Positions 1 through 64,000 of a DNA stretch of 64,000 nt are shown here, piece by piece; within the stretch, counting starts at the first letter, position 1, and each line of letters opens with the position of its first letter. The position numbers and the translations under genes were made by a program. The notes beneath the pieces are model-generated. The model did no database searches, was not told where the DNA came from, and saw only the letters and a list, made by a program, of their open reading frames with translations. Source of the stretch: Chloroflexi bacterium bin125 (GTDB lineage: Bacteria; Chloroflexota; Dehalococcoidia; Bin125); the NCBI GenBank assembly GCA_002239025.1, contig MPNM01000005.1, positions 62,001 through 126,000 on the forward strand, written 5' to 3'.

Positions 1-661
1 GGTCGTAGAGACCGGCGCCGACGTCGTTGAGGTTGCCGAGATGACCTACAGCAAGGCGACCAGCCGTCCGGCGCGCTGGGTACTCGCGGTGCCGGCCGAG
101 TCCGAAGTGCAGGAAATCGAGCAGCTCGAAGGCGGCGTCATCGCCACTGAACTGGTCCGCACCACGCGCCAGTACTTCGAGCAGCGTGGAATCGACGTGC
201 GGGTCGAGTTCAGTTGGGGCGCAACTGAGGTCAAGGCGCGCATCATCGACGCCATCGTCGATGTCACCGAGACCGGCTCGTCGCTGCGAGCCAACAACCT
301 GCGCGTGGTCGCCGAAGTGCTGGAAAGCACCGCGAGATTGGTGGCGAACAAAGAGGCCTGGGCCGATCCAGTGCGTCGCGAGAAGATCGAGGCGATCAAC
401 ACCCTGCTTCAGGGCGCGATCGCCGCGACCAGCAAAGTCGGACTCAAGCTCAATACGCCTCGCGGAAGCCTGGAGGACGTGCTCGCCGTAATCGGCAAAT
501 TCGGCGAGCACGCCCCAACGATCAGTCCTCTGATCGACGACTCATGGGTTGCGCTGGAGATTATTCTCGATGAGCGCCAGGAGCGTGAGATGATCCCCGA
601 ACTGCGCCGTGCCGGCGCCAGCGGACTGGTCAGTTACCCGCTGAACAAGGTCATCTCTTGA
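1..661 (+). CDS. hisG: ATP phosphoribosyltransferase HisG, C-terminal part (5' truncated by window edge)
   Basis: First enzyme of histidine synthesis, joining ATP and PRPP. The reading frame is open from base 2, and the residues before the first internal Met (GADVVEVAE) continue the family alignment, so the true start lies outside the window. The segment SKATSRPARWVLAVP and the 70-80-residue C-terminal regulatory domain ending SYPLNKVI identify the long HisG form with the ACT-like histidine-binding domain. The 3' end overlaps the convergent gene on the minus strand by 120 bp, which is unusual and is treated as a separate finding. No other his gene is visible, so operon context cannot be judged. 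Confidence 0.93.
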   Translation, partial: VVETGADVVEVAEMTYSKATSRPARWVLAVPAESEVQEIEQLEGGVIATELVRTTRQYFEQRGIDVRVEFSWGATEVKARIIDAIVDVTETGSSLRANNLRVVAEVLESTARLVANKEAWADPVRREKIEAINTLLQGAIAATSKVGLKLNTPRGSLEDVLAVIGKFGEHAPTISPLIDDSWVALEIILDERQEREMIPELRRAGASGLVSYPLNKVIS

Positions 662-3187
662 TGCGCCGGAACCACGCTCCAGCTCACTGCTGACCAACCA
701 GGCATCGACCGGCGCATCCGCCGGCACGACCCAACGGGACGTATCACTGCGACTGCCACCGACCGGCACAAAGGTCGCCTGCACCAGGCCGGCGCTCAGG
801 CGTCGCGCGTGGATCCTGCCGAGTTCAACTCCATCCACCCGTATCGGAGCGGTTCGAAGCCAAACATTCTCGGGCGCATTGACCGACAGCAATCGCTGGC
901 CCGGCAGCGCTCGTTCACCATTGGTCAGATCGACGCCGAACTCGACCCTGCCATCCTCGAGCACGCGAGCCAGCAGCCTGTTAGCGGAGACTGACGGCTC
1001 GGCCACTGGATCATCGACGGCCTCCGGCACGGGAATTGTGGGATTCACCGAGAGGTCGAGGCCGGTCAATAGCAGATCGTGGTCTTCACCGGCACTCACC
1101 GCGCCGCAGTGCGCACGGTCCAGCATGGCGCCATAGATCGGCGACACAGCGCGCAGCGCGTCGTCCGACCATGACGACTCTCCAGCGCCGTCGCAATCGA
1201 TGCCGTCGGTGAATCGCTCCAGCGCAGCAGCAACGTCCGGATCGTCCCAGCCGTCCTCGGCTTCACGCTTCATTATCACGAGCACCGCAGCCTCAACGAG
1301 GCGCGAATCCACCTGTTCGGCAAAAGCGAGTTGTGCGTGGACCTGAAGCGCCTCAGAGGCGGTGATTACCTGATTTGGCTCTGCCAGATCGTTCCAGGTT
1401 CTGACGAACTGTTCGATCCGCCGCGCTGCAGCGCGGCCGGAGCGCACGACGATCTCTTCGGCATCATCGACGCTCTGGAACTCCTGGGGATCGAATCGGG
1501 CTCGCACCAGGATCTCGCTATGCGATGCGTTGAGAGTCGCTGCCAGCGCATCAAGCGTCGGCGCGGAAGCAGACGCGACCTCAGAGAGCGGCTGTCCGCC
1601 ACGTTCTGTCAAAGAGAAGAGCGACTCGGCTGTCGCCGAGAGGGATTCGAGCGTGGTGTTGAAGTTGTCCAGCACCACGCTGAGCACGCCGGCGGCGTAG
1701 GTCGCTCGCGAGCTGATCTCGGGTTCGAGACCGTCTTCCTGCTCCTCAGATGCTCCGTCGGTCGAATCGTCTGCCGACTCTTCGGTTGACTCCTCGTCAG
1801 ATTCGCCGTCAGATTCGCCGCCTCCGTCGGCCGACTCCTCACCCAGTGCTGAAACCGGTAAGACCTTGGTCGTGACCATGCCTTCTTCGTCGGCGATGGC
1901 GCTGACCTGGTACTCCATGCCGTCAACGCTGACCGTGACCGGGTCGAATTCAATGCCGCTCAAGACAATGACGGGGCGGCTCAGCCGGTGTCCGCTGATG
2001 CTGTCGCCCTCTTCGTTGTAGACCAGCACCTCGAGCATCACATCTGTGTGGCCAGTCCGCCATCTGAAGAGGCCGTCGAATGGATGCAACTGCGACAACG
2101 ATTGACTACCAAATGCGGCGACCGAATCCGATGTGTGATACGACGCGCCAACGCCCCATCGCTCGTCGTCTCCTTCGCCGGTACCGATCCTCGAAGTGCG
2201 CCAGTCGGAGATGTACGGCCAGCGCACTCGGACTTGAACGCTGCCGTCAGTCGTCGACAACGCGGCTTCGCCAAGATTGCCGACTCGGTAGTTGATCTCG
2301 AATGGCAATCCCAGGACCACGCGATCAGGCGCTTCGATTGCTTCAAGCTTGATGATCGGACCGTCTTCTTCGCGAGTAATCTCGAGCCGATAGTCAGCCT
2401 CGAACAGGTTCTTCAGGTCACGATCGCCCCAGTTGGTGGTCTCGATCGTGTACGTGCCAGCACCGAGTACACGGACGATGCGCGAGTTGAATCCTACCCC
2501 GCCGTCATCGTCGCTCTCCAGCAGCGCGCCGGCAGCGTCGAGCAGGTAGACGTACGAATCTGCCAGATCTGAGGTGAGATCGATCCGCAGCCTTGTCGTC
2601 TGAGTCACTTCAAAGCGATATCGCTGGGATGATCGATCTGGACGGAACTCAGACTCGCAACCGAAGTGCGACCAACTCGACTCGGCAAAGAGAGCGTCTT
2701 CCAGGATGCCAAGGTCGACAACATCATCACAGCCGGTCACGACCTGCAGTGTCAGATCGAATGATCCAGTATCCCGTCCCGACCATCCGAGTGCACTCGC
2801 TTCGATTCCATACGTTCCTGCGGGCAGTGATCGCTCTATCCGTGCGTCGCCCTCGCCGCCGGTATCGTCATCCGAGTCGATCAACGTGCCGTCTTCAGAT
2901 TGCAAGTAAAGCAATGCGTCGCGCTGTGGTGAGCTCAGGTCGATCCGCACTTCCGCTTCTTCAGCCAGCGTGAATCGGTACAACACGCCCGGACGATTCT
3001 CGAGGAATTGCGACACGTCGCACTCGCCGGCTGTCCATGTGCCGGTCGTACTGAGCGTGTCGCTCAGTTCGCCCAGCTCGATGGGCTGCGGACAAGGATT
3101 CGAAACGTCTTGGGCCCCGGCTGGCTCCCAGGCAGCGAGCGCCGCAATCAGAATGACGATCGACGACAGGGCCAGGCATCTTCGCAT
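542..3187 (-). CDS. Secreted protein with two PPC domains and a duplicated C-terminal domain
   Basis: 881 residues with a cleavable signal peptide (MRRC..., Ala-rich core, cleavage near AGA-QD). Two bacterial pre-peptidase C-type (PPC) beta-sandwich domains follow at about 32-147 and 153-272, recognisable by YRFTL..EVRIDL and LPAGTYGIE / GAGTYTIE. A CARDB-like segment comes next, then a very acidic Ser/Glu/Asp linker around 450-490, a helical region, and at about 730-839 a domain with two ARxLxxGxxEF-type halves that also ends the nuclease at 15366-16442. No catalytic domain is recognised; a surface or binding role is inference. The last 42 residues extend beyond the shared domain and are encoded antisense to the end of hisG. 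Confidence 0.8.
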   Translation of the reverse strand: MRRCLALSSIVILIAALAAWEPAGAQDVSNPCPQPIELGELSDTLSTTGTWTAGECDVSQFLENRPGVLYRFTLAEEAEVRIDLSSPQRDALLYLQSEDGTLIDSDDDTGGEGDARIERSLPAGTYGIEASALGWSGRDTGSFDLTLQVVTGCDDVVDLGILEDALFAESSWSHFGCESEFRPDRSSQRYRFEVTQTTRLRIDLTSDLADSYVYLLDAAGALLESDDDGGVGFNSRIVRVLGAGTYTIETTNWGDRDLKNLFEADYRLEITREEDGPIIKLEAIEAPDRVVLGLPFEINYRVGNLGEAALSTTDGSVQVRVRWPYISDWRTSRIGTGEGDDERWGVGASYHTSDSVAAFGSQSLSQLHPFDGLFRWRTGHTDVMLEVLVYNEEGDSISGHRLSRPVIVLSGIEFDPVTVSVDGMEYQVSAIADEEGMVTTKVLPVSALGEESADGGGESDGESDEESTEESADDSTDGASEEQEDGLEPEISSRATYAAGVLSVVLDNFNTTLESLSATAESLFSLTERGGQPLSEVASASAPTLDALAATLNASHSEILVRARFDPQEFQSVDDAEEIVVRSGRAAARRIEQFVRTWNDLAEPNQVITASEALQVHAQLAFAEQVDSRLVEAAVLVIMKREAEDGWDDPDVAAALERFTDGIDCDGAGESSWSDDALRAVSPIYGAMLDRAHCGAVSAGEDHDLLLTGLDLSVNPTIPVPEAVDDPVAEPSVSANRLLARVLEDGRVEFGVDLTNGERALPGQRLLSVNAPENVWLRTAPIRVDGVELGRIHARRLSAGLVQATFVPVGGSRSDTSRWVVPADAPVDAWLVSSELERGSGASRDDLVQRVTDQSAGAGTAQFGDHLTLLALIENNLQRNP

Positions 3188-3295
3188 TTGAACGGTCCAA
3201 TCAGTAGCATATTATGTCCGCTACACATCCTACTTCGCGTTCCTGCGACGGAACATCTGGGCTCTTGGCTTAAGACTGATTCATATCCTCCGAAT

Positions 3296-3450
3296 CCCCT
3301 CTCCCCTCCTTGCAGGGGGAGATGTCACGGAGTGACAGAGGGGGGTCGGCTGATAATGACCAGATAGGGCGCCCGAACAGCGGACCCCCCTGCCGGAGCC
3401 TGCCCCTGCGTAGGCAGGGGGCATCTCCCCCGCAAGGGGGGAGAGGGGGA
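3296..3450 (+). repeat. MITE-like GC-rich repeat, copy 1
   Basis: Copy of the dispersed element. It opens with a pyrimidine-rich arm reading CCCCTCTCCC, then a hairpin GATGTCACGGAGTGACAG, and ends with the complementary arm CGCAAGGGGGGAGAGGGGG. The left flank (AGACTGATTCATATCC) resembles the left end of the copy at 34405-34582, while the right flank (GTGTTTCAAGGGTCTCC) matches the left end of the reversed copy at 39795. It fills most of the 361-bp gap between the two secreted-protein genes; nothing else is seen there. Confidence 0.8.
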
Positions 3451-3548
3451 GTGTTTCAAGGGTCTCCACTAGTGAAGGAGGTTGAGAGTGATACCTCGGT
3501 CACGAAAAGGACAAGCTTTCAACGGCAGTCCGAGGCAAAACCCTACTG

Positions 3549-4670
3549 TTACTGTTCGTCCCCGTCGGCAATCGGCTCAGGATCCTCGCCTGGAGGTTGG
3601 GGGCGGAAACGCTCGGGCACGTCATGGCGAGGATCGCCACGGTGGAAATCGCTCCAACAGTCGATCTCGCCCTCGATGGTGATAGCGCAGGCGGCCTGGT
3701 CGCCGAACAGGCTGACATAGGTGCGGGCGGCGGTGGTCTCCCTGTCGGGTCCGCCTTCATACAGTGTCGTAAACGGGATCGCCCACGATTGGAAGCGAAT
3801 CAGATCTGGCGGGCAATACTCGACATCCGCGTGAAAGAAGTGGGAGCACCAGTGATGGGCCTGGTGGCACTGCAATGACCCGTCATCGACGATGCCACAG
3901 CCTTGCGCGCCAATGACGTGGACGTTGCGGAAGACCTGGTTGTAGGGAGCCGGCGCCCCAGGCGCAGGAGGAGAGTCATAAGTGCGGCAGCGGACATCGC
4001 CCTCGGCAGTCACGCCGCAAAGTCCGTTGCCGCTCGGAGCGATACGCGTGAATGGTCCGGCGTCGGAGACGAACTGCTCAAAGGTCATTCCACCCCAACA
4101 GGTCGTGCGGCCCTCCGAGTCGAGAGCGCAGAACTCTCGGCCGGTGCTAATCAGCTGGACGAAGCCGCTGTCGGTCGGTGCAGTTCCGGGCGATCGCAGT
4201 TGTCCCCAGCAGGAGATAGCGCCCTCAGTCGTGAGCGCGCACGCATAGTGCCGCCAGGGATGGACCACGACTTGAACGAGGTCGCTGCGCTCAGGAGGCA
4301 TGAGTTGATCGATACCGGAGAGGCTGAGGTCCGCGTCAGGATCGCGGTCGAGGATGTTGTCGACCGTGGATCGCACATAGGCATAGCCGGCGCCCCAACA
4401 GACGACCGTCGACTCGACCGTGATGGCGCAGCCATCAGTCGGACCGAGACCCAAGTCAGTGAAAGCTCCGTCGGGCACATCCCGAACGAGGGGAATCTCG
4501 AATCCCCAGCAGGAAATCTCGCCAGTGTCGATGAGGGCGCATGCCGCAGTGGAACTGATCTCGATCTGGACTGGTGTCTCGGCACGGGCCGGAACCATGA
4601 GCAACAGGGCAAGGAGCACAAACGCAGCAAGCGGCGCGAGAACGCGGACAGCAGTCGAGAATGGCGGCAT
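3549..4670 (-). CDS. Secreted RCC1-like beta-propeller protein
   Basis: About 373 residues from the ATG at 4670, chosen because a typical signal peptide follows it (hydrophobic run LAAFVLLALLLMVPARA); the frame is open upstream to 4778. The mature part carries seven repeats of the form C-[AG]-[LI]-x3-G-x-[ILV]-x-C-W, for example CALIDTGEISCWG, CALTTEGAISCWG and CALDSEGRTTCWG, with later blades degenerate (CRTY, CHQA, CWSD). Seven such repeats fit one RCC1/BLIP-II-type seven-bladed propeller. The regularly spaced Cys pairs suggest a disulfide in each blade, which is consistent with an exported protein. No ligand or enzymatic role can be assigned. Confidence 0.82.
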   Translation of the reverse strand: MPPFSTAVRVLAPLAAFVLLALLLMVPARAETPVQIEISSTAACALIDTGEISCWGFEIPLVRDVPDGAFTDLGLGPTDGCAITVESTVVCWGAGYAYVRSTVDNILDRDPDADLSLSGIDQLMPPERSDLVQVVVHPWRHYACALTTEGAISCWGQLRSPGTAPTDSGFVQLISTGREFCALDSEGRTTCWGGMTFEQFVSDAGPFTRIAPSGNGLCGVTAEGDVRCRTYDSPPAPGAPAPYNQVFRNVHVIGAQGCGIVDDGSLQCHQAHHWCSHFFHADVEYCPPDLIRFQSWAIPFTTLYEGGPDRETTAARTYVSLFGDQAACAITIEGEIDCWSDFHRGDPRHDVPERFRPQPPGEDPEPIADGDEQ

Positions 4671-4853
4671 AAGGCGTTTCTTCGCGGCGATTGGGAGCAA
4701 GATAGAGGAGACAGAAAAGCACAAATCGTCATCACTGGCAGAAGATCCGGTCAACCACCGCCGAAAACTCTGTTCCAACTGCCATCACCTCACCCCGCGT
4801 CACGCAGATAGGGCTTAGGATCGCTGAACGAGACAGCATGATTGGAGTACAAC

Positions 4854-6293
4854 ATGGCATTGCGAACTGCTGCCGAATACGTCGAATCACTGCGCGATGG
4901 TCGAGAAATCTGGTACCGAGGCGAGCGGGTCGATGACGTGACGACACATCCCACAATCAGCAAGGCCGTCAAACACGCCTGCATCGATTATGAGATGGCC
5001 GAGTCGGACGAGTACCGCGAACTCTCGACGTACGAAGAGGACGGCGAAACACACTCAGCCTACTACCGCATCCCGCGTACCACCGAGGACCTGCTCAACC
5101 GCTCCAGGCTGATCGAGGCGGCCACCGCCGAGGGCGACACGCTGGTCGTGCTGATCAAAGAAATCGGCACCGACGCACTCTTCGCCCTGCTCGCTGTGAC
5201 CGCTGAATTCGAGGATCAGACCTACTTCGAGCGGGTCAAGGCCTTCTACGAGCATTGCCGATCCAATGATCTCTCGCTCGCGGTCGCGCAGACTGACATG
5301 AAGGGCGACCGGCTCAAGCGCCCAGCGCAGCAGGCCGATCCGGACATGTACCTGCGGGTCGTCGAGCGCCGTCCCGACGGTGTGGTTGTTCGTGGCGCAA
5401 AGGCTCACACATCGGTCGTGACAAACACCAATGAGGTGATTGTCCTGCCAACCCGCGCGATGGGTCCGGACGAACAAGATTGGTCAATCGCCTTCGCGCT
5501 GCCGGTGAACACACCCAATCTGCGCTTCATCGCCTCACCATTCGGCGACGGCGCGTCGCACGATGGCGAACGACCGATCTCCGCCGTCCGCAAGATGATG
5601 GAAACGATCACCATCTTCGACGACGTCTTCGTTCCCAACGAACGCATCTTCCTCGACGGAGATACCGACGCTGCGGGGCAGCTCGCGTTGACGTTCGTCG
5701 AGTACCACCGCTTCACTGCCGTCTCGTACAAGCTGCCGCTGATGGACGCTCTGGGCGGTTGCGCCGCGCTGGCAGCCGACTACAACGGCATCCTCGGAGT
5801 GACACACGTCCGCGAGAAGTTCATCGACCTGATCGACTACGCAGAGACGACGCGCGCACTGTTGGAAAAGTCGGCCGAGCGCTGCATTGCGAAGCCCAAC
5901 GGACAGGTCGCACCCGACCCGATGACGGTCAATCTGGCCAAGTCGCACTTCGCCCACGGCTACCACGAGGCCGTCCAGCACGTCCAGGAGATCGCCGGCG
6001 GCATCCTCGTTACCGGTCCAGGAGACGAGGACTGGCAAACCGAGGAACTGCGGCCGTTCCTGCAGAAGTACCTCGCCGGACGGGACGGCATCGGCGGCGA
6101 GCAACGGATGAAACTGCTCAACTTCGTTCGCGACCTGACCTCCTCCGATTACGGCGCCTACCAGGAAGTGCTGGCAATCCACGCCGAAGGTTCATTGCAG
6201 GCCGAGCGGCTTCAAGTCTTCCGCGCGTTCAACGAGAACGGCGGCGCGCGTCGGGTAATGCGTCTCGCAGGTAGAATGGCAGGAGTCAGGTAG
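4854..6293 (+). CDS. HpaB-superfamily flavin-dependent monooxygenase-like protein
   Basis: About 479 residues related to 4-hydroxyphenylacetate 3-monooxygenase (HpaB) and 4-hydroxybutyryl-CoA dehydratase (AbfD). The ATG at 4854 is preferred over the upstream TTG because GGAG sits 6 nt before it. Signature stretches are TDMKGDR, LRVVERRPDG, VVRGAKAHT and NEVIVLPTRAM. The Cys positions that bind the 4Fe-4S cluster in AbfD are replaced: the RCxGxDAF-like region reads KEIGTDALFAL, and the Cys seven residues after the conserved His is Tyr (HRFTAVSYK). It is therefore more likely a flavin oxygenase than a dehydratase. No reductase partner (HpaC) lies nearby; the substrate is unknown. Confidence 0.82.
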   Translation: MALRTAAEYVESLRDGREIWYRGERVDDVTTHPTISKAVKHACIDYEMAESDEYRELSTYEEDGETHSAYYRIPRTTEDLLNRSRLIEAATAEGDTLVVLIKEIGTDALFALLAVTAEFEDQTYFERVKAFYEHCRSNDLSLAVAQTDMKGDRLKRPAQQADPDMYLRVVERRPDGVVVRGAKAHTSVVTNTNEVIVLPTRAMGPDEQDWSIAFALPVNTPNLRFIASPFGDGASHDGERPISAVRKMMETITIFDDVFVPNERIFLDGDTDAAGQLALTFVEYHRFTAVSYKLPLMDALGGCAALAADYNGILGVTHVREKFIDLIDYAETTRALLEKSAERCIAKPNGQVAPDPMTVNLAKSHFAHGYHEAVQHVQEIAGGILVTGPGDEDWQTEELRPFLQKYLAGRDGIGGEQRMKLLNFVRDLTSSDYGAYQEVLAIHAEGSLQAERLQVFRAFNENGGARRVMRLAGRMAGVR

Positions 6294-6355
6294 GCTCTTC
6301 GGCCCTCCCGCCCGAGGAAACCGGAAGCCAGGCGCCTGGCGACAAAGGACGTTCC

Positions 6356-7021
6356 ATGCCCGAACTTCCGCTGTTCCCCCTACAGATTGTCGTGTTTCCC
6401 GGCGAATCCGTACCCCTGCACATCTTCGAGCCCCGCTACCGACAGCTCGTCAAGGACACCCTCCAGTCTGGCGATCCGTTCGGCATCGTCCTGACCCGTC
6501 GCACTCGCCAGACCGCGACACCCGAGGACCGCGAACCAACACACGAGGTCGGTTGCACGGTGCGCATGGAGTCGAACGAAGCCTTCCCCGACGGACGATT
6601 CAACATCAGTTGCATTGGCGAGCAGCGCTTTCGAATCGTCGAAAAGCTGGGCGAGCGTCCCTACTGGGTCGCAAACGTCGAGTTACTCGAAGATCCTCCC
6701 GACGCCGAATCGGCCGAGGCTTACAGCGCATATAGCGACACCGCCGGTCTTTACCGCGAGCATCTCGGACTGGCCCTGGCACTACAGAACTCCTGGCAGC
6801 GCACTTACCGGCTGCCGCGCCGACCCAATCCGCTGGTCAATCACATCGCATCAAGCATTGAGGCCCCGGCGTCGGTCAAGCAGGAAGTGCTCAAGTCGGA
6901 GTCAACCGTCGAGCAGCTCAACCTGCTCAGCCGAATCCTGAGAGCCTCAAATCGCCAGCTCACCGACCGAGTCGGCCTGCATCACAAGCAGCGCTACGAA
7001 GGTCTCGGGGTCGGTAACTGA
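6356..7021 (+). CDS. LON N-terminal (substrate-binding) domain protein
   Basis: 221 residues opening with MPELPLFPLQIVVFPGESVPLHIFEPRYRQL, the diagnostic start of the Lon substrate-binding (LAN) domain. The ATPase and Ser-Lys protease domains of full Lon are absent and the length matches the stand-alone LON-domain family. An AAAGGA ribosome-binding site precedes the ATG by about 7 nt. Stand-alone members are inferred to bind or deliver substrates; the function is not established. It follows the HpaB-like gene by 62 bp on the same strand and could be co-transcribed with it. Confidence 0.9.
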   Translation: MPELPLFPLQIVVFPGESVPLHIFEPRYRQLVKDTLQSGDPFGIVLTRRTRQTATPEDREPTHEVGCTVRMESNEAFPDGRFNISCIGEQRFRIVEKLGERPYWVANVELLEDPPDAESAEAYSAYSDTAGLYREHLGLALALQNSWQRTYRLPRRPNPLVNHIASSIEAPASVKQEVLKSESTVEQLNLLSRILRASNRQLTDRVGLHHKQRYEGLGVGN

Positions 7022-7030
7022 GCCGCAGCG

Positions 7031-7408
7031 CTACTCGGTCAGAGGAGCCAGGATTTCCACCAGTTCCGCGACACTCTCGATGTCGGGGGCAATGACATCG
7101 GCATTGAGGAATCGGTTGCGAACGTAGTGATACCCGTGCAGATCATTGGGGATTCCACGCAATTCGCGGATCCGATCGTCTCCCGTCTGTAGCCAGGTGT
7201 TGTTGAGCACAAAGCTGAAATCGCTGTGCTTCTCGTATGTCCAACCGTTTGCCGCGGCGACGGCCTTGGCCATGTGAGCGGCAGCGCCCCACGCTTTCTC
7301 CGACGCCTGGTGCAAATCGCCGTCAGCTACGTACTTTCGCGCTCGCTCAAGCAATTGAAGCGATTGCTGCGCGAAGTCTTCCACTTCTGCTCGATCTGCG
7401 GTCGTCAT
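7031..7408 (-). CDS. PaREP1-like small helical protein
   Basis: About 125 residues from the ATG at 7408. The segment LLERARKYVADGDLHQASEKAWGAAAHMAKAVA is the typical helical hairpin of PaREP1/HEPN-like proteins, in which a short helical unit pairs with a nucleotidyltransferase or acts alone. No Rx4-6H nuclease motif is evident, so ribonuclease activity is not proposed. An upstream in-frame start at 7489 would overlap the next minus-strand gene; the start at 7408 avoids this and has GAGAG about 9 nt upstream. No partner nucleotidyltransferase is adjacent. Confidence 0.7.
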   Translation of the reverse strand: MTTADRAEVEDFAQQSLQLLERARKYVADGDLHQASEKAWGAAAHMAKAVAAANGWTYEKHSDFSFVLNNTWLQTGDDRIRELRGIPNDLHGYHYVRNRFLNADVIAPDIESVAELVEILAPLTE

Positions 7409-7457
7409 TGACCAATCTCTCGCACCGTCGTCGCGATTCCATGTTGTCGATGATTGC

Positions 7458-8612
7458 TCACAGCGCCTCAGCTCCATTCTGACGGACATGCCGAGCCACC
7501 GTCAGCCGCAGCAACTCGGTTGGACCTTCGGCGATACGAGTTGAGCGGCTGGTTCGATAGAGCCGCTCGAGCGGGTGGCCGCGCAACAGCGCCTGCGCTC
7601 CGTGGAGCTGAATTGCCCGATCCACCGTTCGATGCAGGCACTCTGAGGCGAGCCACTTTGCGGTCGCGACCTGCGTGCCAGCCGTTGGATCGTCTGCTTC
7701 TCTTGCTTCCGCTGCCTGATACAGCGATGTTCGGGCGGCGAAGGTGTCGGCAACCATGTCGGCAAAGATGGCCTGAACCTGCTGCTGTTCCGCCAGCGGC
7801 TGACCGCTGCGATGCGGCGCTTCGATCCGTTTCAGCGTCGTCCGAGTGACCCAGCGCGCCCACCCGACGCAGTCGGCGGCTACACCCAACCGCATCCGAT
7901 CGATGTTCTGCATCGCCCGGGGCAGGCCATCGCCGACTGCCCCCAGCAACCGCGATGCCGGCACAGCAACCGAATCGAACATGAACGGGGAATGCGTGCT
8001 GCCGTCTATCGATGCGCCCAACTCTCCCTCGGTCACTCCCTCCTCTTCTCGATCCACGACCAGCAACGCGGTTCCCTCGTCGGGCACATTCGCGACCACC
8101 ACCAACCAGTCCGAGGAAGCGCCGCCGGTGACGAATGCCTTCGCGCCCGTGACCAGGAATCCATCCGAGCCGTCGGACAGCGTCGAGCGCACTGCCTGTG
8201 TCGGCGCTCGCTGACCGTCTGCCCGTAACCCCTCGGTGAAGGCGAATGCCGCCGTTCGCTCGCCTCGCATCACAGGGGAGTACAGTTCCTCGCGCTGGGC
8301 TTCGTTGTCTGCCAGGCGCATGATGCCGGGACCCGAACCCAGCACGCGTGACGCCAGTGGGTTGCCGCTCAGCGCCAACGCTTCATGCGCGGCCGTGAGC
8401 AGTCGCGGACCTGCGCCGAGTGCGCCGTCCGACTCTGGTACGGCCAACTGATAGAAGCCCGCCGCATCAGAGCGTCGTGCAATCTCACGTCGGAGGTCGG
8501 CCGGAGGCGATTCCGGATCGACGCCTTCCGTGATCGGATCAATGTCCGCCTGGACAAATGCGAGAATTCTTGTCTGCAGGTCGGTCAGATCGTCAGCAAG
8601 TTCAAAGTGCAT
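7458..8612 (-). CDS. Acyl-CoA dehydrogenase family protein
   Basis: 384 residues with the three-part acyl-CoA dehydrogenase fold: N-terminal helical domain, a central beta domain (AFAFTEGL, GAKAFVTGGASSDWLVVVA) and a C-terminal helical domain. The sequence HGAQALLRGHPLERLYR...EGPTELLRL carries the FAD-contacting region and a Glu at the usual catalytic-base position. It oxidises an unidentified acyl-CoA to the enoyl-CoA, passing electrons to ETF. AGGAGT is 8 nt before the ATG. It is followed on the same strand by the PaREP1-like gene; no ETF or thiolase gene lies close by. Confidence 0.9.
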   Translation of the reverse strand: MHFELADDLTDLQTRILAFVQADIDPITEGVDPESPPADLRREIARRSDAAGFYQLAVPESDGALGAGPRLLTAAHEALALSGNPLASRVLGSGPGIMRLADNEAQREELYSPVMRGERTAAFAFTEGLRADGQRAPTQAVRSTLSDGSDGFLVTGAKAFVTGGASSDWLVVVANVPDEGTALLVVDREEEGVTEGELGASIDGSTHSPFMFDSVAVPASRLLGAVGDGLPRAMQNIDRMRLGVAADCVGWARWVTRTTLKRIEAPHRSGQPLAEQQQVQAIFADMVADTFAARTSLYQAAEAREADDPTAGTQVATAKWLASECLHRTVDRAIQLHGAQALLRGHPLERLYRTSRSTRIAEGPTELLRLTVARHVRQNGAEAL

Positions 8613-8662
8613 GAGCGGGACTCCTGGGATGCTTGCGCGGGACGCTATCCCTGTGAATACCG

Positions 8663-9835
8663 CTATTCCGTCATCTGCGCCACTTCAAAGTCGCGCAGAT
8701 CGAGCGACTGTGCCTGCGTCAGCACGACTCCCAGAAGGCGCGACGACCCGAGCAACAGTCGCGCTCGCACCAGTTCCTCTTCCGAGACGTCGGCTCGCGC
8801 CATCAAGACCACGCCGGCCGCCGCAGGCGCAACGTTGAGCGTGGAATCGTCTTCGAGGGAATCGGTGAGCAGCAAGACATAGCCGTTGGGACGAACAGCG
8901 CGGAGAGCTGCGCGCAGAATCATCTCGGACCGGTCAACCACACTCCATGGCGCTCCGGCCAGCCAGTTCGGAGGAGTTGAGTAGCTCAATTCGAACGCTG
9001 GACGCCGACTATCGAGCCAGATCACGGGATTCCCGCGGGCCGCGAGCGTTTGCGCGGCCTGAATCAGTGTCGAGGTGACCGCCGAGGCGTCATCAAGCGG
9101 CGTAAGCGCTATCACTCCGGAGAGAGGATTGAGGGCATTGGCGATTAAGACGGCGTCATCCCGGGCCAATCCGCGCTCCAGGGTGCCCGAGACCGTCAGC
9201 CCGGACGACTGTTGCGGTGCCTGACCTGCAATCTGCTCGGCTTCTGCAGAGACCACCGCCAGCGGTTTGAGACCGATGCGGCCCAGCCGGCCGAGAGCTG
9301 TTGATGGACCACTCGACTGCCGCGCGAATACCCAGGCGAATGCGAGCCCTGCGGTCAGGCCAATCGCCGAGGCCCACGCCGCTGTCCATCCGGTCGCAGG
9401 GGCTACTTTGCGTGCGCCCGGTCGGACCAGACCGAGCAGGTCGAGTCCTGCTTCGTCGCCGTACCGGACATGTGCCTCATCCACCGCGGCGTGCGCCAGC
9501 GACAAGGCCAGTGCCTCAGCGTCCGACTGCCGCGATGCTCTGACCGTGACACGAATCAGCGTGTCAGTCACATTGACGGCCACGCCGTCAAGCTCTGGCA
9601 GGCCGTCTTCGCTCGCCAGCATGCCCGATGTCGCCGACTCCTGGACGGAGCGCTCCATGACCAGGGCCGCATACTCCGACGGCGTCCGACCTTCCCGCGC
9701 CCACAGGTGGACATCGGCGTCCCAGGCGACGACGGACGACTGAGATGCAATCACCGCGATTAGCGCAGCCACAACCGCCGCCAGGATTGGCAGCCACCAG
9801 GCAAACCCATTGCGCAACGCCAGGGACCAAGTCAC
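8663..9835 (-). CDS. Wzz/BY-kinase-like membrane protein with degenerate P-loop
   Basis: 390 residues from a GTG start. A transmembrane helix at about 12-31 and a second at about 151-170 bracket a periplasmic/extracellular segment, the layout of polysaccharide chain-length regulators (Wzz). The C-terminal half follows the bacterial tyrosine-kinase ATPase fold: GVIALTPLDDASAVTST aligns with the Walker A strand and loop, and PVIWLDSRRPAF with the Walker A' strand. The GK(S/T) of the P-loop is missing (DASAVTST), although Asp275 of the A' motif remains. There is no C-terminal Tyr cluster. It is probably non-catalytic; a role in exopolysaccharide assembly is inference, since no polysaccharide genes are adjacent. 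Confidence 0.65.
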   Translation of the reverse strand: MTWSLALRNGFAWWLPILAAVVAALIAVIASQSSVVAWDADVHLWAREGRTPSEYAALVMERSVQESATSGMLASEDGLPELDGVAVNVTDTLIRVTVRASRQSDAEALALSLAHAAVDEAHVRYGDEAGLDLLGLVRPGARKVAPATGWTAAWASAIGLTAGLAFAWVFARQSSGPSTALGRLGRIGLKPLAVVSAEAEQIAGQAPQQSSGLTVSGTLERGLARDDAVLIANALNPLSGVIALTPLDDASAVTSTLIQAAQTLAARGNPVIWLDSRRPAFELSYSTPPNWLAGAPWSVVDRSEMILRAALRAVRPNGYVLLLTDSLEDDSTLNVAPAAAGVVLMARADVSEEELVRARLLLGSSRLLGVVLTQAQSLDLRDFEVAQMTE

Positions 9836-10194
9836 GGGATCGAGTGTATCTGGGGAGTCCGAATGGGAGTCGCTCGATGAATGGATTCTCCAGCACTTTC
9901 ACAGGGTGATGACGTTCGAGTCGATCAACTCGCATTGGGCTGGATCGCATACCAATCGAAACTCTTGGCTTCACTTCGCCACTCCCGCGCTTGTCGCGGG
10001 AATCTCGCCGATTACACCTCAGCCCAAGCGCACCGAGTTAGTGCAGGCGACCAGGAGGGCTGCCTCGACTCGGCCACCCGGCGTGAAGCAGGAAGCGATC
10101 GGCAGGAGACGTACCAGATGGTTAGCTGCGTCCCCGTAACGCCAAACGAGATTCTGTAACGTTGACCGCGAATGTTCTCAAGTAATCTCGTGCA
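9836..10194. other. Intergenic region with one short palindromic repeat
   Basis: 359 bp between a minus-strand and a plus-strand gene, so it should contain two divergent promoters. The only structure seen is the palindromic repeat at 9980-10010. Short reading frames here have no recognisable similarity and no good ribosome-binding site, so they are not called. No confident -35/-10 pair was identified. Confidence 0.5.
9980..10010. repeat. Short palindromic repeat (CCCGCGC...GCGGG type)
   Basis: Reads CACTCCCGCGCTTGTCGCGGG then AATCTCGCCG. The CCCGCG/CGCGGG arms form a hairpin. The same family occurs at 42037-42070, 42151-42186, 45130-45163, 45249-45277 and, as a variant, at 58276-58396. Confidence 0.75.
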
Positions 10195-13100
10195 ATGCGA
10201 AATGGGCAATCCTGGCAAGTACGGCGAATCGAGCGCCTGGGCCTATTGATCATGTTTCTGCTGGCATTGTTGTTAGCAATGGCCACTCAGGTGACGCCGG
10301 TCCTGTCAGGTGAAACACGCATCCACCTCGACGTGCATGTTGATCCTTCGTATCCGGAGATCGAGCAGCTTCTACAACAGGCAGGCTTCGAGATTGAGCT
10401 ATCTGTGCCCGAACTGGGACGCTGGCAGGGTTGGCTTCCGTCGCACATGTTGGACGAGTTGCGCAACCTGGACGGTGTCATTTCGGCCGAGAGTCCGCAG
10501 TACGGCAGTTTCGCCTCCGGCAGCGCTCTGACCGAAGGTGACGAAGCGCTGCACGCCGCGTCAGCTCGGACCAGGTTCAATGTCGACGGCTCCGGCATTC
10601 GCGTCGCGGTGATCTCTGATGGCATCGTCGGGCTACAACAGGCCCAGCGGGCCGGCGAAGCGCCCAAGCTGACTGAGGCTCGGGCCTTCGGCGCCGGCAG
10701 TCTAAATCGCGGCCAAGAGGGCACCGTGATGATCGAGATCGTTCATGATCTCGCGCCGGGCGCGGCGATTTCATTCGCCGCCGTCACAACCGACCTCGAC
10801 CACATCGCCGCCGTTAACCACTACGCCCAACGAGTCGACATCATCGTCGACGATGTTTCCTACGCGTTCCCGGCCGACCAACGCAGCGACGTATCAGTCA
10901 ACACCACGAGAGCATTGCGTCATCCCGAATGGCCGCTCAGGTTGTACGTCACCGCCGCTGGTAACTGGGCGGAGTCGCATTGGGCCGGCGAATGGCGTCC
11001 CGGAAACGACGGCCTAATGATCGGCCTCGCCAATCCTGGAGCGACTCATCGCTTCAATGGCGCCACCGGGGCGGGCATGTTGTACGGGGCCGGCAATGCG
11101 TTCACTGTCGAACCGGAATCTCACATCCGCCTGGCGCTCTTCTGGGATGACGAATGGGGACGCTCGACGAATGATTACAACCTCTACTTGATGTCGGGGG
11201 TTGGGACGATTCTCGCTTCAAGCGAGACCACGCAGGGCATTGGGGCAAACAGCCACATGCCTCGCGAACACCTGGAGTATGTCCACGAGGGCGAAGCCAT
11301 GGAGTTGTACGTTGTGATTCAGAATCACAACAACGATGCCGAGCCCGTTTCGTTCGATCTCTTCGCCTTCCATGCTGCCGGCGTACAGCTGAGATTGCAC
11401 CACCGCACACCGACGGGCAGCATCCTGGCCCAATCCGACGCGCAAGATGCTCTCACTGTCGGCGCTGTCAACGTCGGCCGCGACACCGTCGCTCCGTACT
11501 CAAGCCGTGGACCGACTGTCAATGGCGCATCCAAGCCCGACTTGATCGCCGTTGACCGGGTGACAGTCTCGGACACCACTCACTTCGCTCCCAGATTTTC
11601 TGGATCCTCGGCCGCCGCTCCCCATGTCGCAGGGGTCGCCGCATTGTTGCTCGAGGCGCAACCGGCGCTACTAGCCGCAGACGGGGGCACTGCCCGTCTG
11701 GAACGACGTCTGATCCGTGACTTGTTGATCGACACTGCGCAAGACCTCCCACCTGAGGGTCACGATCCGGCCTCCGGAGCTGGGTTGATTAACGCCGACG
11801 CCGCGATCGAGGCAGCGACCAGTCGGATCGCAGTGATCACGTCCAACGCCGACCGCGGACCTGGCACGCTTCGAGAGGCGCTGGACGGAGATGCGACGAT
11901 CATCCTGTTCCAGTCCAATGGCCCCAATCGCACTATTCGGCTGGAGTCGCCGTTGCCACTCCTTCAAGGCGGACTGACCATTGATGGTCGCGCCTGGACA
12001 CTGAATGCGTCCGAGGTTGATGTCGGCATTCGACTTGGCGATGAGACGGAAATCTGGGGACTGACCGTGCGCGGTGCGAACGACGTTGGCATCTCGGTCG
12101 AGGGCGATGAATGTCAACTCAACAAGATCACGGTGGACGCAAACGAGGTCGGCATCAGGATTGCTGGTGAACGGGCGACGATTGACGGCGCGATGGTGCT
12201 TAACGGCCGTACGCATGGCATCGAGATCATCGACGGTGCGTCGGCCTCCATCTCTGCCAGCATGATCGAGTCCAATCGCGGCGCCGGTGTCCGGATCTTC
12301 CCGAATGCCGGCGATGTGAACATCGGTCCGCCGGGTGAACCGCCCGCGCCGACACTGGCAAGCAGTCTGCAGCTTCCCGTCGGACAACTTGACTCAACGT
12401 TCCCTCTACCTCGAAGCGGACTCAGTCACTCGATCAACGGCACCGTCAGTATCGACGGACTGCCAGCGCCGACTGATACGACTATCAATCTCTATCTCGA
12501 TCGCCGGCTGGCGGCGTCGGTCGCAGTTGACGAATCTGCGCGGTTCGTCGCGACTGCGACCGGGCCCGGAACCGAACTACGCTTCGCAGTCGATGGAGTA
12601 CCGATCGAGCATCGAGTCGAGTTCCAGGCAGGAATGGAGACATCAATCATCCTTCGTGCGGTCAGCCGAGACACCTTGCAAGCCGCCGATCGCTACGGCG
12701 ATCACCTGACCGGAGCGAACCTCTTCCGCAACAATCTGGCCGGAGTCATGATCATGCCGTCGGTTGGATCACCGGCGGGAACGCGGTTCGTCTGGGGCAA
12801 CTTGATGCAGCGCAACCGGCTGAACATTGAATCGGACCTTGCTCAGCCGGTGATCGACGGGTTGACCTGGAGCGCGTCCGGCCTCAGTGTCAGCGGCGAG
12901 GCCAGCGGCGCGGCCCTCGTCCACCTCTACGCCGGTCCTCCAGCCACCAGGCGATACGCGGCATCGACCACCGTCGTCAACGGTCGCTTTGATTTTGAGC
13001 ACGTCAGTGTCGACCTGATGGCCTCGGAGTTCTCGGTGATCGCGCACTCGGCAGAGGGACAAGCGAGCGCAGAAAGCGACGTGCATCGCGAGCCTCCGGC

Positions 13101-13620
13101 TGGCGCCATCACCAGCATCACGCCTGACACCGGCTTTATCGAAGGTGGCGAGGCGGTACAGATCTGCGGTGTCGGCATCTCGACCGATACCTCCTCGCCC
13201 CGCGTCTGGTTTGGCAATCTATCCGCACGGGTCGACTTCTGGTCGGGCGAGTGCGTTGGTGTCACGACTCCGCAGTCAACTGCCGGACTTACTGACATTG
13301 CCTTGCTTCTCGGCGGGGCTCGGCCGATCATCGCTACTGATGCGTTCGAGTATCGAACCGTGCGCGTTGTGCGCCTGCATCAGGGTTGGAACTTTGTCAC
13401 CTGGTCGGGTCCCGACACCCGAGTCACCAGTGCTTTCGCCTCGCTGGCCGGAGTGACGCTCCGCGCCTACGCATGGGATGTCGATGCTCAGAAGTGGCAG
13501 GTATTCGCGACAGACCTGCCGCCGCAAATCAACAGCCTGCGCAGTGTCAGCCACGATCAGCCGTTGTGGATCTTCCTGGAGACGCCCGATGTTGATTGGT
13601 CTCAGCCAGCCCCCGACTGA
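10195..13620 (+). CDS. Secreted subtilisin-fold (S8-like) protease with beta-helix and IPT domains
   Basis: 1141 residues. The N-terminal signal/anchor covers about 15-38. A peptidase S8-like domain spans about 130-535, with Asp142 in VISDG, the oxyanion Asn257 in AAGN and the nucleophile Ser472 in GSSAAAPHVAG. Where S8 enzymes have His in HGT, this reads QEGT with Glu175, and a DD pair (219-220) follows in IIVDDVSY. A right-handed beta-helix region starts near LREALDG (about 560), an IPT/TIG-like domain lies near 985-1060, and the last 85 residues form a GWNFVTW-type module of unknown role. Exported and probably surface-exposed. If active, the triad would be non-standard. Confidence 0.83.
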   Translation: MRNGQSWQVRRIERLGLLIMFLLALLLAMATQVTPVLSGETRIHLDVHVDPSYPEIEQLLQQAGFEIELSVPELGRWQGWLPSHMLDELRNLDGVISAESPQYGSFASGSALTEGDEALHAASARTRFNVDGSGIRVAVISDGIVGLQQAQRAGEAPKLTEARAFGAGSLNRGQEGTVMIEIVHDLAPGAAISFAAVTTDLDHIAAVNHYAQRVDIIVDDVSYAFPADQRSDVSVNTTRALRHPEWPLRLYVTAAGNWAESHWAGEWRPGNDGLMIGLANPGATHRFNGATGAGMLYGAGNAFTVEPESHIRLALFWDDEWGRSTNDYNLYLMSGVGTILASSETTQGIGANSHMPREHLEYVHEGEAMELYVVIQNHNNDAEPVSFDLFAFHAAGVQLRLHHRTPTGSILAQSDAQDALTVGAVNVGRDTVAPYSSRGPTVNGASKPDLIAVDRVTVSDTTHFAPRFSGSSAAAPHVAGVAALLLEAQPALLAADGGTARLERRLIRDLLIDTAQDLPPEGHDPASGAGLINADAAIEAATSRIAVITSNADRGPGTLREALDGDATIILFQSNGPNRTIRLESPLPLLQGGLTIDGRAWTLNASEVDVGIRLGDETEIWGLTVRGANDVGISVEGDECQLNKITVDANEVGIRIAGERATIDGAMVLNGRTHGIEIIDGASASISASMIESNRGAGVRIFPNAGDVNIGPPGEPPAPTLASSLQLPVGQLDSTFPLPRSGLSHSINGTVSIDGLPAPTDTTINLYLDRRLAASVAVDESARFVATATGPGTELRFAVDGVPIEHRVEFQAGMETSIILRAVSRDTLQAADRYGDHLTGANLFRNNLAGVMIMPSVGSPAGTRFVWGNLMQRNRLNIESDLAQPVIDGLTWSASGLSVSGEASGAALVHLYAGPPATRRYAASTTVVNGRFDFEHVSVDLMASEFSVIAHSAEGQASAESDVHREPPAGAITSITPDTGFIEGGEAVQICGVGISTDTSSPRVWFGNLSARVDFWSGECVGVTTPQSTAGLTDIALLLGGARPIIATDAFEYRTVRVVRLHQGWNFVTWSGPDTRVTSAFASLAGVTLRAYAWDVDAQKWQVFATDLPPQINSLRSVSHDQPLWIFLETPDVDWSQPAPD

Positions 13621-13704
13621 TTGCGACCCGCCACTCGCTATCATCAAGTCGAATCATCAAGACGAATTGTATGAACAGCTCACCCCCGCCGAGAGGACTT
13701 GAAG

Positions 13705-14541
13705 ATGACTATTGCGAAGTTTGACCAACCACAGGCCGGCGTCGATCTGGGATCAGCCACCATCGTGGTCGATGACACCGCGCTGAATGACTACTACGAA
13801 GGTCTCGAGCTTGACCTGCCTCAAGGCGCCGACACTGCTCCATCGATGGTTGCAGCGAACGCCGACCTCTCGACTCGTATGCACTACGCCAATGACTTCG
13901 GCAACCTCTGGCTACGCCAGGAGTGGGATTTCCGCAAGCCGCTCAAGCCGGGCGCCAGCTACGAAGCGTCTGCTCGCTCGCTCGACATCTACGAACGACG
14001 CGACCGCAGCGTCATCCTGACCGAAACGGTCCTCAAGGATGAGGCAGGCGATGTCGCCGTCGTCCAGCGTCATCACCAGTCATTCGTTCTCTACCAGAGC
14101 GAAGGCGAGGTCACGCTCAGGGATCCCTCAAAGAAAGAGGGAGCGAAAAGCTACTCGCTGCCCGAGGGTGAAGCATTCGGGCCACTGATGCGCACGATCT
14201 CACTTGAAATGTGCGGCTCGTTCTTCCACGGCAACAAGAACTACCACACCGACAAGGAAGCGTCGGAGGAGCTCGGCTTCACCGATGTCGTCGTCGGCGG
14301 CAAAATGACCATGTCGCTGATTGGCGAACTGCTTGATCAGCGATTTGGTGACGCCTGGAAGTCCTCGGGCAAGCTGCTGGTCAAGTTCGCCAACATCGTC
14401 TGGCCCAACGAGACCGTCGCGGTCAAGGGCGTCCTGCAAGGCGTCAACGAAGAAGATCCCGAGCGCCGCAACATCGCCTGCTGGGTCGAGAAGGACAACG
14501 GCGTCGTCGCTGTGGTCGCCGAAGGCAGCCTCAAGCTCTAG
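13705..14541 (+). CDS. MaoC-family double hot-dog acyl-CoA hydratase-like protein
   Basis: About 278 residues with two hot-dog halves. The C-terminal half has FFHGNKNYHTDKEASEELGF followed by VVGGKMTMSLIGELL, equivalent to the hydratase-2 motif in which the catalytic pair is Asp and His; here Asn stands where Asp is usual (GNxNYHTD), so activity is uncertain. The ATG at 13705 is favoured over the TTG two codons earlier because GAGAGGA lies 7 nt upstream. It lies 23 bp upstream of the MoaD/ThiS-like gene and is probably co-transcribed with it. The substrate is unknown. Confidence 0.82.
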   Translation: MTIAKFDQPQAGVDLGSATIVVDDTALNDYYEGLELDLPQGADTAPSMVAANADLSTRMHYANDFGNLWLRQEWDFRKPLKPGASYEASARSLDIYERRDRSVILTETVLKDEAGDVAVVQRHHQSFVLYQSEGEVTLRDPSKKEGAKSYSLPEGEAFGPLMRTISLEMCGSFFHGNKNYHTDKEASEELGFTDVVVGGKMTMSLIGELLDQRFGDAWKSSGKLLVKFANIVWPNETVAVKGVLQGVNEEDPERRNIACWVEKDNGVVAVVAEGSLKL

Positions 14542-14564
14542 TTTCCGACAACCGCGGAGACGCC

Positions 14565-14843
14565 ATGACAGCCGATGTCACCGTCTTCGTCCCGATCGGC
14601 ATGAGACCGCTCACCGGCGGTCAACGAACCGTGCGCGTTACAGGCCGCACGGTCCGAGAGGTCGTCGTCGACCTCGAACGCAACTATCCCGGCTTCCATG
14701 AATCGTTGATTGAACAGGATCGACTGCGCCGCGGCCTGACCGTCGCGGTCAACAGCGTCGAACAGCCCCTCGGTCTGTTGGCCAAAGTCCCACCAGACGC
14801 TGAGGTCCACATCCTCCCTGCAATGGCCGGCGGAGCCCGCTAG
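14565..14843 (+). CDS. MoaD/ThiS-family ubiquitin-like sulfur-carrier protein
   Basis: 92 residues with a beta-grasp pattern: TVRVTGRTVREVVVDLERNYPGF, then GLTVAVNS, and the C-terminal PPDAEVHILPAMAGGAR. Carriers of this family end in Gly-Gly, which is adenylated and thiocarboxylated. This one has Gly-Gly followed by Ala-Arg, so the tail would need trimming or the protein works differently. GGAG lies 6 nt before the ATG. It overlaps the convergent small gene by 4 bp. The molybdenum hydroxylase gene 2.2 kb downstream makes a molybdopterin link possible, but no moa or thi genes are adjacent. Confidence 0.8.
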   Translation: MTADVTVFVPIGMRPLTGGQRTVRVTGRTVREVVVDLERNYPGFHESLIEQDRLRRGLTVAVNSVEQPLGLLAKVPPDAEVHILPAMAGGAR

Positions 14844-15172
14844 AGAACAATCATCAACAGGGCAATGACGCCCACCGCGAGCGCCAGCGCGGCAAGAAAA
14901 ATCGTGGTGTGGCGATTGGCCCTTCGTTCGGCGTTCGCATCGGCTTGAGCGAACCGAGCATTCATTTCTGCAAATTGAACTCTGTTCCTTGAATCCGATT
15001 CGGCGAATCGGGCATCGAGGCGCTGCTCCATCGTCTCGAGCCGCTCCTTCGAGACGACCGTCTCGCTCAGCTCCTTGTCCAATGACGTAGACAATTCAAG
15101 GCCGTCCGCTGCATCAGTCACCTTCGCTCTGACGAAGGCGTCCCGAACGCGCCGCACATTGATGATCGCCAC
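14840..15172 (-). CDS. Small coiled-coil protein with C-terminal TM helix (DUF1640-like, paralogue 1)
   Basis: 110 residues from a GTG start with GAGGAAG about 6 nt upstream. The N-terminal MAIINVRRVRDAFV motif and an acidic helix are followed by a heptad-like stretch (ARFAESDSRNRVQFAEMNARFAQAD) and a single C-terminal transmembrane helix (FLAALALAVGVIALLMIVL). The architecture matches the DUF1640/CCDC90-like family and is shared with the genes at 21579 and 55784. Function unknown; membrane-anchored oligomerisation is inferred. Confidence 0.72.
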   Translation of the reverse strand: MAIINVRRVRDAFVRAKVTDAADGLELSTSLDKELSETVVSKERLETMEQRLDARFAESDSRNRVQFAEMNARFAQADANAERRANRHTTIFLAALALAVGVIALLMIVL

Positions 15173-15365
15173 GTTGCTTCCTCACCCGGATTCACATTCT
15201 AGGCCGCTGACGACAGGTGCCTTCCTACAAGGATGTTCATCCTAACTGCGATTGCGTTTGCTATGTGAAACACCGGTCGTACTTGACTGCAAACGCCGCT
15301 CTCCTCAAGATACGTAAGTTCGCATTCTCTAGTGCGAACACTTCCCGTATCTCATGGAGAACGAC

Positions 15366-16442
15366 ATGCATGTTTCGCCGACGTTCGAGATCAGCTTTAG
15401 CAGATTGCTGGTCTCGGCGATTGCTCTGGTCGTCGCCGGGTTGGGAGTTTGGCTAGCCATCGACCTGGCACTGAGCCACGGAACTTGCAGCACCCACCAC
15501 GAATACCGCGTCTACGACGGCACCCATGACGGAGATCGCGATGGAGTCGGCTGCGAGACGCTGCCCGAACCGCCTGGCGGCCCACCTTCATCTTCCTCGT
15601 CTTCTTCGTCTTCATCTTCGACACAATCTGCAACCGGTGGCGATTACGACCGAGACAACTGGAGCTTCAACTCCACGTCAGCTCGGGCTGCGCTGATGTG
15701 TGATTCTTCTGAGCACGTCGACCACATCGTCGCCCTGAAAGAGGCCTATGACTCCGGTGCGGCAACTTGGACGAACACGCGCAAGTCTCAGTTTGCCAAC
15801 GATCAGGAGAATCTCTGGTGTCTCGATGCATCGGTGAACATCAGCAAGTCCGATCATGACCTGGCGGAATGGAGCGGTGGCACCTGCGAACAACGCAAGC
15901 ACATCGCGGCCGTCACCCGCACCATCAAGGCGAAGTACAGCCTGAGCACTGACGCTGCCGAAGCCAACGCCAACAACGTGGCGCTGTCCGCGCAATGCAG
16001 CACATCGACACGTACCGAGTCGACAACAGCTTCCGACTCGTCAACGTCTACGAGTCAGTCGACGCCTTCTCAACCGACACCTGCAGACCCGCAAACCGTG
16101 GATGATCCTGGAGATCCGTTCCCGGTCGGCCGGATTGTCGCGCGGCGTCTTGCGAGTGGAAGCACCGAGTTTGGCTATCGCGTTGAAGACGGAGAGCTCG
16201 TTCTACCGAGCAAGCGGTTCTTCCCCACTTCCGCGAGAGTGGGACGGTGGCTCAACTCGACTCCGATCAAAGTGGATGACGTGGGGATCGGAAGGATTAG
16301 CGCCCGCCTACTCAAGAGCGGACGAATCGAGTTCTCGTTTGTGCCAACGGGTGGCGAGCGGTTCTTGCCAAAGGGCAGATACTTCCCTGTGAGCAGCGAC
16401 GGTCGCTGGTTGAGAAGCACGTTGATCGACATTGACTCTTGA
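15366..16442 (+). CDS. Secreted HNH (DUF1524-like) nuclease with Ser-rich linker and duplicated C-terminal domain
   Basis: About 358 residues. The ATG at 15366 has GGAGA 5-6 nt upstream and is preferred to the one at 15354. A signal/anchor helix (LLVSAIALVVAGLGVWLAIDLAL) precedes an excalibur-like motif DGDRDGVGCE and a run of about 11 Ser. A DUF1524/GmrSD-type HNH nuclease region follows, with EHVDHIVALKEAYDSGA, FANDQENLWCLD and NISKSDHDLAEW carrying the metal-binding His/Asn/Asp residues. After a Ser/Thr/Pro linker, the last about 105 residues form the same two-part domain found at the end of the PPC protein at 542-3187. An extracellular nuclease role is inferred. Confidence 0.82.
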   Translation: MHVSPTFEISFSRLLVSAIALVVAGLGVWLAIDLALSHGTCSTHHEYRVYDGTHDGDRDGVGCETLPEPPGGPPSSSSSSSSSSSTQSATGGDYDRDNWSFNSTSARAALMCDSSEHVDHIVALKEAYDSGAATWTNTRKSQFANDQENLWCLDASVNISKSDHDLAEWSGGTCEQRKHIAAVTRTIKAKYSLSTDAAEANANNVALSAQCSTSTRTESTTASDSSTSTSQSTPSQPTPADPQTVDDPGDPFPVGRIVARRLASGSTEFGYRVEDGELVLPSKRFFPTSARVGRWLNSTPIKVDDVGIGRISARLLKSGRIEFSFVPTGGERFLPKGRYFPVSSDGRWLRSTLIDIDS

Positions 16443-16491
16443 CCGATCATGACGCGAAGTCAGTCACTACAAAGCAGTTTGGGTCAGACAA

Positions 16492-16926
16492 GTGATTCAA
16501 CAACTATGGACGCTTCTCGTCGTTGTAGGCCTGGGCATCGCCGTGCTGGTTGCCGCATGTAGCGACAACAGCCCGATGAGTTGCCCGGACGGAATGGAAG
16601 CGTACACATCGTTCAACTACTACTTCGGACAGGAGAAAAGCGACGGCAGTGTTGTCAACGATGCCGAGTGGTCTGAGTTCCTCGCCAACGTTGTCACTCC
16701 GAGATTTCCCGACGGGCTGACCGTCTTTGATGCTCAGGGGCAGTGGCTCGATACCGACGCCGACCGGCTCTACCGCGAGGGGACGAAAGTCTTGAACATC
16801 CTCGTGCCGTCCGAGGCAACGGCCGACGCCAAGCGGACACTCGACGAGATTGCCGATGTCTATGTGGAGCGCTTCGAACAGCAGGCCGTGTTCAAGACCT
16901 CCGTTTCTGCCTGTGCTGGGTTCTGA
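16492..16926 (+). CDS. DUF3574 lipoprotein
   Basis: 144 residues from a GTG start. The hydrophobic leader ends in a lipobox LVAAC, so the mature protein should be lipid-anchored at Cys23. The body (YTSFNYYFGQEKSDGSVVNDAEWSEFL, PRFPDGLTVFDAQGQW, STRVLNIL-like KVLNILVP) matches the DUF3574 family. Function unknown. It lies 50 bp after the secreted nuclease on the same strand, so the two exported proteins may be co-expressed. Confidence 0.85.
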   Translation: MIQQLWTLLVVVGLGIAVLVAACSDNSPMSCPDGMEAYTSFNYYFGQEKSDGSVVNDAEWSEFLANVVTPRFPDGLTVFDAQGQWLDTDADRLYREGTKVLNILVPSEATADAKRTLDEIADVYVERFEQQAVFKTSVSACAGF

Positions 16927-17055
16927 GCGAGTCCGCTCGGTTTCATGTTGTTTTCCAACTGGAAACTCTCAGACAGGTGGAATCGGCGATGCTGAATCGG
17001 CCTGAGACCCAATATCCTGTCAGCGACAGTCAGACTAACCACGGAGGAGCCGCCG

Positions 17056-19356
17056 ATGACCACCGAGACGAAACCTGCCAGCGATCATGGCTACCGCGTC
17101 GTCGGAACACGACCGATCCGACCCGACGGCGTCGATAAAGTCACCGGACGTGCCCGCTACGGCGCCGACATTGATCTGCCCGGCATGCTTCACGGCCGCC
17201 TGCTGCGATCGCCCCACGCCCACGCCCGCATCCTCAGCATCGACACGTCACGCGCAGAGGCGCTCGACGGCGTCAAGTGTGTGATCACGCACGACAATCT
17301 GCCCGGCGCCGACGACGAGTACGTCGACTTCGGCGAGTCGGTCTCGCCATACAAGTGGGTGCTGCAGAACGTTCTCGCTTCTGGCAAGGCGTTGTACCAG
17401 GGCCATGCCGTCGCCGCCGTCTGCGCGACAGACATGCACATCGCCGAGGACGCACTTTCGTTGATCGATGTCGAGTATGAGGTCTTGCCGCCGGTCCTGT
17501 CGGTACACGACGCAATGGCCGAAGGCGCGCCGATCCTGCATGAGGGGATGAAGACCGTGGAGATGGTCGCCCGGTTCGTACCGGGTGAGGGTCGCGGCGA
17601 GCGCGATTCCAACATCGCCTCACAACTGGAGTTTGAGAAGGGCGATCCGGCCAAGGGGTTTGAAGAGGCAGACATCGTCATCGAAGGCGAGTTTGAGACG
17701 GCCGCTGCTCACCAGGGCTACATCGAGCCGCAGAACGGCACCGCCCACTGGAACTCGGATGGCACGCTGACCGTCTGGGTCTCGACCCAGGGCCCCTTCG
17801 CCGTCCGTGCGACGGTGGCCAAGATGCTCGATATCCCGCTGGCTCGAGTCAAGGTCATCCCGATGGAGATCGGTGGCGGATTCGGCGGTAAGTTGCCTGC
17901 GTACATGGAGCCAACCGCTGCTGTCATGTCCAAGATGACGGGCCGTCCGGTCAAGATGTACATGAACCGCGAAGAGGTACTGATCGGCACTGGCCCGACC
18001 TCGGCGACCTACGTCCGCTGCCGGATTGGGGCCAAGAATGACGGCACGATCGTGGCGGTCGAAGCCACGCTCGCCTACGAAGCCGGAGCCTTCCCGGGTT
18101 CGCCCGTGGGCGCCGGCGCGACCTGCATGTTCTCGTCGTATGACATCGAGCACATGTATGTGAACGCGCTCGACGTGGTCACCAACAAGCCGAAGTGTCA
18201 GGCCTACCGAGCGCCCGGTTCGCCGCAGGGCACGTTCGCTGTCGAGTCGTTGATTGACCAACTGGCTGAGCGTCTCGAACGCGATCCGATGGAGCTGCGA
18301 GCGCAGAACTCGGCCCACGAGGGGACACGCCGCGCGGACGGTGTCGTGATGCCCAAGATTGGCGCAGAGGAGACGATGCAGGCGGCGATGGACTCGCCGC
18401 ACTACCGCTCCGAGATCGGCATTGATGAAGACGGCCGTCTGCTCGGTCGAGGCGTCTCGATGGGCTTTTGGACCAACGCCGGCATGGAGTCGGCCGCGTA
18501 CGCCGCTATCAACCAGGACGGCACCGTCAACCTGTCGGTCGGCTCGGTCGACATCGGTGGACAGCGCGCCGGTCTGGCGATGCAGTTTGCCGAGACGATG
18601 GGCATCGATTTCGACCTGGTCCGACCGCAGGTCGTCGACACCGACTCGATCGGGTTCACTCACGTCACCGGCGGTTCCCGGGTCTCTTACGCAACCGGCA
18701 TTGCGGTCCACGAAGCCGCGCTTGACGCTCGTCAGCAGATGGAAGCGCGCGCCGCGATGATCTGGGACGTCGATGCTGATTCGGTGTCCTACGAGAACGG
18801 AGTGATCAGCGGACCCGACGGCAAGCAGTTCACGTTCAAGGAGCTTTGCGCCCAGATGCCGTCAACCGGCGGTCAGATCCAGGGCCAGGCCGACGTACTG
18901 CCGACCAAGCCCGGCCCGGCCTACGGCTGCCACATCGTCGATGTGGCCGTCGACCAGGACACCGGCAAGGTCGACGTGCTGCGTTACTCGGCTGTCCAGG
19001 ATGTGGGGACCGCCATCCATCCGTCGTACGTGGAAGGACAGGTCCAGGGCGGTGTCGCCCAGGGCGCCGGCATGGCGCTGACCGAGGAGTACGTCTACTC
19101 GGCCGACGGTCGGATGACCAACGCCAGCCTGCTCGATTACCGCATGCCGACCGCGCTCGACCTTCCCGAGATCGAGACCATCCTGGTCGAGGTACCCAAT
19201 CCTAGTCATCCATACGGCGTGCGCGGTGTCGGCGAAGTGCCAATCGTCCCGCCGCTAGCCGCGATCGCCAACGCCATCTACGACGCAACCGGCATCCGAA
19301 TGGAGTCCCTCCCCGCCAGCCCGACCAAGCTGCTGGATCGTCTGTTGGACGAATAG
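17056..19356 (+). CDS. Molybdenum hydroxylase large subunit (XdhA/CoxL-like, form II type)
   Basis: 766 residues, the usual length for the molybdopterin-binding subunit of xanthine dehydrogenase-family enzymes. It has the N-terminal hammerhead domain (GYRVVGTRPIRPDGVDKVTG), the EIGGGFGGK loop, the QAYRAPGSPQG motif that contacts the cofactor, and the near-C-terminal GVGEVPIVPP with the catalytic Glu. The carbon-monoxide-dehydrogenase active-site loop with Cys is not apparent, so the substrate is probably an N-heterocycle or aldehyde. GGAGGAG precedes the ATG. The FAD (medium) and 2Fe-2S (small) subunits that normally accompany it are absent from the surrounding region. Confidence 0.9.
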   Translation: MTTETKPASDHGYRVVGTRPIRPDGVDKVTGRARYGADIDLPGMLHGRLLRSPHAHARILSIDTSRAEALDGVKCVITHDNLPGADDEYVDFGESVSPYKWVLQNVLASGKALYQGHAVAAVCATDMHIAEDALSLIDVEYEVLPPVLSVHDAMAEGAPILHEGMKTVEMVARFVPGEGRGERDSNIASQLEFEKGDPAKGFEEADIVIEGEFETAAAHQGYIEPQNGTAHWNSDGTLTVWVSTQGPFAVRATVAKMLDIPLARVKVIPMEIGGGFGGKLPAYMEPTAAVMSKMTGRPVKMYMNREEVLIGTGPTSATYVRCRIGAKNDGTIVAVEATLAYEAGAFPGSPVGAGATCMFSSYDIEHMYVNALDVVTNKPKCQAYRAPGSPQGTFAVESLIDQLAERLERDPMELRAQNSAHEGTRRADGVVMPKIGAEETMQAAMDSPHYRSEIGIDEDGRLLGRGVSMGFWTNAGMESAAYAAINQDGTVNLSVGSVDIGGQRAGLAMQFAETMGIDFDLVRPQVVDTDSIGFTHVTGGSRVSYATGIAVHEAALDARQQMEARAAMIWDVDADSVSYENGVISGPDGKQFTFKELCAQMPSTGGQIQGQADVLPTKPGPAYGCHIVDVAVDQDTGKVDVLRYSAVQDVGTAIHPSYVEGQVQGGVAQGAGMALTEEYVYSADGRMTNASLLDYRMPTALDLPEIETILVEVPNPSHPYGVRGVGEVPIVPPLAAIANAIYDATGIRMESLPASPTKLLDRLLDE

Positions 19357-19405
19357 TCGAGAGGCACTACAGACGGCGGAACGATTGGCTAGACCATCCA
19401 AGGCT

Positions 19406-19435
19406 CCTGTAGGGGCGACCCTTGTGGTCGCCCGT
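19406..19435. repeat. REP hairpin, family C (at the 3' end of the transposase)
   Basis: CCTGTAGGGGCGACCCTTGT plus GGTCGCCCGTG. GGGCGACC (19413-19420) and GGTCGCCC (19426-19433) form a perfect 8-bp stem around a 5-nt loop. Other copies: 40104-40200 (an inverted pair), 48322-48350 and 57434-57459. Confidence 0.85.
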
Positions 19436-19705
19436 GCTGGAGGGAATCGCCAGTCCCAAGGTTCTCAGGATCGGTTTCCCACATTGAAGGATTTGCCTGA
19501 ATGTAGCTTCGAATCAGGTCGAGGGACCGCTCGTCCCTGACGACGTGTTCAAAGTAGTTGCGTTGCCATAGCCGCTTGTTGAACGGCCTCCAGCGAGATT
19601 CTCTGACGCCTCTGGTGTAGGCCACCGTCGTAAGCGACTTGAATACGCCGACAACCGTTCCTAGGGTGACTTCGCGCATCGTCCTGACGCGATGTGAGAG
19701 GGGAC

Positions 19706-19732
19706 GGGTGCCCACAAGGGGCGCCCCTACAG
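19706..19732. repeat. REP variant inside the transposase coding region
   Basis: GGGTGCCCACAAGGGGCGCC followed by CCTACAG, the reverse orientation of the family C consensus with compensating changes. It keeps the transposase frame open. Confidence 0.75.
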
Positions 19733-20031
19733 AATCGTTTTCTTCGGTGATTGACAACACAGCGTGGACATGGTTGGGCATGACAATGAACTCGTCGAGG
19801 GCGACTCCTGGGAATCGTTCGGGAAGTGTAAGCCAAAGCCCATTGATCATTTCGCCTGCCGCGCTCAGCTGCAATTCTGCATCGACTATCTGTGCAAACA
19901 GCGAGAGCCGATGCTGAGTGACGATTGTGATGAAGTACGGACCTGAATGGGAGTAGTCAAAGTGGGCGTGACGCAGAGAACGTCGCTGCGGGCGTTCTGT
20001 CATTGAGGAGTGGCGCAACCGACAAGTTCGC

Positions 20032-20757
20032 TCATTCGGCGTACTCTCTCGCGAGGCCATCGAGCAGATCAACCATCAGGTGCGGCGCTGAGAGAAATGG
20101 CGAGTGATCGGTTGCCCACTCGACAACTCGATCCGCTCGACGGGCGAGGGCTCGCTGACCCTCAGCGAGCAATGCCTGATCTTCGGTGCAGACGACGTAT
20201 GTCGTGGTGATCTTGTTCCAGGCAGTGTCTCGCGGCGCGTCGAAGGGAATGGCCGCGTCGTCGCGGACTAGCTGAGTCAGCGCGTGCTCGTAGTCTTCGT
20301 CCGAGCACTGGTTGTAGAACGCGTAGCGGATCTTGTCCGCCTGGACGGTTGTCGAGCCGTCCTCGCCGGCGATTACAGCGGTCGCCAATTCGGGGTTGAC
20401 GAAGTTGTCGGGCATCGAACCGTCGGTATTGGGCATGATCGCCGTCAGGTAGACAAGGTGCTTGACGTTGTCATTGCCCAGCGGCGCCGTCGTGATTGGC
20501 ACGCCGCCAAACGAGTGACCAAGCAGGATCGCGGGTCCCTCGACTTCGTCCAGCGCGGCACGCACGATCGCTTCGTTCTCGGCCGAATCGGTGACGCCGC
20601 GCAGCGTCCCGCTTGCCTCATGCATACGGCGTCGCTCAACGGCGACCACTGGTACGCCTCGTGCTTCAAGACCTTCAACGACCTTGTCAAAACACCATGG
20701 ACCGTGCCAGGCGCCGTGCACCAACACAACCGTCGCCGGAGCTGCTGCTGTCGTCAT
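20032..20757 (-). CDS. Alpha/beta hydrolase, esterase-like
   Basis: 241 residues. VVLVHGAWHGPWCFDKVVEGLEARG gives the oxyanion-hole HG motif, GHSFGG carries the nucleophile Ser, and the C-terminal ATDHSPFLSAP contains the expected catalytic His. The overall pattern resembles the salicylate-methylesterase/hydroxynitrile-lyase branch, but the substrate is unknown. It follows the carboxymuconolactone decarboxylase-family gene by 21 bp on the same strand, so the two are likely co-transcribed in a small catabolic unit. Confidence 0.88.
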   Translation of the reverse strand: MTTAAAPATVVLVHGAWHGPWCFDKVVEGLEARGVPVVAVERRRMHEASGTLRGVTDSAENEAIVRAALDEVEGPAILLGHSFGGVPITTAPLGNDNVKHLVYLTAIMPNTDGSMPDNFVNPELATAVIAGEDGSTTVQADKIRYAFYNQCSDEDYEHALTQLVRDDAAIPFDAPRDTAWNKITTTYVVCTEDQALLAEGQRALARRADRVVEWATDHSPFLSAPHLMVDLLDGLAREYAE

Positions 20758-20778
20758 GATTCAAACTCCAATGTCTGG

Positions 20779-21336
20779 TTACTTGGGGAAGCGTTCGCTG
20801 GTTTCTGGTTCAAACTGGACGCCAAAGCTGTTCAACGCCATCGACACGATGTGATACTGACCGACGGCGAAGACGACATCCATCAGTTGCCTGGTGGTGT
20901 AACGTTCCGCGAGTGCCTGCCATGTGGTGTCGCTGATGAACGCATCATGGTGCAACTCGTCGGCGGCGCGCAGGAGCGTCGCGTCGAAATCGTCCCATCC
21001 GTCGGCATCGGGCCCGAGCGTCACTCTGCGGATCTCTTCATCGGTGAGTCCAACTGATTTGCCGAAGCGGGAATGTTGACCGAACTCATACTCCGACTGA
21101 CAATTCCAGCCCGTGCGCAGGATCAGCAACTCGCGATCGCGCGCTGGCAGCGACGTGTCGACCATGACGTGCTGGGTGAACGACTGACGAGCTCGAGCCA
21201 GCTCCGGATACTGGGCGATGGTCCGCTGGACGTTCAGAGGCGAGCGCCCGCGTCCGGAGGCAGAGAGGATCTCGCGCTGCTCATCGGTTGCGTCATCGTC
21301 AAGAACGGGGTCGATTCGGGGACGGGATAGTCTCAT
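20779..21336 (-). CDS. Carboxymuconolactone decarboxylase/AhpD-family protein
   Basis: 185 residues. The helical core includes LPARDRELLILRTGWNCQSEYEFGQH, the family signature, followed by GLTDEEIRRVTLGPDADGWDDFD and a long C-terminal helix region. The AhpD-type CxxC redox pair is absent: only one Cys is near this site, and the Glu/His pair resembles decarboxylase-like members. AGGTGAT precedes the ATG. The actual reaction is unknown. Confidence 0.88.
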   Translation of the reverse strand: MRLSRPRIDPVLDDDATDEQREILSASGRGRSPLNVQRTIAQYPELARARQSFTQHVMVDTSLPARDRELLILRTGWNCQSEYEFGQHSRFGKSVGLTDEEIRRVTLGPDADGWDDFDATLLRAADELHHDAFISDTTWQALAERYTTRQLMDVVFAVGQYHIVSMALNSFGVQFEPETSERFPK

Positions 21337-21394
21337 AGATCACCTGCGCCAGCAACATGGTGTTGCGTTCGGCCGCAAACGCAGGGTAGTGGAA

Positions 21395-21471
21395 TGGTCG
21401 GAGCGGCCGGATTTGAACCGGCGACCTCTTGACCCCCAGTCAAGTGCGCTACCAAACTGCGCCACGCTCCG
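21395..21471 (-). tRNA. tRNA-Pro(GGG), CCA encoded
   Basis: Read on the minus strand from 21471: acceptor CGGAGCG pairs with CGCTCCG; the D-arm is GCGC-AGTTTGGTA-GCGC; the anticodon stem-loop is CTTGA-CTGGGGG-TCAAG, giving anticodon GGG; the T-arm is GCCGG-TTTGAAT-CCGGC. Discriminator A is followed by a genomically encoded CCA. This is a standard tRNA-Pro, flanked by the decarboxylase-family gene and a divergently read small-protein gene. Confidence 0.96.
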
Positions 21472-21578
21472 ACGCGGCTCATCGTATCACCCAACCGAGT
21501 CTGTGCCTCAACGCGAAAGAGAACAGCAGCAGTTCGCTAAAGAGCACAGTTGTTCGACCAGCCTGTTACCATGTGGAC

Positions 21579-21836
21579 ATGGCACTCGATCGGCTTCGCT
21601 TCCACAACATCCTGGTCCGCGAAATGGACGCTCCCTCCGAAACGGCTACAAAGTTGGCAGAAGTGGTGGACGATGGCATCGAACATGCGACGAACGATCT
21701 GGCAACCAAACGTGACGTTGAGCATGCGATCGCGAATGAGGTGAACCGCTTGCTCCGGTGGATGGTCGCTATCGGCGCCACGATTGGAGGCACAATCATT
21801 GCGCTCCTAATCGCTCTGATCGTGCGCGGCATCTGA
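21579..21836 (+). CDS. Small coiled-coil protein with C-terminal TM helix (DUF1640-like, paralogue 2)
   Basis: 85 residues from the ATG at 21579. MALDRLRFHNILV opens the protein, LATKRDVEHAI is the family core, and a transmembrane helix (MVAIGATIGGTIIALLIALIV) ends it. It shares N-terminal motif, order and topology with the genes at 14840 and 55784. The longer open frame upstream runs through the tRNA and is rejected as a start. Function unknown. Confidence 0.75.
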   Translation: MALDRLRFHNILVREMDAPSETATKLAEVVDDGIEHATNDLATKRDVEHAIANEVNRLLRWMVAIGATIGGTIIALLIALIVRGI

Positions 21837-22295
21837 CTACCCAGTTGGCGGCCTCTTGAGCATCATTCCGGCTCGACGACACTTGACTACCAGCTCGCCC
21901 CGCTGATTGATTCCCCGGTGCTCGAACGTCACCACGCCTCGGTCGGGACGGCTTCGCGACTCCCGACGTTCGATCACTTCCGTCTCACAGGTGATTGTGT
22001 CTCCGATGAACACCGGATTGGGGAATGTCGTTTCGTCGAAGCCGAGATTGCCCAGCGTGGTGCCGAGCGTCGTATCAGCGACGCTCAGACCAACGGCGAG
22101 CCCCATCGTGAAGATGCTATTCACGATTCGTTGACCGTGTTGCGTTCCAGCCGAGAACTCGGCATCGAGATGCAACGGCTGGGCGTTGTGTGTAAGCGCC
22201 GTGAACAGCAGGTTGTCCGTCTCCGTCACGGTCCTGGAGGGCTCATGTTTAACTACCAGCCCCGGCTCAAGCTCCTCGAACCACAATCCAGGCAT
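21837..22295 (-). CDS. MaoC-family dehydratase
   Basis: About 152 residues. The ATG at 22295 is chosen because GGAGGAGAC lies about 6 nt upstream. The motif FTALTHNAQPLHLDAEFSA corresponds to the hydratase-2 active site (catalytic His in PLHLD, with Asn where some members have Asp). The closing hot-dog part has VFIGDTITCETEVIERRESRSRPDRGVVTF. It resembles mesaconyl/beta-methylmalyl-CoA dehydratase-like members. It abuts the convergent small-protein gene with no spacer. Confidence 0.87.
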   Translation of the reverse strand: MPGLWFEELEPGLVVKHEPSRTVTETDNLLFTALTHNAQPLHLDAEFSAGTQHGQRIVNSIFTMGLAVGLSVADTTLGTTLGNLGFDETTFPNPVFIGDTITCETEVIERRESRSRPDRGVVTFEHRGINQRGELVVKCRRAGMMLKRPPTG

Positions 22296-22352
22296 AACCG
22301 TCTCCTCCGACACTTCGCGACACCTTCCCGCGCTGGGGGAGGGGGTTGGAGA

Positions 22353-23063
22353 TTAGGCGAAGCGGGCCATGTCGTCGGCGGCGTACTGGGCGACCGCGTG
22401 ATCTGCCCCTGCCGTTTCGCTCAGTCGATCGAGCAGATCGCTCAACTGCGTCGCCGGAATTGCACAGGTCATTTCGGCGTTTGGCATCTGTGTGCGCACT
22501 CGCGAGAGCTGACAGCCGACCGACGCCGCCATCTCACCGGCCTTGGCGATCGCAATGATGTGACACTGCGGCTTACCTTCAATCCGCATTCCAGGGAACG
22601 CGTCGTGCAGCACCATCAGCTGACGCCCGGTGATTCGCAGCAGCACGACATCGGGGTCCGTCGGCGACTCTCCGAGCGGGCCGTAGACGACCTCCTCCGG
22701 CTTCTCCTCGACCACCGGAATGCCCATCGCAGCCTCCGCAGTCACCCAGCCGGACTCCAGCAACGCGCTGACGTCGCCGTTTTCGAGCACGTCGCCGAGG
22801 CCGAGGAATCCGTGCGTCACCGAGCCGACCGAGCAGTTGGCGTGGTCGGCGGCCACGGTCGAGAACGTGCGATCGGCGGCGTGCATCCAAAAGACGCAGC
22901 CGGCAGGCACGCGACCGGTGCGACCGTCGTCCGCAGGAGCGGGCATCGGACTGTCGAATCCGGCGACACCGGAAGTTGAGTCGTGAAATGTGATCGCCAG
23001 CGGCTTGCTCGCCAGTCCCAATGCGCCCTGCAGTTGGTCGGACAGATCGTTCCAGTCAGTCAT
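22353..23063 (-). CDS. DUF169 family protein
   Basis: 236 residues. The family traits are present: an early GLASKPLAITF segment, AGCVFWMHAADRTFSTVAADHANCSVGSVTHGFLGL with conserved Cys residues, and CHIIAIAKAGEMAASVGCQLSR. DUF169 proteins occur next to metal- or redox-related genes but have no proven function. Its ATG overlaps the stop of the upstream cation-exchanger gene by 4 nt, so the two are probably translationally coupled. Confidence 0.85.
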   Translation of the reverse strand: MTDWNDLSDQLQGALGLASKPLAITFHDSTSGVAGFDSPMPAPADDGRTGRVPAGCVFWMHAADRTFSTVAADHANCSVGSVTHGFLGLGDVLENGDVSALLESGWVTAEAAMGIPVVEEKPEEVVYGPLGESPTDPDVVLLRITGRQLMVLHDAFPGMRIEGKPQCHIIAIAKAGEMAASVGCQLSRVRTQMPNAEMTCAIPATQLSDLLDRLSETAGADHAVAQYAADDMARFA

Positions 23064-24406
23064 TCATTCCTGCCTTCATTTGCCAGATCGGCTTCTGCGC
23101 TGTTGTCATGGGTTTGATACGCGGCCGCTGCCGAACCCGGCGAGCGGAACGCTTCGCGCAGTGTCGGCATGATGCTACGCCAGTGCTGCGAGACCAGCAA
23201 CGCAGTGAGTCCGAGATAGATCACGCCGAAGATAACTCTCGGCAGATTGTTGTCCTGGAAGAAGAACTGCGTCAACAATTGCGCCAGGAACAGGCTGAGC
23301 AACGCAAATCCGGCGCGAGCTGTGAGCCGTCTGTCGAGGATCAACATCACGCCAAATGCCGATTGCGCCGCCGTGATGAAGACTTCTGCTCGTTGTAGCG
23401 GGCTCGATTCCAATCCCGTGATTGCGCCACCGGCGGCCATGTAGGCGACCGGGATCGACCCGATCAGCAAGGTCCATTGGTTGACCTTGCTGGAGATCAG
23501 CATGTTGACGCCCATCCCGGCTGAGCCACGCCAGACCAGGTAGAGGGCGGCGAAAAACTCCGGAGACTCGGAGGCCAATGGGGCAATCCACTGGATCACG
23601 AAGAACTCGCCGATGCCAACATCGCGGCCGATCTGCTCCAGTCCGTGGACAAATGGCTCGGCTGACATCGCAATCACGAGCGCCGAGTAGACAATCAGGA
23701 ACGTCACCACGGCGCGGCGGCGTCCGGTCGGCAGGCCGCCGATGGTGGCGGCCGGACCCTCGAGCTCCGGCTCTTCGACCGGTGATCGCGTCAAGCGGAT
23801 GATGTACCAGAGGAACAGCAACCCGAGGATGATCGTGTCTTCGATCGCTATCCGTCCCTTGACCACGATGATGAACGAGTACAACGTCGCAACGGCGAGG
23901 ATGCCGATTTCGAGGCCGATGCCGCCGGGAAGGTGCAGCAGAGGCTCGGTCGGGTCTGCGGAGCGGCGACGCAATGCTCTCCACGAGCTGCGTGCGGCCG
24001 ACGTGACGAGATGACGAGGTCCACCCGCCTTCCAGGCAAACAGGAAAATCACAGTCGCCCAGCCGACGCCGAGCAGCAGTCGGTTGGCGCCGGTCATATT
24101 GGCGAGGGCCAATTCGTCCTTTCCCGGAATCCCTTTGCCCGCCTCCCAGGCGAGCAGCAGGTCAACTGCGTACTCGGGCAGCACGGCAATGAAGGCAATG
24201 ACAGCGACGGAGAGCGCTGCTGGAATGTCGTGCTGAGCTGCCTCGGCGCCAGTCGAGATCAGGAAGGCTGCGGAAAGAATGCCGATGCCGAAGATCGCGA
24301 CTTCAACCTCGGTGCTGGCATGAATGCCGCCGAGGCGAAAGATCAGCGCGGGCAACCCAATCAGGGCTGCGCCAATCAGCAGGGTCCAAGATGATCGAAG
24401 ATTCAC
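23060..24406 (-). CDS. Ca2+/cation antiporter (CaCA family) membrane protein
   Basis: 448 residues, mostly transmembrane helices, from a GTG start. Two inverted alpha-repeats are visible: LPEYAVDLLLAWEAGKG...LANMTGANRLLLGVGW in the first half, and WIAPLASESPEFFAALYLVWRGSAGMGVNMLISSKVNQWTLL in the second. The acidic residues in the PEY and ESPE motifs are the usual ion ligands. It exchanges Ca2+ or another cation against Na+ or H+; the specificity cannot be read. The C-terminal cytoplasmic tail is about 40 residues. It leads a two-gene unit with the DUF169 gene. Confidence 0.88.
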   Translation of the reverse strand: MNLRSSWTLLIGAALIGLPALIFRLGGIHASTEVEVAIFGIGILSAAFLISTGAEAAQHDIPAALSVAVIAFIAVLPEYAVDLLLAWEAGKGIPGKDELALANMTGANRLLLGVGWATVIFLFAWKAGGPRHLVTSAARSSWRALRRRSADPTEPLLHLPGGIGLEIGILAVATLYSFIIVVKGRIAIEDTIILGLLFLWYIIRLTRSPVEEPELEGPAATIGGLPTGRRRAVVTFLIVYSALVIAMSAEPFVHGLEQIGRDVGIGEFFVIQWIAPLASESPEFFAALYLVWRGSAGMGVNMLISSKVNQWTLLIGSIPVAYMAAGGAITGLESSPLQRAEVFITAAQSAFGVMLILDRRLTARAGFALLSLFLAQLLTQFFFQDNNLPRVIFGVIYLGLTALLVSQHWRSIMPTLREAFRSPGSAAAAYQTHDNSAEADLANEGRNE

Positions 24407-24414
24407 TCCGACAG

Positions 24415-24431
24415 CCTACCTTGACGGTAGG
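24415..24431. other. Perfect hairpin before the cation exchanger
   Basis: CCTACC-TTGAC-GGTAGG, a 6-bp perfect stem with a 5-nt loop, sits between the HEPN-type gene and the GTG start of the exchanger, 9 nt from the start. No T-run follows in either direction, so it is more likely an operator or translational element than an intrinsic terminator. Function not established. Confidence 0.4.
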
Positions 24432-24437
24432 TTCGGG

Positions 24438-24875
24438 TCAGTCCGCCTTCTGGCTCTCTGGTCCGATAGACACGAGATAGGTGCGCTCTAGCTGGTCCCG
24501 CAATCTTCCCAACAGCCCCAGCCAAATCGTTGCCTCAAGCGCACTTACGTCTGTGCGTACGTCATGCGAGTAGACGTTTCTGACCGCTCGATTAACTCCT
24601 AGGAGGAATAAGCGCAGGGAAGCGTGCTCATCCCGTTCCTTAGGAGTTGAACGCTGATTGAACTCTAAGATTGGCTTGTTATCCCTAAGGGCGATTTCAA
24701 TAAGAGTTTGCCCATCAATGTCGTCGCGTCCTATTCGCTGCTGCAGTTCATTGAGAAGATCTTGTGCTTCATGCCTTATCGCATCTCGAGGGTATCCAGA
24801 TTCAAACAGACCAAGAGCATAGTCACTGATTCCGAGATCAGAGATCCGTATCGTAACTTGATTCGGCGAGTCCAT
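24438..24875 (-). CDS. HEPN/Ymh-like protein with RxxxxH motif
   Basis: 145 residues, all-helical. The C-terminal half reads GVNRAVRNVYSHDVRTDVSALEATIWLGLLGRLRDQLERT, matching the TIGR02391 (Ymh)/HEPN pattern. R99-NVYS-H104 is the Rx4H signature of HEPN ribonucleases. Codon and base use is clearly more AT-rich than in neighbours. The ATG overlaps the stop of the upstream gene (TGATG), so the two are coupled. A toxin or anti-phage effector role is inferred from the HEPN motif and the pairing; no such role is shown by the sequence alone. Confidence 0.7.
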   Translation of the reverse strand: MDSPNQVTIRISDLGISDYALGLFESGYPRDAIRHEAQDLLNELQQRIGRDDIDGQTLIEIALRDNKPILEFNQRSTPKERDEHASLRLFLLGVNRAVRNVYSHDVRTDVSALEATIWLGLLGRLRDQLERTYLVSIGPESQKAD

Positions 24876-25519
24876 CAGGCGATGAGATTCTGGGCAAGCG
24901 AACGTGCTGAAGTCACTCCTGCACCACGCAGTCGAACAACTCTCTTCGCACTGCGAGGGCGTCCGAGCACAGCAAACTCATCGCTCTTTTGCAGGGTCGA
25001 GAGAAAGTTGGCTGAGTCATACTTGCGATATCGTTGTGCGACATCACGTATGTCATCGCTCAGGGTGTCTAACCCTAACGCAGTTCGTCCTGCAAGTACC
25101 AGCAGGGCGATTTCTTTCGTAGCAGGTCGCTTTCCGGACGATAACTTCTGCGCACTTAGCTGCAACGCCGGCTCTGTTTCATCTAGCCGAAACAAAATCT
25201 CGACTTCATCTCGCGGGACCTGGAGATAGGAAGAGATTGCGTCGCCCCGCAATTCGGGAGTTGAATACAAGTCGTCGCTCGATCCTTCACCGTTCGCGTT
25301 ATCGTCAGATCCAATCTGACTTTCCTCTCTCTCCGGGGCGGAAATTGTTTCATCCCTCAGCATTGCTTCGAGCACGAGCATGAACGCGGATCGCCTAGTA
25401 GGGGCGTCTGCGACTTCATCGAGCTCGGCAGTTGCCAACCATGCTTCCCGCACAACGTCGGCCATGCTTGCGCCGACTTTCGTCTTTGGGATAACTGGCT
25501 CGCGAACGATTGTCGTCAT
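24875..25519 (-). CDS. Hypothetical partner of the HEPN-type protein
   Basis: About 214 residues. The ATG at 25519 is set by GAGGAGAAG just upstream, although the frame is open to 25594. An acidic middle part is followed by VPRDEVEILFRLDETEPALQLSAQKLSSGKRPATKEIALLVLAGRTALGL and a positively charged C-terminus (SAKRVVRLRGAG). No family is recognised with confidence. It is lower in GC than mfd upstream, ends in a TGATG overlap with the HEPN-type gene, and starts 26 bp after the mfd stop. It may be the antitoxin or sensor of the pair; this is inference from arrangement only. Confidence 0.6.
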   Translation of the reverse strand: MTTIVREPVIPKTKVGASMADVVREAWLATAELDEVADAPTRRSAFMLVLEAMLRDETISAPEREESQIGSDDNANGEGSSDDLYSTPELRGDAISSYLQVPRDEVEILFRLDETEPALQLSAQKLSSGKRPATKEIALLVLAGRTALGLDTLSDDIRDVAQRYRKYDSANFLSTLQKSDEFAVLGRPRSAKRVVRLRGAGVTSARSLAQNLIA

Positions 25520-25545
25520 TCTCTTCTCCTCGCTGCACAAGTGTA

Positions 25546-28500
25546 CTAGGTTGCGCCCAATTGCTCCAACGTGGCCGAAAGCACTTCTTCCCATGGAGCA
25601 TCGACTAGCCGTCCCGATGGGGTGTAGCGCAGTTGAGTTGATCCGATCTGGATTTGTCTTGGCGTGTTGAGCCGTCTCTGGCCGGGACTGAACATGATCC
25701 CCGAGGCAAGCCTGACCACCACGCTGTCGCCTTCCGACTGAATCGACTCTGCGCCGATCCTCGAGGCGAGCACCTTGAGTTTGACCGAGCCGAGCAGATT
25801 CGATGCCGGTAACGGCATCGGACCAAAGCGATCGTCCAACTCCTTGGCGAATTCTCCGACTGCCTCGGGCGACTCGGCGGCGGCCAGTCGTTGATAGAGC
25901 GTCATCCGTAGTCCGATGTCTTCGACGTACGTATCGGGCAGGAACCTGGGAATAGCGAGGTCGACGTGGACTCTCGTCCCCTGTCGGCGACGCACTGGTG
26001 TTTCGCCTGAGCGCCTGGCTCTGGCGCGTTCGACGGCCTCGGACAGGAGCTGGGTGAAGAGCGTGAATCCGACCGCTCCGATGTGGCCTGACTGCTGCGC
26101 GCCGAGCAGATTGCCCGCCCCACGAATCTCGAGGTCCTTGAGCGCAATCTGGAATCCTGCGCCGAGGTCGTCCGCCTCCATGATCGTCGCCAGCCGACGT
26201 TGCGCGACCTCCGACAGCGATCGGTACGGCTCGGTCATCAGGTAGGCGTAGGCGCGAACGCTGGATCGTCCGACGCGGCCCCGTAACTGATACATCTGCG
26301 CCAGGCCAAGCCGCTCGGCGCGATCGAGGATGATCGTGTTGACGCGGGGAATGTCGACGCCCGACTCGATGATCGTTGAGCAGACCAGCACGTCGGCCTC
26401 GCCGTGGGTGAAGCGCTCCATGTGATCGCGCAGGACGTTCGATGGCATCTGGCCGTGCGCCACGAGGAAGCTCGCCTCCGGCACGAGCCGTCCCAACTCC
26501 AGCGCTTCCCGATCGATGGTCCGAACCTCATTGTGGAGGAAGTAGACCTGTCCGCCGCGATCCAGTTCGCGCAGGATCGCTTCGCGGATCACGCTGTCGT
26601 CCCGTTCCATCACGTAGGTGCTGATCGGCAGCCGCTCCTCGGGCGGCGTGGCAATCGTGGACATATCACGGATGCCGGTGACCGCCTGATGCAACGAGCG
26701 TGGAATCGGTGTTGCCGACAATGTGAGCACATCGACTTCGCGGCGCAGTTTCTTGAGTCGCTCCTTGTGCTCGACACCAAATCGCTGCTCCTCGTCGATC
26801 ACCAACAGGCCGAGGCTCTTGAATCCGATGTCCTGCTGCAACAGTCGATGCGTGCCAATCACGATGTCGGTTGATCCGGCTTTGAGCTCAGACACGGTGA
26901 CCTGTTGCTCGGATCCTGTCCTCAGCCGTGACAGGAGACCGACCCGCACCTGCATCGCCGCGAGACGTTGCCGGAACGTCTCGTAGTGCTGCTGCGCCAG
27001 CACGGTGGTGGGCACGAGGACTGCGACTTGATGACCGGACATCACGGCCTTGAACGCGGCACGGACGGCGACCTCAGTCTTGCCGTAGCCGACATCTCCC
27101 ACGATCAGCCGGTCCATTGGCCGGGCGGTTTCCTGATCGCTTCGGACTTCCTCGATGGCTCGATGCTGGTCAGGTGTTTCGACGTATGGAAATGACGCTT
27201 CGAGTTCGATCTGCCAGGGAGTGTCAGGTTCAATGGCGATGCCCGGCTCGGTCTCTCGTGCGGCGTGGATCTCAAGTAGATCGTCGGCGATCTCGGCGAC
27301 GGCGCCTCGCACCTTCGCCTTGGCGCGCTGCCATGCGCCGCCTCCGAGGCGTGTCAGTGACGGGGGCGCGTCCGACGGCCCGACATAGGGCTGGACACGA
27401 TCCAGCTTGTCGGTCGGCACCAGCAGGCGGTCGCCCTTGGCGAAACGGATGTCGAGGTATTCACCCTCACGACCCCCAATCCGCTCATGCACGACACCCT
27501 GGAACCTGCCGATTCCGCTGTCGACGTGAACGACAAAGTCACCGGGTTTGAGCGTCTCCAACAAATGAGGATCGGCAACCGGCGCGGATCTTGTCCTGAG
27601 AGGTCGGCGTTGCCTCTGACGTTCAAAGCCGAAGATTTCGGTATCGCTGATCAGCGTCGCCAGGCGCTCTCCCGAGATGGGATCGTCGAGCCGCCAACCC
27701 TCTGCGATCGCCGCGCGTCCGACCGAGATCGCTTTCGGAGCGGGCAGCGCCTCTGCCTCGAGTGTCGCCAGGGGCAGTCCCAGGTCGGCCATCAACTCGG
27801 AGAGTCGGGCGGCCTGCAGCGAGACCAGGACGCGTGCTCCGGCGTGGTCGCTGTTGCGGAGCGACTCAAACAGTTGGGCCAACTTGCCGGCGAGCCGCTC
27901 GGCGGGACGGAACGGCAATCGTTGTTCGCCGCTGGCCAGACGCGAGATCGTGCGGACCGGTCCCGGAGGATCGGCAAGTCGGTTGGCGACTTCGGCCTCG
28001 GTCAACCACGGATGCGGCAGTCCTCTGGGAATCCGGCCGCCCCGTTCGAGTTCGCATCTGGCGTGTTCGGCACGCTCATCGCGATCCTGGGTTCGAGCCT
28101 GAATGTCGTGCGGCTCGTCAACGAGGATCAGGGCCTCTTCAGACAGATGATCAAAGATCGTGCCCGGCGCGAGGAACTGCGTCCAAAAGTCGGGCCGCGA
28201 TGTGGAACTCCCATTGCGCAGTTGTTCGATGTCGAGCGCCAGTACTGCTGACTCAACGTTCGGTTCTTCGGTGGTCGACGAGCAATCTGCGCCATCGTCG
28301 GTTTCAATCGATTCCAGGAGCCGTTCGATCTGCGGCTTCGACTCATCGCCATAACTCCACTCTCGGGCAGGTCGCAACGAGACCTGCTCGACGGAATCAG
28401 TGGACCTCTGGCTGTACGGATCAAAGCGGCGAATCGACTCGACTTCATCGCCGAACAACTCGACACGAACAGGCTTGTCCTCGGCGGGCGGCCAGAAGTC

Positions 28501-29061
28501 GACGATGCCGCCTCGCACAGCGAACATTGCGGGTTCGACGACGATCCGATGGCGCGCATAGCCGTGCGAATCCAACGTTCGCACCAGCCCATCAAGCCGC
28601 GACGCGGATCCCTGGCGAATCGTGATCATGGAGCTAACGGTGGAGAGCGTGCGCTGCGCTGCGGCGTCAACATCGGCCACGACGATCGGCGAGTCGCAGC
28701 GGAGCGACTCAACCGTCGCAAGTCGAGCCTCGACGATGTCCGGCGCGGGTCGCTGGCGCTCATATGGTGCGGTCTCGCGAACGGGGAATGCTCGCAGCCG
28801 TTCACGATCCGCTTCACGCAGCCAGAGAGGAAGCGCGTCGAGCAGATCGGCGGCTGACGCGGGTGTCGGCGTGAGGATCAGGACGGGACCGGGATGTCGG
28901 GCTGCCAACGATGCCAGGACAGCGGGCTTGGCGGCGTCGGGAGCACCCAGCGAGGGTTGGTCGTCGAAGTGCTGCACCGCGCTGAGCACAGCGTCGCCCA
29001 ACCCGGCAAGCAATCCGGGCGGAGTGTCGTGCGGCATGTCGTGCGGGTCGGTGGCGCCCAC
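25546..29061 (-). CDS. mfd: Transcription-repair coupling factor Mfd
   Basis: 1171 residues, the normal length. UvrB-like N-terminal domains are followed by the RNA polymerase-interaction (CarD-like) domain (LKPGDFVVHVDSGIGRFQGV...GEYLDIRFAKGDRLLVPTDKL). The superfamily 2 translocase has Walker A VGDVGYGKTEV near residue 660, the DEEQ box in LLVIDEEQRFGV near 755, and ATPIPRSLHQAVTGIRDMS. The C-terminal TRCF domain closes the protein. It removes stalled RNA polymerase and recruits UvrA to lesions. The start is a GTG at 29061; an ATG at 29037 is possible. Confidence 0.97.
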   Translation of the reverse strand: MGATDPHDMPHDTPPGLLAGLGDAVLSAVQHFDDQPSLGAPDAAKPAVLASLAARHPGPVLILTPTPASAADLLDALPLWLREADRERLRAFPVRETAPYERQRPAPDIVEARLATVESLRCDSPIVVADVDAAAQRTLSTVSSMITIRQGSASRLDGLVRTLDSHGYARHRIVVEPAMFAVRGGIVDFWPPAEDKPVRVELFGDEVESIRRFDPYSQRSTDSVEQVSLRPAREWSYGDESKPQIERLLESIETDDGADCSSTTEEPNVESAVLALDIEQLRNGSSTSRPDFWTQFLAPGTIFDHLSEEALILVDEPHDIQARTQDRDERAEHARCELERGGRIPRGLPHPWLTEAEVANRLADPPGPVRTISRLASGEQRLPFRPAERLAGKLAQLFESLRNSDHAGARVLVSLQAARLSELMADLGLPLATLEAEALPAPKAISVGRAAIAEGWRLDDPISGERLATLISDTEIFGFERQRQRRPLRTRSAPVADPHLLETLKPGDFVVHVDSGIGRFQGVVHERIGGREGEYLDIRFAKGDRLLVPTDKLDRVQPYVGPSDAPPSLTRLGGGAWQRAKAKVRGAVAEIADDLLEIHAARETEPGIAIEPDTPWQIELEASFPYVETPDQHRAIEEVRSDQETARPMDRLIVGDVGYGKTEVAVRAAFKAVMSGHQVAVLVPTTVLAQQHYETFRQRLAAMQVRVGLLSRLRTGSEQQVTVSELKAGSTDIVIGTHRLLQQDIGFKSLGLLVIDEEQRFGVEHKERLKKLRREVDVLTLSATPIPRSLHQAVTGIRDMSTIATPPEERLPISTYVMERDDSVIREAILRELDRGGQVYFLHNEVRTIDREALELGRLVPEASFLVAHGQMPSNVLRDHMERFTHGEADVLVCSTIIESGVDIPRVNTIILDRAERLGLAQMYQLRGRVGRSSVRAYAYLMTEPYRSLSEVAQRRLATIMEADDLGAGFQIALKDLEIRGAGNLLGAQQSGHIGAVGFTLFTQLLSEAVERARARRSGETPVRRRQGTRVHVDLAIPRFLPDTYVEDIGLRMTLYQRLAAAESPEAVGEFAKELDDRFGPMPLPASNLLGSVKLKVLASRIGAESIQSEGDSVVVRLASGIMFSPGQRRLNTPRQIQIGSTQLRYTPSGRLVDAPWEEVLSATLEQLGAT

Positions 29062-29145
29062 GCGCGCAATCTCCGTCCGCTGACGTCTGTGTTCAGCCTA
29101 GGACAGCGAATCAGGATTCGTCTTCTCTTGCGGACACACTGGAAC

Positions 29146-29311
29146 ACTCCCCTTCTCCCCCCTTGCGGGGGAGATGCCGAAAGCCTGCCCCGGGCTTGAC
29201 CCGGGGCAGAGGGGGGCTGCCTGTTGGCCCTATCTGGTCGTCGCCAGCCGACCCCCCCTTTGTCACTCCGTGACATCTCCCCCCGCAAGGGGGGGAGAAG
29301 GGAAAGGGGAT
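29146..29311 (-). repeat. MITE-like GC-rich repeat, copy 2 (reverse orientation)
   Basis: Runs from CTCCCCTTCTCCCC through GAGATGCCGAAAGCCTGCCC, the central TATCTGGTCGTCGCCAGCCG and GTCACTCCGTGACATCTCCC to the GGGGGGGAGAAGGGAAAGGGG arm. It has the same internal order as the copies at 39795 and 62073 and is inverted relative to those at 3296 and 34405. It separates mfd from the coiled-coil gene. Confidence 0.8.
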
Positions 29312-29327
29312 TCGATTTGAACAGAAT

Positions 29328-30380
29328 CTAGCTCTGTCCGGTAGATACGAGCCGATGTGGGCCGATAAACCCCACGTGGATCTGGCCGGTTCGACCCTTG
29401 GCGTCGTCGTGGAAGTACAGGCGAGGAATGTGCTGACCTCCGCCCTCCGAGATTTTCATGTGCGCTTCCATGTGCTTGTAGCCGTTGGGCTCGACTTCGG
29501 TGCTGACCAGGAAGCGGCGCTGTTTCCAGAGACGTCCGTCGTTCTTGACGGTGTCTGACTCGCTCATCGCCAACTTTTGCGGTGACGCGTTCCAGGTGTC
29601 GGGATGGTTGCTGTGTTGGCACCACTCCCAGAATCCGCCCGTGAAGTGCTGCGCCTCTAAGGCATACGCCTGCAGCGCCTGCAGTCCGCGCAGGATTTCG
29701 CGAGCCCAATCGGCCGATTTTTCATCCGCCTCGAGCGCCTCGATCTCTTTCATTGCGGCGTCGGGAAGCTGCACTCGATCACATTGCTCGCGGGCGATCT
29801 CGATGACGCCTTCAATCGTGAGTTGTGACTCTTCGGATTCCTCGGATTCGATCAACTCTGCTGGAACCGAAGTCCGCTCTCGCAGGACCGCTTCGTAGCT
29901 GGAACTCTTGGCTCGCAGTTTGTGATTCTCTTCCTGCGATTCCGAGAGCGCCCGGTCCAGCTCCTTGATACGTGCATTGGCCGCCTGCGATTCCTCGATC
30001 AGACGGTCGCGTTCGGCCGAGTGCGCCTCGTTGTTCTGCCGTATCTGTGTGTCACGTTGATCGAGCCGCTGTTGCAACTCGGCGATGGTCGAACGCTGTT
30101 CGTCGATTGACTCTTGAACCTGGTTCAACTGAGCTTGCAGAGCCTCCACCTGCTCGCTGTCCGGGGAACCTGTCGGTTTGTCAACTAACGCTAGTATCCG
30201 TTCCCGAATGGACGCTAGTGAATCGGCTGCAGCCCTGGCGTCGGCGCGGATCTCATCATCGTCGGTCTCATCCAGATAGTTGACCAGTTGTTGGGCCGAT
30301 GGATACAACGTGTAAGCGATGAAGCAGGCCGCGAACGCTTCCAACGCGTCGGCGCTGCGTTGACTATTGCGTCTCGACAT
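29328..30380 (-). CDS. Coiled-coil protein with a C-terminal domain shared with the gene at 47477
   Basis: About 350 residues from the ATG at 30380; a GTG at 30392 is an alternative. A helical N-terminus is followed by a long coiled coil at about 80-185 (LQAQLNQVQESIDEQRSTIAELQQRLDQRD...). The C-terminal about 130 residues include GGFWEWCQHSNHP, VEPNGYKHMEAHMKISEGG and IPRLYFHDDAKGRTGQIHVGFIGPH. The same set of landmarks appears in the C-terminal half of the 47477 gene. The start overlaps the end of pth, suggesting coupling. No function is recognised. Confidence 0.75.
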   Translation of the reverse strand: MSRRNSQRSADALEAFAACFIAYTLYPSAQQLVNYLDETDDDEIRADARAAADSLASIRERILALVDKPTGSPDSEQVEALQAQLNQVQESIDEQRSTIAELQQRLDQRDTQIRQNNEAHSAERDRLIEESQAANARIKELDRALSESQEENHKLRAKSSSYEAVLRERTSVPAELIESEESEESQLTIEGVIEIAREQCDRVQLPDAAMKEIEALEADEKSADWAREILRGLQALQAYALEAQHFTGGFWEWCQHSNHPDTWNASPQKLAMSESDTVKNDGRLWKQRRFLVSTEVEPNGYKHMEAHMKISEGGGQHIPRLYFHDDAKGRTGQIHVGFIGPHRLVSTGQS

Positions 30381-31053
30381 TGCTGGATTCACTCTCCGCT
30401 TTAGGAACTTCGTTAGATGGATTTCTGTTGTACAAGTTCATCGCCGATTCCACGCCATGCTCAAGCAAATGCACAACCGCCTCTGCAGAGCGCACTTCCG
30501 CTTCATGGATCAATCTACGTTCAGCCGACCCGGGATCACTAAGAAGCCAATCGGCCACGTCATCAGGGTGCCGCGACGGCTGTCCGTCCACCATCGGTCG
30601 TCCGACGCCAATTCGGACGCGGGGAAAATCCAACTCGCCGATTACTGACTTGATGGAGCGCATGCCGCGTTGTCCGGCGTCCGAGCCGGAGGGTCGGATA
30701 CGAATTCGTCCGGGCTCGATGTCGAGCTCGTCAACCAGCAGGATCAGGTCCGAGGGATCGGCGCGGTACTTGTCGAGTAGCGCCTGGACCGCCTTGCCCG
30801 ACTCGTTCATGAAGGTGCGCGGCAACACCACCGCGACCGGACCAAACGGCGTCGTGCCCTGGGACACCCGATAGCGAGACTCGCGCTCCGGCTGAGGCAG
30901 CTTCAGCATCCTGCGGACATGCTCGGCCGCGCGGATGCCTGCGTTATGTCGGTTCCCCGAGTATCCAGGGCCAGGGTTGCCCAGCCCGACGATCAGTCGA
31001 GCGTCAGTCAGCGGTTGCAATCCGCGTCGTCGAAGTTTGGGCAGTCGAGCCAT
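30364..31053 (-). CDS. pth: Peptidyl-tRNA hydrolase
   Basis: About 229 residues from the ATG at 31053; the frame is open upstream, but the family alignment begins at ARLIVGLGNPGPGYSGNRHNAG, which carries the catalytic Asn and His. VDELDIEPGRIRIRPSG supplies the acidic residue. Where E. coli Pth has GHNG, this reads GQRG, a variant also known in other phyla. A C-terminal acidic tail of about 25 residues is longer than usual. The enzyme frees tRNA from drop-off peptidyl-tRNA. It overlaps the coiled-coil gene downstream by 17 nt. Confidence 0.95.
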   Translation of the reverse strand: MARLPKLRRRGLQPLTDARLIVGLGNPGPGYSGNRHNAGIRAAEHVRRMLKLPQPERESRYRVSQGTTPFGPVAVVLPRTFMNESGKAVQALLDKYRADPSDLILLVDELDIEPGRIRIRPSGSDAGQRGMRSIKSVIGELDFPRVRIGVGRPMVDGQPSRHPDDVADWLLSDPGSAERRLIHEAEVRSAEAVVHLLEHGVESAMNLYNRNPSNEVPKAESESSNVETQ

Positions 31054-31127
31054 GCCCCAAGTGTCGCACGGCGAAAGATCGTGGGCTACGGGATCCAAAC
31101 GCTCCCCCAAGGGGGGAGCTCTTGGGA

Positions 31128-32714
31128 TCAGGATTTCGCGGCGTATTTCTCCCCCAGCGCGGTCTCCCAACGCAGATAGTGCTGCATTTCTCCGTAGCTT
31201 CGTTGAGGGCCGAAGCTGAGGATGTCGTTGGGTGGCGAGAGCACGCCGGTCAGTCCCACTTCGATTGTTAGGCCAGCCGCACGATATGCCGCCATCCCTC
31301 CGGCAACGACGTTGACCCGTTGCCGGCCCATCGCACTGAGCGTTTGAGCGGCCAGCAAGGACTGCGAACCGTCTGCGCAGATCGCGACGATTGGTGTCAA
31401 TTCGTCAGGCGCCAGTTCTCTGATATCTCGTTCCAGCCACGCTCTCGGCGCCCAGCGTGCGCCGGGAGGATGGCCCTGGGCGAACTCCTGGCTCGTCCCG
31501 ACGTGAATCAGGACCGCGTCGGGCGCATTGAAGATTTCTCCTGGCTCGATCTGCGCAGCATTCTCGCGCGCGCGCGAGAGCAACGCCGGCTCCGTCTGGC
31601 GCATGCCCGATTCCAGCGTTCGACCAGCAGCCGTCCACGCCGACGTACCTCCGACGAGTGCGTAGATGTGCCGATGACCCATCTGCCGGTACCACGAGGC
31701 GGTCAAAGTTGCCCTTGCGAGGCCGTCGCAGGCGAAGACGATTGGCGCGTAATGCACCACAGCGACATCGTCGCTGCGCTGGACCGCCTGACCGCCAGGA
31801 AACCAGCGGAATCCGGGAATGTGACCGGCCTCGTGCTCCGCGTCGGTACGCACATCGATGAAGTAGACGCTCTCCGAAGCGTTGCGCTCGCGAAGTGCAT
31901 CCAGTTCCTCGACACCGATGAGTTGCACGCCGTCTTCCTCGGCGCAGCGACGCGCGTACTGTTCCGCCGCGGCCTGGCCCTCGGATGTCACCGATGGCAA
32001 TGCGTCGCGATCCGCCCCGAACTCGAGCTCGTGTCCGGCAAGCATCCAGCCCGCCGTGCCGTTCTTGAGACCGACGACCTCGCGCTCCAACGCCATTCGC
32101 TGCAGGACTCGGGTGCCGATGATGCTGCGCGTGCGGCCCGCGCAGTTGACCACAACGGTCGCGTCGGGCGGCGCGTCTTCTAGGACATCGGTGATCCGAA
32201 ATGCGAGTTCACCGCCGGGCATGCTCCGTCCGCCGGGAATGCAGGCGCGGCGGTATTCCTCCGGCGTGCGAGTATCGAGGATGACCAGCTCATCGCCGCG
32301 CTCGATCCGCGCGTGGAGGTCGTCAGCGTCGATCTCGGGGACGTGATGCACAACCTCGACCCGTTCGCCGAAGTCCTTACTGGGCACATTGACGCCCCAC
32401 TCGGTCGGCAGGTCAAGAGAGGCCCAACGATTCACCCCGCCGCTCAAGGTAGAGACATCCGAGTAGCCCATCTGCTCAACGGTCGCCGCGGCGAAATGGA
32501 CCCGCTGCTCATCGTCGTCGCAGAGGACAATCGGCGTGTTGGGATGAGGCACAGCCTGGGGCAGCTCGAACTCGAGCATCCGCCGAGGGATCAGGCTGGA
32601 TGTCGGTATGTGGGACGCGTTGTATTCAGGAGCGTCGCGAACATCGATCAGCGCGAGGGGCGCGTCGTCGTCGAGTCGTTGTTGGAGGTCGTGGGGGGTG
32701 ATTTGCTTGGGCAT
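31128..32714 (-). CDS. Four-domain rhodanese-like sulfurtransferase
   Basis: 528 residues with four consecutive rhodanese domains. Each has the CH2A-type entry (LIDVRDAPEYNASHIP, ILDTRTPEEYRRACIPG, FIDVRTDAEHEAGHIPG, LIHVGTSQEFAQGHPPG) and a candidate active-site Cys (VLCDDDEQ, VNCAGRTRS, FACDGLARA, AICADGSQS). Only the second has the classic CxGRxRS loop. Domains three and four have shifted loops and may be weak or structural. The protein probably transfers persulfide sulfur or senses it. It lies 74 bp upstream of the pth start on the same strand. Confidence 0.92.
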   Translation of the reverse strand: MPKQITPHDLQQRLDDDAPLALIDVRDAPEYNASHIPTSSLIPRRMLEFELPQAVPHPNTPIVLCDDDEQRVHFAAATVEQMGYSDVSTLSGGVNRWASLDLPTEWGVNVPSKDFGERVEVVHHVPEIDADDLHARIERGDELVILDTRTPEEYRRACIPGGRSMPGGELAFRITDVLEDAPPDATVVVNCAGRTRSIIGTRVLQRMALEREVVGLKNGTAGWMLAGHELEFGADRDALPSVTSEGQAAAEQYARRCAEEDGVQLIGVEELDALRERNASESVYFIDVRTDAEHEAGHIPGFRWFPGGQAVQRSDDVAVVHYAPIVFACDGLARATLTASWYRQMGHRHIYALVGGTSAWTAAGRTLESGMRQTEPALLSRARENAAQIEPGEIFNAPDAVLIHVGTSQEFAQGHPPGARWAPRAWLERDIRELAPDELTPIVAICADGSQSLLAAQTLSAMGRQRVNVVAGGMAAYRAAGLTIEVGLTGVLSPPNDILSFGPQRSYGEMQHYLRWETALGEKYAAKS

Positions 32715-32741
32715 GTCTGAGGTCCTAACAACGCAAGAGTT

Positions 32742-32880
32742 CCCCCCTCTGAGGAAGCTGTCGCGGAGCAGCCCGCCCCGCGCTTGATGCGGAGACTGAC
32801 GGGGCCACCTGCTGTTTTGAGGCCAGTCTAGGCTGGGCCCCCTCCGCCCCTGTGGGGCACCTCCCCCAAGGGGGGAGGTC
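32742..32880. repeat. Diverged MITE-like repeat
   Basis: Imperfect inverted repeat: TTCCCCCCTCTGAGGAAGC on the left and CCTCCCCCAAGGGGGGAGG on the right, with a GC-rich centre (CGCGCTTGATGCGG). It resembles the main MITE-like family only in its arms. It fills the gap between the rhodanese gene and the acetyl-CoA synthetase alpha gene and could fold into a strong hairpin in the transcript. Confidence 0.6.
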
Positions 32881-32883
32881 TGC

Positions 32884-34296
32884 CTAGACAGCGGCCAGCG
32901 TTGATGCCTTCCGCAACGCGTTTGCCGCTCGTTCGAAGCTGGGGAAGGTGGGGATTCCCTCTTCTTGCAGCCTGAGGCGGGCGGTGAGGGCGGCTTCTTC
33001 CTGGTGGCTGGGGTGCAGTGCGGCGAGGAAGGGCTTGTCCGACTCTGACATGAACTTCTTCAGTGAAGTGATCAGGCGGTCGAACTCCTCCGGCTTGTCC
33101 TGCCAGCGACGGGCCATGAACGTGGCCGAGAGCTCCATGCCGACAGCGTCAATATTCTCGTCCTCGTTGAGGATGTCGAAAATCGTGTCGAGGTGCTTGG
33201 GGTCCTGGCCGATCGTGCCGGCGGCGTCGAGCGGATTGCGGTAGCTGCCGCCGATGATGTTGAAGAACTCCGAGAGCTGTGCGTAGCTGTCGTCAGACAG
33301 TGTCGGGACCTTCCAGCCCTCTTTCTCGAAGGCGTCGGTCAGGACGACCGACTGTCCGCCAGTCATGGCGACCAGGCCCAGCCGGTTGCCCTGGGTGCGC
33401 TTGGTCAGCAGGGTGGCCTTAATCACGTCGATCATCTCGTCGAGGTTGTGTACCGCAACCGCGCCGACCTGCTTGATCATCGCTTCCCAGATCGCCTGGT
33501 CGCTGGCCAGCGAGGCGGTGTGCGAGCGAATGGCGCGTCCGCCGCCCTCGGTCTGACCGCCCTTCCATATGATCACGGGCTTCTTCGCGGCAACCTCACG
33601 CAGGGTCTTGAACAGGCGGCGACCGTCGCGCGCGCCCTCGATGTACATGCCAATCACTTCGGTCTGCGGGTCATCGGCCATGTACTCGAGATAGTCGGCA
33701 GCCTCGAGGATGATCCCGTTGCCGAAGCTGACCAGGGTTGAGCAGTAGAGTCCATGCGCGGCACCGGTGAGCGAGAAATTCATCCCGTGTGTGCCACTCT
33801 GCGAGACGAAGCCGATGTTGCCCTGGACTCCCTCAGGCTGATCGCGATTGAATCGCACGCCAAGTCCGGGCACGTGCAGGCCCATGCAGTTGGGACCGAT
33901 CAGCGCCAGCCCGGCCGGGTCGGCGATATCGAAGACCTTCTGCTGCAACTCGACGCCGATGTCCTCGCCGGTCTCGGCAAATCCCGACGTGAACAACGTG
34001 ACTCCGCCAACATCGGCGTCGACGCAGCCCTGGACGATGAAAGGCGCAACCTGTCGGGGAACTGCGCAGACGGCGAAGTCGACCTTCTCGGGAATGTCGG
34101 TCAGCGATTTGTAGTTGGGAATGCCCAGCTCTTCGATGCCGGGAATCTCGTTCTCGTCGACCTGGACGCTGTACAGCGGTCCAACGAACGGCTTGAGCGA
34201 GCGCAGCCAGTTGTAGCCGCTGGCCTTCTTGTCGCCAATGACGGCGACAACCTTGGGAGCAAGCGCGCGAGTCAGGCGTTCACGTGTAACGGCCAT
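32884..34296 (-). CDS. ADP-forming acyl/acetyl-CoA synthetase, alpha subunit
   Basis: About 470 residues. The ATG at 34296 follows AGGAGAAC. It has an N-terminal CoA-binding Rossmann domain (PKVVAVIGDKKASGYNWL), the IGPNCMGL loop, SQSGTHGMNF, and the ligase domain with the phosphohistidine region RAIRSHTASLAS. This matches the alpha subunit of ADP-forming acetyl-CoA synthetase, which interconverts acyl-CoA + ADP + Pi and acid + CoA + ATP. The ATP-grasp subunit is encoded upstream on the same strand at 34601-35299. They are separated by a MITE, which is unusual for this pair. Acyl specificity is unknown. Confidence 0.9.
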   Translation of the reverse strand: MAVTRERLTRALAPKVVAVIGDKKASGYNWLRSLKPFVGPLYSVQVDENEIPGIEELGIPNYKSLTDIPEKVDFAVCAVPRQVAPFIVQGCVDADVGGVTLFTSGFAETGEDIGVELQQKVFDIADPAGLALIGPNCMGLHVPGLGVRFNRDQPEGVQGNIGFVSQSGTHGMNFSLTGAAHGLYCSTLVSFGNGIILEAADYLEYMADDPQTEVIGMYIEGARDGRRLFKTLREVAAKKPVIIWKGGQTEGGGRAIRSHTASLASDQAIWEAMIKQVGAVAVHNLDEMIDVIKATLLTKRTQGNRLGLVAMTGGQSVVLTDAFEKEGWKVPTLSDDSYAQLSEFFNIIGGSYRNPLDAAGTIGQDPKHLDTIFDILNEDENIDAVGMELSATFMARRWQDKPEEFDRLITSLKKFMSESDKPFLAALHPSHQEEAALTARLRLQEEGIPTFPSFERAANALRKASTLAAV

Positions 34297-34404
34297 CGGA
34301 GTTCTCCTAGATTCCTCGCTCCCCCTGGCAGGGGAGTTGCCAATCAACTTCTTTGCTCTTCCATGTAGGAAGAGCTGCCAATCAGGCTCATCGGCCCCCG
34401 TGCG

Positions 34405-34582
34405 AGAGACTGATGCATATCCTCCGATTCCCCTCTCCCCCCCTTGCGGGGGGAGATGTCACAGAGTGACAGAAGGGGGGTCGGCTGGCGACGACCAGAT
34501 AGGGCCAACAGGCAGGGAACCCCCCTCTGCCTTCGGCATCTCCCCCGCAAGGGGGGAGAAGGGGAGTTATGCATCAGTCTCT
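34405..34582 (+). mobile_element. MITE-like element with perfect 15-bp terminal inverted repeats
   Basis: 178 bp. Left end AGAGACTGATGCATA at 34405-34419; right end TATGCATCAGTCTCT at 34568-34582, an exact reverse complement. Inside lie the usual GC-rich arms (CCCCTCTCCCCCCCTTGCGG / CGCAAGGGGGGAGAAGGGG) and the GTCACAGAGTGAC hairpin. No coding capacity. No clear target-site duplication is visible. It sits between the two acetyl-CoA synthetase subunit genes. Confidence 0.85.
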
Positions 34583-34600
34583 GCAAGGGGGAGCACATCG

Positions 34601-35299
34601 TTAAGACTCCGCAGTCAAGAGAATGCGTGCATCAACGGCGACCGCGCCGTCGGGTCGGGCGAAGACGGGGTTGAGGTCGAGCTCGGCGATCTCGGGGTTC
34701 GCTTCGGCGAACTCGGAGAGTTTCAGCAGCATCGACTCGATCGCATCGAGGTTGGCTGCCGGCGTGCCGCGGAAACCTTCGAGCACGGGGAAGCCCTGAA
34801 TCTCGCGGACCATCTCGGAGGCATCGCGTGGTTCCAGCGGGACGATACGGAAGGCGACGTCCTTGAGCACCTCGACGAACACGCCGCCGAGACCAAACAT
34901 CAGCACCGGGCCGAACTGCTGGTCCTGGGTGATGCCGAGGATGACTTCGGCGCCGGCCTCAGCCATGGGCTGGACGGAGACGCCCTGCACATCGGCGTTG
35001 GGCGCGGCGGCGGTGACCCGCTCGTGGATGCGGAGATAGGCGTCGCGCAGCGCTGCCTCGTCGGCGACGCCTAGCTCGACACCGCCGACATCGGTCTTGT
35101 GTGTGATCGAGTCGGAGACGACTTTGAGCGCGACGGGATAGCCGAGCTCGGCAGCGTGGGCGGCGGCTTCGTCGATGGAGGTGGCGAGGCGCGTCTCGGT
35201 GACGTTGACGCCGGCCTCGGCGAGCAGTTGTTTGGCTTCGACTTCGGACAGGAGCGTGCGCTGCTCGGCGCGCGCGGCGGCAATGACTTCGGCGGTCAT
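34601..35299 (-). CDS. ADP-forming acyl/acetyl-CoA synthetase, beta (ATP-grasp) subunit
   Basis: About 232 residues. The ATG at 35299 has GGAG 6 nt upstream; the ATG two codons earlier is too close to it. ATP-grasp features: LLAEAGVNVTETRLA, GYPVALKVVSDSITHKTDVGGV, and EVILGITQDQQFGPVLMFGLGGVFVEVLKDVAFR with the acidic metal ligands near ELDLNPVFA. It phosphorylates the alpha-subunit His or uses its phosphate to make ATP. It is transcribed in the direction of the alpha-subunit gene and, apart from the inserted MITE, would form a two-gene operon with it. Confidence 0.9.
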   Translation of the reverse strand: MTAEVIAAARAEQRTLLSEVEAKQLLAEAGVNVTETRLATSIDEAAAHAAELGYPVALKVVSDSITHKTDVGGVELGVADEAALRDAYLRIHERVTAAAPNADVQGVSVQPMAEAGAEVILGITQDQQFGPVLMFGLGGVFVEVLKDVAFRIVPLEPRDASEMVREIQGFPVLEGFRGTPAANLDAIESMLLKLSEFAEANPEIAELDLNPVFARPDGAVAVDARILLTAES

Positions 35300-35442
35300 G
35301 GGCATCTCCGGCGGATATGGCGAATCGACGTTGGCAGTTTACACGCCGTCCTCTGGCAGACTACTCAGAGGATATTCTGTATACTCAGTTTCGCAGTTGC
35401 GCGACAACCAATGGCTGCTGGGAGCTGCTGAGGAGACGAGTC

Positions 35443-35661
35443 ATGGCCGAAGGCGATCCGTTTGATGGCTGGTTGGACATCGTCGAGGCGGCGAGGGAGC
35501 TGAATATCCACCCGCAGTCGATGCGCCGTCTGATCAAGCAAAACCGAATCCCGGCCCGTCTCTACGGGGGCAAGTACCTGATCGAGAGAGATCAGTTGCT
35601 GATGTTCAAGTCAAACTACGACCCCCGGCCAGGACGAAAGCGCTCGCCCCGGCTGTTGTAG
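35443..35661 (+). CDS. Small excisionase/MerR-type helix-turn-helix protein
   Basis: 72 residues from the ATG at 35443, set by AGGAG 7 nt upstream. WLDIVEAARELNIHPQSMRRLIKQNRIPARLYGGKYLIERDQLLMF is the winged HTH_17 pattern: an alpha-helical HTH followed by the wing GKYLI. The basic tail (PRPGRKRSPRLL) may add DNA contact. An AT-rich stretch upstream (35371-35385) contains TATTCT and TATACT, possible -10 elements, but no good -35. It has no integrase neighbour, so a regulatory role is more likely than excision. Confidence 0.8.
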   Translation: MAEGDPFDGWLDIVEAARELNIHPQSMRRLIKQNRIPARLYGGKYLIERDQLLMFKSNYDPRPGRKRSPRLL

Positions 35662-35753
35662 GGGCTCGGTTGGGAACAATCGACCCGTGACCGACGTCTC
35701 TCCCTTGAGGCGCCAGGTCAGCTTGGCTGGCCAGTGGCAAGGGAGCACTCCGG

Positions 35754-37577
35754 GTGTGGCGATTGCTATTGGTACTGGGCCTGTTGAGCTCGTTCGCGTT
35801 GATGTGGTCACAGCCATCGATCAGTGACGCCGCGGAGAAGGTAACCCAAGGATCGGCGATAGCCGCGCCATTCGCAGACAACAGCCGCTGCGCCCTCGGT
35901 TCCCACTGGCGACGCACCACGTCCAAGCCACGTGATTACGACTCGGACCAAGTGGTCGAGTGGATCAGCTCGGCCGGTCCGACCCCACTGTTTGCGGCGC
36001 CGCAGTTTCGCTGTGTTTCTGCGCAACTGTTTCGCGACTCCTTTGGCGATAATCCGGGACGGGTGATCGACACCCACTTGTACGACAGCGACGTCCTCTG
36101 GTGCGGACCAGGCGTCAGTGTGCTCTTGATTTGGGAAGTCTTTGGCGGAGAGGCGCCGTACACAATCAGCGCGGCAGGACACGAAGCGGTGTCGCCCGCC
36201 AAACAACTGCTGATCCCTTGCACCGACATTCGCAATCTGATGCCAAGGGGCAACAGGACCGGGCCCTTGAGCTTGCTGGTCCCCATTCAACTCAAGGACG
36301 CGCTCGGCCTCAGGGCCACAGTTGAGTTTCCCATCAACGTCGTGGCAGACGCTCCGTCAGCGAGTTTCGACGGAATGGCGATCTGGAAGGGTTGGTACGA
36401 CGCATCGGCAATCGTGGCTCCCAGTGATTGGGTAGTCGGCTCATTCGGTGCGGAGGGACTCGGCGGTATTGGGGAAGAACGACTCGGGCCATTTGCGAAT
36501 GTAGCCATTGGCCGCTATCGGGCTGTTGGATCGGACATGTGGAGCTACTTTGATTTGTCCGTAGAGACTAAGCAGTCTGCGCCGAGCTTCTACTATCCCG
36601 TACTCATGAATTCGCTCGATCCCATGACTGACTATCAAGTCCAGGGCACGTGGGTCTGGGCTCTCGAGGGCAGTTATCTCTTGGAGTGGGAGCACTGGTT
36701 TGAGGCTTGGCAGCGCTGGATGCCGCTAAACGAAACGCGTTGGTCGCAATCTCAAACGTTTCAGACCGCCGGACCTGTGTGCCCTATTGCTGAAGTAGCC
36801 GGCAACAGCATTACCGTGCTGCATCCCGCAACTGGCACCTTAGGCCGCGGGTGTACCTCGCAACACTTGTGGGTTCTCACCTGGCTCACCTCTCCCGATT
36901 GGCCTGGCGTGATCTGGGCGTACGGCGCTCCATGGCTAAGGCCATCCAGCTTCAACGATTCTGACGAATCGAGATCGTTCATCGCCCACTACGCAGGACT
37001 ACCGGCAGGTTCCGACTATGTCCTGCGCTTCCAGGAGCCGCTGCCTCATGCCTTTCGACGAGCCCCGCAACAATCGCTGCCTGTCAGCACCCACTTCAGA
37101 CCCATCCATGCGACCGCTCCTGGAGTTGACCCCAGCGATGTCAAGATCCAGGTTGGCGCGGATCAGATCATCGTCGAGTGGACAAACCAGGAGCCTTTTC
37201 TGTACGGCTATGCCGATCTTTTCCTCAGCGGCACGACCACGCGGCACCTGTTCTGGGATTGGTACCAGAATGACTCACGAACCGTCACGGTGTTCGCCAA
37301 TCTTGGCGGTCAGGCAAAGTTCTCTCTCTATGTGAGCTTCCGCGCGCGAGAACCGTTAGCGGACGGCTCAGGGTTCCCAAACATGTGCATAATTCGCGAG
37401 ATTGTCGTCCCGCCGGGTGGTCCTGATGCCTATCTCGATCGGTATCTCTTTGCATCATCAACCAAACAACCTCCAAGGGTCTCTCCTGGCGACGACACAC
37501 CTGAAGTGTCCGTTGACTATCCGTACCGATACCACCACGCTGGCCTGTGCCAACTCGCTGCCTACGCCTATCCATAA
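35754..37577 (+). CDS. Large secreted protein of unknown function
   Basis: 607 residues from a GTG start with GGGAG about 10 nt upstream. A signal peptide (LLLVLGLLSSFALMWSQ) is followed by a Trp- and Cys-rich extracellular body. Segments such as DYQVQGTWVWALEG, VKIQVGADQIIVEWTNQEP and DSRTVTVFANL look like beta-sandwich (fibronectin III-like) strands, but no domain is confirmed. It lies 92 bp after the HTH gene on the same strand. It lacks the shared C-terminal domain of the other two secreted proteins. Confidence 0.7.
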   Translation: MWRLLLVLGLLSSFALMWSQPSISDAAEKVTQGSAIAAPFADNSRCALGSHWRRTTSKPRDYDSDQVVEWISSAGPTPLFAAPQFRCVSAQLFRDSFGDNPGRVIDTHLYDSDVLWCGPGVSVLLIWEVFGGEAPYTISAAGHEAVSPAKQLLIPCTDIRNLMPRGNRTGPLSLLVPIQLKDALGLRATVEFPINVVADAPSASFDGMAIWKGWYDASAIVAPSDWVVGSFGAEGLGGIGEERLGPFANVAIGRYRAVGSDMWSYFDLSVETKQSAPSFYYPVLMNSLDPMTDYQVQGTWVWALEGSYLLEWEHWFEAWQRWMPLNETRWSQSQTFQTAGPVCPIAEVAGNSITVLHPATGTLGRGCTSQHLWVLTWLTSPDWPGVIWAYGAPWLRPSSFNDSDESRSFIAHYAGLPAGSDYVLRFQEPLPHAFRRAPQQSLPVSTHFRPIHATAPGVDPSDVKIQVGADQIIVEWTNQEPFLYGYADLFLSGTTTRHLFWDWYQNDSRTVTVFANLGGQAKFSLYVSFRAREPLADGSGFPNMCIIREIVVPPGGPDAYLDRYLFASSTKQPPRVSPGDDTPEVSVDYPYRYHHAGLCQLAAYAYP

Positions 37578-37616
37578 CCGAAGACGAACAAGTGACATGC
37601 TGGTTGCGAGGGAAGG

Positions 37617-39599
37617 TCAGTGCGCCGCCGACGCTCCCTCGATGATCTCCTCGACCACATGAGGCTCCGCCAAAGTCGTCACATCGCCGACGTTCTCCGG
37701 CTCGCCCTCGGCGACTTTCCTGAGGATTCTCCTCATGATTTTGCCGGAGCGTGTTTTGGGCAGGCCTCCGACGAATTGGATTCGGTCGGGGGTGGCGATG
37801 GGGCTGATTTCGGCTCTCACTTGCCTCTTGAGTTCGACGGCCAGGTCGGGGCCGGGGTCGAAGCCGTCTTTGAGCAGGACGTAGGCGTAGATGCCTTCTC
37901 CCTTGATCTCGTGTGGGTAGCCAACGACAGCGGCTTCGGCGCAGCCGGCGTGACCGACCAGGGCTCCCTCGATCTCGGCCGTGCCCAGTCGGTGGCCTGA
38001 AACGTTGAGCACATCGTCCACCCGACCAGTCAGCCAGTAGTATCCGTCGTGGTCTCGGAACGAGCCGTCGCCGGTGAAGTACTTGCCCGGGTACTGGATG
38101 AAGTAGGTGCTGATGAATCGCTCGTGGTCGCCGTAGACGGTGCGCATCATGCCCGGCCAGCTTCGCGCCAGGCAGAGCAGGCCGCTCTGCGGGTTGCCGT
38201 CGAGCTGGTTGCCCTCGGGATCGACCAGCACCGGCTCGATGCCGAAGAAGGGTAGCGAGGCCGAGCCAGGCTTCATGTCGTTGGCGCCGGCCAGGCCGGT
38301 CAGCACGTGGCCGCCGGTCTCGGTCTGCCAGTAGGTATCGACGATTGAGCAGCGGCCGTCGCCGACGACGTCGAAGTACCAGCGCCAGGCCTCGGGGTTG
38401 ATCGGCTCGCCGACCGTTCCGAGAACTCGCAGGCTGGTGCGCTCGTGAACCTTGACCCACTCGTCGCCCTCGCGCATCAGCGCTCGGATCGCCGTTGGCG
38501 CGGTGTAGAGGATATTGATGCCCAGGCGGTCGATCATGTCCCAGTAGCGTCCCGCGTCGGGATAGGTCGGGATCGACTCAAACATGACCGAGGTCGCGCC
38601 GTTGCCCAGTGGTCCGTAGACGATGTAGCTGTGACCGGTGATCCAACCGACATCGGCGGCGCAGCAGTAGATGTCGCCGTCGCGGTAGTCGAAGGTGTAA
38701 CGATGACTGAGCATCGTGAAGAGCAGGTAGCCGGCCTGCGTGTGCAGGACGCCCTTGGGCTTGCCGGTCGATCCTGACGTGTAAAGGATGAAGAGCGGAT
38801 CCTCGGCATCCATCACTTCGGGCTCGCACTCGTCCGACTGGTTGGCGACGGTCTCGTGCCACCAGATGTCGCGACCGTCCTTCATCGTCACGTCGCCGCC
38901 AGTGTGCTGGTGGGTGAGCACGAACTCGACGCAGTCAACGCCGTTCGCGTCGAGCTGGTCCATGGCCGCATCGACGTTGGCCTTGAGCGGCACAGTGCGT
39001 CCGCCGCGCTTGCCTTCGTCCTGTGTGATCACCGCTTTGCAGAGCGAATCGGTGACGCGGTCGGCGATCGCAGAAGCGGAGAATCCGCCGAAGATCACCG
39101 AGTGGATCGCGCCAATTCGAGCGCAGGCGAGCATCGCCGCAACGACCTCAGGCGTCATGCCCATGTAGATCGCGACGCGGTCGCCCTTGCCGATGCCGCG
39201 GCTACGCAGCTCGTTGGCCAGCCGGCAGGTCTCGGCGTGGAGTTCCCGATAGGACAGCGACTCGTTATCGCCGGGCTCGTCGCCTTCCCAGAGGATGGCG
39301 GTCTGGTCGCCGCGCTCGGCGAGATGACGGTCGAGGCAGTTGACGGAGACGTTGAGCTTGGCTCCGAGGAACCAGCCGATTTCGCCCTCGGCCAGATTCT
39401 CTTCCTTGAGCGTGTGCCAGGGCTCGATCAGGTCGAGGTGCTCATTGGCCATCTCAGTCCAGAAGGCGTCCGGCTCGTCGAGCGAGCGTCGCCAGAGCGC
39501 TTCGTAGCCCTCGCGAGAAGTGACCAGCGCGCCATCGCGCACGCGCTCGGGCGGTGAGTAGGTTTCATTGACTGGCATCGCAGCGTCGGCGGTTGTCAT
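37617..39599 (-). CDS. acsA: Acetyl-CoA synthetase (AMP-forming)
   Basis: 660 residues, full length. N-terminal ACAS domain ([33 protein letters not shown]), the P-loop-like [15 protein letters not shown], the YWQTETGG adenylate-binding motif, [19 protein letters not shown] (hinge), and [17 protein letters not shown] with the catalytic, acetylation-prone Lys. It activates acetate through acetyl-AMP. GAGGATCC lies 8 nt before the ATG. It is convergent with the secreted-protein gene (39-bp gap). With the ADP-forming enzyme nearby, the organism has two routes between acetate and acetyl-CoA. Confidence 0.96.
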
Positions 39600-39794
39600 A
39601 GTGGATCCTCGTCTACATCAACGGGTCGTCATGCTGAAAATCCTAACGCGCCCTGACCTCAACGTCCCTGCCTCCGGACGGGGAGCTACCGCCGATCCGC
39701 TCTCCTAATCTGTCCCCTCCCTCTGGAGCCCCGCACGCAACCCATGACATCGAATCTCATCTCCAGTCCCCGCCTCATGGAGACCTTTGAAATA

Positions 39795-39957
39795 CTCCCC
39801 TTCTCCCGCCTTGCGGGGGAGATGCCGAAAGCCTGCCCCGGGCTTGACCCGGGGGCAGAGGGGGGTTCGCTGTTCAGGAGTCCTATCTGCTCATTATCAG
39901 CCGACCCCCCCTCTGTCACTCCGTGACATCTCCCCCCGCGAGGGGGGGAGAGGGGAT
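39795..39957 (-). repeat. MITE-like GC-rich repeat, copy 4 (reverse orientation)
   Basis: Begins TACTCCCCTTCTCCCGCC and ends CGCGAGGGGGGGAGAGGGG. The left flank GGAGACCTTTGAAA is nearly the complement of the right flank of copy 1 (TTTCAAGGGTCTCC at about 3454-3468), showing that these two copies share an end type different from the 34405 copy. Confidence 0.8.
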
Positions 39958-40103
39958 TCCGGAGTTCTTCAAAGGAATCCGTAGAGCGGGGACTGGGAAT
40001 CTTGACTTCAGAGACATCCTCCGGAGGCGGGGGCGGTTTAGAAGTTATGATCTGTCCCGTCTGGAGACCGACACGCATTCCTGTCTCCGGTCACTTTTGA
40101 TCT

Positions 40104-40200
40104 CCTGTAGGGGCGACCCTTGTGGTCGCCCGTGTTAGCAACTGCAAGACTGGCCAGGTTCGCACTGCAGAGCGGGCGACCACAAGGGTCGCCCCTACAA
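40104..40200. repeat. Inverted pair of REP hairpins (BIME-like)
   Basis: GGGCGACCCTTGTGGTCGCC with C at 40111-40131 and the reverse-oriented GGGCGACCACAAGGGTCGCC with C at 40174-40194, separated by 42 bp. Each is a hairpin and the two together form a larger inverted repeat bounded by CTGTAG and CTACA. This matches the family found at the RAYT gene. Confidence 0.85.
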
Positions 40201-40337
40201 GGTGCTCGAACACGCGCCGACCGATTTGCGCGCAGGTCTCCTCTGGGGGACGGCAGTGGAGATGGTTCACGCCCCGCACGCAATGCGGTGATACGATGCG
40301 GTTACTTGTTTAGGCAGCCGATCCGAGAGGTCTGACG

Positions 40338-40673
40338 ATGGCGCAGCAGGAACCGTTTCAGCGAATCACGGTGGAGGAAGCGGAGGAGAAGCGTCAGGCT
40401 GGGGTGACGCTGGTCGATACGCGAGAACTCGACGAGTACCAGGACGGTCATGCGGCCGGCGCGCCGCTGATGCCGCATATGTCGGTCATGACTCGAGCCG
40501 AGGAGTTGGAGCAGATCGCCGGCGGCAAGGATCAGCCGGTCATGTTCATCTGCGCCAAGGGTCAGCGCTCGGCGGTGGCCTGCGAGTTCGCGGCGGCATT
40601 GGGCTTCACCGACCTGTACAACGTCGAGGGCGGAACCGAGGCCTGGATCGCCGCCGGTCTGCCGACCGAGTAG
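40338..40673 (+). CDS. Single-domain rhodanese-like protein
   Basis: 111 residues. ITVEEAEEKRQAGVTLVDTRELDEYQDGHAAGA and the active-site loop MFICAKGQRSAVACEF with the candidate catalytic Cys, then YNVEGGTEAWIAAGLP. A small cytoplasmic sulfurtransferase or persulfide carrier. GAGAGG precedes the ATG. It is the second rhodanese gene in the window, besides the four-domain protein at 31128-32714. Confidence 0.93.
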   Translation: MAQQEPFQRITVEEAEEKRQAGVTLVDTRELDEYQDGHAAGAPLMPHMSVMTRAEELEQIAGGKDQPVMFICAKGQRSAVACEFAAALGFTDLYNVEGGTEAWIAAGLPTE

Positions 40674-40720
40674 CGACCATATAGCGTGCGCGCCATCGAC
40701 ACGACGAGCGGTCGCGACCG

Positions 40721-41296
40721 ATGCTAAGTGGGATGAGCGGGACGCAGCGCTATGCGCTGTTCGTCTTGATCGTCGTGATTGTTGTGGTGGTGTACCTGTT
40801 CGCCTCGGGCGGGTTCGATGACCTGGTCGGAGGCGGCTCGGATAACGACGAGCAGGCCGCGGCTGAACTGAGCGAGGCCGCGCAGCTCGTTCCCGACGCT
40901 GTAGAGTTCGGCGAATCGGCCCGCGTCGGCGCGATAGAAGTGTCGATTTTGAGCGTCGCCTTCCCCGAGCAGATTCGTGCCGATGGAATCTGGCGCAGTC
41001 CGGCCGAGCGCTTTGCCGCGGTCCGACTGACGATCACGAACCGATCGAAGCAGGCGATTCCACTGCCTATTGATGGTCTGCAACTGGTGACGACTGATGG
41101 TCGGGCATATCTCGCCGACGCGGCGCTCTCGTCGGGGGCGGCGCGGGTGACCGAAGGCGTGGCCTATGCGCCGCCGTTGATCCTGCAGCCGCAGCTCACG
41201 ATCACCGTGGTCGCGGTGTACGACATTCCAATCGACGCCAGTGGTCTGCAACTGCGAGTCTCAGGCGGTTGGACCGACTTCGCTCTGTTTGAGTAA
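40721..41296 (+). CDS. Membrane-anchored DUF4352-like protein
   Basis: 191 residues. An N-terminal transmembrane helix (YALFVLIVVIVVVVYLFASGG) is followed by an Asp/Glu-rich linker and an immunoglobulin-like beta domain (FAAVRLTITNRSKQAIPLPIDGLQLVTTDGRAYLADAAL, GVAYAPPLILQPQLTITVVAVYDIP) typical of DUF4352/telomeric-repeat-factor-like exported proteins. Function unknown. It follows the rhodanese gene by 47 bp and may share its transcript. Confidence 0.78.
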   Translation: MLSGMSGTQRYALFVLIVVIVVVVYLFASGGFDDLVGGGSDNDEQAAAELSEAAQLVPDAVEFGESARVGAIEVSILSVAFPEQIRADGIWRSPAERFAAVRLTITNRSKQAIPLPIDGLQLVTTDGRAYLADAALSSGAARVTEGVAYAPPLILQPQLTITVVAVYDIPIDASGLQLRVSGGWTDFALFE

Positions 41297-41339
41297 CAAG
41301 CGACCCGCCAAGTCTGGGTCGCGGCGGGAGGATGCTCGC

Positions 41340-41999
41340 ATGACGATCCTGATGTTCGATATCGATGGAACGCTGTCTACTTCCCAGGGTGCGGGGACGC
41401 AGGCGATGACTCGCACCTTCATGCAGCTTTGGGGCATTGAGCGGGCGCTGACGGGCATGAACTTTGCCGGCCGCAGCGACAGTTGGATTGTGCCGACGGC
41501 TCTGGCCAACAACGGTCGCGACTGCTCGGCCGACGATCTTGAGCGATTTGTCGACGCATACGTCCCACACCTGGGCGAGGCGGTGATCGAGCGCAACTCA
41601 GAATTGTGTCCCGGCGTGATTGAACTGTTGGACGCGTTGACCGATGAAGATGTCACGATGGGCCTGGGGACCGGCAACTTTCGTCGGGCGGCCGAGGCAA
41701 AGCTCGCGCCACTGGGCATCTGGAACCGGTTCGTCGATGGCGGCTTCGGCGACGACGCGGCCGATCGGACAGCGCTGCTCGCCATCGGACTGGAACGGTT
41801 GCGGCGACTGTCTAGCGACGGCGCAGATGCGGTGGTGATCGGAGACACGAGCCACGATGTCGAGGCGGGGCACGCGATCGGCGCCAAAGTAGTGGCCGTG
41901 AAGACTGGCTACGCAAAGCCGGGTGAGCTTGATGACGCGGATGTGATACTCGATGACTTGTCGGATTTGCAAGCGTCGATGGTGGCACTATTGGAATAG
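41340..41999 (+). CDS. HAD-superfamily phosphatase (phosphoglycolate phosphatase-like)
   Basis: 219 residues. The ATG at 41340 follows GGGAGG by 8 nt. HAD motif I is MFDIDGTLSTSQG (Asp nucleophile), motif II is in MGLGTGNFRRAAEAKL, motif III supplies the Lys before it (AEAKLAPLGIW), and motif IV is AVVIGDTSHDVEAGHAIGAKVVAV. The cap is a four-helix insertion after motif I. Probably a small-metabolite phosphatase; the substrate is not determinable. Confidence 0.9.
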   Translation: MTILMFDIDGTLSTSQGAGTQAMTRTFMQLWGIERALTGMNFAGRSDSWIVPTALANNGRDCSADDLERFVDAYVPHLGEAVIERNSELCPGVIELLDALTDEDVTMGLGTGNFRRAAEAKLAPLGIWNRFVDGGFGDDAADRTALLAIGLERLRRLSSDGADAVVIGDTSHDVEAGHAIGAKVVAVKTGYAKPGELDDADVILDDLSDLQASMVALLE

Positions 42000-42036
42000 A
42001 GTTCGCCGACGTAGGTCGCTTGACCTGGAGTTCCTC

Positions 42037-42186
42037 CGTCATACCCGCGCTTGACGCGGGTATCTCGCGGCGCTCTGAGGGGCGCCGAGGGACTGAAACG
42101 GTAGGCAGGGCGACGCCTCGGCAGGTGAGGATGACATTTGAGGAGGGTTCGTCGAGATTCCCGCGTCAAGCGTGGGAATGACGAGG
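42037..42186. repeat. Inverted pair of short palindromic repeats
   Basis: CGTCATACCCGCGCTTGACG then CGGGTATCTCGCGG at 42037-42070, and the opposite orientation (GTCGAGATTCCCGCGTCAAG then CGTGGGAATGACGAG) at 42151-42186. They lie in the gap between the HAD gene and the next gene and can form separate hairpins or one large one. Confidence 0.78.
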
Positions 42187-42222
42187 ATGAGCGCCGGACT
42201 GACGCTGCGTTAAGCTGACTTC

Positions 42223-42891
42223 ATGTCTACCGGGTTGATCATTGGAATTCTGATTCTGCTGCTGGTGGTTGGGGTGCCGATTGTGCAAGCGATCATTCGC
42301 AGTGTGCAGCGGCGACGGTCGTTGGCCGCTGAGGGGGTGCCCGGGCTGCGCGCGGCCGGGTTGCGGGCGGATGAACTCCCTGCGGGGCTGGCTCGACAGT
42401 CGGCTGCGGCCGTTACCTCGGAGGAACTGGCGCTGGCCGATGAGAATCCACAGGCGACGATCACGCAACTGGACGACTCGGGACGAGTGATCGGCTATCG
42501 CGAGAGCTTCCGCGACCCACGTTCGTTGGGTGAGTTCATGGACTGGTTGCTGACGCAGACGATTAATCGCAATCGTCCCCATCGGCGAGTTGAGGTGGAG
42601 TTGACACGCTACGAGTCCTCGGAGCAGGCGGCTGAAGCGCTGCAGGCCGAGCCCCCTTCTGACGTTGGCGATGCCGGCGTGGAGATTTCCGACGCGGGTG
42701 AGCGCGGCGGGCTGTTGGCTCGCGAATGGACGCGTTTCGAGAATGGCGACACCGTGCAACGCATGCTGGAGTTGCGCTGGACTTCTGGCGATGTCCTCGG
42801 CGTGGTACGCGGCGACTCTGAGCCATCGGGACACCTGGATGATGATGAGGTGCGTCGCCTCGCGGCGCTCGTCAAAGGTCGGCTGTCGTGA
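42223..42891 (+). CDS. Hypothetical protein with N-terminal TM helix
   Basis: 222 residues. The N-terminus is a transmembrane helix (LIIGILILLLVVGVPIVQAII) followed by basic residues, giving an N-out, C-in prediction. The cytoplasmic part has ITQLDDSGRVIGYRESFRDPRSLGEFMDWLLTQ and a variable C-terminus. No family recognised. Its TGA overlaps the GTG start of the first DinB-type gene (GTGA), so it is probably translated together with it. Confidence 0.65.
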   Translation: MSTGLIIGILILLLVVGVPIVQAIIRSVQRRRSLAAEGVPGLRAAGLRADELPAGLARQSAAAVTSEELALADENPQATITQLDDSGRVIGYRESFRDPRSLGEFMDWLLTQTINRNRPHRRVEVELTRYESSEQAAEALQAEPPSDVGDAGVEISDAGERGGLLAREWTRFENGDTVQRMLELRWTSGDVLGVVRGDSEPSGHLDDDEVRRLAALVKGRLS

Positions 42892-43373
42892 CCTTGCCCG
42901 TGAGCGCTGAGTCCCGCACGGAACTGCTGGCTCGATACCGCAACGCGCCGAAGCTGTTGGCCGAGTCGGTGGCGGGATCGTCGATTGCTCAGTTGGACGG
43001 CGCTCCGCCGGAGCCGGGTTGGACGGCGCGGCAGAACGTGCATCATGTTTCCGACATTGCCGTGATGGGTGCGCTCAGACTGCGGTTGATGCTGCTCGAC
43101 ATTGAGGTCGAGATGTGGCCGACGGATCAAGACACGATGCAGAAACGGCTGCGCAACGACAAACGCCCCATCGGTCCCGCGCTGAAGACGGTTGAGGGAT
43201 TGATCGAGTCGGCGGTGTCGATCCTCGGTTCGTTGCTAGAGGATGAGTGGGTACAGCCACGTCCGATGCCGGGCAACAACTCGCGCAGCGTTGAGGACTG
43301 GTTGTTGGCAAACACTGTTCACATTGAGGAGCACATCGACCAGATTCGATATGCCCTGACGGGTACTTGTTAA
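42888..43373 (+). CDS. DinB-fold protein (first of three)
   Basis: 161 residues, four-helix bundle. The metal-binding His triad is visible: His in TARQNVHHVSDIAVMGALRLRLM and a pair in HIEEHIDQIR near the C-terminus. DinB-fold proteins include thiol-dependent metalloenzymes (mycothiol/bacillithiol S-transferases) and uncharacterised members. Its GTG start overlaps the previous gene. The pattern W-x-R-x-x-x-H-H-x-x-D is shared with the gene at 43547. Confidence 0.85.
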   Translation: MTLPVSAESRTELLARYRNAPKLLAESVAGSSIAQLDGAPPEPGWTARQNVHHVSDIAVMGALRLRLMLLDIEVEMWPTDQDTMQKRLRNDKRPIGPALKTVEGLIESAVSILGSLLEDEWVQPRPMPGNNSRSVEDWLLANTVHIEEHIDQIRYALTGTC

Positions 43374-43436
43374 TGGGTGTTTGGCTGGCCAAGTGAGCGG
43401 CGAAAAATGAACTACTACGTCGATACTGACGGTGGC

Positions 43437-43486
43437 AGGACCCCCTCAGTCTTCGGCAGCCCCCCCTGCAAGGGGGAGCGTGGGAG
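43437..43486. repeat. Partial MITE-like arm
   Basis: AGGACCCCCTCAGTCTTCGG followed by CAGCCCCCCCTGCAAGGGGG. It is one half of the dispersed element family (same CCTTCGGCAG core as 48418 and 55660). Confidence 0.6.
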
Positions 43487-43546
43487 CAAGCTTCCGCCCA
43501 CGTTGGCTTCCGGCCGTTGCCTTTGCCATGCTTTGGAGTGCCGCTA

Positions 43547-44014
43547 ATGCCAGACCGTCCTGCGCTGTTGGTTGAGTACTACGAGGCAACCTCCGACATT
43601 GAGCAGGTGCTCGGTGAACTCTCGGAGTCTCAACTGGACTCTCGGGAGAGTGCTGGCGATTGGTCGGTGCGGCAGGTTGTTCATCACCTGGCCGATGTCG
43701 AAGTCGGTGACGCGATGCGTCTTCGGCTGATGCTTGCTCATGAATCTCCGTTGATCGTGGCCTATGACGAGGAGCTGTTCGCGGCCAACTTGCATTACGA
43801 CCGCCAGATTGAGTCGTCGGTTGGCACATTCTTCGCGTTGCGTATGTCCAATGGGGCAATTCTTGAGCAGATTGCGGCGGAGGACTGGTCGCGTCAGGGC
43901 CGACATGAGGAACACGATCTCTACACGGTCGAGATATTGGTGCGCAAGAGTATTGAGCACGACCGAGCGCACCTGGCTCAGATCCAACGCGCGCTGCGAT
44001 CAGAGAGGACCTAA
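43547..44014 (+). CDS. DinB-fold protein (second of three)
   Basis: 155 residues from the ATG at 43547 (GGAG 9 nt upstream). SAGDWSVRQVVHHLADVEVGDAMRLRLMLAHE gives the first His and Asp ligands; the later EHDRAHLAQIQ holds the last His. It aligns with the gene at 42888 over most of its length. Two base pairs separate it from the third DinB gene, indicating a single operon. Confidence 0.85.
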   Translation: MPDRPALLVEYYEATSDIEQVLGELSESQLDSRESAGDWSVRQVVHHLADVEVGDAMRLRLMLAHESPLIVAYDEELFAANLHYDRQIESSVGTFFALRMSNGAILEQIAAEDWSRQGRHEEHDLYTVEILVRKSIEHDRAHLAQIQRALRSERT

Positions 44015-44016
44015 CC

Positions 44017-44607
44017 ATGGCGACACCGCCGACTTACACGCAGGACGATGTCGAGGCGCTGATCTCGAAGATGGCTCTGGAGCGCGGCAAACTGATCGCA
44101 GCGGCTGAGGGTCTGCGCGGCGACGACGCGGATCGTGTGCCGGTTGATGCAGTGGGTGAGGAACAGTGGACCGCCAAGGAACAGTTGGCCCACCTGATAG
44201 AGATGGAACGTAACTACGTCGCCTGGTGCCGCGCTGCGCTGGTCGAGAGCGGCACACACATTAGCGGTGGCTACGACCTGCCCGTCGAAATCCCAATCGA
44301 GCACGCGCCCAAACACACTGTTCGAGAGCTGCTGGATGAGCTGATTGGTGAGCGGGTGCGGACGAACCACTTCATCCGTTCGCTCTTGCTTAAGCAATTC
44401 TCCAATACGGCCATTACGCCGGGTTTCGGTGAACTGACGGTGATGCAGTACCTGCGATCGTTCTATCGGCACGACCGGCAACACACAGCGCAGATCGAGG
44501 GTCGGCAGTCGGACTATCAGCCCAATTTTGCTTCGGGCGTCGAGCCGAATCAGCGACAAATGCGCATCGATCTGGTGACGGAGCGACAGGGCGCAGAACA
44601 GTCCTAA
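44017..44607 (+). CDS. DinB-fold protein (third of three)
   Basis: 196 residues. EEQWTAKEQLAHLIEMERNYVAWCRAAL has the W-x-x-x-x-x-x-x-H ligand pattern, and YRHDRQHTAQIEG the C-terminal H-x-x-x-H. It is more distant from the other two and longer at both ends. The stop TAA overlaps the ATG of the next gene (TAATG). Confidence 0.82.
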   Translation: MATPPTYTQDDVEALISKMALERGKLIAAAEGLRGDDADRVPVDAVGEEQWTAKEQLAHLIEMERNYVAWCRAALVESGTHISGGYDLPVEIPIEHAPKHTVRELLDELIGERVRTNHFIRSLLLKQFSNTAITPGFGELTVMQYLRSFYRHDRQHTAQIEGRQSDYQPNFASGVEPNQRQMRIDLVTERQGAEQS

Positions 44608-45074
44608 TGGTGCTGCAACTCGATTGCGCGCCGGCGTCCGGGACCCGGGACCAAGCTCGTACCATGGGTCGCATGACGCGCCACCGACCTCGCCGCCAGC
44701 CTGGCGAACCTCCATTGCAATGGCATGACGGCCGTCGCGCCGTGACCCTCTGGGTCGGTCGCGGGCAGCAATGGGCGGAGTCGGCGCGGGACCAGGCGCA
44801 GCGGGCGAATCGCCAGTCGCGTAGTCCCTGGCAACGACTGCTGCTCTGGCTGGTGGGCATCCCTCTGGGTCTGCTCGCGACGGCGCTCGGCCTTGTCGTG
44901 GCAATCCTGGCGACGATCATCGGTGTGTTGGCGCTCGGCTTGATGATCTGGATCGGAATGGGATTCGCCGGGGCGGCGATGGCGGCCGGTCAGGGCCGGC
45001 CGAAGCGCCTGGGATGGCTGTTGGGTTTGGCGTTGGGTCCGGTGGGGCTGCTTCTGATTCGTCGGCTGTTGTAG
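44607..45074 (+). CDS. Small membrane protein of unknown function
   Basis: 155 residues if the ATG at 44607 is used; downstream ATGs at 44664 or 44673 (MTRHRPRRQ) would leave the same membrane part. A basic N-terminus with WHDGRRAVTLWVGRGQQW precedes two long hydrophobic segments (LLLWLVGIPLGLLATALGLVVAILATIIGVLALGLMIWI and LGWLLGLALGPVGLLLI). It is predicted to be an inner-membrane protein and is coupled to the DinB operon by the TAATG overlap. Unknown function. Confidence 0.65.
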   Translation: MVLQLDCAPASGTRDQARTMGRMTRHRPRRQPGEPPLQWHDGRRAVTLWVGRGQQWAESARDQAQRANRQSRSPWQRLLLWLVGIPLGLLATALGLVVAILATIIGVLALGLMIWIGMGFAGAAMAAGQGRPKRLGWLLGLALGPVGLLLIRRLL

Positions 45075-45109
45075 CTCCCGGTTCCTTCTTACCCACTCTC
45101 ACCTATCCG

Positions 45110-45277
45110 TCATTCCCGCTCTCAGCGATCCGTCATTCCCGCGCTCCGACGCGGGAATCTCGCGGTGTAACCCCCATACGCTGAATCCAGAGGGACGAAG
45201 AGTAGCTGCACATTGTGTCAAGTTCTGGGCTGGGAGCTGCGGGCGTCAAGATACCCGCGTCGGAGCGCGGGTATGAC
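45110..45277. repeat. Short palindromic repeats in inverted orientation
   Basis: GTCATTCCCGCGCTCCGACG then CGGGAATCTCGCGG (45130-45163) and its inverse AAGATACCCGCGTCGGAGCG then CGGGTATGACGG (45246-45277), flanked by a partial copy (TCATTCCCGCTCTCAGCGAT). They occupy the 227-bp gap between convergent genes and may act as a bidirectional terminator. Confidence 0.75.
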
Positions 45278-45301
45278 GGCCTCTGCTGTCGCTTGATCCG
45301 G

Positions 45302-45721
45302 CTACAGACATCCAGCCTCGGACAACGTCTGACGAACTTCTCGCGGTAGATCTTCAATGGTTCGGCGGAGTTGGGTGGCGATTTGTAGGGCCTGGAAGCC
45401 GAAGGCCAGGGGATTTGCCAATTCCTCGGGAGGTTGCTCGCTCGCGACTCCGGCGACGAAGTCCATGGTTTTCAGGCTGGCTCGATGGAAATCGGACAGG
45501 ACCTCGGGGGGCTTGACTGATCTGAGTTGCTCGGCTGACGATTCGCCGAGCTCTTGCAGGTCTGCCCAGGTCAAAGACTCTGGTTCGATCAGTGATTGGG
45601 TTGAAGCAACGCCGTCGGCACAGAATTGGGCATATTGGTCGAGCGTGAGGCGCTCGTCCGTGCCGCAGGCGAGGGCTGCCAGCGCAGCGAGGAATGCTAC
45701 TGCCGCAACACTGACTCTCAT
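45302..45721 (-). CDS. Small lipoprotein of unknown function
   Basis: 139 residues from the ATG at 45721 (GGAG 5 nt upstream). The leader MRVSVAAVAFLAALAALAC ends in a lipobox (LAALAC), so the mature protein is a lipoprotein. The body is helical with YAQFCADGVASTQSLIEPESLTWADLQELG and a final Cys (LSEAGCL), which could pair with the earlier Cys. No family recognised. Confidence 0.72.
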   Translation of the reverse strand: MRVSVAAVAFLAALAALACGTDERLTLDQYAQFCADGVASTQSLIEPESLTWADLQELGESSAEQLRSVKPPEVLSDFHRASLKTMDFVAGVASEQPPEELANPLAFGFQALQIATQLRRTIEDLPREVRQTLSEAGCL

Positions 45722-45799
45722 GCAACTCCGAATTTCACCGTGCGACTTCGCCATGAACTCCTACCCCTACTATCTTGACCGATGAGCAGGAGGATGTGG

Positions 45800-46789
45800 A
45801 TGTCTGCACGGCATCGGGTGTTTGTGACGCGTGAGCTGCCCGGCGACGGGTTTGCTGCGTTGCGCGATGATCCTGAATTCGATCTGGAAGTCTGGCCCGA
45901 AGACGTTCCGCCGTCGCGTGAAGCGCTGCTGCAGGGTGTGTCCGGCGTGGACGGACTGGTCTGCCTGATCACCGACACAGTGGATGAGGTGGTACTGGAC
46001 GCGGCTGGGGCCCAGCTCAGGGTCGTGTCGCAGATGGCGGTTGGCGTCGACAACGTTGATGTCGCCGCCTGCAGCAAGCGCGGAATTCCAGTCGGTAACA
46101 CTCCGGGGGTGTTGACTGAGACGACGGCCGACATGGCGTGGGCACTGATTCTGGCGTCGGCGCGACGGGTTGTTGAGGCTGCTGAGTATGTCAAAGATGG
46201 GGAGTGGAAGACCTGGACCCCGACGCAGATGGCGGGCATTGATGTCCATGGGGCGACGCTTGGCGTGATCGGGTTCGGAGCAATCGGACAGGCAATCGCG
46301 CGCAGAGCCCAGGGCTTTGGTATGCGTGTACTGTGCTGGAACCGCACGCAGCGCACAGCCGAAGCGGCCGCCGTGGGAGCAGAACAGCGACCGTTCGACG
46401 AGGTCCTGTCGCGCTCAGACTTTGTCTCGGTCAGCGTGGCATTGACGGATGACACCAGGGGGCTCATGGATGCGACAGCGTTTGAGCAGATGCACCCGGG
46501 CTCGATCCTGATCAACACCGCACGTGGTCCAATCGTCGATGAGGAGGCATTGGTGGATGCGCTGAAGCGTGGGCATCTCGGCGGCGCAGGACTGGATGTG
46601 ACGGCGGTCGAGCCACTCTCGATGGACTCGCCGTTGTTGACGATGGACAACGTCGTTGTCTTGCCTCACATTGGTTCGGCGTCGATGGCGACGCGGAGCA
46701 AGATGGCGGATATTGCGGTGGCGAACTTGCGCGCCGGGCTCGCAGGTCGGCCGTTGCCACACTCGGTTGCTGTGGCGGTGGGCAGATAA
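45800..46789 (+). CDS. D-2-hydroxyacid dehydrogenase (glyoxylate/hydroxypyruvate reductase-like)
   Basis: About 329 residues. The ATG at 45800 is preferred to two upstream in-frame ATGs since AGGAGG is then 6 nt away. The NAD(P)-binding motif is LGVIGFGAIGQAIARRAQGFG; the catalytic Arg is in INTARGPIVDEEAL, Glu in DVTAVEPLS, and His in VVLPHIGSAS. It reduces a 2-oxoacid such as glyoxylate or hydroxypyruvate. It ends in a one-base overlap with the PyrE-like gene (TAATG). Confidence 0.93.
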   Translation: MSARHRVFVTRELPGDGFAALRDDPEFDLEVWPEDVPPSREALLQGVSGVDGLVCLITDTVDEVVLDAAGAQLRVVSQMAVGVDNVDVAACSKRGIPVGNTPGVLTETTADMAWALILASARRVVEAAEYVKDGEWKTWTPTQMAGIDVHGATLGVIGFGAIGQAIARRAQGFGMRVLCWNRTQRTAEAAAVGAEQRPFDEVLSRSDFVSVSVALTDDTRGLMDATAFEQMHPGSILINTARGPIVDEEALVDALKRGHLGGAGLDVTAVEPLSMDSPLLTMDNVVVLPHIGSASMATRSKMADIAVANLRAGLAGRPLPHSVAVAVGR

Positions 46790-47469
46790 TGTCAGACTCC
46801 GGACGCGCCGCATGGACACCGCAGAGTGACGAACCCGGCAACCTCTGGTTGGCGCGAGCGCTGTGGGACTCGGGCGGGATTATGTTCGGGGACTTCGACC
46901 TCGGAGCGACGCTCGGTTCCCCGGTCTACATCAACGTGCGCCGACTGATCGCGCATCCCTGGGCGCTGCGTCGGATCGGCGAGCTGCTGAGCGATGAGAC
47001 GCGAATGTTGGGCGGCATGTTGCGACCAACAATTGCCCCGTTCGAGTTGATCGCCGGCGTGCCGATGGGCGGATTGCACGCAGCGACCGCGTTCTCACTG
47101 TCCAGCAATGTGCCGATGATCTACGTCCACCCAACCAGCCAGATTCGTCACGTGGCCGAGGAGATTGAAGGCTCCTACTATCCCGGTCAGACGGTGATCC
47201 TGGTCGATGACCTGATGACTCGGGGCGGATCGCTGGCCGAGACGGCCGACCTGCTGCGCTCTGCCGGACTGATGGTCAAGGATGCGTTCGTGCTGATTGA
47301 TCGAGGCGCGGGTGGGGTCGAACGGTTGCGACGCGAAGGTGTGACCGTGCATTCACTGCTGACGCTCGAGGGTCTGCTCAACTATCTGCTCACGCGAGAT
47401 CTGATCACCGAGGCAACCTACGCAAAGTGCCTGACCTGGTTGGAAGGCGTCCGGGGAAGCGATCGATGA
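46789..47469 (+). CDS. Orotate phosphoribosyltransferase-like protein
   Basis: 226 residues. The PRPP-binding signature VILVDDLMTRGGSLAETADLL is intact, and FELIAGVPMGGLHAATAFSL matches the type I phosphoribosyltransferase core. N-terminal SGGIMFGDFDL is PyrE-like (FGxF). No other pyrimidine gene is adjacent, so it may be the true PyrE or a relative of the PyrE-like regulator family. Translational coupling with the dehydrogenase upstream is likely (TAATG). Confidence 0.85.
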   Translation: MSDSGRAAWTPQSDEPGNLWLARALWDSGGIMFGDFDLGATLGSPVYINVRRLIAHPWALRRIGELLSDETRMLGGMLRPTIAPFELIAGVPMGGLHAATAFSLSSNVPMIYVHPTSQIRHVAEEIEGSYYPGQTVILVDDLMTRGGSLAETADLLRSAGLMVKDAFVLIDRGAGGVERLRREGVTVHSLLTLEGLLNYLLTRDLITEATYAKCLTWLEGVRGSDR

Positions 47470-47476
47470 GGTTGTC

Positions 47477-48244
47477 GTGAGGCTCTTCCAGACCCTCTTG
47501 GCGCTCGTCACGGGAGCAATCGCGGCGCTGCTCTGGGTGGAGCGTCAGACATCGTCGAGGCCGGCGCCGCGTCCGGAGCCTGTTCATACTCCATCCCCGG
47601 AGCCGACTCCCGAATCGGAGCGGAACGTCGAGCAGGTTGTGGTGCCTGATCCGGAACAAACAGCGAGAATCGAGGCCTTAGAGGCTGAGCTGGCCGAGCA
47701 GCGGGCGATTCGCGCGCCAGAGCCGAGCGAGGCGCATCCCGGAGTCGACGCGATTCGAGCTGCTCGACTGCGCGCGCTGGAGCTGGAGCGTGAGCTCGCG
47801 CGCGAACGAGATGACTCGTCGCTGCGCTGGTTCCAGATCGATCCCCCGTCAGAGGAAGACCTGGTCAATGCAGCCGCCGAGCATCTGGCCGACGTGGCGC
47901 TCTGGATCAGTCCGGACTCGCTCGATGCGAGTGAGCTCTGGCCGGTGCTGGGCGCGATGCAGGAGTTCGCGGAGGCCTCGGGCGGAGCCTGGTTCGAATT
48001 CGACGGAGAGTTTGCCCGCTGGTGCGCCGAAAGCGGCCACCCCCACGCTCTCGACCCGGACCAACCGGGCATCGACGAACAACGCCCCACCTTCAAGGTG
48101 GCGCCAAAGGTCAATCGCTCAGGCCAGCAGGTCGTACCAACCTACGTGAACGTCGGAGAGAAGAAGCTCTACTGGGTAGACGACGTAGCGGGCGAGACGG
48201 GTCGGATGCACGTGGTCGGGGTGCTCGGCGGGATGGACGAGTAA
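47477..48244 (+). CDS. Membrane-anchored coiled-coil protein sharing a C-terminal domain with 29328-30380
   Basis: 255 residues from a GTG with GAGG 5 nt upstream. An N-terminal transmembrane/signal helix (TLLALVTGAIAALLWVE) is followed by a Pro/Glu-rich linker and a short coiled coil. The C-terminal half carries WPVLGAMQEFAEASGGAWFEFDGEFARWCAESGHP and ends KLYWVDDVAGETGRMHVVGVLGG. These align with GGFWEWCQHSNHP and LYFHDDAKGRTGQIHVGFIG of the other protein. Function unknown. It follows the PyrE-like gene by 7 bp. Confidence 0.72.
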   Translation: MRLFQTLLALVTGAIAALLWVERQTSSRPAPRPEPVHTPSPEPTPESERNVEQVVVPDPEQTARIEALEAELAEQRAIRAPEPSEAHPGVDAIRAARLRALELERELARERDDSSLRWFQIDPPSEEDLVNAAAEHLADVALWISPDSLDASELWPVLGAMQEFAEASGGAWFEFDGEFARWCAESGHPHALDPDQPGIDEQRPTFKVAPKVNRSGQQVVPTYVNVGEKKLYWVDDVAGETGRMHVVGVLGGMDE

Positions 48245-48321
48245 GGGACAGAGCTCGCTCTACCAGTGGTCGCATTGCCGAGCTTGCTGTTTCGAAGTCC
48301 TCTCCAAACGGCATTTCCAAC

Positions 48322-48475
48322 GTAGGGGTGACCCTTGTGGTCGCCCTTGGGCCTACCACTCTCTGTTCGTGTGGGATGCGCCGGTCGGTTGCGGAGCGAT
48401 GTGCCATTCCTCGGCTGGGACCCCCCCTTCAGCCTTCGGCAGCTTCCCCCACAAGGGGGGAAGCGGGAGTGGGAG
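48322..48475. repeat. REP hairpin plus partial MITE-like arm
   Basis: 48322-48350 is a family C copy (GTAGGGGTGACCCTTGTGGT then CGCCC, with one stem mismatch). 48418-48475 is a partial copy of the other family (GACCCCCCCTTCAGCCTTCG ... CACAAGGGGGGAAGC). They occupy the gap between the coiled-coil gene and the Cys-rich gene. Confidence 0.7.
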
Positions 48476-48490
48476 TTGAAATGGGGACTC

Positions 48491-48775
48491 TTACAGGCGA
48501 GTGTTGAAGAACTGGCAGGCGGCGGTGTCTGAGCTCGGTGCGAGGACTCCGCTGGCCGGGTGATTGCAGGTTCCTTTGCCTCCCATGACGTTGGCTTTGG
48601 GCGGGAGCCATTCGAGGCAGTTTCCGCACTCTGCGGCGACGGCCGGCTTGGGCTGCTGGTCGAGGACGGCTAACTCGCGGCGCTCACGACGAGATTCTCT
48701 GTTGCTGTGGTAGCGGCCGGCCTGTTTGCGGGGACGCTGGCCGCTTCGGCGGCCTTTTCTATTGCGACGCGGCAC
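48491..48775 (-). CDS. Small Cys-rich basic protein
   Basis: About 94 residues from a GTG at 48775, which overlaps the end of the zinc-ribbon gene by 17 nt. A highly basic N-terminal half (Arg/Lys-rich) is followed by CGNCLEWLPPKANVMGGKGTCNHP and, at the end, ACQFF. The C-x2-C ... C ... C spacing suggests a bound zinc or iron-sulfur site. No family is recognised with certainty. It is coupled to the upstream zinc-ribbon gene; an independent check of its start is lacking. Confidence 0.55.
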   Translation of the reverse strand: MPRRNRKGRRSGQRPRKQAGRYHSNRESRRERRELAVLDQQPKPAVAAECGNCLEWLPPKANVMGGKGTCNHPASGVLAPSSDTAACQFFNTRL

Positions 48776-49304
48776 GGAAGCGGCGTTCCAGGGCGTAACG
48801 GTCGGCGCTGAGGAGCATCTGCAGGGCAGAGAGCCAGCGGTCGCGGACAACAGTGAAATCACGCCCGGTTCTGCGATTGGGATTGCGAGGGATTCGGTGG
48901 CCGTAGGGTCGTCGCAAGGCGTAGTGCGAACCGATCCATTCGGTGCGCAGCGTGCGATCGGCCTGCGGCGCCCAGCGCACGCGCAGCCGCGTACGACGTG
49001 CTCGCTTGCGATTGGGCGGCAGCCACTTGATCACGAGGTCTCGACCGCGAGAGGCCCTGACGGTGTCGACCGACGATGCTGGAATGTGCAGGAGCGGTCT
49101 GCCGTCCTCGCGCAGAAATGTCGCGCCTTCTACATCAAGGACGAGGTCGCCCTGCTGGTCGGTGAACGGGACTGGTCCGACCAGGGTTGCAGCGTCTCGA
49201 CTTGGCAGCGCGATGGGGCGCTGTCGGGCCACGTCGGCGCCGCAGCGATGGCAAGCGGAGCGACCGTCGAAGGTCTCGCGGTGGCAGGCGGTGCAGATTT
49301 TCAT
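48759..49304 (-). CDS. Zinc-ribbon protein of unknown function
   Basis: 181 residues. The N-terminus MKICTACHRETFDGRSACHRCGA holds two C-x2-C knuckles, a typical zinc ribbon. The middle has a beta-rich domain (FTDQQGDLVLDVEGATFLREDGRPLLHIPASSVDTVRA) that may bind nucleic acid or protein. The C-terminus is rich in Arg. Together with the Cys-rich gene it forms a two-gene unit. Function unknown. Confidence 0.68.
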   Translation of the reverse strand: MKICTACHRETFDGRSACHRCGADVARQRPIALPSRDAATLVGPVPFTDQQGDLVLDVEGATFLREDGRPLLHIPASSVDTVRASRGRDLVIKWLPPNRKRARRTRLRVRWAPQADRTLRTEWIGSHYALRRPYGHRIPRNPNRRTGRDFTVVRDRWLSALQMLLSADRYALERRFRAASQ

Positions 49305-49364
49305 CAGGCGCTGCTCATTATCGCAGAGGCAAGATGGCAGGCTCGACTGTGTTTCTTCCTCCGC

Positions 49365-49462
49365 AGAGCGGGGGAGGTGTCACGCAGTGACGGAGGGGAT
49401 CAGGCGCCCCCCTCTGCCTTCGTCATCTCCCCCCGGCAGAGCCGGGGGGAGAAAGGAAACGG
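49365..49462. repeat. Short MITE-like repeat derivative
   Basis: CGCAGAGCGGGGGAGGTGTC then ACGCAGTGACGGAGGGG on the left, CCCCCTCTGCCTTCGTCATC then TCCCCCCGGCAGAGCCGGGG on the right. It keeps the hairpin and one arm but not the central TATCTGGTC segment; a shortened derivative. Confidence 0.65.
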
Positions 49463-49508
49463 GGCTTACGTGCAGGTCTGCAGAGTGAGCGAAGACGCAT
49501 TCCCCAAA

Positions 49509-50645
49509 CTATGCGCGGACCGGCGAACCGAAGCTTTCGATCAGCGCTTCGGCCTGGGTGACCATCTGGTTGACGACCTCGGTCGCGGGTCGGATGGCCT
49601 TGATCAGGCCGGCTCCGTTGCCGGCTGGTCCACCAATCAGTTCCTCGATGTGCGCTTCGCGCGCGCCTCGGAGGGCTTCGCCGACGAGCAGTCCCTGGAG
49701 CGGCATTGGCAGCGTCGGCGGGGCCTCGGGGCGTTCCCAGGCCTCGGTCCAGGCGTTGTACATGTGGCGCATGGTCTTGCCCGAGTACATGCGGCCGATG
49801 CGCGTGTCCTCGTCGACGGCGGCGACCAGTTTGTCCCACTGGACCTTGCGTGTCCATTCGTCGGTCTCGCCGCGTTCTTCGGAGTCCTGGTATGCCTCCC
49901 AGGTGCCCAGGAAGGCAGTGCCGCACCAGATTGCCTCAGCGCCGAGCGACAGGGCGGCGAGCAGTCCGCGGCCGTCCATGATGCCGCCGGCGGCGATGGT
50001 TTTGGTCGGCGCGATAGCGTCGACCACCTGCGGAACGAGAGCCAGGGTGCCAATCCGACCAGTGTGTCCGCCGGCCTCGGTGCCTTGTGCGACGACGGCG
50101 TCGACGTTGGCAGCGGCGACTCGTCGGGCGTTGCGGGTGTTGCCGACGAGTCCGATGACCTTCATCCCCTGCGCGTGGGCGTCGTCAACCATCCAGCCGG
50201 GGTTGCCCAAACCGGAGGCGAAGACAGGGACCTTTTCGTCGAGAATGACCTCGACCTGCTTGCGGAAGTAGTCCTGGGTCAGCGGCGGGCGATCAAGCGC
50301 CGCGGACGGGTCGGGAATCTCAAACTCTTGCTTGAGTTGGTCGACGAAGTGGTGGTGCTCCATCGAGATCTCGAGCTCGAGGTCCTCGCGGTTGCCGGAG
50401 TCGGCAATCGAGGAGGGCAGGAGCAGGTCGACACCGAAGGGCTTGTCGGTGAGCGAGCGAACCTTGGCGATCATGCCGTGCAGTTCGTCGGGCGTGTAGC
50501 CGGTCGCGCCGACGACGCCCAGACCGCCAGCCTCGGAGACGGCGGCAGCGAGGGTCGGTCCGGCGGCGCCGCCCATGCCGGCAAGCATGACCGGATACTC
50601 GATGCCGAGCATGTCGCAAAGTTCAGTCTTAAGCGGGGAAGCCAT
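49509..50645 (-). CDS. Nitronate monooxygenase/2-nitropropane dioxygenase family protein
   Basis: About 378 residues from the ATG at 50645 (AAGG upstream). TIM-barrel FMN-binding family: IEYPVMLAGMGGAAGPTLAAAVSEAGGLGVVGA at the start, AVVAQGTEAGGHTGRIGTLALVPQVVDA with the phosphate-binding Gly-rich loop, and IAAGGIMDGRGLLAALSLGAEAIWCGTAFLG. It uses FMN, probably oxidising nitronates or a related substrate. The longer upstream open frame is not supported by similarity. Confidence 0.92.
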   Translation of the reverse strand: MASPLKTELCDMLGIEYPVMLAGMGGAAGPTLAAAVSEAGGLGVVGATGYTPDELHGMIAKVRSLTDKPFGVDLLLPSSIADSGNREDLELEISMEHHHFVDQLKQEFEIPDPSAALDRPPLTQDYFRKQVEVILDEKVPVFASGLGNPGWMVDDAHAQGMKVIGLVGNTRNARRVAAANVDAVVAQGTEAGGHTGRIGTLALVPQVVDAIAPTKTIAAGGIMDGRGLLAALSLGAEAIWCGTAFLGTWEAYQDSEERGETDEWTRKVQWDKLVAAVDEDTRIGRMYSGKTMRHMYNAWTEAWERPEAPPTLPMPLQGLLVGEALRGAREAHIEELIGGPAGNGAGLIKAIRPATEVVNQMVTQAEALIESFGSPVRA

Positions 50646-50854
50646 ATGCGGCCTTTCTCTGAGTCGTGAAAACGGAGTCCTTGGCAGTATGGTACCAGCG
50701 CCCTTTGGAGCGATTGCCAAGCGATGATTCAAGATAGAGCGGGTCCGACCTATGCCCTCGCAATGCTCTCGTTGTAGTTCCTGCTGGCGTCTGAGATGGT
50801 GGCCAGGTCGACCTGGAAGTCGTGCGAACAACAGATGGAATCAGCGAACTTTGC

Positions 50855-50895
50855 TTGACTGCGCTGTCCAAGATGACTAGTCTGATGACTAGTCA
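50855..50895 (+). promoter_or_regulatory. Toxin-antitoxin promoter and operator
   Basis: A TTGACT -35 (50855-50860) is 17 bp from TAGTCT (50878-50883), a plausible -10. Two direct repeats of GATGACTAGT (50872-50881 and 50884-50893) lie 12 bp apart. The second contains the perfect palindrome TGACTAGTCA (50886-50895) and the first a one-mismatch version, overlapping the -10. This layout matches autorepression by a Phd/YefM antitoxin. Confidence 0.7.
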
Positions 50896-50925
50896 CAGCG
50901 CTTAGAGTGGATGTGGAGGTGCATC

Positions 50926-51192
50926 TTGGCAAAGACCTGGAAAGTTCAAGAGGCGAAAGCGCAATTCAGTGCGCTCATTGACGCCACATTAGAGGAGGGC
51001 CCTCAAGTCGTCACGCGACGTGGGGTGGAAACCGCGGTTGTCGTGCCATTCGAGCAGTGGCGGCGTCTGCAGCGCCCGAAGTATGCGAACGTCAAAGAGT
51101 GGCTACTCGCGCCTGAGGCGCGTGGCGACCTCCCGATTCCCCCTCGTCAGGGCGTTCGGTTGCGCGAGGCGCCGGACTTTAGCGACGATTGA
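50926..51192 (+). CDS. Phd/YefM-type antitoxin
   Basis: About 88 residues from a TTG at 50926, which has GGAGG 7 nt upstream; the ATG at 50911 lacks a site. KTWKVQEAKAQFSALIDATLEEGPQVVTRRGVETAVVVPFEQWRRLQ is the Phd DNA-binding N-terminal domain. The C-terminus (LREAPDFSDD) is the region expected to wrap the toxin. It should dimerise and repress its own promoter. The stop overlaps the toxin start (TGATG). Confidence 0.9.
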   Translation: MAKTWKVQEAKAQFSALIDATLEEGPQVVTRRGVETAVVVPFEQWRRLQRPKYANVKEWLLAPEARGDLPIPPRQGVRLREAPDFSDD

Positions 51193-51605
51193 TGTACCTC
51201 GTTGACACCAACGTCGTCTCGGAGACGCGCCTTCATCGACCGCATCCGGCGGTGCTGGCCTGGCTGCGCTCCACCCGCAGCGACGAGTTGCAGGTCAGCG
51301 CCTTGACGATTGGCGAGATACAGAAAGGGGTCGAGAATCTCCGCGATCGCGACCCGATTCGGGCGAGCTCGATTGAGTCGTGGCTCGACGAGGCGGTGCT
51401 GCAACATTTCGAGGTGCTGGCGTTCGATTCCGCCGCCGCCCGAGAATGGGCTCGATTGATGAACGGCCTGTCCGCCGACCTGACTATCGATGCGATGATT
51501 GCCTCAACTGCCCTGGTACACGGCCTGACCGTGGTGACTCGCAACGAGCGAGACTTCGAACTACTCGCCGTGCCGACGCTCAACCCGTTTGAGTACATCG
51601 GCTGA
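51192..51605 (+). CDS. PIN-domain toxin (VapC-like)
   Basis: 137 residues from the ATG at 51192. PIN motif: MYLVDTNVVSETRL (first Asp), SALTIGEIQKGVENL (Glu), and TIDAMIASTALVHGLTVVTRNERDFE with the last Asp residues. It is a Mg-dependent ribonuclease of the VapC/FitB branch, inhibited by the Phd-like partner encoded directly upstream. Confidence 0.93.
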   Translation: MYLVDTNVVSETRLHRPHPAVLAWLRSTRSDELQVSALTIGEIQKGVENLRDRDPIRASSIESWLDEAVLQHFEVLAFDSAAAREWARLMNGLSADLTIDAMIASTALVHGLTVVTRNERDFELLAVPTLNPFEYIG

Positions 51606-51620
51606 CGCAACGACCTCAGC

Positions 51621-52844
51621 TCACGTCCCGGCTGGGCCGACGATGGTGATTTCTTCTCCCAGGGCGGCCAGACCCAGTGAGTGTTGGAGTTCGTCGGTCT
51701 TCCAGGCCATGACAACTCCCCCGGTGAGGTCGCGGTAGAGGCGTTCAAGGGGGTGGCCTTTGACGTAGGCGTGGGCTCCAGTGGTCTTGATGCTGGTCTG
51801 GGCAACTTCCTCGGCCATGCGCCGGAGATGGTGGGTTGTACGGACCTGCATGCGGACAAAGGATTGGCGGTCGGGGTAGGAAGTCTCAACTTCCTGGACG
51901 GCGTGGTAGAGCATGGTTCGGCCGGAGGCGAGCCAGCTATCCATGTCGCCCAGCGCCATCTGCGCCCAGGCCTGCTGTGAGCGGGTTTCGTTAGAACCGC
52001 CGAAGGGGCTGTTGGCCTGGGCCAGGTAGCCGCGACGATGTTTCAGGTAGTCGAGTGTCTCGTCGAACATCGCCTGTGCGTTGCCAAGCCAGATCGCGCA
52101 GATGCCCAGTCCGGGCAGCGCGCGCCGCTGCCAGAGCAGTTGCGGAATCATCTGCTCGCCCATTCGCAGGAGCGAAAGCGGGACGACGAAACAGTCCGCG
52201 CGGGGAATCCTCAGATCTTCGATTACGAGATCGTGCGATGCCGTGGCGCGCAGGCCCATGCCATTCCAATTTCCGCGATTTGTGATGGCGTCCTGTTCAA
52301 GCCTGGGAAACGCGATCACCAGGTCGGACTCGGCCGGTCGCTCGACCAGTGCGCCGACCATGGCGAACTGGGCGGCGTCTGAGCCCGAGGCGAATCCGGC
52401 TCGTCCTGAGATGACCAGGTCGGCTCCATCTTCGACAGCGCTGAACCCGGTGGTCGTGTTGTCAAGTTCTCTGGAAGGGATGCTGCCTGGCGCGCAGCAC
52501 CATGCGCCCTCGGCGCAGGCCTTGAGTAAAGCGTCCCGTTGGGGAAACGGCGGCAGCGCACTGGCGAGCGCCACAACCAAGAGGTGCATGTTCAGCGCGA
52601 CGGCTGTTGAGGCGTCGCCGTAAGCGATCTCTTCGATCACGCGGACGTAGGTATCGCCGTCGGCTTCGAGGCCTCCGAATGCTTCCGAGATGAGCAATCC
52701 GGCGATGCCGAGCTCCGCCATCTCGTTGTAGTTGTCGACGCAGAGCCTGCCGTCGCGGTCTGCGTCAACGGCGCGCTCACGAAATGGTCCTCTCGCGAGT
52801 TCGCGGACTTGTTGAATCAACTGATTGGAGGCGGCGGCGTCCAT
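51621..52844 (-). CDS. Acyl-CoA dehydrogenase-fold protein without catalytic Glu
   Basis: 407 residues. GGAG lies about 6 nt before the ATG. The acyl-CoA dehydrogenase core is clear: MAELGIAGLLISEAFGGLEADGDTYVRVIEEIAYGDAS, WNGMGLRATASHDLVIEDLRIP, and the C-terminal HPLERLYRDLTGGVVMAWKTDELQHSLG. In place of EGT/EGP near the C-terminus, where the catalytic Glu resides, it reads GGVVMAWKTDE. That change fits flavin-dependent monooxygenase-like or other non-dehydrogenase members. The reaction is unknown. Confidence 0.85.
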   Translation of the reverse strand: MDAAASNQLIQQVRELARGPFRERAVDADRDGRLCVDNYNEMAELGIAGLLISEAFGGLEADGDTYVRVIEEIAYGDASTAVALNMHLLVVALASALPPFPQRDALLKACAEGAWCCAPGSIPSRELDNTTTGFSAVEDGADLVISGRAGFASGSDAAQFAMVGALVERPAESDLVIAFPRLEQDAITNRGNWNGMGLRATASHDLVIEDLRIPRADCFVVPLSLLRMGEQMIPQLLWQRRALPGLGICAIWLGNAQAMFDETLDYLKHRRGYLAQANSPFGGSNETRSQQAWAQMALGDMDSWLASGRTMLYHAVQEVETSYPDRQSFVRMQVRTTHHLRRMAEEVAQTSIKTTGAHAYVKGHPLERLYRDLTGGVVMAWKTDELQHSLGLAALGEEITIVGPAGT

Positions 52845-52978
52845 GGGAACTCCCGTCGGCGGGCAGTGGAAGGGCGAATCGGGAACGGACTCAGCGTATC
52901 GGGCAAGGTCGCATGAGCGTTAGCATTCATCGACAGAAGACCTGGGCCTCTGGGAAGGCGCTGTGAAAGGACGGGCCA

Positions 52979-53932
52979 ATGCCGTCGATCAATACGTTGC
53001 ATGGAGAGTTGGACACGTCTGAACTAGGCCGGACGCTGATTCACGAGCACATTGGGATCAAGTCGCCTGGTATCTCCGAAAACTGGCCTGAGCTCTGGGA
53101 TGAGGCGGGTTGTGTGGCTTCGGCCGAGGAGAAGTTGAATGCGCTTCAGCAGCGCGGCGTGGGCACGGTGGTCGATCTATCGACCGCCGACCTGGGTCGG
53201 GACATGGGCTACCTGCAAAAGGTGGCTGGAGTAACCTCGCTCAACGTCGTGATCTGCACCGGTATCTACTGGCTGCGGTCGATGTATTGGCGCGGGCGTC
53301 CGGCGGAGGAGCTGACGCGGGTGTTCGTCAAGGACATCACGGAAGGCATCGCGGGCACCGAGGTCAAAGCAAACATCATCAAGCTGGCCTCCGACGATCA
53401 AGGCGGCGGCGTGGACTCGTACAACGAAAAGTGTCTGCGTGCGGGCGCCCGGGCGCACCGGGCGACCGGCGTGCCGATTGCGACTCACAATGGTCCACCC
53501 GAGCTGGGCGCCAAACAGCAGGATGTCTTTGAGGACGAGGGCTGCGACCTGTCGCGGATCGTGATTGGGCACGTTGGCGACACGGCCGACACCGACTACC
53601 TGAAGTCGCTGATGGATCGTGGTTCATACGTTGGACTTGATCGGTTTGGTCTGGATGGCATTCTGCCATTTGATGACCGGGTGAACACGGTCGTCAAGCT
53701 GGCGGCGGAAGGCTACGCCGAGAAGATGCTGCTGGCCCATGACGCGTCATGCTGCCTGGACTGGATCCCGGACATCGACGCCGTGCGACAGGCGCAGCCG
53801 AACTGGCACTTCAATCACATCCCCGATGATGTGGTGCCGGCGCTGCTCGACCGCGGCGTGACTCAGGCTCAGGTTGATCAGATGTTGATCGGCAATCCGC
53901 GCACGCTGTTTGAACGACAGGGTGCGTACTAA
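52979..53932 (+). CDS. Phosphotriesterase-family (amidohydrolase) protein
   Basis: 317 residues. Metal ligands in order: HEH in TLIHEHIG, the bridging Lys in KANIIKLASD, His in PIATHNGPP, His in RIVIGHVGDT, and Asp in KMLLAHDAS. Many family members are lactonases or hydrolyse phosphotriesters promiscuously; this one probably acts on a lactone. It ends directly against the next gene (TAA then GTG), so the two are co-transcribed. Confidence 0.92.
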   Translation: MPSINTLHGELDTSELGRTLIHEHIGIKSPGISENWPELWDEAGCVASAEEKLNALQQRGVGTVVDLSTADLGRDMGYLQKVAGVTSLNVVICTGIYWLRSMYWRGRPAEELTRVFVKDITEGIAGTEVKANIIKLASDDQGGGVDSYNEKCLRAGARAHRATGVPIATHNGPPELGAKQQDVFEDEGCDLSRIVIGHVGDTADTDYLKSLMDRGSYVGLDRFGLDGILPFDDRVNTVVKLAAEGYAEKMLLAHDASCCLDWIPDIDAVRQAQPNWHFNHIPDDVVPALLDRGVTQAQVDQMLIGNPRTLFERQGAY

Positions 53933-55579
53933 GTGGCGCCGAGTCAGAAACTGGAAGCCGGCGATCTGCTTGCGGCAGCGCGAGCCGGATTCGCGGGTGG
54001 ATCGGTTGACGCGGCAGAGGGCGACGTTGCGGCCAGGGCGCGTCTTTGGCGATCCGGACTCGTAGTCGCGGAAGCGGAATCGCTGGCGCTTGACGGCTTG
54101 ACTGCCGCACAGGCCGCCGGCGCCGCCTTGCGTGAGGCCTTGGGCGAGAAGTCGGATCAACCGGGCGACGCGCTGGGAATCGAAGTCGAATCGGAGCGCT
54201 CGGCTCGGGAGCCGGAAGGCTTGATCGGCCTATTGCAGACTCCGTTGCCGGGCTACCACGGATTGTTGCTGACCGACGGCGATCGGGTGGCACGCGGATG
54301 GCCGTTCGATGCCCTCAGAGCGGACGGCCGCACTGCGGCCTGGGTCAAGAGACTTAACCGCGAAGTCCGGCCACCAGGTGCTCGCTTGGCGGGCAGCACC
54401 TCGGTGGAAGTCTTTACGACGGTTGAGGCTCTGGGCACGGTTGCCCCGACTGACGGCGAGCGGATCAATGCGCGCTCAGGGGGATTCCGGCTGGTACAGA
54501 TGGAGGAAGTGCTTCCCGATCGTGTGTCCGGCTCGGCGTTGCAGGCGGCTGCGTGGCTGCTGCGGCACCAGCGTCAGGACGGCTCGTTCGGCTATGAGTA
54601 CCAGGCTCCCACTGCCGAGCAGGCCGGTGGTTGGACTCCTTACGACCAACTGGTGCGCCAGTGTGGCTGCGCCTGGTCGGTGGCGATGGTGGCTCGGCTG
54701 ACCAGGGATCGCAATATCGGCCAGGCGGCGGCCAATGCTATCGGTGGAATCCTGGAGCGCCATCTCAGGCGCGATGGACCGGGACGGCTGTTTTATCTCG
54801 AAGACATGTACGGAGAAGCAAAGCTGGGAGCTCCCCCGCTGCTGCTCCTGGCGATCACGGAGTTGGGTCCATCGCTGAAGATTCCTCGAGAGACGATTGA
54901 CCAGCTCACAACATCCCTATTGGCGGTGCAATCGCACGATGGTCAGTTAGGTACTCTGGCTCGGGGTATGGAGCTGGAGGGCTCTGAGACGTACTACGCC
55001 GGGCAGATCGTGTTGGCCCTGGCGAGACTGTACGGAACTCGCAAGCGTCCACGACTGAAGTCGGCAGTTGAGCGTTCGCTTAAGTACTATCAATCACGCT
55101 GGCAGTATGAAGATGAACGTGATCTGTCATTCACGACCTGGATGATCCAGGCGTGTGATCAGTGGCATGCGTTGACTGACGATGCACTGTCGAAACAGTA
55201 TGCCTACGACATGGCGGATTGGGCACTGCAAGAGCAGCATGGCGAAGACTGTGAGAACCCGCTCTGGGCCGGCGCATTCCAGAATACGCCGGGCATCGGT
55301 ACGGCGGCGTACAGCGAAGGTATTGCCAGCGCGCTGTCCATTGCCCAGCGCGCGGGTGATAGCGAGCGCGCCGAACGGTATCGTGCCGCACTTCTGCTGA
55401 GCATGAGATTCCTCCTGTCGCTGTCTGTTGATGGCATCGAGTCGGCGTTGGTGGGAGAGAGCGAGCACATCGGCGGTGTACGGTCCGCGCTGCATCGCTC
55501 TGGATTGCGCTGCGACAACGCTCAGCACTACGTCATGTCGATGCTCAGGGCGCGCGGGTTGTGTTGGGATAGCGAGTGA
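53933..55579 (+). CDS. Protein with predicted alpha/alpha-barrel domain, function unknown
   Basis: 548 residues from a GTG that begins right after the upstream stop. The N-terminal about 180 residues contain GYHGLLLTDGDRVARGWPFDALRAD, faintly reminiscent of AMMECR1-like sequences. The rest repeats helical pairs with QRQDGSFGYEYQAP, TYYAGQIVLALARLYGTRKR, SFTTWMIQACDQWHAL, YSEGIASALSIAQRAGD and CDNAQHYVMSMLRA, the layout of terpene-cyclase/prenyltransferase-like alpha/alpha barrels. No catalytic motif could be fixed. It is tied to the phosphotriesterase-family gene. Confidence 0.65.
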   Translation: MAPSQKLEAGDLLAAARAGFAGGSVDAAEGDVAARARLWRSGLVVAEAESLALDGLTAAQAAGAALREALGEKSDQPGDALGIEVESERSAREPEGLIGLLQTPLPGYHGLLLTDGDRVARGWPFDALRADGRTAAWVKRLNREVRPPGARLAGSTSVEVFTTVEALGTVAPTDGERINARSGGFRLVQMEEVLPDRVSGSALQAAAWLLRHQRQDGSFGYEYQAPTAEQAGGWTPYDQLVRQCGCAWSVAMVARLTRDRNIGQAAANAIGGILERHLRRDGPGRLFYLEDMYGEAKLGAPPLLLLAITELGPSLKIPRETIDQLTTSLLAVQSHDGQLGTLARGMELEGSETYYAGQIVLALARLYGTRKRPRLKSAVERSLKYYQSRWQYEDERDLSFTTWMIQACDQWHALTDDALSKQYAYDMADWALQEQHGEDCENPLWAGAFQNTPGIGTAAYSEGIASALSIAQRAGDSERAERYRAALLLSMRFLLSLSVDGIESALVGESEHIGGVRSALHRSGLRCDNAQHYVMSMLRARGLCWDSE

Positions 55580-55659
55580 CTGCCGTTCTCTGGGGTCTGT
55601 TCACATGAGGAAGCGAACAACCGTATGGGTGGTTTAGGACATTATCGATGGGGAGAGGG

Positions 55660-55706
55660 ACCCCCTCAGCCTTCGGCAGCTCCCCCTGCAAGGGGGAGCG
55701 GGGAAT
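55660..55706. repeat. Partial MITE-like arm
   Basis: GGACCCCCTCAGCCTTCGGC then AGCTCCCCCTGCAAGGGGGA. It nearly matches 43437-43486, showing a second, shorter repeat subtype in the family. Confidence 0.6.
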
Positions 55707-55783
55707 GCTGGCGCGCCGAGCAAGGGTAGTCAGCATCGATGTGAACAGGCCCTAGTCTGAACATTGAGTGGGAAGACGAATCG

Positions 55784-56128
55784 ATGGCCATCATCGACAA
55801 GCTCAAGTTCCGAAACATCCTCGTCAACGGGGATATCGCGGAAGAGGCGCCGGCTGAGGAGTTCGTCGCCGCGCTGGATGAGACCTTCGAAGAACAGCTC
55901 TCCGGCTTGGTGACAAAAGAAGATCTGGCTTTGCAGACTTCCGACCTCAATGCTCGCTTCGCCGAGGTCGATGCGCGCTTCGCTAAGGTCGATACGCAGT
56001 TCGCCGAAGTCAAGGCGCAGATGGCCGCGCTTGAGACACGCATGACTCGGTCCATTATGTGGACTGCGTTTGGACTGCTGGCAGCGCTGACGGCGATCAT
56101 GACGCTGCTGCAGGTCTTGCTCGACTAG
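55784..56128 (+). CDS. Small coiled-coil protein with C-terminal TM helix (DUF1640-like, paralogue 3)
   Basis: 114 residues. The N-terminal MAIIDKLKFRNILV aligns with MALDRLRFHNILV of 21579, followed by SGLVTKEDLALQTSDLNARFAEVDARFAKVDTQFAEVKAQ (heptads) and a C-terminal transmembrane helix (MWTAFGLLAALTAIMTLLQVLL). Third member of the family in the window. Overlaps the convergent LLM gene by 4 bp. Confidence 0.78.
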   Translation: MAIIDKLKFRNILVNGDIAEEAPAEEFVAALDETFEEQLSGLVTKEDLALQTSDLNARFAEVDARFAKVDTQFAEVKAQMAALETRMTRSIMWTAFGLLAALTAIMTLLQVLLD

Positions 56129-57027
56129 CTGTCCTTGACTTCTGGCCAGACTTCTCGCCAGGCGGTTTCGATGGTTTGCAGGTATTGGTCGACGGGGATT
56201 GAGAGTTCTCGGTCGTAATTGGGCATGCCGATGCCGAGTCGGGTAATGCCGGCGTCTCGTGCGCCAGTCATCAGGCGGAGTGTTGATGACATGTCGGCGT
56301 CGAGCGGGGGCAGCCACTGAATCGGGAACTCGTCGGGGTCTCGGTCATTCTTCTCCAACTCGGCTCGCAGGTCTGTGCAGAGTTGGGCTAGTTGATCGAG
56401 GTTGCTGGCGACTGGCGCGATCCATCCGTCGCCGAGGCGGGCGGTTCGTTCGATGGCTGGCTTGGAGAGTCCACCGAAGAGGATCGGCGGACCGCCCGGC
56501 GTGACCGGCTTGGGCATCACAGACATGTTGTCGATGTTGACGTAGCGGCCGCTGAAGCTGATTGGCTCTTCGGTCCAGCAGGCGCGGAGAACCCGGATGT
56601 ATTCCTCCATCCGGCTGGGCCGTTGGCGGAAGTTTGCGCTCAGCGCGTCGAACTCCTGCCATTGCCAGCCGATGCCGATGCCGAGCCTCATCCGACCACC
56701 GGAGAGGATGTCGACTTCAGCCGCCTGCTTGGCGACCAGAACTGGCTCGCGCTGGGGCAGCACAAGGACATTGGTCTGTAGTGCAACGCGGCTCGTGTGG
56801 GCGGCGATCCAGGCGAGGGTGGTCAACACCTCGTGCTGATGCACGTCGTCGGTGTAAGGGCCGGTCTGCGGGCGGTCGTCGCGGGCGTAGGCGTAAATTA
56901 CGTGGTCAGCCATTGAGATGAAGTCGCAGCCGATGGCCTCGACGCCCTGGGCCCAGTCCCGCAGCTCGGACACGTCCCAATGCCAGTGCCAGGCCGGGAT
57001 CTGACATCCGAATTCGAACTGTGACAT
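56125..57027 (-). CDS. LLM-class flavin-dependent oxidoreductase
   Basis: About 300 residues from the ATG at 57027. TIM-barrel LLM signature: WAQGVEAIGCDFISMADHVIYAYARDD, VALQTNVLVLPQREPVLVAKQAAEVDILSGGRMRLGIGIGWQWQEFDAL, and GGPPILFGGLSKPAIERTARLGDGW. The family uses F420 or FMN; the sequence fits the F420-type branch common in Actinobacteria and Chloroflexota. The substrate is unknown. Confidence 0.9.
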   Translation of the reverse strand: MSQFEFGCQIPAWHWHWDVSELRDWAQGVEAIGCDFISMADHVIYAYARDDRPQTGPYTDDVHQHEVLTTLAWIAAHTSRVALQTNVLVLPQREPVLVAKQAAEVDILSGGRMRLGIGIGWQWQEFDALSANFRQRPSRMEEYIRVLRACWTEEPISFSGRYVNIDNMSVMPKPVTPGGPPILFGGLSKPAIERTARLGDGWIAPVASNLDQLAQLCTDLRAELEKNDRDPDEFPIQWLPPLDADMSSTLRLMTGARDAGITRLGIGMPNYDRELSIPVDQYLQTIETAWREVWPEVKDS

Positions 57028-57149
57028 GGCGGGATCCGTTCCGTTGGGCTCATTTCCTGTTTGCGCAAGGATATGAGTCGCGCCGAACAAGTGGATTGCT
57101 CAGGTGTATCCTAAGCGCATCCCGATAGCAGCTGGATGACCTGCGAGGT

Positions 57150-57389
57150 GTGGCGTTGGATGAGCGGCATGCTGGCGAAGAGGGTGTTCTGAGAAGTGAC
57201 ATCGCGGACGTGATCGACCGCGCGGCGGCGATGGCGGTGTATGCGTATGCGTCGGTGACGCAAGCCGGCGCCACCGAGGGCCTGCGTCTGCCTCCGAACC
57301 TGGCTGAGCACCTGGCCGAGGCGACCTACGTCGATGTGTTGAGGTACTCGCTGGACGAGTGCACGTGTCCCTGTCACCAGGAGCACTAG
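57150..57389 (+). CDS. Small hypothetical protein with Cys-rich C-terminus
   Basis: 79 residues from a GTG. Helical: RSDIADVIDRAAAMAVYAYASVTQAGATEGLRLPPNLAEHLAEATYVDVLRY, ending CTCPCHQEH, a cluster that may bind metal. No family recognised. The clean composition and the unusual C-terminus argue for a real gene, but the start and existence are not certain. Confidence 0.45.
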   Translation: MALDERHAGEEGVLRSDIADVIDRAAAMAVYAYASVTQAGATEGLRLPPNLAEHLAEATYVDVLRYSLDECTCPCHQEH

Positions 57390-57433
57390 GACCGCTAGGA
57401 CCACTAAGAATAGGCATCAACAGATTCTGACTT

Positions 57434-57459
57434 GTCGGGGCCACCCTTGTGGTCGCCCT
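57434..57459. repeat. Degenerate REP hairpin (family C)
   Basis: GTCGGGGCCACCCTTGTGGT then CGCCCT. The GGGC(G/C)ACC / GGTCGCCC arms have one mismatch. Same family as the hairpins at the RAYT gene. Confidence 0.7.
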
Positions 57460-57611
57460 GCACAGTCCACGCCGACGCGCGACGACGCAGTGCGCGCAAT
57501 CAGGTGGGCTGCCACTAGGATCTGCTAACGGCCGTGGCCATGCAGGGTTACACTGCTACTGACTGCGAATGTGCAGATTTGTCTTCACGCGACGATACGA
57601 AGGAGTAATCG

Positions 57612-58247
57612 ATGACAACGGCAACCAAAGAATCCGTGGTGACGCCGGAGCGGTTCAAGTCGGGCATGACCTGGAACCAGTACCTGGCTTTCATCAACTC
57701 GGAGGAGAACTTTCAGCGGCTGACGCCGGGCGGTTCGCCTCGGGGCGACGCCAACGTCGAGCGCTTCATCCGCAATATGAGCGCCTGGCAGATCTCGGAA
57801 GAGGGCCGCGAAGCGCTGCAGTCGCTGCCGCGACTGAAGATGCTGGTCCTGGGCGAGGACTGGTGCCCGGACGTGTACCGCGGCCTGCCGGTGCTGGCTG
57901 AGATCGCCGCGACCGCCGGCTGGGAACTTCGCATTTTCGCCCGCGACGAGAACTCCGACATTATGTCCGAGTTCCTCAAGGACGGCCAGCACGAGTCGAT
58001 CCCAACTGCGGTGCTGTACACCCTTGACCACGAGTACATCGGTCACTGGATCGAGCGCCCGGCCGTGGCGAACGAGCACATGGCCAATATGCAGCGCCTG
58101 TTCAGCCGCAAAGAGGGCGAGTCGGAAGACGACATGCGCGCGCGTATCCGTCAGGGTTACCGCGACCTGCAGTCGTCGGACGAGTGGGCCTCGTGGCGCG
58201 ACGAGACGGTCACGGAGATTGCGGCGCTGGTCCGCGACAACACGTAA
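57612..58247 (+). CDS. Thioredoxin-fold family protein with WCxD motif
   Basis: 211 residues with AAGGAG upstream. RLKMLVLGEDWCPDVYRGLPVLAEIA gives a thioredoxin-like strand-helix with WCPD: the N-terminal Cys is kept but the second Cys is Asp, as in other members of this thioredoxin-like subfamily. ESIPTAVLYTLDHEYIGHW holds the cis-Pro. It may be a reductase with one Cys or act as a chaperone; the partner is unknown. Confidence 0.82.
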   Translation: MTTATKESVVTPERFKSGMTWNQYLAFINSEENFQRLTPGGSPRGDANVERFIRNMSAWQISEEGREALQSLPRLKMLVLGEDWCPDVYRGLPVLAEIAATAGWELRIFARDENSDIMSEFLKDGQHESIPTAVLYTLDHEYIGHWIERPAVANEHMANMQRLFSRKEGESEDDMRARIRQGYRDLQSSDEWASWRDETVTEIAALVRDNT

Positions 58248-58275
58248 CGCAGTTGCAGACAAAAGCCAGACATCT

Positions 58276-58396
58276 CCGTCATTCCAGCGCAAGCTGGAAT
58301 CTCCGTCGTGCCAGCGCAAGCTGGAATCACGTCCCCTGTCACAATTGACCAGGGGCAGGGGAAGCGAGATTCCCGGTCAAGCCGGGAATGACGGAG
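58276..58396. repeat. Cluster of palindromic repeats
   Basis: Two tandem hairpins (TCATTCCAGCGCAAGCTGGA, then CGTGCCAGCGCAAGCTGGAA) are followed by the inverted GAGATTCCCGGTCAAGCCGG then GAATGACGG. The outer CCGTCATTCC and GGAATGACGG pair. It lies between convergent genes and may serve as a terminator. Confidence 0.75.
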
Positions 58397-58418
58397 CTGG
58401 TCAGTCGCGCAAGTGGCC

Positions 58419-59078
58419 CTAGTCGCCCACGGTCCCACCGAATGGACTGGCGGTAGGTTCGTCGTCATCTTCGTCGATGACTGGCGGGCCGGTTTCGAGG
58501 GCTCGCATGGCTCGCCAGGTGATGAACCATCGTTGGAATGCTGTCAGGTTGGTGAGTACGGCGAGCAGCCAGAGCACCGGCAGGATCTGCGAAGAGAGCA
58601 GGCCGATTGCCAGGATGAGGACACGTTCGAGCCTTGTCCCGAGGCCGGAACGGATGCTGACACCGAACTCGCCGGCCTTTGAGCGCGTGTAACTGACCAT
58701 CATGCTGCCGAACAGTGCGATGCCGATGAGGACGATCGCGGTTCGGTCGAAACGCTCGGCAGCGCTGTACCAGATCAGAAGTCCGAAGAGCAGCGCAAAG
58801 TCAGCGAGGCGGTCGGAGACGGCGTCGAAGACGGCCCCCCAGTCGGAGGCTTTGTTGGTCGCGCGAGCGACGGATCCGTCGAGCAGGTCGAAGAAGGCTG
58901 CGACCAGCATCACGACGCCGGCCTGCCAGAACATGCCGTAAGCGGCGAACGTGGCCGCGCCGCCCATCCCCAGCAGACCGATCAGCGTCAGGGCGTTGGG
59001 CGTAAGACCGGTGCGCGCAACGGCGCGTCCGAGACGCTCGGAGATGTCAGTTGATATCGAGTGGGGAAGAAGAGACAC
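58419..59078 (-). CDS. CDP-alcohol phosphatidyltransferase (phosphatidylinositol-phosphate synthase-like)
   Basis: 219 residues from a GTG. The metal-binding motif DLLDGSVARATNKASDWGAVFDAVSDRLAD (D-x2-D-G-x2-A-R-x8-G-x3-D-x3-D) is complete. Several membrane helices follow. The short C-terminal acidic tail is extra. It probably makes phosphatidylinositol phosphate or another phospholipid from CDP-diacylglycerol; the location next to a PimA-like gene favours the inositol lipid. It is third in a three-gene unit (60042-61064, 59145-60032, this gene). Confidence 0.88.
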   Translation of the reverse strand: MSLLPHSISTDISERLGRAVARTGLTPNALTLIGLLGMGGAATFAAYGMFWQAGVVMLVAAFFDLLDGSVARATNKASDWGAVFDAVSDRLADFALLFGLLIWYSAAERFDRTAIVLIGIALFGSMMVSYTRSKAGEFGVSIRSGLGTRLERVLILAIGLLSSQILPVLWLLAVLTNLTAFQRWFITWRAMRALETGPPVIDEDDDEPTASPFGGTVGD

Positions 59079-59144
59079 GAGGTCCCCAGAGCAAGCCCGA
59101 CCGCCGTGGATTCACTGTACACAGCCGATGGGCGCGAAACAGGT

Positions 59145-60032
59145 CTAGTCGTAAAACAGTCGTTTACCGATGAAGAAGAACAGGATGGCCAGAGGGATCG
59201 CCGCGGCGACGAGAAGGACAATATTGATGTTGAGACGGTCCCAGAATGGCGGAGATTGGGGCTCGATGTAGGGCCAGTTGAGCAACAGGGCACGTTCGGC
59301 GTTCTTGGTGAACTCCGGAATCAACTGTTCCTCGGGAATGTCGTAGACCTGCTCGAATGCGTCGTAGAACGCGACACCCGACGCGGTCAGCCGGAAGAGC
59401 TCGGCCAGCGCCTCGGTGCCCCAATCCTGGATCATCCAGCTCAGCATTCCGCCGGCCTGACCGAAGTACTTGGCCTGGAACTGCCAGGTCACCGGCACGG
59501 TTTCGAGCTGTTCGACCGAGTAGTACTCCTCGTGATCGAAGATGACGACGGCACCGGCGCGGCGCAGGTAGAAGCCGGGCAGGGGACCCTGCGACCAGAA
59601 ACCGAGCGCCGCTCGTAGCCAGAACGGCACGTCGCCGGCGTAACGCCCGGCTGCGGTCGTAACCAGTGAGTTGGTGACGGCGTTACGAACGTCGGCCGAG
59701 GAGTTGCGCGTCACATGTTGCAGGAACGCGTCCTGCTCAATGCCTTCAGGGAATTGTGACGGGTCGGTTGGATCGCTGCCCTCGGGCCAAACGATGATTG
59801 TCAGTGGCTCCGAGAACGTTGCCTCGATCAGGTCGCTGACGAGGTCGTACGCGCCCTGTCCATGGTCGGCCAGGTCTTCGGCTCGTAGCTCGCCCTGGTA
59901 GTGCCAGAGGATGACGTTGTCGCGCTCGGCCGAGGTCCATTCAACTTCCACCGCCTGCGCCTGGAGCATGCTGGGATGCAGCCAGGCGGCGCAGACCAGG
60001 ACCAAGAACGAGGCGAGGAGAAGACGTCTCAC
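59145..60032 (-). CDS. Secreted membrane-anchored protein related to peptidase MA, no zinc motif
   Basis: 295 residues. Signal peptide (LLLASFLVLVCAAWLHPSML) and a C-terminal transmembrane helix (INIVLLVAAAIPLAILFFFIGKRLF) suggest an extracytoplasmic domain. The pattern VPFWLRAALGFWSQG followed by YFGQAGGMLSWMIQDWGTEALAELFRLTASGVAFYDAFEQVYDIPEEQL resembles the helical half of peptidase MA (gluzincin) proteins, but the HExxH zinc motif is missing, so it is probably inactive. It lies 9 bp after pimA-like and 66 bp before the phosphatidyltransferase gene. Confidence 0.7.
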   Translation of the reverse strand: MRRLLLASFLVLVCAAWLHPSMLQAQAVEVEWTSAERDNVILWHYQGELRAEDLADHGQGAYDLVSDLIEATFSEPLTIIVWPEGSDPTDPSQFPEGIEQDAFLQHVTRNSSADVRNAVTNSLVTTAAGRYAGDVPFWLRAALGFWSQGPLPGFYLRRAGAVVIFDHEEYYSVEQLETVPVTWQFQAKYFGQAGGMLSWMIQDWGTEALAELFRLTASGVAFYDAFEQVYDIPEEQLIPEFTKNAERALLLNWPYIEPQSPPFWDRLNINIVLLVAAAIPLAILFFFIGKRLFYD

Positions 60033-60041
60033 GAGATCAGA

Positions 60042-61064
60042 CTAAGACGGTTGGAGAGATCGATATAGGGAGAGATGCTGTTCGGCGATATGTCGGGCAT
60101 CAAACCGGTCTGCCGACTCTCGTCCACTGGTCGCCAGCCGGGCTCGAAGCGCGGGGTCCTCCAACAGACGCTTGAGCTGCTCGGCCAGTGCCACGTGGTC
60201 GCCTGGAGGTGAGAGCAACGCGGCGCTGCCGTTATCGGACGCGATTCGGTATCCGGAAATGTCTGACGCGGCCACCGGAACTCCTGCAGTCATCGCCTCG
60301 ATCAGGACCAGACCCAGCGCCTCTCCACCGGTAGCGGGAAACGCCGCGCATGTTGCGGTGCTGAGCAGTTTTGGGACTTCATCGTGGGGAACCGGTCCGA
60401 GGAACGTTGTTCGATCGTTGGCGAGTCGCTTTGTCGCCGAAGAAACCGGGCCAGCGACGACCAGTCGAGCATCGGGCAGGAGGTCGAGTGCACGGATGAG
60501 AGTGGGAAGTCCTTTGCGAGGCTCGTCGCGGCCGACGAACAAGATGGTGTCGGGATCAGGACTTCGAGAGACGCTGGAGAAAGGCGCAAGGTCGAGGCAG
60601 GGGAAGATGGTTTCGACTCGGGTGGGCAGGATCTCCGCTGCGATCTCTCGTGAGATGTCGGTGGCACATATTGCCAAGTCGGCGCGACGCAGTAAGGGGC
60701 GCAAGAGTGGGCCGACGCGGCGATAGAAGCTTCCAGCGGCGGGCTCGGCTGAGTGCAGTGTGACCACGTTCGGCGCTGCGTCGGGATGGAGCAGGGCGAG
60801 CGGTCCGATTGAGGGAAGCAACGGCTCCTGGATGTGAAGGATGTCGTGCGGCGTGCGGAGGAAGTCTCGTAACCGGAGTAAGTCCGACGGATGGAACGAC
60901 AGGTCGGCACGCGTCCCACCCATTTGGACTCGAAGGGCCTTTCGAGGCGAGAAGACTTCGGACTGGTGCCCCATCGCATTCAGAGCGTCGGACAAGGCCA
61001 GGGTGTGGACCTGGACACCACCCGGCTGGCGAGCGTCGTAGGGCAGGACATGAGCGATTCGCAC
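60042..61064 (-). CDS. GT4-family glycosyltransferase (PimA-like)
   Basis: 340 residues from a GTG. MRIAHVLPYDARQPGGVQVHTLALSDALNAMGH is the GT4 N-terminal nucleotide-sugar/acceptor loop, and TILFVGRDEPRKGLPTLIRALDLLPDARLVVAG, FPATGGEALGLVLIEAMTAGVPVAASDISGYR hold the donor site with the EALGLVLIEAM motif. It resembles phosphatidylinositol mannosyltransferase (PimA), which glycosylates PI at the membrane. The neighbouring phosphatidyltransferase and acyltransferase genes support a glycolipid role. Confidence 0.82.
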   Translation of the reverse strand: MRIAHVLPYDARQPGGVQVHTLALSDALNAMGHQSEVFSPRKALRVQMGGTRADLSFHPSDLLRLRDFLRTPHDILHIQEPLLPSIGPLALLHPDAAPNVVTLHSAEPAAGSFYRRVGPLLRPLLRRADLAICATDISREIAAEILPTRVETIFPCLDLAPFSSVSRSPDPDTILFVGRDEPRKGLPTLIRALDLLPDARLVVAGPVSSATKRLANDRTTFLGPVPHDEVPKLLSTATCAAFPATGGEALGLVLIEAMTAGVPVAASDISGYRIASDNGSAALLSPPGDHVALAEQLKRLLEDPALRARLATSGRESADRFDARHIAEQHLSLYRSLQPS

Positions 61065-61139
61065 GGGATCGAGGTTATTGCCAGCTTGGGCAGAGGCCAG
61101 ATTTCGAGAACTGGATTATCTCCTGTTATCGTTTGGTTG

Positions 61140-61272
61140 TTGATTTGTGAACGAATGGTTAACGTGCGAGATGAACAAGATGTCGCTTGCCACATATCGA
61201 CATTGATTTGTGGGTGAAGGCGAATAGCGGGGGCTGACGTGCCAATCTCAACTTCAGGGTTTTCGATTTGTG
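61140..61272. other. Three spaced copies of GATTTGTG around a divergent start region
   Basis: TTGATTTGTG occurs at 61140-61149 and 61203-61212, and TCGATTTGTG at 61263-61272, about 60-63 bp apart. The first two lie in the AT-richer gap between the PimA-like and GPP34 genes; the third is inside the GPP34 coding start. Possible regulator sites; the significance is uncertain. Confidence 0.35.
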
Positions 61273-61877
61273 AGCAGTTGTTGCTGCTTGGATTGAGCGA
61301 GCATGGCGCTCTTGACCGGCTGCATGAGGCGCGACTTGATTATGCGATTGCTGGTGCGTCGCTGATTGACCTGTCGTTCGCCGGACGGCTGGACAGCGAT
61401 CCCACTCGTCTGTTCGTGATCGATCCGGAACCGACCGGCGATGAGCTGCTCGATGATGTGTTGGATCGGATTGCGCACTCGGAGCCGAACCAGTCGATCA
61501 ATCACTGGGTGTCGGAGATTTCGGGAGTTGCCCACAATGTTCGCCGCGAGCGGCTGCGACACCTTCGCGCTCGGCCGGTGGTCTGCGAACATCACGGGCG
61601 GCAACAGATTGAATTTCGTTGGGGACAGGACCCGCAGGTCGACCCGGTGGTGGTGGGCTGCATCCGCGAGCATGTAATGGAACTGCTGCACGGCGACGCC
61701 ATTCCGGCGCCCGAGGACGCGGCGCTGGTCAGCCTGGCGCGGGCGAGTGGACTGTTCGACGTGTTGATGTCGAAGAAGGAGCGGAAACGCGTTGAGCCTC
61801 GTGTGCTGCGTCTGGCCAAGCTGGATGTCATCGGCGAGCGTGTGAATCACGCGCTGGATTACGCGCTCGCTGGCTAG
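61239..61877 (+). CDS. GPP34 (GOLPH3-like) family protein
   Basis: 212 residues from a GTG. The start FSICEQLLLLGLSEHGALDRLHEARLDYAIAGASLIDLSFAGRLD is the GPP34 helical core; the C-terminal half (SLARASGLFDVLMSKKERKRVEPRVLRLAKLDVIGERVNHAL) follows the family pattern. Eukaryotic relatives bind phosphatidylinositol-4-phosphate at the Golgi; bacterial functions are poorly known. It is divergent from the PimA-like gene, within a lipid-biosynthesis neighbourhood. Confidence 0.88.
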   Translation: MPISTSGFSICEQLLLLGLSEHGALDRLHEARLDYAIAGASLIDLSFAGRLDSDPTRLFVIDPEPTGDELLDDVLDRIAHSEPNQSINHWVSEISGVAHNVRRERLRHLRARPVVCEHHGRQQIEFRWGQDPQVDPVVVGCIREHVMELLHGDAIPAPEDAALVSLARASGLFDVLMSKKERKRVEPRVLRLAKLDVIGERVNHALDYALAG

Positions 61878-62295
61878 TACGTGTCGACAGGCTCTTGCGG
61901 TGCGTCACGCGGCGCCGATTTGAGCCTCTCGCAGAGACTGACGCGTAAGTCCCCTTCTCCTCCCTGGCCGGGATGATGTTGAAGGCTGGGGAGCTGGCTC
62001 CTTAGTACGACATCTCTGACATACCGTGCCCCGGCTGCCCACCTCTGTCACAAGGCGATTTCTCTCCCCGCAAGAGACTGATGCACAACTCCCCTTCTCC
62101 CCCCTTGCGGGGGAGATGCCGAAAGCCTGCCCCGGGCTTGACCCGGGGGCAGAGGGGGGTCCGCTGTTCGGAAGCCCTATCTGGTCATCATCCGCCGACC
62201 CCCCCTCTGTCACTCCGTGACATCTCCCCCCGCAGGGGGGGAATCGGAGCGCGGGCAGGACGGGAACCGGCTGGCTGTTCTCAAGGTGCCGGGGT
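61878..62295. other. 418-bp intergenic region with MITE-like copies
   Basis: Contains the complete element at 62073-62245 and a solo end near 61933-61965 (AGAGACTGACGCGTAAGTCC then CCTTCTCC). No gene-like frame with a ribosome-binding site was found. The rest is GC-rich sequence without obvious structure. Confidence 0.55.
62073..62245 (-). repeat. MITE-like GC-rich repeat, copy 5 (reverse orientation)
   Basis: Left end AGAGACTGATGCACAACTCC shares 13 bp (AGAGACTGATGCA) with the 15-bp terminal repeat of the 34405 copy, followed by CCTTCTCCCCCCTTGCGGGG. The right arm ends CCCGCAGGGGGGGAATC and lacks the matching terminal repeat, so this copy seems truncated or mosaic. Confidence 0.8.
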
Positions 62296-63051
62296 CTAAG
62301 GACGGCGGCGGGCGAGGAGGGCTTTTGGTGTGGCGGTCATTCCTCGCCATTGCTGACGGAGGAGCCTGCCGGCTCCGATATCTCTTAGGGACGGGTAGTT
62401 GTCCAGTTCGGCGCTGGTTTGGTTGCTACGGAGTGCTTCCCTGAGTGCTTGCGCTCCTCGACCTTGATATCTGGTGATTCCTGCTCCGACTTGTTCGTGG
62501 AAGTGGGCGTCGGAGCCTCCGGTGGTCGGCAGCCTCCAACGCTGATTGGCGCTGATGATTGATTGTCGGCGCCAGCGGGCGGAGGGGATGGGGTTTGCCG
62601 TCTCGACGGCGAGAATCGGTGGATGATCGCCACTCAGTTCGGGCGACATCGTTGCGACCAGGCGATCGATATCACCGATGTTGAGGGCGAACGGCACAAT
62701 GGCTGCCGGGTGAGCGATGATTGCAGCTCCACCCTGTCTCCAGATCGCCTCGATCGTCGCTTCTGCGCTCTTGAACGCTGCTATTGGACTGTCGATCCAT
62801 AGCGCGAGGATGTGTCCCTGGCGACTGCTGACCTCGCTACCGATGATCACTTCGACCGGATGATTGCTCCGCACGGCAACATCGCGTGCTTCGTGTGCAC
62901 CCCGGGTCTGGTCGTGGTCGGTGACGGCGATGACGTCCAGGCTTCGCCGGTGAGCGGCGTCGAGGACGGTTCTGGCGTCATCCATGCCGTCGGAGGCATC
63001 GGTGTGAATCTGCAGGTCGGCGCGTCCCATGGACTCGTTGTCGGCGCTCAT
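62296..63051 (-). CDS. PHP-domain metal-dependent phosphoesterase
   Basis: About 251 residues from the ATG at 63051. PHP motifs: RADLQIHTDASDG (His, Asp), VIAVTDHDQTRG (DHD), the Glu in IIGSEVSS, IIAHPA (His), and GGSDAHF (SDAH). It is probably a Mn/Zn-dependent phosphodiesterase or phosphatase of small molecules or lipids. Its ATG overlaps the stop of the upstream acyltransferase by 4 nt (ATGA), suggesting joint translation. Confidence 0.92.
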   Translation of the reverse strand: MSADNESMGRADLQIHTDASDGMDDARTVLDAAHRRSLDVIAVTDHDQTRGAHEARDVAVRSNHPVEVIIGSEVSSRQGHILALWIDSPIAAFKSAEATIEAIWRQGGAAIIAHPAAIVPFALNIGDIDRLVATMSPELSGDHPPILAVETANPIPSARWRRQSIISANQRWRLPTTGGSDAHFHEQVGAGITRYQGRGAQALREALRSNQTSAELDNYPSLRDIGAGRLLRQQWRGMTATPKALLARRRP

Positions 63052-63980
63052 TGACTTGCGCTTCCGACGGTGTCTCGTGGATGCGGATCGTCCCATGGGG
63101 TGTCTCGGCAAGGCGCCCAGGGCGACTCTTGGACTCTCCAGAGATGCGAATGCTCAGCAATGATGGGCTCGAATAGTCGCGCGAGGTCGGCAGTGTTGGT
63201 GCGCGTATCGAGGGCTCGATTGCCTGTGAGCAAGAGTTCAAGCGTCGGTAGAAAGGTGACATCAAACTGGAGACGATCAGGGCCGGGCCGTCGGACGGCG
63301 TAGAGCGGCAGGATGTCGGCCTCGGCGCGGATGGCCAGGTCGATTGCTCCCACGGGGAATCGAGCCTGGCGGCCGAAGAACGGGACACACGCGCCTCCGC
63401 CCTGGCGGTCGCGGTCCCAAAGGATGCAGACCACTCCACCCTCGCGCAGCGTGCGCAATGCCTTGCCGACGCCAGTCTGGGTCGCCGTGAGAAACTCGAC
63501 CCCGGCGGCAGTACGCGAGGCGTTGACCGCTTCCAAGTGTCGGGGATCATCAAGTCGTTCGACCAGCGCAACCGCGGGGATGTCGAGCGCTGCCAGCGCC
63601 TTGACCGCAACCTCGGGATTGGAGATGTGCGCGGTGGTCAGGACCACGCCACGTCCGGCCTTGTGGGCGTCGAGCAGATGGTCCAATCCCTCAACATGGA
63701 GATGTCGGTCAAGCACTCGTTGAGGGCAGATTGCGGGCAGGAGGGCGAGGTCAACGTAGTACCGGGCCGTCTCGGCTATGACCTCGGCGGCGTCGCGGTT
63801 GAGCTGGGAGGGCGAGTGCTCGGGATGGATGCGCTGGAGATTGTTGCGAATTCGGATGCGCTGTCTCTCCAGAAGCGGAAGGGCGAGAGAGGCTGCGGTC
63901 TCGGCGAAGGCGTAGAGGGTGCGTCGAGGGAGGTATCGGGAGAGCCAGGCGAGGATCGCGAGGGCGGTGGCGGTCGGCAT
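63048..63980 (-). CDS. LpxL/PatA-like membrane acyltransferase
   Basis: 310 residues. The HX4E catalytic motif is in VVLTTAHISNPEVA, followed by VCILWDRDRQGGGACVPFFGRQARFPVGAIDLA, typical of the LpxL/HtrB family; the actinobacterial counterpart (PatA) acylates phosphatidylinositol mannosides. The N-terminus is amphipathic or membrane-associated. Coupled by the ATGA overlap to the PHP gene. Given PimA- and PI-synthase-like genes close by, a PIM-type acyltransferase is more likely than a lipid A acyltransferase. It starts 20 bp inside the window edge; upstream context is not visible. Confidence 0.88.
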   Translation of the reverse strand: MPTATALAILAWLSRYLPRRTLYAFAETAASLALPLLERQRIRIRNNLQRIHPEHSPSQLNRDAAEVIAETARYYVDLALLPAICPQRVLDRHLHVEGLDHLLDAHKAGRGVVLTTAHISNPEVAVKALAALDIPAVALVERLDDPRHLEAVNASRTAAGVEFLTATQTGVGKALRTLREGGVVCILWDRDRQGGGACVPFFGRQARFPVGAIDLAIRAEADILPLYAVRRPGPDRLQFDVTFLPTLELLLTGNRALDTRTNTADLARLFEPIIAEHSHLWRVQESPWAPCRDTPWDDPHPRDTVGSASQ

Positions 63981-64000
63981 GTGGGTATGTTCTCACGAGT

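Follow-up and report, generated by a model that had tools for sequence, protein, structure and literature searches.

The 64,000-nucleotide stretch of Chloroflexi bacterium bin125 DNA analysed here (the window) carries an open reading frame that encodes a subtilase in which a glutamate takes the place of the catalytic histidine. This locus raises the question whether such a protein is still an enzyme and, if so, with which residues it would operate and to which protease family it belongs. From the predicted structure and the comparison with its relatives we infer that it is probably a secreted, active serine-carboxyl protease built on the subtilisin (S8) scaffold.

Domain organization and predicted fold

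The open reading frame (10195..13620; this and all features below lie on the forward strand) encodes a putatively secreted multidomain subtilase of 1141 amino acids with a Glu-type active site, matching the Pfam models Peptidase_S8 (E 2.7e-18) and TIG. A probable signal peptide (approximately residues 1-38; 10195..10308) was recognized by eye from its basic start and long hydrophobic stretch, and is followed by a propeptide-like domain (residues 42-99; 10318..10491) with a predicted beta-alpha-beta-beta-alpha-beta topology, the element order of the I9 propeptide fold. The AlphaFold2 model that includes this region is the weaker one (mean pLDDT 77.8, pTM 0.70), and the region lies outside the coverage of the solved-structure matches listed. 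The catalytic domain (10513..11826) was modelled by AlphaFold2 from a shallow alignment of 26 rows and displays the S8 subtilisin fold, with a mean pLDDT of 86.1. Structural comparison (VIA) retrieved chain 9ues_B as the best match (Z 35.3, rmsd 2.2, 271 aligned residues), and the clan SB subtilisin fold was found at Z 32.8-35.3 across the best 50 listed chains. Sedolisin chains do not occur in the best 50 rows of the fold comparisons, which is not counted as evidence, and none of the 60 listed of the 195 matching solved sequences is named as a Glu-type subtilase. A separate fold search among viral proteins returned mostly viral subtilases in its top rows and mostly unrelated beta-rich proteins in its lower rows.

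Within the catalytic domain, a beta-rich insert recognized from predicted strands separates the Asn and Ser segments (approximate limits, residues 262-399; 10978..11391). Further downstream are a possible right-handed beta-helix region (residues 620-705; 12052..12309), for which the Pfam Beta_helix score of 19.7 bits does not reach the cut-off of 25.9, an IPT/TIG domain (13108..13317; PF01833, E 2.1e-10), and a C-terminal region of 84 amino acids (13366..13617) that has four further matches within the same genome (E 2.1e-13, 6.4e-7, 2.4e-4 and 5.2e-4). The Pfam and NCBIfam models matched by the Glu-type family include none that is specific to it by name; CDD model cd05562 ('Peptidases_S53_like') may cover it.

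Residues at the catalytic positions

Relatives were divided into E-type and H-type on the basis of the residue at subtilisin position 64 (Glu or His). Residue counts were taken from 112 of 190 alignment rows, comprising 58 E-type and 54 H-type sequences, all non-identical; the other 78 rows were left out as identical copies or because a residue was missing from one of the six positions compared. The 58 complete E-type relatives are drawn from eight labelled phyla. The Glu predicted for the catalytic His was confirmed: the HGT site reads QEGT, and Glu175 (10717..10719), at position 64, is Glu in 58/58 E-type rows and aligns with His in 54/54 H-type rows. Asn257 (AAGN; 10963..10965) at position 155, the oxyanion-hole residue as in S8, and the nucleophile Ser472 (GSS; 11608..11610) at position 221 also stand where they had been expected, and both are invariant in E-type and H-type alike (58/58 and 54/54).

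The assignment of Asp142 as the S8 catalytic Asp has to be revised. The gap-free alignment (VAVI-S-D versus VAIV-D-x) places Ser141 (10615..10617) at position 32, which is Ser in all 58 E-type and Asp in all 54 H-type rows, and Asp142 (10618..10620) one residue beyond, at position 33, where Asp is found in 55 of the 58 E-type rows and Ser, Arg and Gly once each in the remainder. The Asp-His-Ser triad is thus absent from the S8 positions of the E-type, which has Ser141, Glu175 and Ser472 in 58/58. The Asp219-Asp220 pair (10849..10854) occupies positions 124-125 and is DD in 58/58 E-type rows; H-type rows have xS there in 54/54, x never being Asp. In the AlphaFold2 model Asp219 ends a predicted strand, with Asp220 next, and a separate helix begins at Glu175. 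One HMMER alignment with a solved subtilase puts the pair two columns earlier, with which the gap-free H-type alignment disagrees.

Positions 32, 64, 124 and 125 thus co-segregate fully between the 58 E-type and the 54 H-type rows. Only 10 of the 361 well-filled columns are invariant among the E-type, at a median pairwise identity of 0.33, and six of these are Ser141, Glu175, Asp219, Asp220, Asn257 and Ser472. Loci obtained by the peptide-pattern search are biased towards DD because one of its two patterns included VDDV; 32 of the 58 E-type rows were first recovered by whole-domain or profile searches that did not require the DD motif, the profile itself having been built from E-type rows. A sequencing artefact was ruled out by the 58 non-identical rows, and the listed E-type matches are free of internal stops. 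As judged from these alignments, replacement of the triad by Glu-Asp-Ser is a concerted change common to a whole bacterial family. Peptides 31-34, 64-65 and 123-125 have been described as a single closed 'AcidBaseCHO zone' (PMC11593635); the E-type changes map onto the peptides of the zone as described there, with the nucleophile and oxyanion residues retained.

Compared with subtilisin and other S8 subtilases, the E-type shares the fold, the oxyanion Asn, a GTSxxxP-like Ser motif and a propeptide-like domain, but lacks Asp32 and His64 and has Asp in place of Ser125. S8 proteins of the His type with compact loops, from Chloroflexota and other groups, resemble it (HGTAVAEIVHDMAPGA versus EGTAMLEIIHDIAPGA) and can be aligned over the greater part of the domain (in one case, L007, from residue 13 to residue 433 of the 447-residue query), but contain a normal Asp-His-Ser triad with Ser125. 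The triad is also replaced in SprP of Pseudomonas aeruginosa, one of the E-H-S subtilases, for which protease activity is reported; SprP differs, however, in that it keeps the His and has Glu in the Asp place (PMC3937732).

Proposed catalysis and competing explanations

In the arrangement that we propose, Ser472 would attack the peptide bond, Glu175 would act as general base and acid at the His64 site, and Asp220 (at the Ser125 site), Asp219 or both may be hydrogen-bonded to Glu175 in the manner of the helix Asp of sedolisins, while Asn257 and the Ser amide would form the oxyanion hole. In comparison with subtilisin, an acid and a Ser have traded sites (Asp32/Ser125 to Ser32/Asp125) alongside the change from His to Glu. 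The propeptide-like N-terminal domain may serve as a folding aid and inhibitor that is lost on maturation, and the beta-helix, TIG and 84-amino-acid regions could anchor it to the cell surface or hold it on a substrate. Since the base would be a Glu, activity at acid to neutral pH is suggested, and an acid-adapted enzyme, as originally proposed, is possible.

The other option raised by the original prediction, an inactive enzyme, is disfavoured because of strict co-conservation and purifying selection. A pseudoprotease with a dead catalytic site and a binding or scaffolding role, like clostridial CspC, would account for the loss of both the catalytic His and the catalytic Asp of S8, and the first eleven Foldseek rows for the model are Csp structures (the CspB protease, CspA and the CspC pseudoprotease), so that the best matches include pseudoproteases. 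Drift would be expected at a dead site, yet six residues (Ser141, Glu175, Asp219, Asp220, Asn257 and Ser472) are the same in all 58 E-type rows at a median identity of 33%, the same replacements recur across phyla, and dN is well below dS in the two closest same-genus pairs (dN 0.045/dS 0.48 and dN 0.088/dS 0.49). We therefore regard this explanation as unlikely.

An active protein that is no general protease, but a ligase or transamidase, or an enzyme whose cleavage is confined to its own precursor or that of a partner, is unlikely as well. It would fit the sizeable additional regions (beta-helix, TIG and C-terminal) and the patchy spread of the family: profile matches at E 1e-30, a few of them H-type, were obtained in at least 15 of 296 Bacteroidota and at least 4 of 299 Pseudomonadota genomes, counts that are lower bounds because scoring was limited to a few top candidates in each genome. 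However, multi-domain extensions are common among secreted subtilases, and no specific pointer to transamidation was found.

That the protein is a true sedolisin (MEROPS S53) is very unlikely. The comparison set of 12 loci yielded 10 that passed a motif filter, of which seven were used after removal of two near-copies and one of odd length. All seven have Glu in the position-64 column, and they share with the E-type the clan fold, a GTS nucleophile motif and a compact E...AP segment; moreover, a clade of E-type and S53 was not rejected and scored 3.48 log units above the quick free tree (p-AU 0.63). In contrast, the S53 acid at Glu+4 (Asp in 7/7) is Met (53/58), Ile (3) or Leu (2) in the E-type, the S53 oxyanion Asp (SGD/AGD, 7/7) aligns with Asn257, and S53 has Ser at position 125 (7/7; 'xS' in the DD columns), so that the proposed equivalence of the DD strand with the sedolisin oxyanion Asp strand does not hold. 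Pfam Peptidase_S8 is matched by 26/26 domains of set A3; the window protein has no match to the sedolisin pro-domain Pro-kuma_activ (PF09286) up to E 0.1, and PF09286 was not found in its genome. S53 membership was rejected on the two defining residues, the Glu+4 Asp and the oxyanion Asp. An ordinary Asp-His-Ser subtilase, with the site filled by another His such as His184 (10744..10746), can practically be dismissed: this residue lies nine residues past Glu175 in the same predicted helix, but it is present in only 47/58 E-type rows and missing in 11, occurs in 17/54 H-type rows alongside the catalytic His, and Asp32 is lost too.

The E-type is hence best read as an S8-scaffold enzyme in which Glu would be used as in sedolisins and the acid partner would come from a beta strand, not from the Glu helix. 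The predicted mixture of S8 and S53 features holds for the S8 fold, the oxyanion Asn, the Ser, and an S53-like Glu with an extra acid, but not for the constituent acids: the S8 Asp is gone, the DD pair stands at the Ser125 site and not at the oxyanion site, and the Glu+4 Asp of S53 is missing.

Phylogenetic placement and earlier predictions

A tree was built by a quick method from 90 rows (43 of the 58 E-type, 27 of the 54 H-type, 7 S53 and 13 classical S8). With the trait columns removed, the E-type formed one clade (SH-aLRT 98). Support was below 80 for 35 of the 87 inner branches and only 84 for the fork uniting the E-type, S53 and two H-type rows, and long branches were seen for E-type rows L172 and L092 and for the S53 stem (1.76). 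A plasmid search yielded seven records, six of which are Haloarcula S8 proteins with 26-29% identity.

Siezen, Renckens and Boekhorst (2007; Proteins 67:681-694) reportedly predicted, via homology modelling, a subset of prokaryotic subtilases that resemble sedolisins, in which the catalytic Asp is said to belong to a beta strand at a topologically comparable location instead of the Glu helix, a description that the window protein fits. It has Glu175 at the His64 place and, off the Glu helix, the conserved Asp219 at the end of a predicted strand, followed by Asp220 (both 58/58). Apparently, the Glu-Asp-Ser arrangement is of a kind that was reportedly predicted before, to which the window protein adds a member; the swap that leaves Ser141 at position 32 (D32/S125), the tree and the range of phyla come from the present analysis. 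No published experimental test of the arrangement was found in the open PMC literature, nor a description of a Glu/strand-Asp subtilase among the titles and abstract openings listed from open PMC papers.

Tentatively, the E-type could be clan SB's third natural catalytic-triad solution and the extant sister group to the sedolisins, a doubtful scenario in which His changed to Glu once, in a compact-loop His-type subtilase, after which the acid partner settled either on the Glu helix (S53) or, with the Asp/Ser exchange, on the Ser125 strand (E-type). If so, the S8-to-S53 transition would be traceable via living proteins. The Glu-type family would represent a third geometry that occurs in several phyla, and a case of how a protease can swap its base and acid.

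Active-site residues of the E-type subtilases

The putative secreted subtilase encoded at 10195-13620 (+) of the window comprises 1141 aa with an N-terminus that reads like a signal peptide, and its Pfam Peptidase_S8 match (E 2.7e-18) is limited to profile positions 160-288 of 288, i.e., the Ser end; Pfam also detected a TIG domain and, below its threshold, a beta-helix match. A domain search of the genome of origin returned a single match, the window copy itself. Among 301 Chloroflexota genomes, matches were found in 129, many to the Ser end alone, and the HGT position of the 27 proteins aligned across the whole domain was occupied by Glu in 3 and His in 24. A wider set that included other phyla was aligned to a single profile (190 rows), from which the 112 non-identical rows with letters at all six tested positions were used; positions 32, 64, 124-125, 155, and 221 follow subtilisin numbering, carried over via relatives with His at position 64 (His-type).

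All 58 rows with Glu at position 64 (E-type) displayed Ser at position 32 (Ser141 of the window protein), Asp-Asp at 124-125 (Asp219-Asp220), Asn at 155 (Asn257), and Ser at 221 (Ser472), while all 54 His rows had Asp at 32, x-Ser at 124-125 (x never Asp), Asn at 155, and Ser at 221; no mixed states between these residue sets were encountered among the 112 rows. The original prediction that Glu replaces His in the HGT motif of the window subtilase is thereby borne out as real, the E-type anomaly being a family trait (58 Glu rows), and Asn257 and Ser472 are in place as proposed. Asp142, previously taken as the S8 Asp, lies one residue beyond that position, because Ser141 aligns at position 32 (Ser in 58/58 versus Asp in 54/54), and Asp142 itself is substituted in 3 of the 58 Glu rows; His184, once considered as a possible occupant of the catalytic position, is replaced in 11.

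Within the Glu rows, 10 of 361 well-filled columns are invariant (Gly132, Ser141, Glu175, Gly176, Asp219, Asp220, Asn257, Phe468, Gly470, and Ser472), at a median pairwise identity of 0.33 (lowest 0.19). Although the search profile itself was made from E-type rows, 32 of the 58 were first found without the Asp-Asp pattern. The two closest same-genus pairs had dN/dS values of 0.045/0.48 and 0.088/0.49, and dS between the window protein and its nearest relative was saturated.

Predicted fold and proposed geometry

The AlphaFold2 model of the 465-residue domain (mean pLDDT 86.1, pTM 0.85) was grouped with subtilisins by VIA-align (9ues_B, Z 35.3, rmsd 2.2 over 271 residues; Z about 33 for subtilisin BPN'), and rows 1-11 of the Foldseek search were clostridial Csp proteins, i.e., the CspB protease and CspA/CspC chains. 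In subtilisin, His64 starts a helix; in the model, a predicted helix likewise starts at Glu175, and a predicted strand closes with Asp219. A second AlphaFold2 model, including the propeptide region (mean pLDDT 77.8, pTM 0.70), predicted a beta-alpha-beta-beta-alpha-beta order for residues 42-99, which we take to be that of the I9 propeptide; the structural matches listed for this model did not cover these residues.

PMC11593635 names 32, 64, 125, 155, and 221 as the five key subtilisin residues and treats peptides 31-34, 64-65, and 123-125 as a single closed zone in which acid, base, and Ser125 reside; it adds that the acid of serine-carboxyl proteinases is shifted in sequence with its spatial place retained. 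The E-type changes at 32, 64, 124, and 125 all fall inside this zone and spare the nucleophile Ser and the oxyanion Asn. The simplest reading of the alignment would be a swap of Asp32/Ser125 to Ser32/Asp125, accompanied by His to Glu. Asp220 is preferred over Asp219 as putative acid partner because it occupies the Ser125 position; HMMER placed the Asp pair two columns earlier in a single alignment with a solved subtilase, and the gap-free alignment via His-type proteins was preferred. The window enzyme is most likely active, using Ser472, Glu175, and Asp220 (or Asp219).

Relationship to sedolisins

Seven S53 proteins from Chloroflexota, found via the PF09286 pro-domain, were aligned with E-type, His-type, and 13 classical S8 proteins. 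All seven have Glu at 64, Asp at 68, Ser at 125, and Asp at 155, with Glu (6) or Ala (1) at position 32. The E-type proteins share Glu64, but carry Met (rarely Ile/Leu) at 68, Asp at 125, Asn at 155, and Ser at 32. The sedolisin oxyanion Asp, to which the Asp219-Asp220 pair had been likened, therefore corresponds to Asn257. A compact segment (E/H ... E/Q ... AP) is common to E-type, His-type, and S53 proteins, whereas it is broken by a longer loop in the classical S8 rows.

When a quick tree was built from 90 rows stripped of their catalytic columns, the E-type proteins formed one clade (SH-aLRT 98) amid compact-loop His-type subtilases, their nearest relatives, which were not a single clade. 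Chloroflexota genomes can hold several divergent compact-loop His-type copies, such as five in genome G065 (loci L009, L032, L033, L037, and L038). S53 fell in the E-type/His-type part of the tree with a fork support of only 84, and a constraint uniting E-type with S53 slightly raised the likelihood and was not rejected (p-AU 0.63). Since the S53 branch is long, this possible kinship is a lead only.

Distribution and genomic setting

The 58 E-type rows are labeled Chloroflexota, Planctomycetota, Thermodesulfobacteriota (including a Dadabacteria MAG), Patescibacteria, Pseudomonadota, Bacteroidota, Actinomycetota, and Sumerlaeota, with labels taken from records or phylum samples, several of which are single metagenome bins that may be mislabeled. 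At least 9 of 199 sampled Planctomycetota genomes contained an E-type row. A Chroococcidiopsis plasmid (NZ_CP097482.1, 3090-3824; L095) encodes a cut-off E-type subtilase annotated as hypothetical (249-aa open frame), which may be broken because the next locus tag is absent from the gene table. Two Corynebacterium MAGs (G313 and G316; loci L091/L094) yielded 6 and 8 E-type profile matches per genome of approximately 2 Mb, some partial or adjoining pieces, which we read as local expansion or decay.

The C-terminal 84 aa of the subtilase (window 13366-13617), perhaps a common surface or sorting domain, had four other matches in the genome across three other ORFs, one with two; two of the four were weak (E 2e-4 and 5e-4). 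Neighboring genes encode a protein of approximately 390 aa upstream (8663-9832, -; no Pfam match at 0.001), presumably resembling the membrane-linked chain-length/tyrosine-kinase type; a 362-aa protein (15354-16439) with a hydrophobic N-terminal stretch and a serine-rich run followed by a GmrSD_C match (E 6.2e-07); and a Y1_Tnp (IS200-like) transposase-type protein (19389-20072, -; Pfam E 6.1e-07), which we presume may resemble a REP-associated transposase.

Siezen, Renckens and Boekhorst reportedly described in 2007 a sedolisin-like subset whose catalytic Asp lies on a beta strand rather than on the Glu helix, and we take the window protein to be a member of this predicted subset. The title of that work and its D-H-S/ED-S/E-H-S naming appear in the text and reference lists of citing papers. 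Among the open PMC papers listed by title and abstract start, no report on activity or structure of a Glu/strand-Asp subtilase was encountered, and no PDB name marked the E-type among the 60 of 195 sequence matches listed. The window enzyme is an addition to a known, seemingly only predicted kind, for which the E-type signature obtained here is cleaner than any demonstrable in print.

Follow-up and report, generated by a model that had tools for sequence, protein, structure and literature searches.

Phosphatidylinositol (PI) mannosides are commonly presented as a hallmark of mycobacteria and related bacteria. The Chloroflexota are unrelated to the tuberculosis bacteria, for which inositol-mannoside lipids are best known, and a group of genes of this type in a member of the phylum raises the question of whether such a lipid is made there and by which enzymes. 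The locus lies in Chloroflexi bacterium bin125 (Dehalococcoidia), in a stretch of 64,000 nucleotides of contig MPNM01000005.1 (C5), hereafter the window. An initial annotation proposed a glycolipid locus of the PI-mannoside (PIM) type from five genes, encoding a protein resembling PI-phosphate (PIP) synthase (PIPS), a PimA-like mannosyltransferase, a GPP34 protein, a PHP phosphoesterase and a PatA-like acyltransferase, all of which were found at 58419-63980. The proposal gains support from an inositol-1-phosphate synthase (MIPS) gene in the same operon and from the grouping of the PIP synthase with actinobacterial enzymes, and the operon probably directs the synthesis of PI together with a PIM1-type acylated PI mannoside, as predicted from its gene content.

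Organization of the operon

The segment 58419-63980 is the downstream portion of an operon that continues past the window end. Coordinates below are those of the window unless prefixed with C5.

58419..59078, minus strand: PIP synthase, class I CDP-alcohol phosphotransferase, 219 aa (PF01066, 58.5 bits)
59145..60032, minus strand: Peptidase_MA-like protein, 295 aa (PF13485, 23.5 bits, below the cut-off of 32.4)
60042..61064, minus strand: predicted PimA-type GT4 phosphatidylinositol mannosyltransferase (GT), 340 aa (PimA as best PDB match, and profile)
61239..61877, plus strand: GPP34-domain protein, 212 aa (PF05719, 122 bits)
62296..63051, minus strand: PHP-family metallophosphoesterase, candidate PIP phosphatase (PF02811 and PF13263)
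63048..63980, minus strand: PatA-type acyltransferase 1, PatA/LpxL family, 310 aa (PF03279, 118 bits)
63993..64000, minus strand: 3' end of a second PatA/LpxL-family acyltransferase (whole gene C5:125993-126841)
C5:126944-128059, past the window end, same strand as the operon: inositol-1-phosphate synthase (PF01658, similarity to Ino1)

Only the last 8 bases of the second acyltransferase gene fall inside the window. The full order of the operon is MIPS, acyltransferase, acyltransferase, PHP phosphatase, PimA-like transferase and PIP synthase. The PHP gene had been called with a TTG start at 63111; the gene stands, and an ATG at 63051-63049 fits better as its start, overlapping the stop codon of acyltransferase 1 as ATGA.

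Two further genes interrupt this order. The GPP34 gene, which the initial annotation had counted as a linked part of the locus, is an incidental insertion outside the conserved operon: it lies on the opposite strand, is found between PHP and GT in none of the compared relatives, and is present in four copies here, genomes of the genus carrying between 1 and 4. On the same grounds we rejected a role for it as a PI4P-binding part of the system. The Peptidase_MA-like gene, between GT and the PIP synthase gene and missing from the earlier gene list, holds this operon position in same-genus loci only and is probably an insertion as well.

Conservation across Chloroflexota

In 38 of the 39 Dehalococcoidia loci holding all three, MIPS, GT and PIPS lie on a single strand in an identical order; these loci were selected for MIPS or PIPS and not for the order or for the gene between them. 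Because this order is so consistently kept, the grouping is not due to chance. The order is likewise the same in 13/13 named contigs with all three genes, and parts of it recur in Ktedonobacteria, Herpetosiphon, Thermomicrobium and SAR202. Moreover, MIPS is present in 279 of 300 Chloroflexota genomes, and matches to the PIPS profile in 298. The operon points to a core PIM pathway that extends through most of the phylum, including the abundant marine SAR202 group.

Proposed synthesis of phosphatidylinositol phosphate

In the proposed pathway, glucose-6-phosphate would be converted to inositol-1-phosphate by MIPS. The initial annotation had looked to an inositol-phosphate synthase elsewhere in the genome as support for its proposal; the gene proved to be in the operon itself. 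Its product scores 129 bits with PF01658 (cut-off 27), and its nearest solved relative is Ino1 of M. tuberculosis (1gr0), matched over its full length (509 bits, 356 residues).

The PIP synthase would then join inositol-1-phosphate to CDP-diacylglycerol (CDP-DAG), supplied by a CdsA encoded elsewhere in the genome (190 bits), to yield PIP. Its best NCBIfam model is PIPSynth (NF045883; 122.1 bits, under the cut-off of 170), compared with 32 bits for the pgsA model; the top PIPSynth score across 61 class-sample genomes is 164 bits, none exceeding 170. Among solved structures the nearest are the PIP synthases of M. kansasii and M. tuberculosis. The motif D-x2-D-G-x2-A-R-x8-G-x3-D-x3-D (D64, D67, G68, A71, R72, G81, D85 and D89) is invariant in 22 relatives, as are R152 and R183, which correspond to R155 and R195 of the M. 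tuberculosis enzyme, the arginines responsible for binding the phosphate group of inositol phosphate (PMC4634129). A grouping with PgsA or archaetidyl enzymes had been named as an outcome that would contradict the PIM proposal; in a tree of 68 rows, the window protein instead falls in a PIPS clade with the enzymes of M. tuberculosis, M. kansasii and Renibacterium, from which PgsA-like proteins split off at 100/100 and an AF2299/DIPP-synthase group at 85/95. The deep branches within the PIPS clade are weak, and the tree is without true archaetidylinositol-phosphate synthases, whose model (NF040950) gives 118.7 bits on the window protein and, over the whole sequence set, a better best E-value than the PIPS model. 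The PIPS and GT of the window's family are derived, long-branched forms. The operon suggests that genes labelled pgsA in such genomes may be PIP synthases.

The PHP protein as a candidate PIP phosphatase

To our knowledge, the PIP phosphatase of the actinobacterial pathway is still unassigned, and enzymologists gain here a candidate for this step. Dephosphorylation of PIP to PI would most likely be carried out by the operon PHP protein, as the initial annotation had suggested. Gene linkage speaks for this suggestion: the operon-type PHP gene occurs in 41 of 61 relatives, all 41 copies adjoin MIPS or PIPS, and it stands immediately before GT in 25/25 and 12/12 loci. The AF2 model (pLDDT 92.9) has the PHP fold, and the metal-site residues are conserved. 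As to catalysis, the protein is a good, yet unproven, candidate. A gene of the inositol-monophosphatase family, divergent beside MIPS, is not favoured for this role; it matches the histidinol phosphatase HisN at 277 bits (cut-off 275) and is found at that place in the window's family alone.

It is nevertheless quite possible, with chances not far from even, that the operon PHP protein is a phosphodiesterase, or the phosphatase of some other step, and that an unlinked gene encodes the enzyme which removes the phosphate from PIP. Only this step would change; the remainder of the pathway would stand. Of the 61 relatives, 20 lack the operon PHP gene, among them a closed 1.5 Mb genome that carries MIPS-GT-PIPS. 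The occurrence of the gene also tracks that of the acyltransferases (Fisher p = 2e-6, without correction for kinship), as would fit an enzyme acting at a later step. In addition, the sole PIP phosphatase that we found identified in bacteria, BT_1525 of Bacteroides, belongs to the PgpA family (PMC9246714). The invariable adjacency to MIPS or PIPS and the fixed place before GT argue against this alternative, as does a second PHP gene, of the PRK06361 type, which is divergent beside MIPS in many of the genomes without the operon copy.

Predicted glycosylation and acylation

With PI as the presumed acceptor, the GT4 enzyme is predicted to place one sugar, most likely mannose, on the inositol. The enzyme is a relative of PimA and is predicted to use PI and GDP-mannose. 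PimA is its best PDB match, over the full length (124 bits; next, 75), and in a profile comparison with an alignment (A2) that contains one actinobacterial row, PimA scores 367 bits against 164 for the next solved family. A quick tree set the Chloroflexota GT and PimA apart from other GT4 proteins, and in a tblastn search of 72,556 plasmid records the sole full-length matches were two actinobacterial PIM operons. The EX7E motif and the active-site His, Arg and Lys are kept: at what we take to be the active-site positions of PimA, mapped onto the GT-PimA alignment, H104, R179, R183, K184, E248 and E256 are invariant in 23 relatives.

That the sugar on PI is not mannose, being for instance glucose or N-acetylglucosamine, so that the locus is PIM-like in architecture only, is unlikely given the wide margin by which PimA is the closest relative and the retention of its active-site residues. 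What speaks for another sugar is that donor switching is easy in GT4 enzymes, that NCBIfam has no model calling this GT a PimA, and that an enzyme of GDP-mannose synthesis was not identified with TIGR01479 (34 bits, C-terminal part only), a model that was negative in the C. glutamicum control too.

The two tandem PatA/LpxL-type acyltransferases would acylate the sugar, and perhaps the inositol as well, with PI and an acylated, PIM1-type PI mannoside as the products. Their best NCBIfam model is PRK07920 (PIM acyltransferase), at 121 bits for acyltransferase 1 and 64 bits for the second, both below the cut-off of 209. Against the PDB, acyltransferase 1 matches PatA at 52 bits and LpxL at 25. Both proteins keep the H-x4-D/E motif (H-x4-E in acyltransferase 1), and the second acid of MsPatA (E in ERD) is an Asp at the matching position.

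Counted against the PIM-type pathway were the PIPS and acyltransferase scores below curated NCBIfam cut-offs, the nearly equal score of the archaetidylinositol-phosphate synthase model, the long branches of PIPS and GT, and the TIGR01479 result with its negative control. It is very improbable that the phosphotransferase takes CDP-inositol as donor or yields a soluble phosphodiester of inositol, as DIPP synthases of the Archaeoglobus/Rhodothermus type do, in place of using CDP-DAG: weak scores with the bifunctional IPCT/DIPPS model (76 bits) and with AF2299/DIPPS structures, and AF2299-like paralogues in some Dehalococcoidia, are outweighed by the lack of a fused cytidylyltransferase domain, the two invariant inositol-phosphate arginines, PIPS scores above DIPPS scores, the tree split from AF2299/DIPPS, and clustering with a lipid-modifying GT and acyltransferases.

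Implications for phospholipid composition

No CDP-alcohol phosphotransferase other than the PIP synthase was found in this genome. A PLD-type cardiolipin or PS synthase as a further source of phospholipid was rejected, the two PLDc_2 matches being helicase-like and small PLD-nuclease-like proteins. Should PIPS prove to be the sole head-group enzyme, the cells would be without PG, PE and cardiolipin from the usual enzymes. We offer only tentatively, as rather doubtful, the wider proposal that in many Dehalococcoidia PIPS is the sole CDP-alcohol phosphotransferase, that PI and acylated PI mannosides are the sole CDP-DAG phospholipids, and that the PHP family supplies a new, unrelated PIP phosphatase.

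Comparison with known systems

PI is also found in Chloroflexus, and PI acylmannosides have reportedly been described in Thermomicrobia by Lagutin et al. in Lipids. Among cultured Chloroflexota, Dictyobacter has PI as a major polar lipid, so an inositol phospholipid is already on record in the phylum that carries the operon (PMC12453558), and the suggestion that PI in Chloroflexota would itself be new is too strong. A limited literature search returned nothing relevant on PI mannosides in Thermomicrobia, Sphaerobacter or Dehalococcoidia, and no work tying Chloroflexota PI lipids to genes or covering Dehalococcoidia. Lipid chemists have a direct target in a PI-hexoside of cultured Ca. Lucifugimonas or other Dehalococcoidia.

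Archaetidylinositol-phosphate synthase (NF040950) shares with the window PIPS the acceptor inositol-1-phosphate (119 vs 122 bits) and differs in its donor, CDP-archaeol, whereas the window enzyme has a bacterial host with CdsA and PIM-type operon partners. The Bacteroides cluster BT_1522-BT_1526 resembles the Chloroflexota operon in holding MIPS, PIPS and a PIP phosphatase gene (here a candidate) close together; however, its phosphatase is PgpA-like, it lacks PimA and PatA, and it yields PI/inositol sphingolipid (PMC9246714), while the Chloroflexota operon has a PHP phosphatase candidate together with a GT and acyltransferases.

The nearest parallel is the actinobacterial PI/PIM locus (HIT - PIPS - PatA - PimA - NUDIX; Tsukamurella NZ_LR134463 and Mycobacterium, with reference loci drawn from a plasmid collection). 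The Chloroflexota operon differs from it in gene order, in including MIPS and PHP, in its two tandem acyltransferases, and in the absence of the HIT and NUDIX genes; its proteins also score below curated family cut-offs. Both nonetheless share their three core enzymes, encoded in a single operon, and the closest solved relatives of the Chloroflexota MIPS, PIPS, GT and acyltransferase are all mycobacterial or other actinobacterial proteins. The sequences show orthology of the first three with the actinobacterial enzymes.

Organization of the operon

The initial annotation proposed a phosphatidylinositol mannoside (PIM)-type locus at window positions 58419-63980, and every gene that it listed is present in the window. 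The operon extends beyond the window, which covers C5:62001-126000 and whose source assembly comprises 3.68 Mb and is 97% complete. Among named genomes, the nearest to this assembly are Dehalococcoidia MAGs, which places it in Chloroflexota, in agreement with the initial annotation.

Genes at the locus, in order of transcription of the operon (window positions; those with C5 are on the source contig)
C5:126944-128059, same strand as the operon: inositol-1-phosphate synthase (MIPS), 0.9 kb beyond the window end
C5:125993-126841: second PatA/LpxL-family acyltransferase, between MIPS and the window's acyltransferase
63980-63048, minus: acyltransferase (AT), first complete operon gene within the window
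63051-62296, minus: PHP-family metallophosphoesterase (PHP), its start ATG overlapping the preceding stop as ATGA
61239-61877, plus: GPP34 (PF05719) gene, opposite strand to the operon
61064-60042, minus: PimA-type GT4 transferase (GT), after PHP
60032-59145, minus: Peptidase_MA-like gene, between GT and PIPS
59078-58419, minus: phosphatidylinositol-phosphate (PIP) synthase (PIPS), last listed gene

The complete order is MIPS - AT - AT - PHP - GT - PIPS. A genome search for inositol-phosphate synthase, suggested by the initial annotation, returned exactly this one gene, whose product is closely related to M. tuberculosis Ino1 (356 residues aligned, 509 bits).

Two Peptidase_MA-like genes lie near the operon, at window 59145-60032 and L002:15050-16546 (a fetched locus); the larger adjoins prfB (RF2), and in many other families it is this pair that neighbours PIPS. 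In the window's genus, operon junctions are insertion sites, with a DNA methyltransferase plus a restriction-endonuclease-like gene, an uncharacterised gene pair, and GPP34 inserted at differing joints (L087:8846-10550, at the PHP/GT joint in the same genus; L085:10471-11578, between the acyltransferases; window 61239-61877). GPP34-domain genes number 1-4 per genome in the genus (G000: C1:72025-72621, C5:123266-123859, C12:397878-398492 and C30:2139-2738), several being reported in open frames of ~700 codons.

Conservation across Chloroflexota

MIPS was detected in 58 of 61 relatives and a PIPS-model match in 57, each being found in all 37 of the more complete ones. Forty loci of relatives were searched with profiles built from the window genes: of the 39 fetched loci holding MIPS, GT and PIPS, 38 have them in this order on a single strand, and operon-type PHP directly precedes GT in 25/25. 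Named contigs in the genome scan gave 13/13 and 12/12, respectively. The minimal form, MIPS-GT-PIPS, is that of L068, from a closed 1.5 Mb genome, and of L156, from the SAR202 member Ca. Lucifugimonas marina. Outside Dehalococcoidia, Thermogemmatispora carries AT-AT-PHP-GT-PIPS, while Herpetosiphon and Thermomicrobium carry GT-PIPS. Among 300 Chloroflexota genomes, MIPS is present in 279 and a PIPS-profile match in 298, the latter being an upper bound because the profile also picks up paralogues.

PIP synthase and the phospholipid repertoire

The catalytic motif of PIPS is complete, with D64, D67, G68, A71, R72, G81, D85 and D89 invariant across 22 aligned Dehalococcoidia sequences. Likewise invariant are R152 and R183; their M. 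tuberculosis PIPS equivalents, R155 and R195, contact the phosphate group of inositol phosphate, and mutating them severely impairs the enzyme (PMC4634129). Among solved structures, PIPS of M. kansasii, M. tuberculosis and Renibacterium are the closest. A 68-protein tree groups the window PIPS with its actinobacterial, acidobacterial and other Chloroflexota counterparts; same-class PgsA-like proteins, with which a grouping would have spoken against the initial annotation, split off at 100/100, and the AF2299/DIPP-synthase group is separated at 85/95. Actinobacterial PIPS are placed among Chloroflexota ones; deep branches are weak, and the tree gives no direction for any transfer.

The window PIPS scores 122 bits, below the curated NCBIfam cut-off of 170, and the archaetidylinositol-phosphate (AIP) synthase model scores nearly equal at 119 bits, the tree containing no true archaeal AIP synthase. 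AIP synthase has the same acceptor, so this near tie does not call inositol-phosphate transfer into question.

PIPS is the single member in this genome of PF01066, the family to which PgsA and PssA belong; of the 37 more complete relatives, 26 likewise have exactly one member, closed genome G032 included. The search is able to detect PgsA, since a strong PgsA-like second gene surfaced in five genomes of the sample. CdsA is present in this genome, and a search of it for a PLD-type cardiolipin or PS synthase found none. Provided that the searches overlooked no enzyme, the CDP-DAG-derived phospholipids here would be limited to PI and its derivatives.

AF2299-like CDP-alcohol phosphotransferase paralogues occur in some Dehalococcoidia (L182-L188), their reading frames encoding no cytidylyltransferase domain. 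In many Acidobacteriota, a PIPS-type gene stands alone (L095, L097, L098, L102, L105, L117, L143 and others, one clade), with neither MIPS nor PimA within the fetched flanks (<=10 kb). In L104 and L115, from MAGs labelled Deltaproteobacteria, MIPS adjoins PIPS, and their PIPS are sister to the acidobacterial ones.

Glycosyltransferase and acyltransferases

The best solved relative of GT is M. smegmatis PimA, matched over the whole length at 124 bits (next, 75). A profile of 23 GT relatives gave PimA 367 bits (next, 164); as one of its 23 rows is actinobacterial, the search with GT alone gives the cleaner comparison. GT residues H104, R179, K184, E248 and E256 are invariant and align to PimA residues H118, R196, K202, E266 and E274. 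By tblastn against 72,556 plasmid records, full-length GT matches were found only in two PIM operons, both actinobacterial, one of which carries the annotation HIT - PIPS - PIM acyltransferase - GT4 - NUDIX. In a quick tree, Chloroflexota GTs group with PimA and are separate from PimB', sucrose-phosphate synthase and GlgM pieces.

Both operon acyltransferases (ACYLTRANSFERASES) score highest with the PIM acyltransferase model, yet below its curated cut-off, and both keep H-x4-D/E. It may be speculated that the two distinct tandem types acylate two different positions. From sequence, the operon is predicted to make PI and a PIM-type lipid, the added sugar probably being mannose; TIGR01479, a model for GDP-mannose synthesis, is not above its cut-off in this genome, and the same model also misses C. 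glutamicum.

PHP as candidate PIP phosphatase

A 2015 paper lists the actinobacterial PIP-to-PI phosphatase as still unidentified (PMC4634129), and that of Bacteroides is a PgpA-like protein (PMC9246714). The operon PHP belongs to a well-defined family: 41 copies in 61 genomes score >=245 bits, no score falls between 245 and 141, and each of the 41 adjoins MIPS or PIPS. Its AlphaFold model (pLDDT 92.9) has the PHP fold, the nearest structures being RNase AM, predicted phosphoesterases, Pseudomonas PsfC protein and an AMP/phosphate-bound amidohydrolase. Metal-site residues are conserved, the first His being Gln in the window's genus and a few others. A general role is opposed by its absence from 20 of the 61 genomes and by a presence that tracks the acyltransferases (PHP and AT, 22 loci; AT only, 2; PHP only, 3; neither, 14; Fisher p = 2e-6, the loci not being independent). 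In many loci without operon PHP, another PHP gene (PRK06361 type) lies divergent to MIPS. The chances that operon PHP is the PIP phosphatase are about even.

The divergent MIPS neighbour is a histidinol-phosphatase-like gene whose fold varies with the family, being of IMPase/HisN type here (L002:10280-11080, plus) and of the unrelated PHP PRK06361 type elsewhere (e.g., L074:5150-5839, minus), a possible non-orthologous replacement.

Comparison with known lipids

No gene-level account of such lipids was found in the literature searched, in which subscription journals were poorly covered. PI is present in Chloroflexus, and PI acylmannosides are present in Thermomicrobia. In the chloroflexotan Dictyobacter, PI is a major polar lipid (PMC12453558). 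On these grounds, the lipid kind is already known, even in Chloroflexota; the novelty lies in the operon, in how widely it occurs and in the PHP gene that it carries.
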